This document shows positions 1-36,668 of a stretch of 36,668 bases of DNA, in pieces; the stretch's first letter is position 1, and the number at the start of each line of letters is the position of its first letter. Origin of the DNA: Phycisphaerae bacterium (GTDB taxonomy: Bacteria > Planctomycetota > Phycisphaerae > Phycisphaerales > SM1A02); NCBI GenBank assembly GCA_016873275.1, contig VGXO01000031.1, positions 1 to 36,668 of the forward strand, in the 5' to 3' direction. The notes beneath the pieces were generated by a model. The model was not told the DNA's origin and ran no database searches. It was given only the letters and a program-made list of their open reading frames with translations. Made by a program: the position numbers and the translations under genes.

Positions 1-31
1 TTTGGGACTCGAGGACCCAATGCACGGAACC

Positions 32-432
32 ATGAAGAAGCCACGACACAAGCACCCTTCGGCGGCACCGCGAGCGCGCAAGCGGGGCCGCCGAAGGCGA
101 TCGACAGGACAAGGGACGATGGTCCAGCCGCCGCAAGACCGAGGTCGTCCTCCGGCTCCTCCGCGGGGAGACCCTCGACGCACTCAGCCTGGAGCTCGGC
201 GTCACCACCGGACGCCTCGCCGAATGGCGTGACGAGGCCCTCGCCGCCATGCAGGCCGGACTCCAGTCACGCGAGCCCGACCACCGCGACGGCTTCATCC
301 ACGACCTCTGGCGTCCGGGGTGGGGCCAAGGTCGGCGACCAGGCCTTGCAGATCGAGCTCCTCCAATGCAAGATCGACATGCTGAAGGACGGCCTCCGCC
401 CTCCGCCGCGGAGGTCGTCGCCCGATCGTTGA
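32..432 (+). pseudogene. IS3-like transposase OrfA remnant (frameshifted)
   Basis: A broken first reading frame of an insertion sequence. The peptide RRKTEVVLRLLRGETLDAL followed by LGVTTGRLAEWRDEAL, read in frame 3 from about 129, looks like the helix-turn-helix start of OrfA proteins of IS3-type elements. The frame is lost after about 300, and the coiled-coil end (AKVGDQALQIELLQCKIDML) continues in another frame up to the stop at 432. The likely original start, ATG at 32 (MKKPRHKHPS), lies in yet another frame. At least two frameshifts therefore separate start, middle and end, so no functional protein can be made. I saw no terminal inverted repeats, and the left end may lie outside the window. 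The family assignment rests on resemblance only. Confidence 0.65.
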
Positions 433-435
433 AGT

Positions 436-725
436 TTGAGCCGCGCGACGCCACCCTCCGCGAACCGGACCTACGGCATCCAACGCGTCTGCCTCGCGTG
501 GCGGATCTCCCGCGCCACCGTACAGCGGTTCAAGGCCGCGATCGAGAACGGACCCGCAACCCATGCCAAACGCGGTCCCAAAGGCTTCCTCGACGACGGG
601 GAACTCCTCGCCGAGATCCGCGCCGTGCTCGGCTCCGCCCTCTTCGTCGGCCCCTGCGTGACAAGAGACACCGCAAGGTCTGGGCGCCGGCACCGCCGAG
701 GGGCGGTCGCGGAGCTTCCGCCCGA
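436..725 (+). pseudogene. IS3-like transposase OrfB remnant (N-terminal fragment)
   Basis: This begins three bases after the OrfA remnant. The start, MSRATPPSANRTYGIQRVC followed by SRATVQRFKA and KGFLDDGELLAEIRAVLGS, resembles the N-terminus of IS3-family OrfB proteins. The next recognisable piece (HRKVWAPAPPRGGRGAS, resembling the usual G-x-R-K-VWARLR segment) is in a different frame at about 661-715. The integrase core with its DDE residues is absent. The long open frame that continues to 1986 is not transposase; it overlaps the next two genes in other frames. This is a truncated, frameshifted relic, and the right boundary is approximate. Confidence 0.6.
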
Positions 726-811
726 TTCGTTGGCGTCGCGCTCCCCTGCGCCTACCCTCCGCGTCCCGCGTTCCGGTGCATGGAGGCTCGGAGTCCGTCG
801 AGGCGCCCGTC

Positions 812-1405
812 GTGATCAAGAACATCTACTGCCTCGAGGGAGACTGGTCGGGGAACCCCCGCCGTCCCTCGACGGTTCGTCCCATCTTCGACCTGCTCGC
901 GCAGGCGCATCCGGCGCTTCGGTACGTGCATCGCTCGATCGGCACGCGCGAGGAGTTCGACCACGCGCTCGAGTCATGGACCCGCCGCAAGCACGCGGAC
1001 TTTCCCATCCTCTACCTCGCCTTCCACGGCGACGAGCGGGTGCTCTTCGTGGGCGACCGCCGGCGGCGCCGCGGACGCGTGACGCTCGAGGCGATCGCGG
1101 AGCGCCTCGAAGGTCGCTGCGCCGACCGGCTCATCCACTTCGGGAGCTGCCGCACCCTCAAGACGCCGCGGGAGTCGCTGCGGGAGTTCCTCGCGCAGAC
1201 CGGCGCGCTCGCCGTCTCCGGCTACCGCGAGGAGATCAACTGGCTCGTCTCCGCGGGCTTCGAGGTGCAGCTCCTCGGCGCGATGCAGGAGGCGAGCCTC
1301 GACCTGCGCGGCGCCCGGCGGACCGTCGAGCGGGTGCGCCGCGTGGCTCGCCCGATCGCGCGGGAGCTCGGCTTCCGCATGGAGACCCGCTCGGCGCGGG
1401 GCTGA
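812..1405 (+). CDS. DUF6642-like protein with possible caspase-like (CHAT-type) fold
   Basis: A protein of 197 residues read from GTG 812; an in-frame GTG at 776 would add 12 residues. The start IKNIYCLEGDW followed by STVRPIFDLL resembles the small family I know as DUF6642. Two motifs recall CHAT/caspase-like proteases: a strand ending in His-Gly (LYLAFHGDE, H72) and a strand ending in Ser-Cys (IHFGSCRTL, C113). These are where the catalytic His and Cys sit in that fold. A third segment (ALAVSGYREEINW) could be the strand after the Cys loop. It stands alone between the IS remnant and a convergent gene, with a TACCCT box at 753-758 upstream. Protease activity is an inference. The alternative is a non-catalytic relative. 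Confidence 0.7.
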   Translation: MIKNIYCLEGDWSGNPRRPSTVRPIFDLLAQAHPALRYVHRSIGTREEFDHALESWTRRKHADFPILYLAFHGDERVLFVGDRRRRRGRVTLEAIAERLEGRCADRLIHFGSCRTLKTPRESLREFLAQTGALAVSGYREEINWLVSAGFEVQLLGAMQEASLDLRGARRTVERVRRVARPIARELGFRMETRSARG

Positions 1406-1418
1406 CCCGCCTCGCCGA

Positions 1419-2399
1419 TCACTCCGGGGCGATGCCCGCCTCGGCGCAGACCTTCTTCCAGCGGGCGATCTCGTCGGAGACCACGGTGCCGAGCGCCTCG
1501 GGCGTTCCGCCGATCGGCACGACGCCCTCCGCGAGGAGCTTGTCGGCGACCGCGGGATCCGCGAGCGCGTCGTTCAGCGCCTTGTTCAGCCGATCGATCG
1601 CCTCGCGCGGCGTGCCCGCGGGAACGAACATCCCGTACCAGGCATCCACCACGAAGTCGCGCACGCCGCTCGACTCGACCGTGGGCACGTCGGGGAAGGC
1701 GGCGGCGGGTCGCGCCGTCGAGACGGCGATCGCGCGAAGCCGGCCTGCCTTGATCGCCTCGGCGGCGGCGCCGATCGAGACCCAGAGAAGCGGGACCTCG
1801 CCCGACTCGACCGCCTTCACCGCCGGACCACCGCCCTCGAAGAACTGCTTGCGGGTGCGGATCCCGGTCCTCTGGTCGAAGAGCACCCCGGTGAGATGCG
1901 ACGGCGAACCGGCCCCGAGCGATCCGACCACGACGCCGTCCGGCGACTTCCTCGCGGCGGCGATCACCTCGGCGAGCGAGCGGTAGGGCGACGCGACGCT
2001 CGCGACGAGCACCTGCGGCGTCATGCAGACCATGCCGACCGGGAGGAAGTCCTTCTGCGTGTCGAACCCGAGGTCCTTGATGACCGCCGGATTCGACGCA
2101 TGCGAGCTCAGCGTGAAGAGCACCGTGCTGCCGTCGGCGGGAGCCTTGGCGGCGACGGCGGATCCGGTCGCGCCGCCCTTGCCGCCGAGGTTCTGGATCA
2201 CGATCGGTCGACCGAGCGACTTCTCGAACTGACCCTTGAGGATCCTTGCCGTGACGTCGGTGCCGCCGCCCTCGGGCCAAGGCACGATGAAGGTGATCGG
2301 GGGCGCTCCGGCGCTCGGCGGAGAGGCATGCGCGGAGGCGGGGACGATCGGGATCAGCGAGATCAGGAGCGCGAGAACGCTTCGGCGACCGAGGTGCAT
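1419..2399 (-). CDS. Tripartite tricarboxylate transporter substrate-binding protein (Bug/TctC family)
   Basis: An exported solute-binding protein of 326 residues. The signal peptide (residues 1-23) has Arg5-Arg6, a hydrophobic core and an A-S-A cleavage site. The mature part carries the family landmarks: ITFIVPWPEGGGTDVTAR near the N-terminus, then NLGGKGGATG, PADGSTVLF, and the C-terminal VPAGTPREAIDRLNKAL. Such proteins bind carboxylates in the periplasm and deliver them to TctA/TctB membrane partners. No tctA or tctB lies in the window, so it is an orphan, which is common for this family. Start ATG 2399 sits about 30 bp from a perfect inverted repeat that encloses a TACCCT box. It converges with the DUF6642-like gene, 13 bp from its stop. 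Confidence 0.9.
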   Translation of the reverse strand: MHLGRRSVLALLISLIPIVPASAHASPPSAGAPPITFIVPWPEGGGTDVTARILKGQFEKSLGRPIVIQNLGGKGGATGSAVAAKAPADGSTVLFTLSSHASNPAVIKDLGFDTQKDFLPVGMVCMTPQVLVASVASPYRSLAEVIAAARKSPDGVVVGSLGAGSPSHLTGVLFDQRTGIRTRKQFFEGGGPAVKAVESGEVPLLWVSIGAAAEAIKAGRLRAIAVSTARPAAAFPDVPTVESSGVRDFVVDAWYGMFVPAGTPREAIDRLNKALNDALADPAVADKLLAEGVVPIGGTPEALGTVVSDEIARWKKVCAEAGIAPE

Positions 2400-2428
2400 G
2401 CGTGGATTCCTGAGGTGCGGGTGGTCGA

Positions 2429-2464
2429 GGGAGGCGACTGCGAGGGTACCAGCAGTCGCCTCCC
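2429..2464. promoter_or_regulatory. Perfect 13-bp inverted repeat over the putative promoter of the binding-protein gene
   Basis: The left arm GGGAGGCGACTGC (2429-2441) and right arm GCAGTCGCCTCCC (2452-2464) are exact reverse complements separated by 10 bp. On the minus strand the spacer contains TACCCT (2443-2448), the same -10-like box seen before other genes here, 43 bp upstream of the start codon at 2399. With transcription starting just after that box, only about half the repeat would be transcribed. A dimeric regulator's operator is therefore more likely than an RNA hairpin. No regulator gene lies next to it. Confidence 0.55.
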
Positions 2465-2489
2465 GCGGTCCGCGAGGCGTCCGACCAAG

Positions 2490-2541
2490 CCTTCGCCTCG
2501 CGCCTTCGCCTCGCGCCTTCGCCTCGCGCCTTCGCTCGCTT
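2490..2541. repeat. 13-bp tandem repeat, about four copies
   Basis: The unit CCTTCGCCTCGCG occurs three times in perfect tandem (2490-2528), followed by a fourth, imperfect copy (CCTTCGCTCGC). It lies between the binding-protein promoter and tRNA-Met, outside any gene. It looks like a simple low-complexity expansion. Confidence 0.85.
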
Positions 2542-2591
2542 GTCGCATCTCCCGCGCGCGACTACCGTACGCGGCTCGTCTGGTTCCCCTC

Positions 2592-2665
2592 GCCGATATA
2601 GCTCAGCCGGCTAGAGCGGAGGATTCATAAACCTCAGGTCGGTGGTTCGAGTCCACCTATCGGCA
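2592..2665 (+). tRNA. tRNA-Met (CAT)
   Basis: A full cloverleaf can be folded. The acceptor GCCGATA (2592-2598) pairs with TATCGGC (2658-2664), with discriminator A2665. The D-arm is GCTC...GAGC, the anticodon loop TTCATAA gives CAT, and the T-arm is GGTGG-TTCGAGT-CCACC. CCA is not encoded. The perfectly paired acceptor argues against an initiator tRNA. The anticodon-stem pair next to the loop is an A-A mismatch. CAT could also be an isoleucine tRNA whose C34 is modified to lysidine, but the arms look like elongator tRNA-Met. Confidence 0.93.
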
Positions 2666-2702
2666 TGCATCTCGATCGCGCCGCCCCACGCGGCGCCTCC
2701 AC

Positions 2703-2776
2703 GCCCCCGTAGCTCAGCTGGATAGAGCGTGGGTTTCCTAAACTCAAGGTCACAGGTTCGAGCCCTGTCGGGGGCG
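2703..2776 (+). tRNA. tRNA-Arg (CCT)
   Basis: The acceptor GCCCCCG (2703-2709) pairs with CGGGGGC (2769-2775), with discriminator G2776. The anticodon arm TGGGT-TTCCTAA-ACTCA gives anticodon CCT, which reads AGG. The T-arm is ACAGG-TTCGAGC-CCTGT. CCA is not encoded. It lies 37 bp after tRNA-Met in the same direction, so the two are probably cotranscribed. Confidence 0.95.
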
Positions 2777-2851
2777 TGCCCTCGGGCGTCGCGCGAAGCG
2801 CGATCCCGTTGGATGCGCGAGCATCCGCTCATGCGGGAGGACCCGCGGGAC

Positions 2852-2974
2852 TCAGTCGTCGCCGCCGGGCTGGCGACCCTTCGCGCGATCGATGCGGGCC
2901 TGCAGGATGAAGAGCGCGCCGAAGCCGCCGCAGATCAGGACCCAGGCCGCGTTGGCGAGCAGGACGGGCATCAT
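2852..2974 (-). CDS. Small single-pass membrane protein, 40 residues, unknown function
   Basis: The frame starts MMPVLLANAAW and continues through one hydrophobic helix (about residues 3-25) into a basic, polar tail (RIDRAKGRQPGGDD). The start at 2974 is supported by a GGAGG ribosome site 8 nt upstream on the minus strand and by a TACCCT box at 3026-3031. An in-frame start at 3061 would make 69 residues but would run through the ribosome site. The shape (one N-terminal helix, short charged tail) recalls small accessory membrane proteins such as CcmD, but no sequence motif supports that. It is divergent from trmL. Confidence 0.5.
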   Translation of the reverse strand: MMPVLLANAAWVLICGGFGALFILQARIDRAKGRQPGGDD

Positions 2975-3025
2975 GGGGCGGACCTCCACGAGGATGGCGG
3001 CGGAAGACCCGCCGCAGGAAGGCGG

Positions 3026-3031
3026 AGGGTA
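3026..3031 (-). promoter_or_regulatory. -10-like box TACCCT for the small membrane protein
   Basis: TACCCT followed by CCGCC on the minus strand, 51 bp upstream of the ATG at 2974. It belongs to the recurrent TAnnnT boxes of this window. No clear -35 element is visible. Confidence 0.4.
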
Positions 3032-3078
3032 GGGACGAATGCCCTTCCTCGGCAAGACCACGCCGGGGGGTGCACGCG

Positions 3079-3600
3079 ATGAGCGAGTCGCCGCCGCTCC
3101 ACCTCGTCCTCGACCGACCGGAGATCCCCAACAACACCGGGAACATCGGTCGCACCGCGCTTGCCACGGGCTCGCGGCTCCACCTGATCCATCCGCTCGG
3201 CTTCGAGCTCTCCGAGAAGGCGTGCCGCCGCGCCGGACTCGACTACTGGCCGCACCTCGACTGGCGCGAGCACGCCTCCTTCGAGACCTACGCGGCGACG
3301 AGACCGAGGCGGGTCTGGCTCTTCACCACGAAGGCGTCGCGGCTCCTCTGGGACGCCCGGTTCGAGCCGGGCGACCACCTCCTCTTCGGGCGCGAGACCT
3401 CCGGCGCGGATCCGGAGGTCCATGATTGGATCGACCGGTCCTACGGCGGCGAGTTCCGCATCCGATTGCCGATGATCCGCCGCCCGGAGGTCCGGAGCCT
3501 GAACCTCGCGACCGCCGTCGCGATCGCCGCCTACGAGGCGCTTCGGCAGTTCCGCGGCGGGAGTCCCGGCATGGGGTGCGTCCCCGAGGAGCTCGGATGA
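3079..3600 (+). CDS. trmL: tRNA (cytidine/uridine-34-2'-O)-methyltransferase TrmL
   Basis: A SPOUT-class methyltransferase of 173 residues that would 2'-O-methylate the wobble base of tRNA-Leu isoacceptors using S-adenosylmethionine. The three knot-forming motifs are present: an N-terminal NNTGNIGRTALATGS, a central LLFGRETSGAD, and a C-terminal IRLPMIRRPEVRSLNLATAVAIAAYEA. The length fits the family (about 155-175). Start ATG 3079 follows a G-rich stretch (GGGGGG, 3065-3070); a GTG at 3070 in frame is an alternative. It lies just downstream of two tRNA genes, though it is not obviously cotranscribed with them. Confidence 0.92.
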   Translation: MSESPPLHLVLDRPEIPNNTGNIGRTALATGSRLHLIHPLGFELSEKACRRAGLDYWPHLDWREHASFETYAATRPRRVWLFTTKASRLLWDARFEPGDHLLFGRETSGADPEVHDWIDRSYGGEFRIRLPMIRRPEVRSLNLATAVAIAAYEALRQFRGGSPGMGCVPEELG

Positions 3601-3720
3601 GCTCGTGCGAGACCCCGCCCGCGTCGCTCGAGGTTCCTCCCTAGCTCCCCTCCCCAACGCAACGCCCCGACTCCCCACCCCCGACGCCCGCTCTGCCCCC
3701 TTCGACCCCACGCCTCGATC

Positions 3721-3735
3721 CCCCGGCAACCGGGG
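3721..3735. terminator. GC-rich hairpin after trmL
   Basis: CCCCGG-CAA-CCGGGG forms a 6-bp hairpin about 120 bp after the trmL stop and just before the putative promoter of the prepilin gene. There is no T-tract, so terminator function is tentative. The rest of 3601-3834 shows nothing else recognisable. Confidence 0.35.
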
Positions 3736-3750
3736 ACAACCGCCCCTCCG

Positions 3751-3756
3751 TATCCT
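3751..3756 (+). promoter_or_regulatory. -10-like box TATCCT before the prepilin-like gene
   Basis: GTATCCTG lies 78 bp upstream of ATG 3835. It matches the TAnnnT boxes seen before other genes in the window. Confidence 0.35.
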
Positions 3757-3834
3757 GTTCGATGACTGGCGGAGACCTCCGCCCGGATCTGACCTGCGAC
3801 GCGGCGCTTCTGCGGCGTCCAACCGGAGTCCCGA

Positions 3835-4830
3835 ATGCACCCTGCTCCCGGCTCGACGGCCCGCCGCGGCTTCACGATCACCGAGCTTCTCGTGGTGATC
3901 GGCATCATCGTCCTCCTCATCGGGATCCTGCTCCCCGCGCTCGGCAAGGTGAACGAGCGGGCGAAGCGGACCCAGAGCGCCGCGACGATGGAGGAGTTCG
4001 CCAAGGCGTGCGAGGCATTCCGGCAGGAGTTCGGCTTCTACCCCGGCGTCGTCCCCGAGGAGGTGCTCGTCGCCGATCCCAAGATCAGCGGCACGGAGAA
4101 CGCGCTTCTCCACCTCATGGGCGGAGGCATCAACCAGGACGATCCCGCCTTCAACGACTCGTCGACCTCGGGCTGGCAGGTCATCAACTTCGGCAGCGGC
4201 GCGAACCAGTACAGCATCAAGGTGAACCCGGCGCAGATCGGCAAGGGCACCCGCGTCGGCGGGAAGAACTACGCCCCCTTCTTCAGCCCGAAGACCGAGG
4301 AGCTCGCCCCCGCCGACGGACAGATCGGTCGCAACGGGCAGCAGGAGACGAGCGAGACCCCGATCGGCGATCGCCTGCCTGACCTCGTCGATGCGTGGGG
4401 ACAGCCGATCCTCTACCTGCGGGCGGTGCGGAGCGTCGGTCCGCTCGTGGGCGAGGCGGGCGGCGCTGCGCCGCCGAAGCGGCAGTTCATCCTCGACTCG
4501 ATCAACCCCTACCTCAACTCGACGAGCCTCGGCGAGCTCGGGAAGAGCCAGTCCGACAGCATCATCCGCATCGCGACCGGCGACAACCGCGCCAAGACCC
4601 TCGGGCAGATCATCCGCCATCCCGGCATGGGGAACCCCACCGCGCCGGAGACGGGCACGCCGAAGGGCCAGATCGTGCTGATCTCCGCGGGCAAGGACGG
4701 GATCTACTTCAGCCGCTTCGACGGGCCCGGCTCGACCGCCGCGCCGGTGACCAACATCGTGACCGGCACCTACGGCAGTCCCCAGGTCGTCGAGCAGTTC
4801 GACGACATCGTGGTCTTCGGCGGCGGCTGA
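3835..4830 (+). CDS. Prepilin-type N-terminal cleavage/methylation domain protein (type II secretion/type IV pilin-like)
   Basis: A protein of 331 residues with a class III (prepilin) leader: 12 residues ending in RRG, then FTITELLVVIGII. The peptidase would cut between G12 and F13. Glu at mature position 5 is the residue needed for pilin assembly. One hydrophobic helix follows (to about residue 36), then a long extracytoplasmic domain with FYPGVVPE and a later LVDAWGQPILYLRA segment, as in GspG-like pseudopilins of planctomycetes. No secretion ATPase or other pilins are adjacent. It is longer than classical GspG (about 140) and is probably a surface or pseudopilus protein of unknown cargo. 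A perfect palindrome follows its stop. Confidence 0.85.
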   Translation: MHPAPGSTARRGFTITELLVVIGIIVLLIGILLPALGKVNERAKRTQSAATMEEFAKACEAFRQEFGFYPGVVPEEVLVADPKISGTENALLHLMGGGINQDDPAFNDSSTSGWQVINFGSGANQYSIKVNPAQIGKGTRVGGKNYAPFFSPKTEELAPADGQIGRNGQQETSETPIGDRLPDLVDAWGQPILYLRAVRSVGPLVGEAGGAAPPKRQFILDSINPYLNSTSLGELGKSQSDSIIRIATGDNRAKTLGQIIRHPGMGNPTAPETGTPKGQIVLISAGKDGIYFSRFDGPGSTAAPVTNIVTGTYGSPQVVEQFDDIVVFGGG

Positions 4831-4865
4831 GTGCCGCGCCGAGTCCTGATTCATCTCGATGCACG

Positions 4866-4897
4866 ACGACGCCCCGCCGGATCCGGCGGGGCGTCGT
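4866..4897. terminator. Perfect 16-bp palindrome between convergent genes, likely bidirectional terminator
   Basis: ACGACGCCCCGCCGGA is followed directly by its exact reverse complement. As RNA this would make a very stable hairpin, 35 bp after the prepilin stop (plus strand) and 24 bp after the stop of the minus-strand gene. There is no T-run on either side. Confidence 0.7.
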
Positions 4898-4921
4898 GTG
4901 TTCAGCAGCGATCGCGCTCTC

Positions 4922-5785
4922 TCAGCCTCCGGCGCCCGGCGGCGGAGGCGGCGGTGGCGGAGCCGGACGAGTCGCCGGATCCTTCGGAGCCCTGCCGGCA
5001 CCGTCGACCGGACCGCCACCAAGGTCGAGCGGCGGCGCGTCCGCGCCACGGCGACGCGGCGCATCGCCGCCTCGACCGCGACGGGGACCATCGCGCATCG
5101 GGTCCGCGCCGGTCGCAAGTCCATCACCCTTCATGCCGGGCTCGTCGCCCCCGCGGCGACGACGCGCATCCTCCATCGCCGCGCGGCGGGCGGCTTCCAT
5201 GAAGTCGCGAAGCTTCTCCTGCCGCTCCGGATCGAGGAGCGAGGTGACCTTCTCGACGACCTCGCGCGGGTTCACGACCTTCGCGCGAAGGACCGCGAGC
5301 TCCGCATCGACCTCGTCGGTCGGCTCCCCCGCACGGACGAGCTCGCCGCGGACCCGCATGAGCTGACGCATCTCCTCGCCGTGCTCCTCGCTGAAGCGGC
5401 GGGACTTCTCCCGCACCTCCCCGAGGTAGAGCTGGATCGCCTCCGACTGCTCGGGCGTCGGCTCGGTCTTCTTGACGGCATCGACGAGCATCGCCATCGC
5501 GCGACCCTCGCCGCGGGCGGCCCCTCCTCCGGGACGACCCTCGCGACCGAAGCCTTGCCGACCCTCCGCGGCGAGCGGATCGACCGGCGGACCGCCGAGG
5601 AAGCCGCGGTCGCGTCCCTTCGCGCCATCCTTCGCCGGAGGCGGCGGCGCCGGCTGATCGCCCATCGCGGGCGGCTGCGTGGGCGAATCGTCGGAAGCGG
5701 CAAGCGCGGGCGCCGCGAGGAGCGTCGCGCCGAGGAGGGCGGCAAGCGCCGCACGGCTCCCCACGAGGTGGTTCGATCGAGGCAT
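4922..5785 (-). CDS. Secreted proline- and glycine-rich protein of unknown function
   Basis: A protein of 287 residues. The N-terminus (MPRSNHLVGSRAALAALLGATLLAAPALA) is a clear signal peptide with cleavage near residue 29. A proline-rich linker (PAPPPPAKDG) and a Gly/Arg-rich stretch follow. The central helical region (about 95-205) is charged, with EQSEAIQLYLGEVREKSRR and LLDPERQEKLRDFMEAARR. The second resembles the LTxxQ-type helices of CpxP/Spy-like periplasmic proteins, but weakly. The tail is disordered and ends in a run of eight prolines. The open frame extends upstream to 7501, but that part is the antisense of mrp. Start ATG 5785 gives the signal peptide. A role in periplasmic stress or metal sensing is only a guess. 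Confidence 0.75.
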   Translation of the reverse strand: MPRSNHLVGSRAALAALLGATLLAAPALAASDDSPTQPPAMGDQPAPPPPAKDGAKGRDRGFLGGPPVDPLAAEGRQGFGREGRPGGGAARGEGRAMAMLVDAVKKTEPTPEQSEAIQLYLGEVREKSRRFSEEHGEEMRQLMRVRGELVRAGEPTDEVDAELAVLRAKVVNPREVVEKVTSLLDPERQEKLRDFMEAARRAAMEDARRRRGGDEPGMKGDGLATGADPMRDGPRRGRGGDAPRRRGADAPPLDLGGGPVDGAGRAPKDPATRPAPPPPPPPPGAGG

Positions 5786-6142
5786 GGTGGGAGTCCTGAA
5801 GTTGAAGAAGAGGACGAAGGAGACGAGATGTCGCACGGTGGGTCGAGCTCGCCGGACGTCCGGTCCGGAACGGTCGACCCGGTCAGTCTGCTCCCGTCGA
5901 GGAGTTCCGGCGGTCGCGCGTCGCCGCTCGGGACTCCCGCGTCGGGCACGGGTCTGCAACGGGATCGATCGGCGCCGATTGCCTCTCCCGCGCGGGTTCA
6001 CTCTAAGATCGCCGCTTCCCCCGAGGCGAGCCTCATCCACGACCGAGGCGGAGCGAAGGCTCCCGGACTCACGGAAGTCCGCGCCACCCGGCGCCATGGC
6101 GTGCCGGCGGAACCACCCGCCGAAGGACAGGACGACGCGACG
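5786..6142. other. Intergenic region between divergent genes
   Basis: A 357-bp stretch without a convincing gene. It must hold the promoters of the secreted protein (minus) and mrp (plus). The only element I can point to is a TTGCCT/TAAGAT pair at 5979-6009, listed separately. No structured RNA or repeat stands out. Confidence 0.5.
5979..6009 (+). promoter_or_regulatory. Putative mrp promoter (TTGCCT - 19 bp - TAAGAT)
   Basis: TTGCCT at 5979-5984 and TAAGAT at 6004-6009, followed by CGCCGC, the same downstream bases as at other boxes in this window. It lies 133 bp upstream of mrp. The spacing is slightly long for a sigma-70 promoter. Confidence 0.4.
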
Positions 6143-7243
6143 ATGCCCCTCCACCGCGACCAGATCGAGGATGCCCTCCGCACCGTGCAGGACCCGGACC
6201 TCCACAAGGACCTCGTGACGCTCGGCATGGTGAAGCGGATCGAGCCCGGCGAGGACCGCATCGCGCTGACGATCGAGCTCACCACCCCCGCCTGTCCCAT
6301 GAAGGACCGGATCCGCGCGGACATCGAGCGGGCGGTGCGCGAGAAGTCGAGCGCCTGCGGCTTCGGCGAGCCGAGCATCGAGGTCGAGTTCACCGCGGAC
6401 GTCAGGCGTCCGAACCAGAAGCTCCGCGACCAAGGCAGCCCGCTGCCGAACGTGCGGCAGATCATCGCGGTGGGCGCCGGCAAGGGCGGCGTCGGGAAGT
6501 CGACCGTGGCGACCCTCCTCGCGGTGGGCCTCGCGCGGCTCGGCGCGAGGACGGGACTCCTCGACGCGGACATCTACGGTCCCAGCGCCCCGACCATGCT
6601 CGGGCTCACCGACCTCCCGACCGCGGCACGGGGGAACATGCTCGTTCCCTTCGACGTCCACGGCGTCAAGGCGATGACGATCGGGAAGCTCGTCGATCCG
6701 GAGAAGCCGCTCATCTGGCGCGGCCCGATGGCGCACGGCGCGTTCAAGCAGCTCGCGACGCAGACCGACTGGGGCGACCTCGACTACCTCGTCATCGACC
6801 TCCCGCCCGGCACCGGCGACGTCGCCCTCACCATGGCGCAGCTGCTGCCGCTGACCGGCGCGGTCGTCGTCTGCACGCCGCAGCGGGTCGCGCAGGACGA
6901 CGCCCGCCGCGCGGTGCGGATGTTCCAGCAGCTCGGGATCGAGGTCCTCGGCGTCGTCGAGAACATGAGCTACTTCGTCGGCGACGACGGCAAGGAGTAC
7001 GACCTCTTCGGGCGAGGCGGCGCCGAGGTGATGGCGCAGACGATGTCGATCCCCTTCCTCGGGGCGATCCCGATCACCATGAGCCTCCGCGAGCACTGCG
7101 ACCTCGGGACGCCGCTCGGGAACTGGACCGGTCCCGGGGCGATCGGTCCGTCGATCGACGAGCTCTGCCGGAGCGTCGCGAGCCGCATCTCGATCGCGAG
7201 CCTGCAGGGTCGCTACGTCCAGCCGACGCTCAGCGTCACGTGA
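6143..7243 (+). CDS. mrp: Mrp/ApbC/NBP35-type iron-sulfur carrier P-loop ATPase
   Basis: A protein of 366 residues. Residues 1-95 form a MIP18/DUF59 domain, with TTPACPMKD carrying Cys51. Residues 105-350 form the Mrp ATPase, with deviant Walker A GKGGVGKST (113-121), DADIYGPSAP, and Walker B-like VIDLPPGTGDV. Family members bind an Fe-S cluster and hand it to client enzymes in the cytoplasm. The usual C-x-x-C after ENMSYF is missing here: the segment reads VENMSYFVGDDGKEYDLFGRGG. Cluster binding by that motif is therefore unlikely, as in some other bacterial Mrp proteins. Start ATG 6143 has AAGGACAGG about 12 nt upstream. The frame is open far upstream (to 4859), but that is the antisense of another gene. 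Confidence 0.93.
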   Translation: MPLHRDQIEDALRTVQDPDLHKDLVTLGMVKRIEPGEDRIALTIELTTPACPMKDRIRADIERAVREKSSACGFGEPSIEVEFTADVRRPNQKLRDQGSPLPNVRQIIAVGAGKGGVGKSTVATLLAVGLARLGARTGLLDADIYGPSAPTMLGLTDLPTAARGNMLVPFDVHGVKAMTIGKLVDPEKPLIWRGPMAHGAFKQLATQTDWGDLDYLVIDLPPGTGDVALTMAQLLPLTGAVVVCTPQRVAQDDARRAVRMFQQLGIEVLGVVENMSYFVGDDGKEYDLFGRGGAEVMAQTMSIPFLGAIPITMSLREHCDLGTPLGNWTGPGAIGPSIDELCRSVASRISIASLQGRYVQPTLSVT

Positions 7244-7253
7244 TGCGACCGCC

Positions 7254-7766
7254 TCACGACGCCGTCGAGGGGCGTCGCGCCTCGACGAGCCAGGAGAGCG
7301 CCTCGCGCCACTCGAGGTAGCGATAGGGAAGCTCCCATCGCTCGTGGAGGCGCTTGAACTCGCCGAGGCACCGCTCGTGGAGCTCCTGCTGCCACGCGTC
7401 CGCGGTGCGGTCGCAGAAGAACGTCCGGCAGGGCATCGGGCGGGCGAGCCGGATCCCGCACAGCCGCCCCTCGCGCGGATCGAGGAAGGGGCAGCGTCCA
7501 TCCCTCCGCGCGGCGGCGATCGCCTCGGCGTCGATCGTGGGCACGCCCTCCTGCGCGACCGTCCACGCCGCCTCGAGTCCGGTGACCATCAGCCGATGTC
7601 CGAACGACTCGAAGCGGCAGCAGTTCCCGCTCGCGAGGCAGAGCGGTCGCCGACGCGCGACCTCCTCGGCGACCTCGACATGGATCGCGCGGATCGCCGC
7701 GGCGACCTCCGGTCGCGCCGCGGCGCGGAGCCATGCCGCGGCGCAGGCTGGTGCGTCCTCGCTCAT
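7254..7766 (-). CDS. YkgJ-family cysteine-cluster protein (second of a pair)
   Basis: A protein of 170 residues. Cysteines typical of the YkgJ (CxxCxxCC-type, putative Zn- or Fe-S-binding) family appear in order: CLASGNCC, GRCPFLD, LCGIRLARPMPCRTFFCD. The conserved RP-x-x-CR turn is present. The first cluster has fewer cysteines than in its neighbour (C-x5-CC). The substrate and reaction of the family are not established. Start ATG 7766 is 7 bp after the stop of the upstream YkgJ gene, so the two form an operon. It ends 10 bp from the mrp stop, convergent. Confidence 0.85.
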   Translation of the reverse strand: MSEDAPACAAAWLRAAARPEVAAAIRAIHVEVAEEVARRRPLCLASGNCCRFESFGHRLMVTGLEAAWTVAQEGVPTIDAEAIAAARRDGRCPFLDPREGRLCGIRLARPMPCRTFFCDRTADAWQQELHERCLGEFKRLHERWELPYRYLEWREALSWLVEARRPSTAS

Positions 7767-7773
7767 GCCGTGG

Positions 7774-8235
7774 TCACCACGCCGGATCCGGCGACGCCGC
7801 CTGGCGGTCGCGCACGACGCGGATCTCCTGATACGCGTGCGGGCGACCGGTGCCCATCCCCGGGCATGGCACCCGCTTCTTCGTCGCCTCCCACGCCCGC
7901 CGGCTCCCGAGGTTCTCCGGCCACCACGGCCAGGTCCGGCACTGGAGCGGGCGCACCTCGTAGATCGAGCAGACCGCCTTGCCGGGGATCCGCTCGCGGT
8001 CGAGGAAGACGCAGTCGTGACCATGCTCGGTCACCCGCTCGGCGAGCGAACGACCTCGCCCGAGCTTCTTCGTGCAGCGGCGGCGGAACTCCTCGATCTC
8101 GAGCCCGAGGTGACGCGCCATCGCGGTCTCCTCCTCGAGCGAGAACCACACCGCGCCCTCCGGTCCGGTGCAGCAGTTCCCGCACTGCGTGCAGGAGAAG
8201 GCGAGACCATCGGCGTACCACTCGGGGCGTTGCAT
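7774..8235 (-). CDS. YkgJ-family cysteine-cluster protein (first of a pair)
   Basis: A protein of 153 residues with the full family signature: CTQCGNCCTG (Cys15, 18, 21, 22), then DCVFLD, AVCSIYEVRPLQCRTWPWW, and a late CPGMG. These cysteines probably hold a metal or Fe-S cluster in the cytoplasm. Start ATG 8235 directly precedes the cluster domain. It lies 38 bp downstream of the 331-residue unknown gene on the same strand and 7 bp upstream of the second YkgJ gene. Confidence 0.9.
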   Translation of the reverse strand: MQRPEWYADGLAFSCTQCGNCCTGPEGAVWFSLEEETAMARHLGLEIEEFRRRCTKKLGRGRSLAERVTEHGHDCVFLDRERIPGKAVCSIYEVRPLQCRTWPWWPENLGSRRAWEATKKRVPCPGMGTGRPHAYQEIRVVRDRQAASPDPAW

Positions 8236-8273
8236 GGTCGGGCTCCGGGGGGGCGGACTCCCTGCGGGACGGC

Positions 8274-9269
8274 TCAGGAGGCGGCGGGCGGCTCCTCCGG
8301 TCGCTCGCCCCACGGATCGACGGTGACCAGATGCACCCCCGTCCGCGTTCGGCGCACCGGCAGCGCGGAGAGCTCCTCCGGTCGCTCGTCGAACGCGACG
8401 CGCTCGATCGAGTAGATGCCGTCGAACATCCACTCCGGCTGCGCCTCGATCGCCTCGTCGATCAGCTGCTCCATCTCCGAGAGGCTTCCGGCGGTCGCCC
8501 AGAGGTTGAGGTACGCGCCGCGGTCGGACTCCTCGTCGGCGCTGACCACCATGACGATGGCGTGCCAGAGGGTCAGCCCGAGCTCGGTGCCCTGCTCGTC
8601 GAGGTTCCGGCTCGGATCGACGTCGAGCTCGAGCGCCCACCGCTCGCGGAGCTGCAGCACCACCTCGTCGAGGTTGGGGTCGCGGTCGTCCTCGACCCGG
8701 AGCACCGGGCGGACCCGGATCTCGCCGTAGACCTGATGGTCCGGATCGGGCGGCCAGGTCTCCTCGACCTCCCGCAGCCCGTGGCGGCGGAGCATCGCCT
8801 CCACCCGGCTCTTGAGCTCGCCGGGGACCTCGATGCTGAGGGTCTTCCAGCCGTCGATGAAGACCTCGACGAACGGCTCCTCCGCGTTCGCGCCGGCGCC
8901 GATCGAGGCGTCCTCGAGGATCACCCGCTCGAACTCCGCGAAGTCGCGGAGGAAGTCGTCGCGGTCGAGGGACTCTCCGCCGAGGTAGACGTCGAGGGTG
9001 CGGTAGGCATCGAGCGACTCGACCTCGAGGATCCCGCGGACCTCGCCGGGCAGCAGGCGGAGCGCCTCCTGCACGAGCGGTCGCAGGCGGTCGTGGGAGA
9101 TCGTCGCCTCGAACACGTAGGTGTCCGGGTCGTCCTCCTCGCCCTCGCGGAAGGTGAGCACGTACCCCTGCGCCGGCTCGGGAAGTCCCTCCCCCTCGAG
9201 TCCGAGCGGCAGGACGAAGTCGCCGACGCGCTCGCGCTCGAGGTCGGTGCGGATCCGAAAGTCACGCAT
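8274..9269 (-). CDS. Conserved-looking protein of unknown function, 331 residues
   Basis: I do not recognise this protein. It is acidic, with no signal peptide or membrane segment. It has several LxLRxE stretches and two regions alike in style (TYVFEATISHDRLRPL near residue 50, YLNLWATAGSLSEME near residue 270), suggesting a repeated alpha/beta fold. The C-terminus is proline-rich. Codon use looks normal for a real gene, and it has a good -10-like box (TACCAT) only 7 nt before ATG 9269, implying a leaderless message. It is followed by the YkgJ pair and may be cotranscribed with it. Confidence 0.75.
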   Translation of the reverse strand: MRDFRIRTDLERERVGDFVLPLGLEGEGLPEPAQGYVLTFREGEEDDPDTYVFEATISHDRLRPLVQEALRLLPGEVRGILEVESLDAYRTLDVYLGGESLDRDDFLRDFAEFERVILEDASIGAGANAEEPFVEVFIDGWKTLSIEVPGELKSRVEAMLRRHGLREVEETWPPDPDHQVYGEIRVRPVLRVEDDRDPNLDEVVLQLRERWALELDVDPSRNLDEQGTELGLTLWHAIVMVVSADEESDRGAYLNLWATAGSLSEMEQLIDEAIEAQPEWMFDGIYSIERVAFDERPEELSALPVRRTRTGVHLVTVDPWGERPEEPPAAS

Positions 9270-9276
9270 CGCCGCG

Positions 9277-9282
9277 ATGGTA
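9277..9282 (-). promoter_or_regulatory. -10-like TACCAT 7 nt before the start codon (leaderless gene)
   Basis: On the minus strand TACCAT-CGCGGCG-ATG. If this is the -10 box, transcription would begin at or near the ATG at 9269. Confidence 0.45.
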
Positions 9283-9396
9283 TTCGACGGCGGCAGGAAC
9301 TTCCCGGGGACCCCGCGGAAGGACGGGGGGAAGGAAGCAGCGCCGCCGAGGCGACGGCGACGTGATGACCCCGACCCGCTCGCGTCCGCGGCGAGG

Positions 9397-10119
9397 TCAC
9401 TCGCCGAGGTACGCCTCCCGCACCTTCGGGCTCGCGAGCAGGCTCGCCCCCGTGTCCGAGAGGATGATCCGACCGGTCTCGAGCACGTAGCCGCGGTCGG
9501 AGAGCCGCAGCGCCGCCCGGGCGTTCTGCTCGACGAGGAGGATGGTCATGCCCCGATCGCGGAGCTCCGCGATCGCCTCGAAGATGCGCGAGACGAGGAT
9601 CGGCGCGATGCCCATGGAGGGCTCGTCCATCATGAGGAGGCGCGGCGAGCCCATGAGCGCCCGGCCGATCGCGAGCATCTGCTGCTCGCCGCCGGAGAGC
9701 GTCCCGCCGAGCTGCGCGGTGCGCTCGCGAAGGACGGGGAACATGCGGAAGACCCCCTCGAGGTCGCGGGCAATGCCGTCGGCGTCGCTGCGGCAGTACG
9801 CGCCCATCTCGAGGTTCTCGAGGACGGTGAGCCGAGGAAAGATCCGCCGACCTTCCGGCACCTGCGCGAGCCCGCGGGGGACGAGGCGGTCCGCCCGCTC
9901 CGCGGTGACGTCGGCGCCGTCGAACCAGATCGAGCCGCCGCGGATCGGGTTGATCCGCGAGATGCACATCAGGGTCGAGCTCTTCCCGGCGCCGTTCGCC
10001 CCGATGAGGCAGACGATCTCGCCCCGCCGGACCTCCAGCGAGATCCCGAAGAGCACGTCGACCGGACCGTAGCCGGCGCGGATCTGGCGGAGCTCGAGCA
10101 GGACCGGCGCCTCGCTCAT
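9397..10119 (-). CDS. livF: Branched-chain amino acid ABC transporter ATP-binding protein LivF
   Basis: A protein of 240 residues; one of the two ATPases that drive the Liv importer at the inner face of the membrane. Walker A is GANGAGKS, followed by the LivF-typical RGLAQVPEGRRIFPRLTVLENL, signature LSGGEQQMLAIGRAL, Walker B LLMMDEPSMG and switch LVEQNA. Length and motifs are normal for LivF. Its ATG overlaps the livG stop as ATGA, so translation is probably coupled. It is the last gene of the liv operon. Confidence 0.95.
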   Translation of the reverse strand: MSEAPVLLELRQIRAGYGPVDVLFGISLEVRRGEIVCLIGANGAGKSSTLMCISRINPIRGGSIWFDGADVTAERADRLVPRGLAQVPEGRRIFPRLTVLENLEMGAYCRSDADGIARDLEGVFRMFPVLRERTAQLGGTLSGGEQQMLAIGRALMGSPRLLMMDEPSMGIAPILVSRIFEAIAELRDRGMTILLVEQNARAALRLSDRGYVLETGRIILSDTGASLLASPKVREAYLGE

Positions 10120-11150
10120 CCGTGCTCCTCCTTGCCGAGATACGCCTCGATGCACGTGGGATCGCTGCGGATCTCGGCGGGCGAGCCCTCCGCGATCCGC
10201 TTGCCGTACTGGAGCACCATGATGCGGTCGGAGATCCCCATCACGACCTTCATGTGGTGCTCGATGAGGAGCACCGTCACGCCGCGGTCCCGCACGCGGC
10301 GGATGAGCCGCATGAGGTCGTTCGTCTCGCTCGGGTTCATCCCCGCGGCCGGCTCGTCGAGGAGGAGGAGCCGTGGCCAGGAGGCGAGCGCTCGGGCGAT
10401 CTCGAGCCGGCGCTGCAGTCCGTAGGGCAGGTTCTTCGCGACCTCCTCGGCGCGGTCGCCGAGGTCGACGAACGCGAGGAGCTCGCGGGCGTCGGACTCC
10501 GAGCTCTCCCGCTCGGCGCGGAAGCGGGGCAGGCGGAGGAGGCAGCTCCAGAAGCCGGCCCGCATCCGCGCGTCCATGCCGACGAGCACGTTCTCGATGA
10601 GCGAGAGGTCGGAGAACAGGCGGATGTTCTGGAAGGTCCGGGCGATCCCGCGCCGCGCGATGCGGTCGGGCGTGCGGCGGGAGCGCTGCCAGAGGACGAG
10701 CGACGCGCCGAGACCGATCACGAACCCAAGCACCGCGACGCCGAGCCCCCACCACGCGCCGAGCCCGGGGAACGCCGCGAGCAGGTCCTTCGCCGCCTTC
10801 GCCCACGGGAACGCCTCGCCGTAGGCGTAGTTGTCACCGATCGCGATCCGCCAGAGCTCCTCGACGTTGAGCGCGACGACGAGCCCGACCGACGTCGCGA
10901 CGCCGACCACGAGCGCCCGCGCCGCCACCGCCGCGGAGAACGGCTCGACGGTGTCCTCGCCCGCGAAGCGGATCGACCCGGCGCTCGGCTGGTAGAGCCC
11001 GGAGATCGTGTTGAAGAGGGTCGTCTTGCCGGCGCCGTTGGGACCGATCACCGCGTAGATCTGCCCGGGCTCGACCGCGAACGAGACGTCCTCGTTGGCG
11101 ACGAGACCGCCGAAGCGCATGGTGACGCCGCGGACCTCGAGCAGGCTCAC
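10116..11150 (-). CDS. livG: Branched-chain amino acid ABC transporter ATP-binding protein LivG with a membrane-helix insertion
   Basis: A protein of 344 residues, against about 255 for usual LivG. The ATPase parts are intact: GPNGAGKTT Walker A (36-44), IARTFQNIRLF with Q-loop Gln174, signature LPYGLQRRLEIARAL, Walker B LLLLDEPAAGMNP, and LIEHHM. Between FAGEDT (to residue 67) and TPDRIARRGIARTF (from 160) there are about 92 extra residues (DNA 10674-10949). They contain two hydrophobic segments, about 73-94 and 133-154, joined by a loop with NYAYGEAFPW. Start GTG 11150 has GGAGG 6 nt upstream and overlaps the livM stop (GTGA). The insertion is in frame with normal codon use, so it is not an assembly fusion by appearance. 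Confidence 0.93.
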   Translation of the reverse strand: MSLLEVRGVTMRFGGLVANEDVSFAVEPGQIYAVIGPNGAGKTTLFNTISGLYQPSAGSIRFAGEDTVEPFSAAVAARALVVGVATSVGLVVALNVEELWRIAIGDNYAYGEAFPWAKAAKDLLAAFPGLGAWWGLGVAVLGFVIGLGASLVLWQRSRRTPDRIARRGIARTFQNIRLFSDLSLIENVLVGMDARMRAGFWSCLLRLPRFRAERESSESDARELLAFVDLGDRAEEVAKNLPYGLQRRLEIARALASWPRLLLLDEPAAGMNPSETNDLMRLIRRVRDRGVTVLLIEHHMKVVMGISDRIMVLQYGKRIAEGSPAEIRSDPTCIEAYLGKEEHG

Positions 11151-12232
11151 GACCGACCTCCCGAGGGCTTCCGCTCGCCGCGCCCGGAGGCGGGCACGAG
11201 CCCATCCGGCTTGAAGCGCATCATCAGGACGAGGGCAAGCCCGAAGAGCAGGTACTTCCAGCTGTTCGGCGAGACGAAGACGCTCCCCGAGGCGCCAAGC
11301 CCCTTCGACTGGAGCCACTCGAAGAGCTTGACGAGCACGATGCTGTTCACGCCGATCATGACGAGCGCCCCGACGAGGACGCCCGCGATCGAGCCCATGC
11401 CGCCGACGATCACGATGCAGAGGGCGAGGATCGAGATCTGGAAGTCGTAGTTCGCCGGCTCGCCGGTCGAGCTCAGCCAGCTCGCCCACAGACCCCCCGC
11501 GAACGCGGCGAACGCCGCGGCGGTCGCGAAGGCGAGCATCTTGGTGCGGACCGGGGGGATGCCCATCGAGCGCGAGGCGAGCTCGTCCGAACGGAGCGAC
11601 ATCCACGCCCGCCCGACGCGGCTCCGCTCGAGGTTCCGGAAGACGAGCCACGCGACGACCACGAACGCGAGGAAGAGGTAGTAGGAGAGGAGCGGTCCGG
11701 CGCCCTGGGTCTCCTCCGCGAGGTCGACGAGCCCGAGACCGCCGCCCTGCCCGTCCTCGCCCGGCTTCCACCACGGCACCACCGGCGCCGGCAGCGGGTT
11801 GATCCCCTGCGTGCCAAGGGTGATCGAGTCGAGGTTCTTCAGGACGTCCTGCACGATCTCGCCGAAGCCGAGGGTGACGATCGCGAGATAGTCGCCGCGG
11901 AGCCCAAGCGTCGGCGCGCCGAGCAGGAAGCCGGCGAGCGCCCCGATCGGCAGCGTCAGCAGGATCGCCGGCCAGAAGCCGATCTGGAACGGGTAGAGGT
12001 CGTTGGTGAGGATCGCGAAGGCGTAGGCGCCGATCGCCATGAACGCCGCGATCCCGAGATTGAGGATCCCCGCGAACCCGGTCACCGCGTTCAAGGCGAG
12101 CCCGAGGATCGCGAAGATGAAGATCGACTTCACCGCGTCGAGGACGCTCCACGAGCCGGGCAGGAACTGCTCGGCGATCGGCCAGGCGAGCGCCGCGGCA
12201 AGCATCGCGATGAGCAGCGGAGCGCGGCGCAT
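11147..12232 (-). CDS. livM: Branched-chain amino acid ABC transporter permease LivM
   Basis: A polytopic inner-membrane protein of 361 residues. Characteristic LivM segments are NAVTGFAGILNLGIAAFMAIGAY, GLRGDYLAIVTLGFGEI, the cytoplasmic coupling stretch SRVGRAWMSLRSDELAS, and GGMGSIAGVLVGA. An extra, Gly- and acid-rich loop lies between LPAPVVPWWKP and the following helix. The C-terminus (RFKPDGLVPASGRGERKP) is normal for the family. Start ATG 12232 overlaps the livH stop by one base. LivM pairs with LivH to form the channel. Confidence 0.94.
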   Translation of the reverse strand: MRRAPLLIAMLAAALAWPIAEQFLPGSWSVLDAVKSIFIFAILGLALNAVTGFAGILNLGIAAFMAIGAYAFAILTNDLYPFQIGFWPAILLTLPIGALAGFLLGAPTLGLRGDYLAIVTLGFGEIVQDVLKNLDSITLGTQGINPLPAPVVPWWKPGEDGQGGGLGLVDLAEETQGAGPLLSYYLFLAFVVVAWLVFRNLERSRVGRAWMSLRSDELASRSMGIPPVRTKMLAFATAAAFAAFAGGLWASWLSSTGEPANYDFQISILALCIVIVGGMGSIAGVLVGALVMIGVNSIVLVKLFEWLQSKGLGASGSVFVSPNSWKYLLFGLALVLMMRFKPDGLVPASGRGERKPSGGRS

Positions 12233-13197
12233 CAGACCTTCTCCCGCTGCTTCATCCCGAGCAGACCGCTCGGTCGGAAGACGAGGATCAGGATGAGGAT
12301 CGCGAAGACGAGCGCGTTGGTCCAGCGCGCCTCGAGGTACTGGTCGCTCATCGCCCGGATGAGCCCGATGAGGAGCCCTCCGAGCACCGCCCCGGGCAGG
12401 CTGCCGATGCCGCCGAGGACCGCGGCGGTGAAGGCGTCCATGCCGGCGCGGTAGCCCATCTGAAAGCCGATGGTGTTGTTGTAGAGGGCGTAGACCACGC
12501 TCGCGAAGCCGGCGAGGGCGCCGCCGAGGAAGAAGGTCGAGCCGATGACGCGATCGACGTCGATCCCCATCAGCCGCGCCGCCGTCGGGTTCTGGGCCGT
12601 CGCCCGCATCGCCTTCCCGAGCCGCGTCCGCGCGACGAGCCACCAGAGCCCCAGCATCAGCGGCAGCGTGACCACGACGACGAGCAGGTCGCGGAGCGTG
12701 AAGCCCACGCCGTCGTCGGTGCCGAGCAGGTTCCTCGATGGGACCAGCGCCGGGAAGTCCTTCGGCGCGGCGGCGGCGATGCCTCCCGAGAAGACCTCCA
12801 TCGGGACGCCGCCCCAGAAGAGACCGAGGTTCACGAAGATGAACGAGACGCCGATCGCGGTGACGAGGAGCGACACCTTCGGCGCACGGCGCAGCGGTCG
12901 GTAGGCGATGCGGTCGGCGAGCACGTTGAGGGTGCCGCAGAAGCCGGCGCTCGCGGCGAGGATTACCAGCACCGCGACCACCGCCATCGGACCCGACGCC
13001 TCCTCGAGCCCGAGCGCCCCGAGGATCGTCAGCGCGAGGAACCCCCCAAGCATGAACAGGTCGCCGTGCGCCCAGTTGATCAGCTCGATGATGCCGTACA
13101 CCATCGTGTAGCCGAGGGCGATCAGCGCGATGATCATGCCGTTCGACAGGCCGTTGAGGACCTGCTGGGCGAAGACCTCGGCCGAAGTGAATTCCAT
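12232..13197 (-). CDS. livH: Branched-chain amino acid ABC transporter permease LivH
   Basis: A polytopic permease of 321 residues. The N-terminus QQVLNGLSNGMIIALIALGYTMVYGIIELINWAHGDLFMLG is the family hallmark. GLWWLVARTRLGKAMRATAQN (coupling loop), MGIDVDRVI and AAVLGGIGSLPGAVLGG follow, and it ends in RPSGLLGMKQREKV. The length is close to the usual 300. Between livK (21 bp upstream) and livM (1-base overlap), it belongs to one operon. Confidence 0.95.
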   Translation of the reverse strand: MEFTSAEVFAQQVLNGLSNGMIIALIALGYTMVYGIIELINWAHGDLFMLGGFLALTILGALGLEEASGPMAVVAVLVILAASAGFCGTLNVLADRIAYRPLRRAPKVSLLVTAIGVSFIFVNLGLFWGGVPMEVFSGGIAAAAPKDFPALVPSRNLLGTDDGVGFTLRDLLVVVVTLPLMLGLWWLVARTRLGKAMRATAQNPTAARLMGIDVDRVIGSTFFLGGALAGFASVVYALYNNTIGFQMGYRAGMDAFTAAVLGGIGSLPGAVLGGLLIGLIRAMSDQYLEARWTNALVFAILILILVFRPSGLLGMKQREKV

Positions 13198-13218
13198 GCG
13201 GGCGGCGTCAGGCTCGGG

Positions 13219-14418
13219 TCAGCGACCGAGGACCTTCTGGAAGACGAACTTCCCGTCGATCACCGCCTGCCCGCTCATCGTGCGGTTGGTGGTGTCGCCG
13301 TTCTCGTCGAAGCTCCAGGTGCCGAGGGCGCCCTGGAAGTCGCGGGTCGCGGCGACCGCGGCGAGGATCGACGCGCGGTCCTTCGCCTCGGCGCGATCGA
13401 TCGCGTCGAGGAGGACGCGGGCGGCCTCGTAGCCGTAGACCGCGTACGCCTCGGGGTCGGTGCCGTACTTCGCGCGGTAGTTCTCGCGGAAGACCTGCCC
13501 CTTGCCGGTGAGCTGGTCCGCGGGGAGCCCGCCGAAGGTCACGTAGGTCTTGCCGTTGAGGTTCGCCGCGCCCGCCGCCTCGATGAACGCATCCTCGAAG
13601 CAGCCGTCCGGCACCATGAGGGGCGCGACCACGCCACCCGAGCGGAGGTCCTTGGCGATCTGCCCCGCGTTGTTCTGCGTGGTGCCCCCGAAGTAGACGA
13701 AGTCGGCGCCGGTTGCCTTGATCTTCGTCACGAGCGAGCGGTAGTTGGCGGCCTTGGGATCGATGCCCTCGACCTCGACGATCGCGAGCCCGATCTCCTT
13801 CGCCCGCTTCTCGAAGACGTCGGCGATGCCCTTGCCGTAGAGCTCGCGGTCGTGGAGCACGAAGGCCTTCGTCGCACCGAGCTCCTTCGCCCAGTCCGCG
13901 GCGACGACGCCCTGCAGGTCGTCGGTGGGCACCACGCGGAAGTAGTTGACCTTGCCGCTCGGGCGGTAGACCTTCGGCTCGTTCTTCTCGCCGAAGCCCG
14001 GCTTGGTGAGTCCGGGATAGGTGTTGGCAGGGCTGATCATCACGCACCCGGCTCGGTTGAGGATCGGCATCGCGATCTTCGCCGCCCCCGAGTTGAACGT
14101 CCCGATGTATCCGACGACCAGCGGATCCTTCGCCGCCTTGTTCGCGTTCTGACCCTCGACGGCGGGATCCCAGTTGCCGCGCTGCGGGCTGGCGTCGTCC
14201 ATGTCCTCGTAGAGGATCTCGAATCCATCGACCTTGCCGCCCACCTCGTCGATCGCCATGCGGATGCCGTTGACCATCGTGGTGGTCTGGGCGTTCGCGC
14301 TGCCGGTGCGCGGAAGGCTCGAGACGATCTTCAGCTGGTTCTGGGCGACGACCGGCGAGGTCACCAGCAGCATCGAGAGCACGCAGGTCGGTCGGCGGAT
14401 CGAGGGCGCGGAGCGCAT
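13219..14418 (-). CDS. livK: Branched-chain amino acid ABC transporter periplasmic binding protein LivK
   Basis: A protein of 399 residues. The first 25 are a signal peptide (RRPTCVLSMLLVTSPVVA). The mature part is a type I periplasmic binding fold: IVSSLPRTGSANAQT at the start, ILYEDMDDASPQRGNWDP, FNSGAAKIAMPILN, HDRELYGKGIADVFEK, VYGYEAARVLLDAIDRA, and a typical end with AVIDGKFVFQKVL. It captures a branched-chain amino acid or related compound and feeds LivHMGF. Start ATG 14418 has GGAG 8 nt upstream and a TATATT box at 14457-14462. An in-frame start at 14469 is unlikely because it precedes that box. Confidence 0.93.
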   Translation of the reverse strand: MRSAPSIRRPTCVLSMLLVTSPVVAQNQLKIVSSLPRTGSANAQTTTMVNGIRMAIDEVGGKVDGFEILYEDMDDASPQRGNWDPAVEGQNANKAAKDPLVVGYIGTFNSGAAKIAMPILNRAGCVMISPANTYPGLTKPGFGEKNEPKVYRPSGKVNYFRVVPTDDLQGVVAADWAKELGATKAFVLHDRELYGKGIADVFEKRAKEIGLAIVEVEGIDPKAANYRSLVTKIKATGADFVYFGGTTQNNAGQIAKDLRSGGVVAPLMVPDGCFEDAFIEAAGAANLNGKTYVTFGGLPADQLTGKGQVFRENYRAKYGTDPEAYAVYGYEAARVLLDAIDRAEAKDRASILAAVAATRDFQGALGTWSFDENGDTTNRTMSGQAVIDGKFVFQKVLGR

Positions 14419-14456
14419 GGACGGGACTCCAGAAGGAAGGTCGCGGGTTCGGAGGG

Positions 14457-14462
14457 AATATA
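14457..14462 (-). promoter_or_regulatory. -10-like TATATT, likely liv operon promoter
   Basis: On the minus strand CTCTATATTCCCTCCG, 38 bp before the livK start. It is the only A/T-rich hexamer in the gap between livK and lpxB. Confidence 0.45.
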
Positions 14463-14500
14463 GAGGCAAGCGGACCCGAGAGGATCGCCCCGCCTCCCGA

Positions 14501-15715
14501 TCACGCGCCGCCCGAACGCTCGCCGCCGAGGAACTTCAGGATCGCCTGCGCGGACTCCTCGGCGAAGTCGTGACCGCGGAACTTGGCGAGCATCTGCCGC
14601 AGCTCGTGCGACGCCTCGGCGGTCCGCCGGGAGTCCTTGAGGAGCGACTCCGCGGCGTCGACGATCGGTCCCGGACCGCCCGCGTAGGGGACGAACTCCG
14701 GCACGATGCGCTTGCCGGCGATGATGTTGGGAAGCAGGCGGTCGGGGATCCGCAGCACCGCCCGACCGCCGAGCACGCCGACGAGACCCGTCTTGTAGAC
14801 CCCCACCATCGGCTTCGCCTGCCGCGCGACGTCGAGGCTCACCGTGCCCGAGACGGTGATGGCGAGGTCGCACCACGCGACCGCCGCGTCGAGGATCCCG
14901 TGACCATCGCGGCTCTCCGCGGTCACCACGTGAAGCCCCGTCGGCATCGACGGATGCCGCTCGCGGATCGACGCGGCGATCTCGGGGCTCGCGGCGACGA
15001 TCAGTCCGCCCATCCCGTGATGCAGCGCCTGCAGGTCGGCGAAGACCCGCATCAGCAAGCCGAGGTTCTTCTTGATCTCCGAGCTTCGGCTGCCCGGCAG
15101 GAGCAGGATCCTCGGCGATCCGCGGGGCAGCTCCCGCGCCTGCGCGGCGATCGCGTTGCGGTCGAGCTCGCGGTTGATCACCGGATGCCCGACGAACCGC
15201 GCCGGGATCCCCCGCTCGCGGAACCATGCCTCCTCGAAGGGAAGCAGGCAGAGGACGAGGTCGGTGGTGCGCTGCAGCTTCTTCCGCCGCCATGCCCCCC
15301 ATGCCCAGAACTGGGGCGCCACGAGGTGGACGACGCGGGCGCCGGCGCGACGCAGCCGCTTGGCGATCGGGAAGTTCGCCGCCGGGGAGTCGACCGGGAC
15401 GTGCAGCGCCACGCGGCTCCGCGCCGCGAAGGTCTCGATCCGCCGCATCTCGCCGAGGAAGGCGCCGATGCGGGCGAGGCTCGGCACCGCGATCACGCCG
15501 TCGCCCGCGGTCTGCTCGACGACCTCGGCGCCCGCCGCCGCCATCTTGGGACCGCCCCAGGCGTAGATCGGTCGCGCTGGATCGAGTCGGCGGATCGCCG
15601 CGATCACCGGCGCCGCATGGGCGTCCCCGCTCGGCTCGAACGCGGTGAAGAGGATCGCGCCGGGGGCGCGGGATGGATCGCGGGGCTCGGAGTCGCGACT
15701 GGGGTTGGTCGTCAC
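14501..15715 (-). CDS. lpxB: Lipid-A-disaccharide synthase LpxB
   Basis: A protein of 404 residues; E. coli LpxB has 382. It is a GT-B glycosyltransferase (GT19) that joins UDP-2,3-diacylglucosamine and lipid X to make the lipid A disaccharide at the cytoplasmic face. Landmarks are FTAFEPSGDAHAA (the EASGD loop), VPVDSPAANFPIAKRLR (the conserved Asp), VAPQFWAWGAWRRKKL, LLPFEEAWFRERGIPARFVGHPV, ILLLPGSRSSEIKKNL, ITVSGTVSLDVA and LPNIIAGKRIVPEFV. Start GTG 15715 adds about 20 polar residues before the fold. A TATCCT box lies 34 bp upstream, facing the aspS promoter. It indicates an LPS-type outer membrane. Confidence 0.92.
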   Translation of the reverse strand: MTTNPSRDSEPRDPSRAPGAILFTAFEPSGDAHAAPVIAAIRRLDPARPIYAWGGPKMAAAGAEVVEQTAGDGVIAVPSLARIGAFLGEMRRIETFAARSRVALHVPVDSPAANFPIAKRLRRAGARVVHLVAPQFWAWGAWRRKKLQRTTDLVLCLLPFEEAWFRERGIPARFVGHPVINRELDRNAIAAQARELPRGSPRILLLPGSRSSEIKKNLGLLMRVFADLQALHHGMGGLIVAASPEIAASIRERHPSMPTGLHVVTAESRDGHGILDAAVAWCDLAITVSGTVSLDVARQAKPMVGVYKTGLVGVLGGRAVLRIPDRLLPNIIAGKRIVPEFVPYAGGPGPIVDAAESLLKDSRRTAEASHELRQMLAKFRGHDFAEESAQAILKFLGGERSGGA

Positions 15716-15749
15716 GCGGTGGTTCCGGGCCGGCACGCTCGACCGCCGG

Positions 15750-15790
15750 AGGATACCGGCACCGCCGCGGTCCACGCCCGCCGATATCCT
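15750..15790. promoter_or_regulatory. Divergent -10-like boxes for lpxB (-) and aspS (+)
   Basis: TATCCTCC occurs on both strands: minus at 15755-15750 for lpxB, plus at 15785-15790 for aspS. The two boxes point away from each other, 29 bp apart. The -35 regions would overlap, so the promoters could interfere with one another. Confidence 0.5.
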
Positions 15791-15817
15791 CCGCCTCCCT
15801 TCACGAGGTCCACCCCC

Positions 15818-17608
15818 ATGGTCAGGCGAACCCACCGCTGCGGCGAGTTGCGCGAGGAGCACGTTGGTCGAGAGGTCGTGCTGAACGGCTGGGTGGACGT
15901 GCTGCGCGATCAGGGGCGTGGGCTCGTCTTCCTCGACCTCCGCGACCGGACCGGGATCACGCAGGTCGTCTTCGAGAGCGGGATCGATGGCGAGGCCATG
16001 ACGCTCGCGCGGTCGCTCCGCCGCGAGGACGTGGCGGCGGTACGCGGCGTGGTGCGCCGCCGGGCGGGCGGCGCGAACCCGCGGCTCGCGACGGGCTCGA
16101 TCGAGATCGAGGCGCGGGAGGTCGAGGTCCTCAACCGCGCCGAGCAGCCGCCGATCCTGCCCGACGACGCCGAGGCGGCGAAGATGGACGAGGAGGTCAG
16201 GCTGCGGAACCGCCACATCGACCTGCGGCGACCGCGCATGCAGCAGATCCTCGGGCTCCGCTCGAAGGTGACCCGCATCGCCCGCGAGTACTTTCACGAG
16301 CGCGGCTTCCTCGAGGTCGAGACGCCGCTGCTCATCCGCTCGACTCCCGAGGGCGCCCGCGACTTCGTCGTGCCCTCCCGCCTTCACCCCGGCGAGTTCT
16401 ACGCGCTGCCGCAGAGCCCCCAGCTCTTCAAGCAGATCCTGATGGTCGCAGGCTGCGACCGCTACCTCCAGATCTGCCGCTGCCTGCGCGACGAGGATCC
16501 CCGCGCCGACCGGCAGGCGGAGTTCAGCCAGATCGACCTCGAGATGAGCTTCACCGACCGCGAGGAGGTCATCGAGACGATGGGCGGCTTCGCCCGCCGC
16601 CTGTGGAAGGAGACCCTCGGCGTCGAGGTGCCCGAGATCCCGCGGATGACCTGGACCGAGGCGATGAACCGCTACGGGATCGACCGCCCGGACGTGCGGT
16701 TCGGCCTCGACCTGGTGGACGTCTCGGACCTCGTCCGCGAGTCGCCCTTCGCCGTCTTCGCCGACGCCGTCCGCACGCTCCATCGCGGTCGCCCGGGCTG
16801 CGTCAAGGCGATCCGCGTGCCGGGTGGCGCCGCAGCGCTCTCCCGCAAGGCGACCGACGCGCTCGGCGAGATGGCGAAGTCGTTCGGGCTCGGCGGACTT
16901 CCCTTGGCGAAGGTCACCGCCGCCGGCTTCGAGACGGGCGTCGCGAAGCACCTCGAGGGGATCGCGGCGCCGCTCCGCGAGCGGCTCGGGCTCGCCGCGG
17001 GCGACCTCGTCCTCTTCGGCGTCGGGCGATGGGAGGTCGTCTGCAAGGCTCTGGCGGAGATCCGCCTGCGCCTCGGTCGCGACCTGGGACTCATCGACGA
17101 CTCGGTCTGGCGGTTCCTCTGGGTCGTGGACTTCCCGATGTTCGAGTACGACGAGGAGGCATCGCGGTGGGTGGCGCTCCACCACCCCTTCACCGCGCCG
17201 ATGCCGGGTCAGGAGCCGCTCCTCGAGACCGACCCCGGGGCGTGCCTCTCCGCGGGCTACGACCTCGTCCTCAACGGCTCGGAGATCGCCGGCGGCTCGA
17301 TCCGCATCCACCGCCGCGAGATCCAGGAGAAGGTCTTCTCGCTGATCGGGCTGACCGCGGAGGAGGCGGACGCCAAGTTCGGCTTCCTCCTGCGGGCGCT
17401 CCGCCACGGGGCGCCGCCGCACGGCGGGATCGCCTTCGGGCTCGACCGGGTGGTGATGCACCTCGCGGGCACCGACAACATCCGCGACGTCATCGCCTTC
17501 CCGAAGACCCAGAGCGGCGCGGACCTCCTGTGCGATGCCCCGTCGGCGATCGACGAGGCGCAGCTGAAGGAGCTCCGGCTCTCGGTGCGTGCCGACCCGA
17601 CAAGGTGA
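15818..17608 (+). CDS. aspS: Aspartyl-tRNA synthetase
   Basis: A class II synthetase of 596 residues, bacterial type. The N-terminal OB-fold anticodon domain (to about 105) starts THRCGELREEHVGREVVLNGWV. Motif 2 region FRDE is read here as CLRDEDPRADRQAEFSQIDLEMSF. The flipping loop TPEGARDFVVPSR, ALPQSPQLFKQ, the GAD insertion, LHHPFTAP and motif 3 GLDRVVMHLAGTDNIRDVIAFPK are all present. It charges tRNA-Asp with aspartate. At the position that separates discriminating (Leu) from tRNA-Asn-accepting (His) enzymes, this one has Gln32 in RDQGRGLVF, with one residue more than E. coli. Whether it also makes Asp-tRNA-Asn cannot be told. Start ATG 15818 matches the family N-terminus. Confidence 0.96.
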   Translation: MVRRTHRCGELREEHVGREVVLNGWVDVLRDQGRGLVFLDLRDRTGITQVVFESGIDGEAMTLARSLRREDVAAVRGVVRRRAGGANPRLATGSIEIEAREVEVLNRAEQPPILPDDAEAAKMDEEVRLRNRHIDLRRPRMQQILGLRSKVTRIAREYFHERGFLEVETPLLIRSTPEGARDFVVPSRLHPGEFYALPQSPQLFKQILMVAGCDRYLQICRCLRDEDPRADRQAEFSQIDLEMSFTDREEVIETMGGFARRLWKETLGVEVPEIPRMTWTEAMNRYGIDRPDVRFGLDLVDVSDLVRESPFAVFADAVRTLHRGRPGCVKAIRVPGGAAALSRKATDALGEMAKSFGLGGLPLAKVTAAGFETGVAKHLEGIAAPLRERLGLAAGDLVLFGVGRWEVVCKALAEIRLRLGRDLGLIDDSVWRFLWVVDFPMFEYDEEASRWVALHHPFTAPMPGQEPLLETDPGACLSAGYDLVLNGSEIAGGSIRIHRREIQEKVFSLIGLTAEEADAKFGFLLRALRHGAPPHGGIAFGLDRVVMHLAGTDNIRDVIAFPKTQSGADLLCDAPSAIDEAQLKELRLSVRADPTR

Positions 17609-17903
17609 CCAAGGCGCCGCGGAGGTCGCTCGCGGAAGGCGACGGGCATCGCCACGGCGAAGACGACATCGTGGCATGGAGGATCACGCGATCGGGTGCA
17701 GCCGTGCCTCGGTCCGAGGACCGTCGCCGAAGCATCGACCGCAAGTCGATTGTCACGTTCGACTTAGGAAATTGCTGCCCCCTGCTGCGCTCGCCGCTTG
17801 GATCGCCGGCAGCTCTCCGCCCGACCGACGCCTCGCTTCGAACTCGCGGTTCCCTTCAGGTCCACGGGTTCCCTTCGAGGGATCCTGAGGTACTCTCCTC
17901 CAA
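17609..17903. other. Intergenic region aspS-csrA, first part
   Basis: Nearly 300 bp without a recognisable gene. It contains a TACTCT -10-like box at 17891-17896, which would give csrA a leader of about 85 nt. An imperfect hairpin (GGTTCCCT-TCG-AGGGATCC, one mismatch) lies just upstream of that box and could terminate aspS transcription. Confidence 0.45.
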
Positions 17904-17981
17904 CCGGCGACTCGCCGGCGACGACCACTGGAGTGGTCGGTGGGTTCCGTGGAACCCGATGGTCGGCAGAGTCATCGGAGG
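17904..17981 (+). promoter_or_regulatory. Structured csrA leader with GGA tetraloop and Shine-Dalgarno sequestering stem
   Basis: Three hairpins precede csrA. CCGGC-GACTC-GCCGG lies at 17904-17918. CGACCAC-TGGA-GTGGTCG (17922-17939) is a perfect 7-bp stem that shows GGA in a tetraloop, the classic form of a CsrA site. GGGTTC-CGTG-GAACCC lies at 17942-17957. A competing stem, CCGATG (17956-17961) with CATCGG (17973-17978), would pair part of the GGAGG ribosome site (17977-17981), which itself contains a second GGA. This suggests CsrA represses its own translation. That is an inference from sequence. Confidence 0.6.
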
Positions 17982-17989
17982 TTTGAACG

Positions 17990-18223
17990 ATGCTCGTGAT
18001 CACGAGGCGCGAGGGGGAAGAGGTCGTCATCGGACATCCCTCTGCCCCGCTGGGCGTGGTCCGCATCGCACAGATCAAGGGTGACCGCGTGCGGATCGCC
18101 TTCGAGTTCCCCCGGGAGGTCGAGGTCCACCGTCGCGAGGTCGCCGAGCAGATCGCCGCGAGCGAGCACTCGGCGTCGCCTCCCGTGGTCGGCACGATCC
18201 GCCCGGCCGCCGACGGCGCCTGA
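17990..18223 (+). CDS. csrA: CsrA-type carbon storage/translational regulator
   Basis: A protein of 77 residues; E. coli CsrA has 61. The fold-defining first strand MLVITRREGEEVVIG and the RNA-binding last strand VRIAFEFPREVEVHRREV (with the conserved Arg of the VHR motif) are intact. The middle loop is about two residues longer than in E. coli, and a 20-residue polar tail follows. As a dimer it binds GGA motifs in mRNA leaders and controls translation. There is no fliW or flagellar gene nearby. GGAGG lies 8 nt before ATG 17990. Confidence 0.94.
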   Translation: MLVITRREGEEVVIGHPSAPLGVVRIAQIKGDRVRIAFEFPREVEVHRREVAEQIAASEHSASPPVVGTIRPAADGA

Positions 18224-18246
18224 TCGGAGACGAACGCCGAAGAAAT

Positions 18247-18276
18247 CGCCCCCAGATCCGCAAGGAGCTGGGGGCG
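18247..18276. terminator. Hairpin after csrA
   Basis: CGCCCCCAG (18247-18255) and CTGGGGGCG (18268-18276) form a perfect 9-bp stem with a 12-nt loop, 23 bp after the csrA stop. There is no clear T-tract. It could also stop transcription coming from mraZ. Confidence 0.65.
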
Positions 18277-18313
18277 CGTTGGTTCGCGCGGGTCATGCCC
18301 GCGTGGGGAGGGA

Positions 18314-18574
18314 TCAGGCGTCCGGTGCCCGAATCCCCCGCATCGCTCGGCCGTCCGTGGCCGTGGTCGCGACTCCGGGATGGTCGTCCGCCCGCACGCA
18401 GGCACGACGCCCCAGGCAGATCGGCACCGCTCCGATCCCCACGAAGGCAGGGTCGATCCATGACCCCTCCTTCGAACCGGCACCGGTTGAACCGGTGATC
18501 CCGTGCTGCGGGATCGACGCCATCCATGGCTCGATCCCGAGCATGCCGCCGAGAGAGGTCAGGGAACCCCTCAT
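18314..18574 (-). CDS. Possible small protein coupled to mraZ (86 residues), doubtful
   Basis: The ATG at 18574 overlaps the mraZ stop as ATGA, which is how coupled genes look elsewhere in this window. The frame starts MRGSLTSLGGMLGIEPW and is Gly-, Ala- and Ser-rich, with no domain I recognise. Against it, two perfect adjacent hairpins (18481-18515) lie inside the frame, and base use at third codon positions is not clearly coding. It may be a chance frame in the mraZ 3' region. Confidence 0.3.
   Translation of the reverse strand: MRGSLTSLGGMLGIEPWMASIPQHGITGSTGAGSKEGSWIDPAFVGIGAVPICLGRRACVRADDHPGVATTATDGRAMRGIRAPDA
18481..18515. terminator. Two adjacent perfect hairpins downstream of mraZ
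   Basis: CACCGGTT-G-AACCGGTG (18481-18497) and GATCCCG-TGCTG-CGGGATC (18497-18515), the first as DNA palindrome and the second with a 5-nt loop. They begin about 55 bp after the mraZ stop and may form its 3' end. There is no T-tract. Confidence 0.45.
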
Positions 18575-19044
18575 GTGTCGTTCCTCCTCCGCGCCTCCGA
18601 CATCGCCGCGCGTGCCCGCCGCCAGATCTCCGACTGCTGCGGACGCTGACGACCCTGCTCGCTGCGCCACGCCGAGGGCGGCAGCAGCTCGAGGTGATCG
18701 CGGACGCCGAGGATCATCACCTCGGTCTGGATCGAGAACTCCCGCAGCAAGCGGTCGGGCACCCGCACCCGCCCCGCACCATCGATCGGCAGCCGCGACG
18801 CTCCCGAGAAGAGCAGCCGCTCGAAGGCGAGCATGTCCTCGTCGCCGACGAGCGACCCTCCCAGCGAGGTCGCCAACTGCTCGAAGGTCTTCTCCGGCCA
18901 GAGCCAGAGGCTCCCGTTGGGACCGGGCGCCGCGATCAGCGCGTCGCCATGGACCTCCGGCGAGAGCGCCGACCGCAGCTCGGAGGGGATCGCCAAGCGT
19001 CCCTTCGGATCGATCGTGTGTTCGAACTCGCCAAGGAAGAGCAC
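18571..19044 (-). CDS. mraZ: MraZ, transcriptional regulator of the SpoVT-AbrB type
   Basis: A protein of 157 residues with two MraZ repeats. The first is GEFEHTIDPKGRLAIPSELRSAL, the second SRLPIDGAGRVRVPDRLLREFSI; each carries the D-x-x-GR loop of the double-psi barrel. MraZ normally heads the division and cell-wall cluster and represses its own operon by binding TGGGN direct repeats. Here no mraW (rsmH), ftsI or mur gene follows, so it is detached from that cluster. Start GTG 19044 is set by the family N-terminus; the ATG at 19048 is out of frame. GAGG lies about 10 nt upstream. Just before the start are a TATGTT box and four decamer-spaced MraZ boxes. Confidence 0.92.
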   Translation of the reverse strand: MLFLGEFEHTIDPKGRLAIPSELRSALSPEVHGDALIAAPGPNGSLWLWPEKTFEQLATSLGGSLVGDEDMLAFERLLFSGASRLPIDGAGRVRVPDRLLREFSIQTEVMILGVRDHLELLPPSAWRSEQGRQRPQQSEIWRRARAAMSEARRRNDT

Positions 19045-19073
19045 GCATCAGACCCTCGATGAAGCGGCGCGGG

Positions 19074-19114
19074 AACATAACCCACCTCAACCCACTTTGC
19101 AACACTTCGCCCCA
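19074..19114 (-). promoter_or_regulatory. mraZ promoter with four 10-bp-spaced MraZ boxes
   Basis: On the minus strand, boxes TGGGG (19114-19110), TGTTG (19104-19100, degenerate), TGGGT (19094-19090) and TGGGT (19084-19080) repeat exactly every 10 bp. They run straight into a -10-like TATGTT (19079-19074). This matches the known MraZ operator (TGGGN repeats with 5-nt spacers). The boxes cover the -35 region, which fits autorepression. Confidence 0.75.
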
Positions 19115-19272
19115 CAATTCTCCACGACCACTCTCGCCAGGGGTCCGAGAGCCGACGCAAGTCCATTCTCGGACGGGTCTTGAGAAACCCACATTCCCTC
19201 CGCCGGGATGAAGCGACCTCGTCACCCCGTCGATGACCCAAGGTCGTCCTCGTCCCTCCCACGGAGCCGACG

Positions 19273-19839
19273 GTGTCCGCGGTCCCCTCAGATCCGAACC
19301 TCCCGAGCGTCGCCGAGGTCCTCGCCGCGATCCCGCGGTCGAGGTTCCTGCTCACCTCGGCGTTCGGTGATCTGCGGCGCGGGCTCGTCGTCGAGTGGGT
19401 GCAGCAGTGCGGACGGCAGCCGCCGGTGGTGATGGTGTCGCTTCCGAAGGGTCAGCCGATCAGTCCCGTGATCCGCGACAGCCGCCGCTTCGCGATCTCC
19501 TCGATCCGTCCGGGCGACCTGCTGCTCGAGAAGCTGTTCGCGTCCGGCGCCGCAAGCGACGGCGATCCGTTCCTCGGTCTTCCGCTCGAGTCCTCCTCGC
19601 TGGGTCTCCCGCTGCTCGCCCGCGTGGAGGGTTCGCTCGAGTGCGAGATGATCCGCCACCTCGACATCGAGAGCGACTGCGAGCTCTACATCGGCGTCGT
19701 GCGGCGGGCGGTGCGTCCCGACGCGGCGTCCCGCGGTCGAGGCGGTCGAGCGACCCATCGCGAGGAGCCCCGGGCCGGCCGCAAGGCGCTCGACGCGAAG
19801 CCGGATCCCCATCGACCCCGCATCCGCCGCACGCCCTGA
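19273..19839 (+). CDS. Flavin reductase-like (FMN-binding split barrel) protein
   Basis: A protein of 188 residues. The pattern IPRSRFLLTSAFGDLRRGLVVEWVQQC, VVMVSLPKGQPISPVIRDSRRFAISSI, and LECEMIRHLDIESDCELYIGVVRRA follows the flavin reductase-like domain: a conserved strand, a P-K-G-like loop, I-R-D-S-R-x-F, and a C-terminal strand near a D-H-like D-C-E. Such proteins bind FMN and may transfer electrons in the cytoplasm. The last 45 residues are basic and low-complexity. Start GTG 19273 has GGAG about 7 nt upstream. It is divergent from mraZ and 32 bp upstream of the amidohydrolase. Confidence 0.8.
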   Translation: MSAVPSDPNLPSVAEVLAAIPRSRFLLTSAFGDLRRGLVVEWVQQCGRQPPVVMVSLPKGQPISPVIRDSRRFAISSIRPGDLLLEKLFASGAASDGDPFLGLPLESSSLGLPLLARVEGSLECEMIRHLDIESDCELYIGVVRRAVRPDAASRGRGGRATHREEPRAGRKALDAKPDPHRPRIRRTP

Positions 19840-19859
19840 AGGGCGAGCTCCTCGCCCGC

Positions 19860-19865
19860 TACGAT
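19860..19865 (+). promoter_or_regulatory. -10-like TACGAT 6 nt before the start codon (leaderless gene)
   Basis: TACGAT-CGCCGC-GTG. The box lies directly before GTG 19872, with no ribosome-binding site between, which supports that GTG as the start. Confidence 0.45.
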
Positions 19866-19871
19866 CGCCGC

Positions 19872-20987
19872 GTGTCGATGACCGCCTCCAACTCGATCGC
19901 GAGCACGGCGTCAGGTCGCTTCGTGAATCTCTCGAACCGCTGGGGTCTCGACTACCGCGCCGAGGCTGCCCTGCTTCCGCGACGCGATCGCCCGATCATC
20001 GACGCGCATCTGCACCTCTCCGGTCTGCGGGCGGTGGAGATCTTCCGCGAGGTCGCGTCGCTCTACGGCGTCGGTCGCTTCCTCTCGATGACGCCGCTCG
20101 AGCAGGTGCCGGTCGTGCGGGAGATCCTCGGCGACCGCGTCGGCTTCATCGCGGTGCCGAGCTTCGCGGGGCGCGATCGCCGGCACGAGCATGGTCGAGG
20201 CTTCCTCGACGCCATCGAGAAGTTCCACGCCCTCGGCAGCCGCGTGGTGAAGTTCTGGGCGGCGCCGCGGGGTCTCGACATCGGTCGCGAGTGCGGCGAG
20301 CCCGACCTGCTGCGGCTCGACTCGCCGATGCGGCTCGAGGCGATGCAGCTCGCCCATCGTCTCGGCATGTCGTTCATGGTGCACGTCGCGGACCCCGACA
20401 CCTGGTTCGCGACGCGCTACGCCGATCCCTCGCGGTACGGCACCAAGGCGTCCCACTACGAGCCGCTGCGGCGCCTGCTCGACCGCTTCCCGACTCCATG
20501 GCTCGCGGCGCACTTCGGCGGCTGGCCGGAGGACCTCGCCGCGCTCGATGACCTGCTTGCCCGGCACCCGAACCTCTCCCTCGACATCAGCGCGACGAAG
20601 TGGATCGTGCGGGAGATCTCCCGGCATCCCCGCGGGCGGGTGCTCGACTTCCTGACGCGGTGGAACGGTCGGCTCCTCTTCGGCTCCGACATCGTCGTCC
20701 TCGAGGACCATCTCCGCGACGCGGCGGAGACGGAGACTGGCGCGAAGGCGCGCGATCCGGAGTCCGCCTTCGACCTCTACGCGAGCCGCTACTGGGCGTA
20801 CCGCACGATGCTCGAGACGAGCTGGCGCGGTCCCTCCCCCATCGCGGACCCCGACCTCGCGGCGGTCGCGCCGGACCGGCATGGACCGCACGACGCGCCC
20901 GAGCTACGCGGGCTCGACCTGCCCGAGCCGATCCTCGCGTCGCTCTACCACGACGCCGCCGCGCGGTTCCTCGCGCCGTCCGCCTGA
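19872..20987 (+). CDS. Amidohydrolase-family metal-dependent hydrolase
   Basis: A protein of 371 residues, TIM-barrel type resembling amidohydrolase_2 (aminocarboxymuconate-semialdehyde decarboxylase-like). Metal-ligand motifs in order are DAHLHL (HxH after strand 1), a Lys in VVKFWAAP, FMVHVADPD (His, strand 5), WLAAHFGGW (His, strand 6) and LLFGSDIVVL (Asp, strand 8). The substrate is unknown. The start is GTG 19872 (TACGAT box 6 nt upstream) or ATG 19878 two codons later; no ribosome site is visible for either. The stop overlaps the convergent glycosyltransferase-like frame by 84 bp. Confidence 0.87.
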   Translation: MSMTASNSIASTASGRFVNLSNRWGLDYRAEAALLPRRDRPIIDAHLHLSGLRAVEIFREVASLYGVGRFLSMTPLEQVPVVREILGDRVGFIAVPSFAGRDRRHEHGRGFLDAIEKFHALGSRVVKFWAAPRGLDIGRECGEPDLLRLDSPMRLEAMQLAHRLGMSFMVHVADPDTWFATRYADPSRYGTKASHYEPLRRLLDRFPTPWLAAHFGGWPEDLAALDDLLARHPNLSLDISATKWIVREISRHPRGRVLDFLTRWNGRLLFGSDIVVLEDHLRDAAETETGAKARDPESAFDLYASRYWAYRTMLETSWRGPSPIADPDLAAVAPDRHGPHDAPELRGLDLPEPILASLYHDAAARFLAPSA

Positions 20988-22088
20988 TCCTCCGCCGAGC
21001 CAAGGACCGCCGAGTCCCGCGACGAACGCGTCGGCGGGGCGCTGCATCGCCCGCGTCCGTCCCACCGCGGCGAGGTTCGCGCGACGAGCCGGGTCGGCAA
21101 GCAGCTCGAGCAGGCGTCGGCTTCCCTCCGGCACGCTGTCGAGGGGAAGCAGGATCGAGTCGATGCCGGGTCGCCCGATCAGCGTCCACGGCGCTTGCTC
21201 GAACGCGAGCCACGGCACTCCCGCGTGCCACGCGACCCACGGAAGCAGGGCGAGATCCGCGGCGGGATCGCCCAGCGCGGTCGATCCGCCGGCGATGACG
21301 AGCGCATCGAGCGCCCCGATCGCTCCATCGAGGTCGCGGCGGAGCGGCGCCTCACGGAGCTGCGCGGCGATCCCGAGCGGCACGCTCCATCCCCGAAGGT
21401 CCTCGCACGCGAGGTCGATGGGATCGACCACCACGGCGCCGATGCGGCCTGCCATCGCGGCGAGCGCCGCCACCCCGAAGCCATGACGCCTCGCCGAGCG
21501 GTGCTCGCGGGCGCTCCGTCCCGTGAACACGACGCCGACCGCGGGGGCGTCGTCGGCGAGTCCCCAGCGGGTGCGCCACGCCGCGCGCGACGAGGAGGCG
21601 GCGGCGATCCCGCGCGCCCGCGACGGACCGAGCCCCGCCTCGAGGCGCCTGATCGGCTCGAGGGCAAACCTGCGTCGGTCGCTCATCCCGTCGAGCCAGG
21701 GCGCCCAGCCCGCGAGCTCGACCTCGCCTCGGCCGCGGAGACGGATCTCCAGTCGCTCGAGGAAGGTCGGTCGGCGGTCGAGCACCGCGATTCGCGCGAC
21801 GCCGCGCTCGGGGGCGACGAGGAGCGCCGCGTCGGTCGACCATGCGAGGACCGCGGCGAGCGAAGCCTCGCGGCGGCATCCGGCGAGCAGGCGACCGACC
21901 TCCGCGCGGGAGGGCGCGCCGAGCCGGGCGATCCGTGGGCAGCCGGATCCGGCGCCGTCGCCGAGGAGGATCTCCACGTGATCCGCCTGCGGCATCCCGA
22001 CGGCGGCGTCGCGCACCATCATCGCCCGCGCCGCGGCGTGCTCCCCCCGCTGGTCCAGCACGTGCACCACCAGCGGCGAGGGGCTCAT
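20904..22088 (-). CDS. Glycosyltransferase-like protein of unknown specificity
   Basis: A protein of 394 residues. I do not recognise a firm family. The layout is that of a GT-B type enzyme: an N-terminal half starting PLVVHVLDQRGEHAAARAM, and a C-terminal half with ALVIAGGSTALGDPAADLALLPWVAWHAGVPWLAFEQAP and PLDSVPEGSRRLLELLADPARRANLA. The end recalls the nucleotide-sugar site and terminal helices of group 1 transferases. No catalytic motif is certain. ATG 22088 overlaps the upstream lipoprotein stop (ATGA), so it is in that operon. The last 28 residues overlap the amidohydrolase gene on the other strand and are low-complexity; the true end may be earlier if a frameshift exists. Confidence 0.6.
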   Translation of the reverse strand: MSPSPLVVHVLDQRGEHAAARAMMVRDAAVGMPQADHVEILLGDGAGSGCPRIARLGAPSRAEVGRLLAGCRREASLAAVLAWSTDAALLVAPERGVARIAVLDRRPTFLERLEIRLRGRGEVELAGWAPWLDGMSDRRRFALEPIRRLEAGLGPSRARGIAAASSSRAAWRTRWGLADDAPAVGVVFTGRSAREHRSARRHGFGVAALAAMAGRIGAVVVDPIDLACEDLRGWSVPLGIAAQLREAPLRRDLDGAIGALDALVIAGGSTALGDPAADLALLPWVAWHAGVPWLAFEQAPWTLIGRPGIDSILLPLDSVPEGSRRLLELLADPARRANLAAVGRTRAMQRPADAFVAGLGGPWLGGGSGGRREEPRGGVVVERREDRLGQVEPA

Positions 22089-22783
22089 CGCGACTGCAGG
22101 TTCTCGCCGAGGTCCAGCCGCTCGTGCTCGAAGAAGAGCCGGGCGATCTGCCGCCCGAGCCGCGTGACGAGTTGATCCTCCACGGTGCGGCGGGCGCTGG
22201 GCGTCCGGTAGAGCTCCGGATCGACCTCGCGGATCTGGGCGGTGACTTCTCGACCATCGATCATGTCGGCCGGCGGATAGCTCCGCTGCTTGCCGTCGAT
22301 GTCGAGCACCTTCACGTACGCCGTCGCCGTGGGTCGGGGCGAGCCGCCGCGATCGACGAGGTCGAACGACATCACCTCCACGTAGATCAGCTGCTTGACC
22401 TTGAGTCCCTCGGCGATCTTCTGCATCGAGAGCCGGGCGTCCTCCCGCTCCTGCGCCCGCACGTAGGCGATCACGTCGCGCGTCGCGAGGACCTCGGGCA
22501 CCACCTCCTCGTCGAGGAGCGTCTTGCCGACCGCCTCGCCGAGCTCGACCCGCAGCGCCGTCCGGGGCAGGATCGAGTCGCGGTCGTCGACGAGCACCGC
22601 GGTCCGCACGGGGAGCAAATGATGCTCCGCGTCGATCGTGCCCGGTCCCTCGATCGCGTAGGCGATCGGCGCGACGATGTTGCAGCCGCCCGCGAGGAAG
22701 GCGGGGACCGTCGCGACCACCGCGAGCGCCGCGGCGATCAGTCGTCGGGGTACTTGTCCTCGATGTGGTCGAAGAAGAGCCAC
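22085..22783 (-). CDS. Predicted lipoprotein, paralogue of its upstream neighbour
   Basis: A secreted lipoprotein with lipobox LAGGC after LIAAALAVVATVPAF. The start is uncertain. GTG 22783 gives 232 residues with a basic n-region but overlaps the upstream gene by 46 bp. CTG 22741 would make CTGA with the upstream stop and give 218 residues. The C-terminus (VEDQLVTRLGRQIARLFFEHE) and a middle strand (KQLIYVEVMSFDLVDRGG) match the neighbour's VETGLLTKFLQRTAWLFFDH and DRVVLVDIFEYRLNPPG. This suggests duplication. It is probably an outer-membrane or periplasmic assembly factor; the function is unknown. Confidence 0.75.
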   Translation of the reverse strand: MALLRPHRGQVPRRLIAAALAVVATVPAFLAGGCNIVAPIAYAIEGPGTIDAEHHLLPVRTAVLVDDRDSILPRTALRVELGEAVGKTLLDEEVVPEVLATRDVIAYVRAQEREDARLSMQKIAEGLKVKQLIYVEVMSFDLVDRGGSPRPTATAYVKVLDIDGKQRSYPPADMIDGREVTAQIREVDPELYRTPSARRTVEDQLVTRLGRQIARLFFEHERLDLGENLQSR

Positions 22784-23403
22784 GCGGTCCTCTGGAGAAA
22801 CTTGGTCAGGAGTCCGGTCTCGACCTGCCGTGCCGTCGCCTGCTCGCGGGAGATTCCCTCCTCGTCGGGGAACTTCACGGTGACGTTCTTGGAGAAGGCG
22901 AACTCGTCGGCGTCGGCGCTGTTGCCCTCGATCACCCCGACGGTCGCGGCACAGACGCCGTCCCACATCCAGGTGTTGCCCGGTGGGTTCAGGCGGTACT
23001 CGAAGATGTCCACCAGCACCACGCGGTCCACGCCGAGGTCGGCGGCGATCTGACCGTAGGGAAGCGACGCCCAGTGCGGGGTCTGGTACTGCCACTGCAG
23101 GACGATCCGTGGATCGAGCACCTGCGCGCCCTGCACGTTGGTCGCGATGCGGGCGGAGAGGTTCGCGCAGACGTTGGCGGTGACGGTCGGGTGCTCGTAG
23201 AGCATCGAGGGATCCGACTGGACCACCACCGCGACGGAGTGGTTCAGGAGCCCGTCATACTCGGCGAGGACCTCGATCTTCTTCTCCCGCTCGAGCTGCG
23301 CGCCGATGGCGCTCGCCGCGGCGAAGACGCCGCAGCCACCGATCGAGAGGGACAGGATCGCAAGCACCCCGAGGAGGACGCCGCGGCGAAGCAGGTTCAC
23401 CAT
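22738..23403 (-). CDS. Predicted lipoprotein, first of a related pair
   Basis: A protein of 221 residues. Signal peptide MVNLLRRGVLLGVLAILSLSIGGC has a good lipobox (S-I-G-G-C, Cys24). The mature domain has alternating strands and helices, with HPTVTANVCANLSARIATNV, WASLPYGQIAADLGVDRVVLVDIFEYRL and ATARQVETGLLTKF. No known family is recognised. ATG 23403 overlaps the stop of the DUF2752 gene. The next gene encodes a similar lipoprotein, so the two may act together at the outer membrane. Confidence 0.82.
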   Translation of the reverse strand: MVNLLRRGVLLGVLAILSLSIGGCGVFAAASAIGAQLEREKKIEVLAEYDGLLNHSVAVVVQSDPSMLYEHPTVTANVCANLSARIATNVQGAQVLDPRIVLQWQYQTPHWASLPYGQIAADLGVDRVVLVDIFEYRLNPPGNTWMWDGVCAATVGVIEGNSADADEFAFSKNVTVKFPDEEGISREQATARQVETGLLTKFLQRTAWLFFDHIEDKYPDD

Positions 23404-23891
23404 GGCAAGGCTCCGGTCGCGACGGGAACCTCCGCGAGGCGGAGCACCGCGATCTTGTAGACCCACGCGAGGACCGCCACCGCGACCGCCGCCCAGAACG
23501 CCCGCCGACCGACCCCCGACCAGAGCACCTCCCAGGAGCGTGAGCCGGTCAGGGCGGTCCAGAGGGCGACCACGGTCACCATCGCCGCGAGGAGCGCGAG
23601 GAGCGCCCCCGCCGGCTGCGCCGCGAAGGCGTCGGCAAGGTCCCCCCGGGCGGCGAAGGCGAAGGACGTGGTCATGCCGCAGCTCGGGCACGGAATGCCG
23701 AGCCCCGCGATCCAGCCGCACGCGGGAAGTCCCAGTTGCTCGTGGGTCCCCACGCCGCTCGGATCAGGCGTCAGGATCGCCCCGACCGCCAGCGGCGCCG
23801 ACGACGCCGCCGCGATGCCGAGCGCGCTCAGCCGACGCGTCGCGGGCGCGACGGGAAGGACGGAGGCGGAGGAGGCGGCGACGCCCTGCAT
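23397..23891 (-). CDS. DUF2752 family membrane protein
   Basis: A protein of 164 residues. The family signature GIPCPSCGMTTSFAFAARGDL is clear. It is followed by two hydrophobic helices (AGALLALLAAMVTVVALW and RAFWAAVAVAVLAWVYKIAVL), and one helix lies before the motif. The role of DUF2752 is unknown; the two cysteines may bind metal. Start ATG 23891 is chosen because TACCCT lies 6 nt upstream (leaderless). The frame is open to 23996, but that would pass through the promoter. It heads the operon with the two lipoproteins and the glycosyltransferase-like gene. Confidence 0.88.
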   Translation of the reverse strand: MQGVAASSASVLPVAPATRRLSALGIAAASSAPLAVGAILTPDPSGVGTHEQLGLPACGWIAGLGIPCPSCGMTTSFAFAARGDLADAFAAQPAGALLALLAAMVTVVALWTALTGSRSWEVLWSGVGRRAFWAAVAVAVLAWVYKIAVLRLAEVPVATGALPW

Positions 23892-23897
23892 TCCCGG

Positions 23898-23926
23898 AGG
23901 GTAGTTTCCTCGACGAGGAGCGGCAA
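23898..23926 (-). promoter_or_regulatory. Promoter TTGCCG - 17 bp - TACCCT, 6 nt before the DUF2752 start
   Basis: On the minus strand TTGCCG (23926-23921) and TACCCT (23903-23898) are at the ideal 17-bp spacing, and CCGGGA-ATG follows. This is the best complete promoter among the putative leaderless genes. The dipeptidase ribosome site (GAGGAG, 23915-23920) lies between the two boxes on the other strand. Confidence 0.55.
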
Positions 23927-23928
23927 CG

Positions 23929-24960
23929 ATGCCGGATGCCCCAATGACGCAACTCCCTCGTCCCCCGTGGATCGACGCCCACCTCGACCTCGCCATGCTC
24001 GGGGTCGCCCGCCGCGACCTGCGCCGACCGGTGCCGGCGTCGGAGGACGGGTGCCTGAGCCTGCCCGACCTCGCGGAGGCGCCGGTCGAACTCTGCCTTG
24101 CGACGATCTTCGCGGAGCCGGGCTGCGATCCCGCCTCGAACCCCGGCGGCTACCGCGACGCCGCCGACCGCGCGGGCGCCGCGAGCGCCGGACGGCGGCA
24201 GCTCGAGCTCTACGAGAGGCTCGAACGCGAGGGTCACCTGCGGATCGTCCGCCACCGCGAGGACCTCGACGGGGGCGGCGATGGTCGCCTGCGCATCGTC
24301 GTCCTCATGGAGGGCGCGGATCCGATCCTCGGCGGCGACGACGTCGCCTGGTGGTTCGAGCGGGGCGTGCGGGCGGTGGGGCTCGCGTGGGCGCTCGGCA
24401 CCCGCGCCGCGGGCGGCAACAAGGAGGGCGGTCCGCTCACCGCGGAGGGTCGCGACGTCGTCGCCGCGATGGACGCGCTCGGCATGCTGCACGACCTCTC
24501 GCACCTCTCCGACGAGGCGTTCGACGACCTCCTTGCCGCGACCGACCGCCGCGTGGTCTCGACCCACTCGAACGTCCGCCGCCTCCTCGGCGACGCGGCG
24601 AACATGCGGCACCTCTCCGACCGGCAGATCCGCGCGATCGCCGATCGCGGCGGGGTGATGGGTCTCAACCTCTACGGCAGGTTCCTCGCCCCGGATGGTC
24701 GCGCGACGCTCGAACACTGCCTCGATCACGTCGAGGCGATCGCGTCGATCGCGGGGCGCGACCGGGTCGGGGTCGGCTCGGATCTTGACGGCGGATTCGG
24801 CGCGTCGGCACTCCCGGAGGGCGTGCGGCATCCGCGGGAGTACGCGGCGCTCGAGGTCGGTCTCGCCCGCCGCGGCTGGAGCGAGGCGGAACGGGCGGGA
24901 TTCCGCCGCGGAAACTGGCTCAGGATCCTGCGGGAGTCGCTGCCGCCGCGGCGTCGTTGA
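23929..24960 (+). CDS. Membrane dipeptidase family protein (peptidase M19)
   Basis: A protein of 343 residues related to renal dipeptidase. Zinc-ligand motifs are WIDAHLDLAML (HxD), VLMEGADPI (the bridging Glu), VVSTHSNVRRL (His) and GVGSDLDGG (Asp), with LHDLSHLSDEAF between. The family cleaves dipeptides, often with a D-residue or dehydro residue at the C-terminal side. No signal peptide is seen, so it is probably cytoplasmic. ATG 23929 has GAGGAG 8 nt upstream; ATG 23944 is an alternative. The stop overlaps the convergent gene by 41 bp. Confidence 0.9.
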   Translation: MPDAPMTQLPRPPWIDAHLDLAMLGVARRDLRRPVPASEDGCLSLPDLAEAPVELCLATIFAEPGCDPASNPGGYRDAADRAGAASAGRRQLELYERLEREGHLRIVRHREDLDGGGDGRLRIVVLMEGADPILGGDDVAWWFERGVRAVGLAWALGTRAAGGNKEGGPLTAEGRDVVAAMDALGMLHDLSHLSDEAFDDLLAATDRRVVSTHSNVRRLLGDAANMRHLSDRQIRAIADRGGVMGLNLYGRFLAPDGRATLEHCLDHVEAIASIAGRDRVGVGSDLDGGFGASALPEGVRHPREYAALEVGLARRGWSEAERAGFRRGNWLRILRESLPPRRR

Positions 24961-26419
24961 GCGGCAGGCGGAGCCATCCGCGCTCGGCACCGACCTTCAC
25001 CTCCGCGACGAGGTGCAGGCGGATCGGACTGTGGAGCAGGCTCATCGCGTCCTTCGCTCGGGCGGTCACGAGGTCGATGACGAGGTCGCTCGGATCGCTG
25101 CAGCGCACCCCGGGGCAGGCGAGCCGAAGCAGCGTCGCGTGATCGGAGGTCCACGCCGCGGTCGCCTCGACGTCGGCGAGGTCCTCGAGGCGGGCGACGA
25201 TGTGCAGGCGTCCTTCGGCGTCCACGCCGAGCTCGACCTCAGGGTGATAAGGACACCCGACCGGCATCGGCCGGAGCTCCTCGAAGCGGGCGAGCAAGGG
25301 CGCCGTCGGCGATCGCTCGGCGAGCATCGCCCGAGCGGGATCACGACGATCGCCGGCCCGCATGAAGCCATCGTCCGGCGCGGGCGGGAGTCGGGTCGGA
25401 TCGCTCGGCGCCGCGGGACGCGAGGGAGGACCGCCCGGCAGGGACTCCCACGGCACGGATCGACCGGCGACGAGGCGCTGCACGCCCCCGGGAACCGGTC
25501 GGATCGAAGCGCCAGACTGCTCGCCGACGGTCTCGACCTCCGGTCGCTCGACCGGACGCGGCGTCGCGTCGAAGGGCCATGACGGACTCGCCGCGGTCGG
25601 CTCGCGCCGCTCGGTCGCCTCGCGGGGCGCGGACCCCTCGCGGGCGGTCGGCGGAGGCGGCGCGGCGGGACGCGGCTCGATCGATCGCTTCGACCGCTCG
25701 CGAAGCATCTGCTCGAGCAGCGTCGGGACCTCCTCGAAGGGGAGGTTGCGGGGCGCCGGAAGCATCAGGCGCAGCGAGGACTCGAGCGGCTCCATCCGCG
25801 GCATCGTCACCGCGAGCGGAAGCTCGACGGCGAGGAACGCCTCCGCGGTCCGGTTCAGCTTGTGCATCGCCGCGGCGACCTGCACGTCGCCCGCGCCGAG
25901 CACGCCGACCGAGATCGGCGGCAGCGCACGTCCCTCGACCATCGCCTCCTCGGCGAGCGACTTCAGGATCCGGTACGCCGCGACCACCGCGGTCTCGTCG
26001 GCGCCGGTGAGGAGCAGCAGCGATCCTCCGCCCGAGCGAAGGATCTCCCCGCTCGACGCGGACGCCTCGGGCACCACGATCCAGCGGGGCGCGAGCCGGG
26101 TCGCGAGGGCGAGCGCCTCGTGCAGGTCGAGCGGATCGCCATGATCCTGCGGCGCCCCGGCGCGGAAGACCTCGACGTGAACCTGCCCCGCGACGAAGCG
26201 GACGAGCCCGGTCGGTCCATGCTCGCGGGCGAGGCGGTCGGTCAACTGCGCGAGCCAGAGTCCCGCGGAGACCGGCAGGTGACCCGCGACCGCCACGGTG
26301 ATCGCGGAGAGGCGATCGGCCGAGGAGCCCGGGGTCGACGCCGGGCGCGGCGTCGGCTTCGACTCCGGCGTCAGGAAGAGGTCGGCGAGGTCGTCGAAGG
26401 GATCTCGGGGTCCGTCCAT
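24920..26419 (-). CDS. MinD/FlhG-like protein without a P-loop, unknown function
   Basis: A protein of 499 residues. Residues about 35-250 follow the outline of a MinD/FlhG ATPase. SAITVAVAGHLPVSAGLWLAQL sits where Walker A should be but lacks GK-T. GGGSLLLLTGADETAVVAAYRILKSL corresponds to the post-Walker-B strand, and AEAFLAVELPLAVTMPRM to the last strand. A disordered Pro/Arg-rich linker follows (about 255-370), then a C-terminal domain with CPYHPEVELGVDAEGRLHIVA. It starts 2 bp after the stop of the ParA gene, so it is probably made with it and may bind it. The resemblance is my reading of the pattern and would need a structure comparison. Confidence 0.65.
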   Translation of the reverse strand: MDGPRDPFDDLADLFLTPESKPTPRPASTPGSSADRLSAITVAVAGHLPVSAGLWLAQLTDRLAREHGPTGLVRFVAGQVHVEVFRAGAPQDHGDPLDLHEALALATRLAPRWIVVPEASASSGEILRSGGGSLLLLTGADETAVVAAYRILKSLAEEAMVEGRALPPISVGVLGAGDVQVAAAMHKLNRTAEAFLAVELPLAVTMPRMEPLESSLRLMLPAPRNLPFEEVPTLLEQMLRERSKRSIEPRPAAPPPPTAREGSAPREATERREPTAASPSWPFDATPRPVERPEVETVGEQSGASIRPVPGGVQRLVAGRSVPWESLPGGPPSRPAAPSDPTRLPPAPDDGFMRAGDRRDPARAMLAERSPTAPLLARFEELRPMPVGCPYHPEVELGVDAEGRLHIVARLEDLADVEATAAWTSDHATLLRLACPGVRCSDPSDLVIDLVTARAKDAMSLLHSPIRLHLVAEVKVGAERGWLRLPLNDAAAAATPAGS

Positions 26420-26421
26420 GG

Positions 26422-27762
26422 TCAGCGTCCCGGCACCCTCAGGAGGTTCGATTCACCATCCGGACGGGAGATCCGCTCGAGGTTGAACGGATCGACCCCG
26501 ACCACGCCATCCACCACCACGCGGTACTCGTAGCGCCCGGGCGGCACGCCGATGAGGAGCGCGAAGACGCCCGCGTCCGCGTCGCGCCGCATCGGGAAGT
26601 CCTGCACGCCGGTCCCGAAGAGCGGTCCGAAGTCCGCGCGGATCGCGGCGCTCGACGCGCCCGCCGCCGGCTGCACGAATCGGACGCCCTCGGCGACGAA
26701 GGAGACGCCCATCTCGAGGGATCGCGGCGGCGCTTCGAGCACCGCGGAGCCGCCGCTCGGACCGTCGGGAACCTGCCGTTCGCGGGGGGTCGAGGGTTCG
26801 GCCGTCGCGAACGGATCAGCGTCGTCCCGGGGAGCGCCGCGGCGCATTCGCTCGACGAGCTCCGCGACGCGGCTGCCCTGCCGCGACGACTCGGTCGCGA
26901 CCGACCGAGTGGGCGCGACGACCGGCTGGTCGCCGAGCATCGACGCGACCGCGCCACGATCGACCTCGACGAGCGGCACCGAGGGCTCCGCTCGGAGCTT
27001 GATCAGCCAGTCCGCGAGGCTCGCGAAGTTCGAGGCGGCCTTCGACCCGGGCGAGTGCTCGCGGACCGGGCGACCGAAGCCGACCGCCTCGCGGAGCTCG
27101 TCGTGGTCGAGGATCGTCACCGGCACGAGCACGTCGCCGAAGCGCGACTGGATCTCCGCCATCACGTCGCGGGCGACCCGTCGCTCCGCCTTGTGCAGCG
27201 TCGGCAGCACCCTGACCGGGATCACCCGTCCCACCCGCTCGGAGACCTTGCGGATCTGGGCGAGCTGGTTCTCCGCGCCCTCGAGGGCGAGGAAGCCGGT
27301 CTCGACCGGGATGATCGCCTCGTCCGCCGCCCGCAGGGCGTTGAAGGTGAGGATGCCGAGCGTCGGCGGGCAGTCGATGAAGCAGTACTCGAAGCTCGGC
27401 GCGAGGCGTGCGAGGAGGCGCGTCAGGCGCCGGTCGCGGTCGGAGACCTGCGCGAGCGGACCATGCGCCGCCTCCAGCGCGGCGAGGCGCACCGAGGAGG
27501 GCGCGAGGTAGAGGTTCCGCGTGACCTCCCAGAGCATCGCGCTCGGATCAGGTCCCCGCTCGACGTCGCCGACGAGCGCCGCCGCCATGTCCCGCTCGAT
27601 CTTCGACTGCGGCACGCCGAGACCCGCGGCGCAGTGGGACTGCGGGTCCATGTCGACGAGCAGGGTCCGGTGTCCGCGCGATGCGAGCTCCGCCGCGAGG
27701 TTGATCGCGGTGGTCGTCTTGCCGCATCCGCCCTTCTGATTGACGACGGCGAAGGTTCGCAT
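26422..27762 (-). CDS. ParA-type ATPase fused to an AMPK-beta/CBM48-like domain
   Basis: A protein of 446 residues. Residues 1-250 are a standard ParA/Soj ATPase: deviant Walker A KGGCGKTT (10-17), VDMDPQSHCAAGLG, FIDCPPTLGILTFNAL, VRVLPTLHKAERRVARDV. Residues about 250-350 are a disordered linker. Residues 351-446 read as an E-set AMPK1/CBM48-like domain: VRFVQPAAGASSAAIRADFG, then a PM-x-R segment, a strand, PPGRYEYRVVVDG and DPFNLERI. The Trp residues that bind glycogen in AMPK-beta are absent. There is no parB or parS next to it, so it is probably a protein-positioning ATPase, not a chromosome partitioner. Confidence 0.85.
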   Translation of the reverse strand: MRTFAVVNQKGGCGKTTTAINLAAELASRGHRTLLVDMDPQSHCAAGLGVPQSKIERDMAAALVGDVERGPDPSAMLWEVTRNLYLAPSSVRLAALEAAHGPLAQVSDRDRRLTRLLARLAPSFEYCFIDCPPTLGILTFNALRAADEAIIPVETGFLALEGAENQLAQIRKVSERVGRVIPVRVLPTLHKAERRVARDVMAEIQSRFGDVLVPVTILDHDELREAVGFGRPVREHSPGSKAASNFASLADWLIKLRAEPSVPLVEVDRGAVASMLGDQPVVAPTRSVATESSRQGSRVAELVERMRRGAPRDDADPFATAEPSTPRERQVPDGPSGGSAVLEAPPRSLEMGVSFVAEGVRFVQPAAGASSAAIRADFGPLFGTGVQDFPMRRDADAGVFALLIGVPPGRYEYRVVVDGVVGVDPFNLERISRPDGESNLLRVPGR

Positions 27763-27897
27763 GGCAGGCAGTCGACGGAGGCTCCCGACCCGCGAGGACG
27801 ACTCCCGCCCTCGACCCGCCGGTTATCGGGTGCGTCCGAGAATGGTCTGCAACAGTTCGCGGAACATTCATCGCGCCACGGTCTCGACCCGCCGACG

Positions 27898-29040
27898 TCA
27901 GGTCGCCCCGATCGCCCGCCAACCGACCGCGACCGCCTCCTCCGGCGGCGCCTCCACCAGCTCGATCCGACCCGGCGCGAGGGGCAGCACGAGCCGCAGT
28001 CGTCCCTCGACCCGCTTCTTGTCGAGGTCCATCGCCCGCCGAAGGTCTCCGACCGCCTCCGGTCGGTCGAGCATGGTGGGAAGCCCGAGGCGGGCGAGGA
28101 GCCGACGGATCCGGGTCGCCGTGCCCGACGGGGCGCGACCAAGGTGCTCTGCGACCGCCGCCGCCGCGACCATCCCGAGGGCGACCGCCTCGCCATGCCG
28201 GAGCGTCTGTCCCGGTCGCGACTCGATCGCGTGGGCGAAGGTGTGCCCGAGGTTGAGGTGCCGCCGGTCACCCTCCTCGCGGGGGTCCCGGAGGACGATC
28301 GCGGTCTTGACCGCGAGGTTCTCCGCGACGAGCCGCGTGCCATGCCGACCCGCCGCGATCGCCTCCGCCTCGCCCTCGAGCCACGCGAGGTGGGCAGGAT
28401 CGGCGATCCATCCGTGCTTCACGCACTCGGCAAGCCCGGCGCGGAACTCCTCGGGAGGCAGCGTCCGAAGCACCGCGGGATCCGCCACGACGAGCGACGC
28501 GGGGTGGAAGGTCCCGAGCAGGTTCCTTCCGAGGGATCCATCCGGCAGGCGGAGGTTGACCGCGGTCTTGCCGCCGACCGCCGCGTCGACCATCGCAAGC
28601 AGCGTCGTCGGCACGAGGACGAGCGGAAGCCCGCGCAGCAGGATCGACGCCGCGAAGGCGGCGACGTCGCCGACGCATCCGCCGCCGACCGCGACGAGCG
28701 GCGTGCCGCGGTCGATCCCCCAGCGGACCGCCGCCTCGCCGATCCGCATCGCCGACGCGACGCTCTTCTCCGATTCGGTGGCGGCGATCTCGATCCGGAG
28801 CACCTCGATGCCCGCGCCCTCGAGCGCGGCGAGCACGGCGGCTCCCGCCGCCTCCTCCGCGCCGGGATCGACGACCAGCACCGCCCGCCGCGCCTCGCCG
28901 CACTCCTCGCGGATCCAGCCAGCGAGACCACCGAGCACGCCCGGCCCGATCTCGATCCGCGTCGCGCGAGCCGGAAGCATCGGACCCGCGACGCGGGTCC
29001 AGTCGAGGCGGAGCGAGGCGTGGGAGGGAGAGGTCTTCAC
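27898..29040 (-). CDS. aroB: 3-dehydroquinate synthase
   Basis: A protein of 380 residues; second step of the shikimate pathway (DAHP to 3-dehydroquinate, NAD- and Zn-dependent, cytoplasm). Key motifs are ESEKS, VGGGCVGDVAAFAASILLRG, PTTLLAMVDAAVGGKTAVN, AGLAECVKHGWI (Glu ligand), LNLGHTFAHAIE (His ligand) and LRHGEAVALGM (His ligand). Start ATG 29040 lies 94 bp after the upstream membrane-protein stop. No other aro gene is in the window. Confidence 0.96.
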   Translation of the reverse strand: MKTSPSHASLRLDWTRVAGPMLPARATRIEIGPGVLGGLAGWIREECGEARRAVLVVDPGAEEAAGAAVLAALEGAGIEVLRIEIAATESEKSVASAMRIGEAAVRWGIDRGTPLVAVGGGCVGDVAAFAASILLRGLPLVLVPTTLLAMVDAAVGGKTAVNLRLPDGSLGRNLLGTFHPASLVVADPAVLRTLPPEEFRAGLAECVKHGWIADPAHLAWLEGEAEAIAAGRHGTRLVAENLAVKTAIVLRDPREEGDRRHLNLGHTFAHAIESRPGQTLRHGEAVALGMVAAAAVAEHLGRAPSGTATRIRRLLARLGLPTMLDRPEAVGDLRRAMDLDKKRVEGRLRLVLPLAPGRIELVEAPPEEAVAVGWRAIGAT

Positions 29041-29134
29041 GGGGAGAGGTCCCGCATCACGGTCGCCGCATCATCGCCATCCGCGGACGGTCGGGCGCCG
29101 AGGTGCCGCGGGTCGAGGCGGGTCTGGGGTCCCT

Positions 29135-29971
29135 TCACCGCGTCCCCTGCCTCCTCCGGGACTCCTGTTCCAACACGCCGAGCGCCTCGGCGGGGTCCGC
29201 AGGCAGGTCGCTTCGGGGCGATGCCTCGTCCGCGATCGGCTCCGCGGAGGTCGCAGCGATCCGCGACGGGGTGCGCCGCCGGCGAAGGAGCCAAAGGAAG
29301 ATCGGCGTCATCACGAGGATCAGGACCAGCAGGATCGCCGCCGTCCCTCCAGGACCCGCCGGCGGCTCGGCGGTCCGCGCCACGCCGACGATCGTGGGGA
29401 ATCGACGGGCGATCCCATCGCGACCCTCGAGCTCGGTCACCCGCAGGAACCGCCCCACCACCTCGACCCGCCGCGGCGTGCGATCGGGCGGGAGATCGGG
29501 AGGCTCGACGACCCACGCCTGGATCGCCCCGGACGTCTGCGGATCGCCCTCCGCCTCTGGTCGGATGAACCACTCGGCGATCCTCGGAGACGCGGGCACC
29601 TCGCCTCCGCCCGAGGGCATCGGGGTCGCCTGCTCGAGCCGTCCGGCGACCACGACGAGGCTGCCGCGATGGAGATCCGGGTCGAGGAGCCACGCCGCCC
29701 AGTCGGGTCGGCGGACGATCGCGGAGCCATCCATCGCGGACCGAAGCAACGCGGGGTCGGTGGGCCATGCCGCGACGTGACGCACGAGGCGATGCCACGC
29801 CTCCTCGCGGCGGTCGACGCCGTCGCTCGCCGCCGCCAGGGCGACCTGGTCCTCCGCATCGAGCGGCGGAAGCGTCGGCGGCGCCGCCATCGCGAGCGCT
29901 CCGACCACCCAGGCGGCGCCGGCGATCCCGCCGGGAGACCAAGACCGGCGACGTCGTTCACGTCGGAGCAT
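29135..29971 (-). CDS. Membrane-anchored protein of unknown function, 278 residues
   Basis: I do not recognise a family. It starts with RRERRRRSW followed by a hydrophobic segment (GGIAGAAWVVGALAMAA), either a signal peptide or anchor. A periplasmic domain follows, with LLDPDLHRGSLVVVAGRLEQ and VVGRFLRVTELEG; these strand pairs suggest a small beta-barrel or OB-like fold. A second membrane helix (about 225-245, ILLVLILVMTPIFLWLL) and an RRRR-rich cytoplasmic tail end the protein. TATCGT lies 6 nt before ATG 29971. It is upstream of aroB in the same direction. Confidence 0.75.
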   Translation of the reverse strand: MLRRERRRRSWSPGGIAGAAWVVGALAMAAPPTLPPLDAEDQVALAAASDGVDRREEAWHRLVRHVAAWPTDPALLRSAMDGSAIVRRPDWAAWLLDPDLHRGSLVVVAGRLEQATPMPSGGGEVPASPRIAEWFIRPEAEGDPQTSGAIQAWVVEPPDLPPDRTPRRVEVVGRFLRVTELEGRDGIARRFPTIVGVARTAEPPAGPGGTAAILLVLILVMTPIFLWLLRRRRTPSRIAATSAEPIADEASPRSDLPADPAEALGVLEQESRRRQGTR

Positions 29972-29977
29972 GCCCGG

Positions 29978-29983
29978 ACGATA
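29978..29983 (-). promoter_or_regulatory. -10-like TATCGT 6 nt before the start codon (leaderless gene)
   Basis: On the minus strand TATCGT-CCGGGC-ATG for the start at 29971. No ribosome site could fit between box and start. Confidence 0.45.
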
Positions 29984-30089
29984 CCCGGGCCAGCCGTCGT
30001 TCCGGACCGACCGGCGGGAGGGCGTCGCAGGTCCTACCCCCTTCGCGCCACTCCGACGCGTCGATCGCTCCGAAGCCCGCTTGAGTCGC

Positions 30090-30095
30090 TACCCT
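30090..30095 (+). promoter_or_regulatory. -10-like TACCCT before the small anchored protein gene
   Basis: GCTACCCTCCGCG, 30 bp before ATG 30126. Same box type as others in the window. Confidence 0.4.
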
Positions 30096-30125
30096 CCGCG
30101 TGCCGAAGATCGGTGGGGAGAAAGC

Positions 30126-30533
30126 ATGGAGGCTTCCATGTCCCCGATCGGCGAGCAGCTCTCCTCGTTCCGCTTTCCCGGACGACTCGTCACGGTCGTG
30201 ATGATCGCCGCGGTGATCGGCGCGGTCGCGGTGACGACTCGTCCCCGGACCTCCGAGGCGCAGCTTGCCGAAGGTCGTGCGCCCCTCTTCGTGGGCGACG
30301 AGCCGCTCGTTCCGCTCGGCGAGGTTCGGACCGGGACCCACCGCGTGGAGGTGCTCGCGGGCAAGGATGCGCCGATCCTCTTCGCGGTCTACGACTCGAC
30401 GGATCGTCCGCTGGGGCTCTACCAGGAGCTCCGCGAGGTGACCCGCCGCTTTCCGAGCGTCCAGGCGGCGTTCGACCGCGGCGAGTTCGCGCATCTCGCG
30501 CTGATCGCCGGGGACTCGCGTCGCGTGGAGTGA
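30126..30533 (+). CDS. Small membrane-anchored protein of unknown function, 135 residues
   Basis: One hydrophobic helix (about residues 19-37, GRLVTVVMIAAVIGAVAVTT) follows a short cytoplasmic start. The rest is outside: RAPLFVGDEPLVPLGEVRTGTHRVEVLAGKDAPILFAVYD, an all-beta pattern, then a short helical end. No family is recognised. Two starts are possible: ATG 30126 with GGGGAG 5 nt upstream, or ATG 30138 with GGAGG 5 nt upstream (131 residues). Confidence 0.7.
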   Translation: MEASMSPIGEQLSSFRFPGRLVTVVMIAAVIGAVAVTTRPRTSEAQLAEGRAPLFVGDEPLVPLGEVRTGTHRVEVLAGKDAPILFAVYDSTDRPLGLYQELREVTRRFPSVQAAFDRGEFAHLALIAGDSRRVE

Positions 30534-30553
30534 CCTCGCCTCGATCGCCCCCG

Positions 30554-30559
30554 TACCCT
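30554..30559 (+). promoter_or_regulatory. -10-like TACCCT 8 nt before the start codon (leaderless gene)
   Basis: TACCCT-GCGGGCTG-GTG for the start at 30568. No Shine-Dalgarno sequence lies in the 8-nt gap. Confidence 0.42.
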
Positions 30560-30567
30560 GCGGGCTG

Positions 30568-31881
30568 GTGACCGGCTCCCCCGCATCGCCATGGCTCCTC
30601 TGCCCGCTTCGATTCGAGGCGGGCGTCCTCTCGCGCACGCGACGACGGCGCGGGCTGCCCCCGCTCGACTCGGCGTGCTGCGGTCCCGGCGGCGATGCGG
30701 TCCGGCGCTGGATCGATCGAGCCGCCGAGACCTCCTGCCGAGACGGTCGCGGCGTCATCCTCGTCGGCACCGCGGGCGGGCTCGATCCCGCGCTCGCCTC
30801 GGGCACCGCGGCGAGGATCGGCGAGGTCATCGCGCCGGACGGTCGCCGCTGGTCGCCGACCCTCGAGCTTGATCAGCCTCGCCGCGCGATCCGCGCGACG
30901 AGCGTCGAGGGAATCGCCTCGCCCGAGGAGAAGCGGTCGCTCCGCGGCTCGACCGGCGCCGACGCGGTCGACCTCGAGTCGGTGGCGTTCGCGGAGGCGT
31001 GCGACGCGCGGGCGATCCCGTGGGCGATCGTGCGGGGCATCTCCGACGCGGCGGAGGAGACGCTTCCGGTCGACGCGGGTCGCTGGATCGACGCCTCGGG
31101 CCGCACCCGACCGCTCGCGGTGCTCGCGTCGATCCTCCGTCGCCCCTCGCTGCTCGGGACGCTCCGACGGCTCTCCCGCACCAGCCGCGCCGCGCTCGAG
31201 GACGCGAGCAACCTCCGCCTCGCGACGACCCGCCGGTGGATCGTCTTCGGAGGATCCTTCGACCCGCCGCATCGCGGGCACGTCGAGCTTCCGCGCCGCG
31301 CGGCGCAGGCGCTCGCCGCCGAGCGGGTGCTCTACGTCCCGGCGAACCTGAATCCGCTGAAGGAGTCGGCGCCTCCGACTTCGGCATCCCACCGCCTCGC
31401 GATGCTTCGGCTCGCCCTCGGCGGCGACGACCTCGCCGAGATCCGCACCATCGAGATCGACCGCGGCGGCGCGAGCTACGCGGCGGACACGATGGAGGCG
31501 CTCGCCGAGGAGGCGGCGCGGGCGACGCCCCCCGCGCGGCTCGTCCTCCTCCTCGGCGCCGACGCGGCGCTCGCGCTGCCTCGCTGGCGCGACCCCGCGC
31601 GGATCGCCGCGACCTGCGAGCTCGCCGTCATGCTGCGACCACCGCATGACCGCGCGAGCTTCGCCCGGTCGTTCGCGGCGGCGTGGGGCGGATCGCCACC
31701 GGCGATCTCGCCGCGATGGGTCCTCGACCTCGGGCGGATCGAGGCGAGCTCGACCGCGGTCCGAGAAGGCGAGCCGGGCGACGACCTGTCGCCCGCCGTC
31801 GCCGACTACGCCCGGGCGCACCGGCTCTATCCGGCGTCCGGCGGACGCGGAACCTCCGCGTGCCACCCACCTCTGGGATGA
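30568..31881 (+). CDS. nadD: Fusion of nucleoside phosphorylase-like domain and nicotinate-nucleotide adenylyltransferase (NadD)
   Basis: A protein of 437 residues; NadD alone has about 190-215. Residues 1-215 look like a purine nucleoside phosphorylase/MTA-SAH nucleosidase fold: ILVGTAGGLDPALASG, then DAVDLESVAFAEAC (Glu137) and AIPWAIVRGISDAAEE (Asp160), the usual base- and ribose-binding pair. Residues 223-437 are NadD: GGSFDPPHRGH (228-238), LYVPANLNPLKE, LLLGADAALALPRW, RIEASSTAVREG. NadD adenylates nicotinate mononucleotide in NAD synthesis. The N-terminal substrate is unknown; it resembles hopanoid-associated phosphorylase as well. Start GTG 30568 follows a TACCCT box by 8 nt. Confidence 0.88.
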   Translation: MTGSPASPWLLCPLRFEAGVLSRTRRRRGLPPLDSACCGPGGDAVRRWIDRAAETSCRDGRGVILVGTAGGLDPALASGTAARIGEVIAPDGRRWSPTLELDQPRRAIRATSVEGIASPEEKRSLRGSTGADAVDLESVAFAEACDARAIPWAIVRGISDAAEETLPVDAGRWIDASGRTRPLAVLASILRRPSLLGTLRRLSRTSRAALEDASNLRLATTRRWIVFGGSFDPPHRGHVELPRRAAQALAAERVLYVPANLNPLKESAPPTSASHRLAMLRLALGGDDLAEIRTIEIDRGGASYAADTMEALAEEAARATPPARLVLLLGADAALALPRWRDPARIAATCELAVMLRPPHDRASFARSFAAAWGGSPPAISPRWVLDLGRIEASSTAVREGEPGDDLSPAVADYARAHRLYPASGGRGTSACHPPLG

Positions 31882-31913
31882 CGCGGAAACCCGGGATTTC
31901 CCGGGGCGAGCGG

Positions 31914-31919
31914 TATACT
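31914..31919 (+). promoter_or_regulatory. -10 box TATACT, putative arn operon promoter
   Basis: GGTATACTCGCGGC, 24 bp before arnB ATG 31944. It is the best -10 consensus in the window, though no -35 is clear. No PmrA- or PhoP-like box was recognised. Confidence 0.5.
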
Positions 31920-31943
31920 CGCGGCTTCCGCCCGAGACCCCCG

Positions 31944-33131
31944 ATGCGATCGACCTTCCTTCCCTTCTGCCGTCCCTCGATCGACGACGCGGACGTCGCG
32001 GCGGTGACCGCGGTGTTGCGGAGCGGCTGGATCACCACCGGACCCAAGACCACCGAGCTCGAGGAGTCCGTGGGGACCCGCTGCGGCGCCGCCCATGCGG
32101 TCGCCTTCTGCAACGGCACGGCGGCGATGCACTGCCTCTTCATCGCGGGCGGGATCGGTCCCGGCGACGAGGTGGTGACGCCCTCGATGACCTGGGTCTC
32201 GACGGTGAACCTGCTGGAGCTCCTCGGCGCGACGCCGGTCTTCGTGGACGTCGACCGCGACACCCTGCTCGCCTCGCCCGAGGCGATGGAGGCGGCGATC
32301 ACCCCGCGGACCAAGGCGATCGTGCCGGTCCACTACGCGGGCGCGCCGGTCGAGCTCGACGGCTTCCGCCGCGTCGCGCGGAAGCACCAGGTCGCCCTCT
32401 GGGAGGACTCGGCGCATGCGATCGGCACCCGGTTCCGCGACGAGGAGATCGGCGCGACGGGCACCGGGATCTTCTCGCTGCATCCGATCAAGAACGTGAC
32501 CTCGGGCGAGGGCGGCGTCTTCGTCACCGACGATGCGGAGCTCGCGGCGAGGATGCGCCGACTCCGCTTCCACGGGCTCGGCGCCGACGCGCATGACCGG
32601 AACCAGCAGGGTCGCAGCCCGCAGGTCGAGGTCGTCGAGCCGGGGCTCAAGTACAACCTGCCCGACATGAACGCGGCGCTCGGCGTGAGCCAGATGAAGA
32701 AGCTCGACCTCTTCACCGCCCGCCGCGACGAGCTGACCCGACGCTACCGCGAGCTCCTCGCCGACGTCGAGGAGCTCTCCCCCCTCGCCGACCCGACCTG
32801 GCCGCACCGCCACGCGCGGCACCTCATGATCGTGCGGCAGACCGACGCGTCGCCGCTCTCCCGCGACGCGTTCATGGCGGCGCTGAAGGCGCGGAACATC
32901 GGCACGGGGATCCACTTCAAGGGCGTCCACCGGCACGCCTACTACCGCGCGAAGTACCCCGACGCCGGCGCACGGGGTCGCCTCGCGAACAGCGACTGGA
33001 ACACCGACCGGCTCTGCTCGATCCCGCTCTTCCCCGACATGACCGAGGGGGACGTGCAGGACGTGGTGGGCGCGATCAAGGACGCCTACGCGAAGGCACG
33101 GACGAGCGTGCCTGCGGGAGCGACGCCGTGA
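31944..33131 (+). CDS. arnB: UDP-4-amino-4-deoxy-L-arabinose--oxoglutarate aminotransferase ArnB
   Basis: A protein of 395 residues, DegT/DnrJ/EryC1 class, PLP-dependent. It transfers an amino group from glutamate to UDP-4-keto-arabinose. Motifs are FLPFCRPSIDDADVAAV at the start, SGWITTGPKT, VAFCNGTAAMH, EDSAHAIGTRF, and SLHPIKNVTSGEGG with Lys183 as the PLP lysine. KYNLPDMNAALGVSQ and GIHFKGVHRHAYY follow. It is closely similar in motif order to enterobacterial ArnB (about 380). It is first in the arnBCA operon; the stop overlaps the arnC GTG (GTGA). Confidence 0.93.
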   Translation: MRSTFLPFCRPSIDDADVAAVTAVLRSGWITTGPKTTELEESVGTRCGAAHAVAFCNGTAAMHCLFIAGGIGPGDEVVTPSMTWVSTVNLLELLGATPVFVDVDRDTLLASPEAMEAAITPRTKAIVPVHYAGAPVELDGFRRVARKHQVALWEDSAHAIGTRFRDEEIGATGTGIFSLHPIKNVTSGEGGVFVTDDAELAARMRRLRFHGLGADAHDRNQQGRSPQVEVVEPGLKYNLPDMNAALGVSQMKKLDLFTARRDELTRRYRELLADVEELSPLADPTWPHRHARHLMIVRQTDASPLSRDAFMAALKARNIGTGIHFKGVHRHAYYRAKYPDAGARGRLANSDWNTDRLCSIPLFPDMTEGDVQDVVGAIKDAYAKARTSVPAGATP

Positions 33132-34186
33132 CCGATCCGGCCCGCCCCGCGAGGCGCGATCCGGTGTCGATCGTGGTCCCGGTCTTCAACGAGTCGGCGA
33201 CGCTCGACGAGCTTGCCCGCCGCACCCTCGCCGCGGCACGCTCCCTCGACCGCCCGTTCGAGATCGTCCTCGTCGACGACGGCAGCCGCGACGGCACCAC
33301 GGAGAAGCTCCTCGCCCTCGCCGCGGCGCATCCCCGCGAGGTCGTCGCGGTGATCCTGAACCGCAACTACGGCCAGCACAGCGCGATCATGTGCGGCTTC
33401 GCGCGGTGCCACGGCGAGATCGTGGTCACCCTCGACGCCGACCTGCAGAATCCCCCGGAGGAGATCCCACGCCTCGTCGCGGCGATGGACGAGGGCGCCG
33501 ACGTGGTCGGCACCGTGCGGACGAACCGCCAGGACACGCTCTTCCGCCGCCTTGCGTCGCGCACGGTGAACGCGGTCGCCCGCCGGGTGACCGGCATCGC
33601 GATGCGCGACCATGGCTGCATGCTGCGGGCCTACCGCCGCGGCGTCGTGCAGGCGATGCTCTCCTGCCGCGAGAAGTCCACCTTCATCCCGGTGCTCGCG
33701 AACGCCTTCGCCCGCCGCGCCGTCGAGATCGAGGTCGCCCACGCCGAGCGTGCCGCGGGCGAGAGCAAGTACTCGCTCTTCAAGCTGGTGAACCTGCAGT
33801 TTGACCTCCTCACGAGCATGACCACCACGCCGCTGCGGCTGATGACCTGGTTCGGCGCCGCGATCGCCCTGCTCGGCATCGGCTTCGGCGCGACGCTGCT
33901 CGGCCTGCGGCTCCTCGCGGACGCCGCCTGGTGGGAGAAGTTCTCCGAGGGCGGCGTCTTCACGATGTTCGCGATCCTGTTCGTGTTCGTCGGCTTCCAG
34001 TTCATGGCGATGGGGCTGCTCGGCGAGTACCTCGGGCGCGTCTTCCACGACGTGCGCGACCGCCCCCGCTACTTCGTCCACGAGGTCGCCGGCGAGGGAC
34101 TCGCCGCGACGCCGCCCGCCCGGTTCGAGTCGGCGCGCTTCACGAGCCGCCCCACCGCTCCCGATCCCTCCGACCGCCACGCATGA
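33128..34186 (+). CDS. arnC: Undecaprenyl-phosphate 4-deoxy-4-formamido-L-arabinose transferase ArnC
   Basis: A GT2 transferase of 352 residues; E. coli ArnC has 322. It moves the formylated amino sugar from UDP to undecaprenyl phosphate at the inner face of the membrane. [63 protein letters not shown] (DAD motif) and [15 protein letters not shown] are typical. Two C-terminal helices ([17 protein letters not shown] and [18 protein letters not shown]) anchor it. An extra 30-residue polar tail is present. Without its neighbours it could be a DPM1/GtrB-like transferase; arnB and arnA on both sides support ArnC. Start GTG 33128, stop overlapping arnA (ATGA). Confidence 0.9.
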
Positions 34187-36183
34187 AGACGATCCTGCTC
34201 GCCTATCACGAGATCGGCGCCGCGGCGCTCGATGCCCTCGTCGCCTCGCCGCTCGAGGTGGTCGCGATCCTCACCCACCGCGACGATCCTGCGGAGGGCG
34301 GCTGGTACCGAAGCGTCGCCGCCGAGGGCGCGCGGCACGGGATCCCCGTGTTCGCGCCGGAGGACCCGAATCATCCGATCTGGCTCGAGCGGCTCGCGGT
34401 GCTGAGGCCAGAGGTGCTCCTCTCCGCGCACTACCGCCGGATGGTCTCGAAGGAGTTCCTCGCGCTCTTCCCCCGCGGCGGCTTCAACCTGCACGCGTCG
34501 CTCCTCCCGAGGTACCGCGGTCGCGCCCCGATCAACTGGGTCCTCGTCCGCGGCGAGAAGGAGACCGGGGTCACGCTGCACGAGATGACCGACGCCCCGG
34601 ACGCGGGACCGATCCTCGGGCAGCGGCGGATCGCGATCGACCGCGAGGAGACCGCCCTCACCCTCACCCGCAAGGCGTGCGACGCGACGCGGAGCCTGCT
34701 CGGCGAGCTGCTCCCGCGGATCGCCGCGGGCACCGCGCCGCGCACGCCGCAGCGCGAGCAGGACGCGACGGTCATGCCCGCCCGCCGACCGGAGGACGGT
34801 CGCATCGACTGGACCGAGGACGCGGAGGTCGTCCGCAACCTCGTCCGCGCCGTGACCCGACCCTGGCCCGGCGCCTTCACCCACGTCGGCGACCGGCGGT
34901 TCCTCGTCTGGCAGGCGCAGGTCGACCCGAGCGGTCGCGGCGAGCCGGGCGAGGTGCTCTCGGTCGATCCGCTCGTCGTGGCGTGCGGTGCCGGCGCCCT
35001 CCGCATCGAGTTCGGCGAGCCCGCCGAGGGGCTCTATCTCTCCGGCGGTCAGCTCGCGAAGGAGCTCAACCTCGTCGAGGGCATGCGGCTCCGTCGCAGC
35101 GATCGGCGCGGTCCCGACCGCAGGACCTCCGTGCTCATCCTCGGCGTGAACGGCTTCATCGGCAGCCATCTCGGCGAGCGGCTGCTCGCGGACGGGCGGT
35201 TCGAGGTCTTCGGCATGGACCTCCGCGCCGACAACCTCGGCGAGGTCGCGGGGCACCCGGACTTCCACTTCGTCGAGGGCGACATCGCGATCAACCGCGA
35301 GTGGGTCGAGTACCACGTCCGCAAGTGCGACGTGATCCTGCCCCTCGTCGCGATCGCCACGCCGATCGAGTACACCCGGAATCCGCTGCGGGTCTTCGAG
35401 CTCGACTTCGAGGAGAACCTCCGCATCGTCCGCGACTGCGCGAAGTACGGGAAGCGGATCGTCTTCCCCTCGACCTCCGAGGTCTACGGCATGTGCGGTG
35501 ACTCGGAGTTCGACGAGGACCGCTCGAACCTCGTGCTCGGCCCGATCAACCGCCAGCGCTGGATCTACTCGGCGTCGAAGCAGCTGCTCGACCGCGTGAT
35601 CTGGGCGTACGGCGTGCAGCGGGGACTCCGCTTCTCGCTCTTCCGCCCCTTCAACTGGATTGGTCCGCGGCTCGACACCCTCGACTCCGCCCGCGTGGGC
35701 TCGAGCCGGGCGATCACCCAGCTGATCCTCAACCTCGTCGAGGGCTCGCCGATCCTGCTCGTCGACGGCGGAAGCCAGAAGCGCTGCTTCACCGACGTCG
35801 ACGAGGGCATCGACTGCCTCTTCCGCATCATCGAGAATCGCGGCAACCGCTGCGACGGGAAGATCCTCAACGTCGGCAACCCCGACAACGAGGCGAGCAT
35901 CCGCGAGCTCGCGGAGATGCTCGTCGCCCGCTTCGAGGCGCACTCGCTCCGCGGGCACTTCCCGCCCTTCGCGGGCTACCGCGAGATCGAGAGCGGGCGC
36001 TACTACGGCAAGGGCTACGAGGACGTGCAGCACCGCCGCCCGAGCATCCGCAACGCGCAGCGCTACGTCGGCTGGCGACCGACGATCCCCACCGCGGAGT
36101 CCGTCGCCCGCACGCTCGACTGGTTCCTGAAGCAGGAGGTCGCTCGGCGGAGCGCCGCGACCTCCCTCGTGCAGCAGGCGTAG
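34183..36183 (+). CDS. arnA: Bifunctional UDP-L-Ara4N formyltransferase/UDP-glucuronate decarboxylase ArnA
   Basis: A protein of 666 residues; E. coli ArnA has 660. The N-terminal half is a formyltransferase, with [16 protein letters not shown] (Asn102, His104) and Asp140, at the same numbers as in E. coli. It formylates UDP-Ara4N with formyl-tetrahydrofolate. The C-terminal half (from about 315) is the oxidative decarboxylase acting on UDP-glucuronate, with [57 protein letters not shown] and [23 protein letters not shown] and [19 protein letters not shown] are very close to the enterobacterial protein. ArnD, ArnT and Ugd are not in the window. The 47-bp hairpin array starts 15 bp downstream. 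Confidence 0.96.
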
Positions 36184-36197
36184 CGAGATTCCTCTCC

Positions 36198-36379
36198 GGA
36201 ACTCCTCCTCGACCGAGCGCCGCGAGGCCGGGGAGGCGTGCTCCGGAACTCCTCACTGACGGAGCGAAGCGACGTCGGGGAGGCGTGCCCCGGAACTCCT
36301 CCCTGACGGAGCGAAGAGACGTCGGGGAGGCGTGCTCCGGAACTCCTCCCTGACGGAGCGAAGCGACGTCGGGGAGGTG
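36198..36379. repeat. 47-bp tandem repeat array, four units, each with a hairpin
   Basis: Units begin at GGAACTCCT at 36198, 36245, 36292 and 36339, exactly 47 bp apart. Typical units contain CCTCCCTGACG, about 11 nt, then CGTCGGGGAGG, an 11-bp stem with one G-T pair. The first unit is a variant with CGACCGAGCGCCGCGAGG. The array follows arnA directly, where it could act as terminators. No spacers separate the units, so it is not CRISPR. Confidence 0.92.
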
Positions 36380-36380
36380 G

Positions 36381-36531
36381 CTCGCTGGCGAAGCCAGCGA
36401 GACGGAGGGGACGTCCGATGAACGGATTGCCCCCCTCGCGCAGCGCTCGCGCACGCAACCCGTCGGAGTTGGTCCCCTCCGTCGCCTCGCTGCGCGAGGC
36501 GACACCTCCCCACGGCAGCGCCGTGGGGAGG
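36381..36531. repeat. Cluster of perfect inverted repeats within the repeat region
   Basis: Four exact inverted repeats: CTCGCTGGC-GAA-GCCAGCGAG (36381-36401); GACGGAGGGGAC (36401-36412) with GTCCCCTCCGTC (36472-36483); GTCGCCTCG-CTGCG-CGAGGCGAC (36481-36503); and CCTCCCCACGGC-AGC-GCCGTGGGGAGG (36505-36531). The stretch between the arms of the second (36413-36471) holds nothing recognisable. The hairpins share the GGGGAGG/CCTCCCC edge with the 47-bp units but differ inside. Confidence 0.85.
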
Positions 36532-36583
36532 AGTTCCCGAAGTCGCGAGCGTGCGATCGCGCGATCCGAAACTCCGGAACTCC

Positions 36584-36668
36584 GAAACTCCTCCTCGACC
36601 GAGCGCCGCGAGGTCGGGGAGGCGTGCTCCGGAACTCCTCCCTGACGGAGCGAAGCGACGTCGGGGAG
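36584..36668. repeat. 47-bp tandem repeat array, continuing past the window end
   Basis: Units begin at 36584 (GAAACTCCT, variant like the one at 36198) and 36631 (GGAACTCCT, standard), again 47 bp apart. The last unit is cut by the window end, so the array is longer than seen here. Confidence 0.88.

Follow-up and report, generated by a model that had tools for sequence, protein, structure and literature searches.

Gene and Domain Organization of the Locus

The window, which is the whole stretch of 36,668 nucleotides analysed here, carries at 26422-27762 an open reading frame (ORF) of 446 amino acids that begins with ATG and lies on the minus strand; the matching plus-strand frame over the same bases happens to be stop-free too. 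An earlier note on this DNA had described the product as a ParA ATPase fused to an AMPK-beta/CBM48-like domain, and the motifs that it quoted (VRFVQPA, PM-x-R in the form PMRR, PPGRYEYRVVVDG, and DPFN) are all found in the minus-strand ORF. The features of the locus are the following.

26422..27762, minus strand: parA-CBM48 fusion gene, 446 aa, ATG start
26998..27762, minus strand: ParA ATPase core, residues 1-255; deviant Walker A motif KGGCGKTT, D37, FIDCPP; AAA_31 match at 2.8e-42
26713..26997, minus strand: linker, residues 256-350; low model confidence, fast-evolving
26836..26871, minus strand: basic linker helix RVAELVERMRR, residues 298-308 (modelled as 298-309); conserved, candidate partner-docking helix
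26425..26712, minus strand: AMPK-beta/CBM48-type E-set domain (the tail), residues 351-446; both sugar-stacking Trp lost
24920..26419, minus strand: partner gene, 499 aa; starts 2 bases past the parA stop, conserved downstream neighbour
25679..26302, minus strand: MinD/FlhG-like fold of the partner, residues 40-247 (model, Foldseek, and profile matches)
26252..26284, minus strand: GHLPVSAGLWL at the P-loop position of the partner, residues 46-56; no Walker A pattern (alignment)
24935..25312, minus strand: C-terminal domain of the partner, residues 370-495; confidently modelled, without a Pfam match in the window protein
27898..29040, minus strand: aroB (3-dehydroquinate synthase), frequent upstream neighbour

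The regions around a family member were taken from 40 relatives, with ORF starts cut back by alignment to that of the window, and 37 of the 41 ParAs, the window's included, bear the tail. The four tail-less ParAs were left out of the tail alignment, and L062 was left out of alignment A3. A further set comprised named loci, the best 80 of 581 confirmed relatives in a genome contig collection, of which three (L072, L073, and L076) are genes already among the 41 aligned ParAs and one (L081) is the ParA of genome G027.

A ParA-Type ATPase Core

The ATPase half had been called a normal ParA, and its motifs and predicted fold bear this out. The core matches AAA_31 in the Pfam profile search of the window protein (E 2.8e-42), the solved sequence closest to it is a ParA (1.3e-37), and the top ten Foldseek hits for the window model are all ParA/Soj proteins (TMt 0.86-0.91). 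The motif KGGxGKTT, with its signature lysine, is present in 40 of the 41 aligned ParAs, and the Walker A' and Walker B positions are conserved as well, with D37 and D130 invariant in the alignment. Against the NCBIfam ParA_partition equivalog, the window protein scores 102.7 bits, below the cut-off of 180; on profile scores, it is a member of the ParA superfamily and not of that named equivalog. ParA matches occur in 61 of 61 genomes searched, including that of the window.

The deviant Walker A motif and the fold are shared with ParA/Soj, whose wider relatives include McdA, MinD, BcsQ, and FlhG. In contrast to ParA/Soj proteins, the window ParA has an additional C-terminal E-set domain on a linker, and its neighbour is a P-loop-less relative of MinD/FlhG rather than ParB, McdB, or MinE. 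Likewise, unlike in chromosome-segregating ParABS systems, parB is not located beside the window parA, which is flanked by the MinD/FlhG-like partner gene downstream and aroB upstream. For the other ParA of the window genome, no ParB was found among the four neighbouring ORFs scanned.

A C-Terminal AMPK-Beta/CBM48-Type Domain

The last 96 residues were proposed in the earlier note to have the AMPK-beta glycogen-binding fold. Taken singly, the window sequence matches the corresponding profiles only below their curated cut-offs: AMPK1_CBM gives E=0.014 in the whole window protein and E=0.0015 with the tail alone (19.1 bits; cut-off, 26.8), and CBM_48 gives E=0.0042 with the tail alone (17.8 bits; cut-off, 22.4). 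The family as a whole is recognized more clearly. AMPK1_CBM is matched at E<=0.01 by all 37 aligned tails including the window's, with a best value of 2e-17, and CBM_48 is matched by 29 of the 37, while the joint tail profile retrieves from the PDB the glycogen-binding domains of AMPK beta-1 and beta-2, with AMPKβ1 as the best hit (2.7e-14). The homology of the window tail is accepted because the tails of its family and their joint profile match, even though the lone window sequence stays under the cut-offs. The profile search of residues 351-446 that had been suggested as a check thus falls short of the cut-offs for the single sequence and succeeds at the level of the family.

AlphaFold predicts residues 351-446 to be an ordered beta-sandwich with pLDDT block means of 88-97, so the tail is not modelled as disordered, and the fold assigned to it earlier is sustained. 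The homology and fold of the tail rest on the profiles and on AlphaFold, since the 50 Foldseek hits listed for the whole model are all ParA-like. In relatives, the usual tail pattern is GDFNxW ... PPGRYRYRLVVDGxW ... DPxN. By alignment and model, the C-terminal half is a bona fide AMPK-beta/CBM48-type domain and the fusion is real. It has its profile and fold in common with the AMPK-beta glycogen-binding domain and CBM48 (PF16561 and PF02922) and differs from them in being carried by a bacterial ParA-type ATPase and, in the window copy, in lacking both Trp and scoring under the curated Pfam cut-offs. As a separate observation, CBM_48 matches also occur in small non-ParA open frames of about 100-250 aa in many of the 61 genomes.

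Distribution, Loss, and Constraint of the Fused Domain

The ParA-tail fusion is widespread and conserved. A full-length ParA alignment is matched at 1e-60 or better in 194 of 248 genomes of the class, and in at least 111 of the 248 (hand count) the alignment runs in one piece through the end of the tail. Among the best 80 of 581 confirmed relatives, 44 ParAs have the tail fused, and the contigs of 12 of these 44 are not titled planctomycete, the titles being the depositors' own and mostly those of metagenome bins. By title, the 12 contigs are Myxococcota or Myxococcales (L104, L107, and L117), Deltaproteobacteria (L111, L113, and L136), Desulfobacteraceae (L126), Zixibacteria (L108), Omnitrophota (L133), Rokubacteria (L137 and L141), and an uncultured bacterium (L114). 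A locus titled only uncultured bacterium, L082, bears the partner. The closest named relatives of the window protein, among the matches listed, are titled Phycisphaerales or Phycisphaeraceae.

The domain has also been lost repeatedly. Its state was scored, together with that of the two sugar-stacking tryptophans, in 58 of the 61 genomes, with G029 (a distant ParA only) and the two genomes cut by contig ends (G016 and G031) omitted here and from the tree, and treating the ParA and tail of G026, which lie on two contigs, as one gene. Both Trp are present in 36 genomes, only the first in 8, and neither in 4, while in 10 genomes the domain is absent and ParA is kept. On the ParA-core tree, presence and absence of the domain amount to five changes, at least three of which are forced by starred branches. 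The genus of the window falls, beside the domain-less G028, within a set of 12 rows with a damaged or lost domain (support 85/93), comprising eight without the domain, three without both Trp, and one with a single Trp. Nine of the 10 domain-less genomes keep the partner, suggesting that the tail is not essential to the role of the pair; in these nine, the partner starts between -17 and +12 bases from the ParA stop, which indicates a true absence of the domain rather than a frameshift. The tenth, G048, is partner-less.

Within the genus of the window, dN/dS was 0.33-0.39 for the tail, 0.19-0.28 for the core, and 0.38-0.55 for the linker (three sequences, a simple method, dS 0.75-1.6), and the tail alignment has zero indels over 96 columns in the three genomes. 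In this small sample of three genomes, the tail appears to be under constraint rather than decaying unchecked.

The Sugar Site and Its Relation to Alpha-Glucan Genes

In AMPKβ1, the sugar contacts are W100, K126, W133, L146, and T148, and mutation of those contact residues that were tested lowered glycogen binding (PMC2642990). These positions were mapped onto the family by alignment to the tail profile. Among the best 80 of 581 relatives, the equivalents of W100 and W133 are both kept in 40 of the 44 named fusions, the K126 position is R or K in 41 of 44, and an Asn is kept in 36 of 44. Since the sugar-contact residues are retained in most fusions, the ancestral ligand of the tail was plausibly an alpha-glucan. 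In the window protein, both sugar-stacking Trp are missing, as the earlier note had observed, and the alignment shows the same in its two congeners (three of three genomes of the genus). The tail of this genus probably binds something else now, probably a protein, and the protein ligand suggested earlier as the alternative appears right.

The earlier note had also raised the possibility that the ATPase positions glycogen granules or an enzyme complex. A search for four alpha-glucan enzyme families (GT5, GT35, GH13, and GH57), together with CBM_48, in 61 genomes including that of the window gave matches to GT5 in 51, GT35 in 45, GH13 in 40, and GH57 in 55 genomes. Most GT5 and GT35 matches are weak and incomplete, so that these two families say little; near full-length GT5 occurs in G012, G021, and G023, and full-length GT35 in G022, G033, and G034. 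The window genome has GH13 (4.5e-27) and GH57 (8.1e-62) as well as weaker partial GT5 (4.9e-8) and GT35 (2.2e-6), all on contigs other than that of ParA, and the three genomes of its genus combine clear GH13 and GH57 and partial, weak GT5/GT35 with loss of the Trp pair. The sister genomes G025 and G030 (93% and 91% complete) keep both Trp and have no match to GT5, GT35, GH13, or GH57; they are the only genomes with a scored tail in which all four families are missing, and as sisters they count as a single event, in which genes may have been missed because the assemblies are incomplete. In G026 (80% complete), a weak GH57 fragment is the only match. Nine of the 10 domain-less genomes match at least three of the four families.

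In the family of the window, GH13 is missing from 12 of 14 genomes with two Trp and from none of the 20 in which the domain is damaged or lost, a comparison for which the tree allows three to four independent pairs. With so few pairs, this inverse link was rejected as standalone evidence. GH57 is present in most of the GH13-less genomes, including the single-contig G011, so absence of GH13 does not mean absence of alpha-glucan. No positive link between alpha-glucan genes and the state of the tail was found for the four families in the 61 genomes. Because these genes do not track the domain, glycogen-granule positioning by the window ParA is unsupported, and the proposal of glycogen granules as cargo is not supported by the comparison: G025 and G030 keep the Trp pair without the four families, while the genus with GH13 and GH57 has lost it.

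A Conserved Downstream Partner without a P-Loop

A homologue of the partner is adjacent, downstream, and on the same strand in 53 of the 61 genomes, including that of the window, and 21 of the 53 adjacent pairs have a 4-base start/stop overlap; the two genes are probably co-transcribed. In G026, the partner lies on a separate contig together with the tail. Among the other seven genomes, three have contig ends at this point (G006, G016, and G031), G029 has no ortholog, G024 has a diverged ORF in place, and a search with the partner profile did not detect a partner in G041 or G048. Across the class, the partner profile was found in 146 of 397 genomes, a count that is firm neither as an upper nor as a lower bound, because ordinary MinD/FlhG ATPases account for part of the weak matches and scoring was limited to a few candidates in each genome.

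The window partner has no Pfam match at E<=1 and no NCBIfam match at 0.01, and the three Pfam matches among 36 partners are single-member, at 0.04-0.06, and look like chance. AlphaFold models residues 41-250 and 371-490 with pLDDT block means of 86-98 and 88-97, respectively. The six best Foldseek hits of the model are FlhG and FleN at low TM (0.36-0.48 of the target), the best of them being FlhG 4rz2 (E 5.0e-6, TM 0.44 of the target, rmsd 12.4). The seven selected weak genome matches of the partner profile (1.6e-11 to 4.9e-10) are MinD/FlhG-type ATPases by their motif GKGGVGKT. TatB, the top PDB profile hit at 0.0016, was disregarded, for the match covers the low-complexity linker; FlhG follows at 0.042. 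Thus, partner residues 40-247 resemble the FlhG/FleN/MinD ATPases by profile and, at low TM, by Foldseek; in contrast to these ATPases, the partner has an extra C-terminal domain (370-495) and no Walker A pattern in any of 36 members, the site reading GHLPVxAGLWL or a variant. Because the P-loop is missing in 36 of 36, the partner is predicted, from alignment and model, to be a pseudo-ATPase of MinD/FlhG-like type that bears an additional C-terminal domain, and not an ATPase.

The Linker and Its Conserved Basic Helix

The linker is mostly of low confidence in the AlphaFold model (residues 261-350, pLDDT block means 37-65) and is 43-53% identical within the genus versus 71-81% in the core. Its conserved part is a basic helix resembling SR(A/V)AELxxRxR, with R298 and R305 at least 90% conserved, and AlphaFold also models a helix at 298-309. 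A regular expression for this helix matches 34 of the 41 aligned ParAs, which are its source sequences, and 0.7% of shuffled linkers. Among the best 80 of 581 relatives, it matches 12 of 23 partner-bearing versus 0 of 26 partner-less fused loci; without the three loci already among the 41, the counts are 9 of 20 versus 0 of 26 (Fisher 1.5e-4, uncorrected for kinship). In the same set, it misses 11 of the 23 partner-bearing loci, at some of which the motif, by eye, seems to have diverged. The helix is also present in tail-less ParAs, which suggests a role unrelated to the tail. From this pattern of conservation, the basic linker helix is a candidate docking site for the partner; as a strict docking site it is weakened, as G041 and G048 keep the helix without a detectable partner. 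In planctomycete fusions without a partner (L084-L112), many linkers bear another conserved stretch, similar to LVNSLxxxLxxISASAEELL.

Other Neighbouring Genes

The cargo is not named by the gene neighbours of parA at the loci examined. A homologue of aroB is located upstream of parA in 26 of 41 loci, including the window. Also upstream, in 16 of 41 loci, is an ORF encoding a probable membrane protein of 278 aa (window 29135-29971, minus strand), which has no Pfam match at 0.01 (two matches at 0.14-0.15 are at chance level) and none in NCBIfam. An ORF of median 566 aa (e.g., L055 5733-7451), weakly ArnT-like in NCBIfam (24.3 of 567 bits), precedes parA at 11 of the 41 loci and is not in the window. 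Around eight fusion loci that lack the partner, one of which (L084) is from a planctomycete, the 20 neighbouring ORFs have no common theme. Elsewhere in the window, a 437-aa ORF (30568-31881, plus strand) joins a phosphorylase-superfamily half, HpnG-like under the cut-off, to a NadD-type nicotinate-nucleotide adenylyltransferase half (TIGR00482, 116.3 bits, over the cut-off), an unusual fusion.

Discussion

ParA-type ATPases position chromosomes, carboxysomes, and other protein cargos, and in other systems ParB, McdB, or MinE performs the job of anchoring the ATPase or controlling its ATP cycle. The reading that we tentatively prefer, at somewhat short of an even chance, is a ParA whose E-set tail, on a flexible linker, tethers a cargo or a second protein, and whose P-loop-less partner, probably docked on it, serves as an anchor or as a control of the ATP cycle. 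The ParA would alternate between an ATP-dependent dimer, probably bound to the nucleoid, and a monomer. The MinD/FlhG-like product of the next gene would probably dock on ParA, with the basic linker helix as the candidate site, and the docked partner would then anchor ParA or control its ATP cycle, while the tail on its flexible linker would tether ParA to the cargo or second protein.

Other readings assign the tail a different task. It may be a protein-interaction or folding module family-wide that has never bound sugar, with the Trp residues being structural. The independence of the domain from alpha-glucan genes, the retention of both Trp in the two sister genomes lacking the four enzyme families, and the constraint on the domain in the Trp-less genus are consistent with such a module. 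We nevertheless consider it rather unlikely, as the Trp pair, the R/K, and the Asn are each kept in the great majority of the 44 fusions among the best 80 of 581 relatives, across several titled phyla, and this set of kept residues is more like the sugar site of AMPK-beta than like a generic E-set fold. The same residues, with the sugar contacts kept in 40 of 44 fusions of that set, favour a tail that acts as an AMPK-like sensor, where binding of a glucan or oligosaccharide switches the ATPase on or off with no cargo tethered; the AMPK-beta domain not only binds glycogen but also acts in allosteric regulation (PMC2642990). However, the long low-confidence linker suggests that core and tail have no fixed contact, and the loss of both Trp makes a sensor inapplicable to the genus of the window unless the ligand has changed, so that this reading is unlikely.

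Two further readings concern the organism itself. If the tail of its genus were a decaying relic, already useless and heading for loss, then its place within the 12-row set of damaged and lost domains would be accounted for; yet the dN/dS of 0.33-0.39, the tail columns free of indels in three genomes, and the confident fold make this quite improbable. A positioner of glycogen granules or glycogen enzymes would suit a genome that matches GH13, GH57, and, more weakly and in part, GT5 and GT35. It is made very improbable by the missing Trp pair throughout the genus, by the location of the alpha-glucan hits away from the ParA contig, and by the distribution of GH13, which is the reverse of the prediction, although with three to four independent pairs it shows the lack of a positive link rather than a significant negative one.

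A more far-reaching reading is a ParA tethered to, or reading, intracellular alpha-glucan together with a dead FlhG-like partner, old in the Phycisphaerae and present in several other phyla, with the sugar site lost and possibly re-used in the genus of the window; this reading we hold to be doubtful. Both halves of the fusion belong to known families, and a literature search of partial coverage (few subscription journals) found, in titles and abstract openings, no sign of a ParA-CBM48 fusion. If the tail binds glucan, then a polysaccharide would join the cargos or signals of ParA proteins, and the bacterial and eukaryotic uses of the AMPKβ-type domain would be linked. Because two-Trp, one-Trp, no-Trp, and domain-less proteins form a natural series, and because the partner lacks a P-loop, the question can be tested directly.
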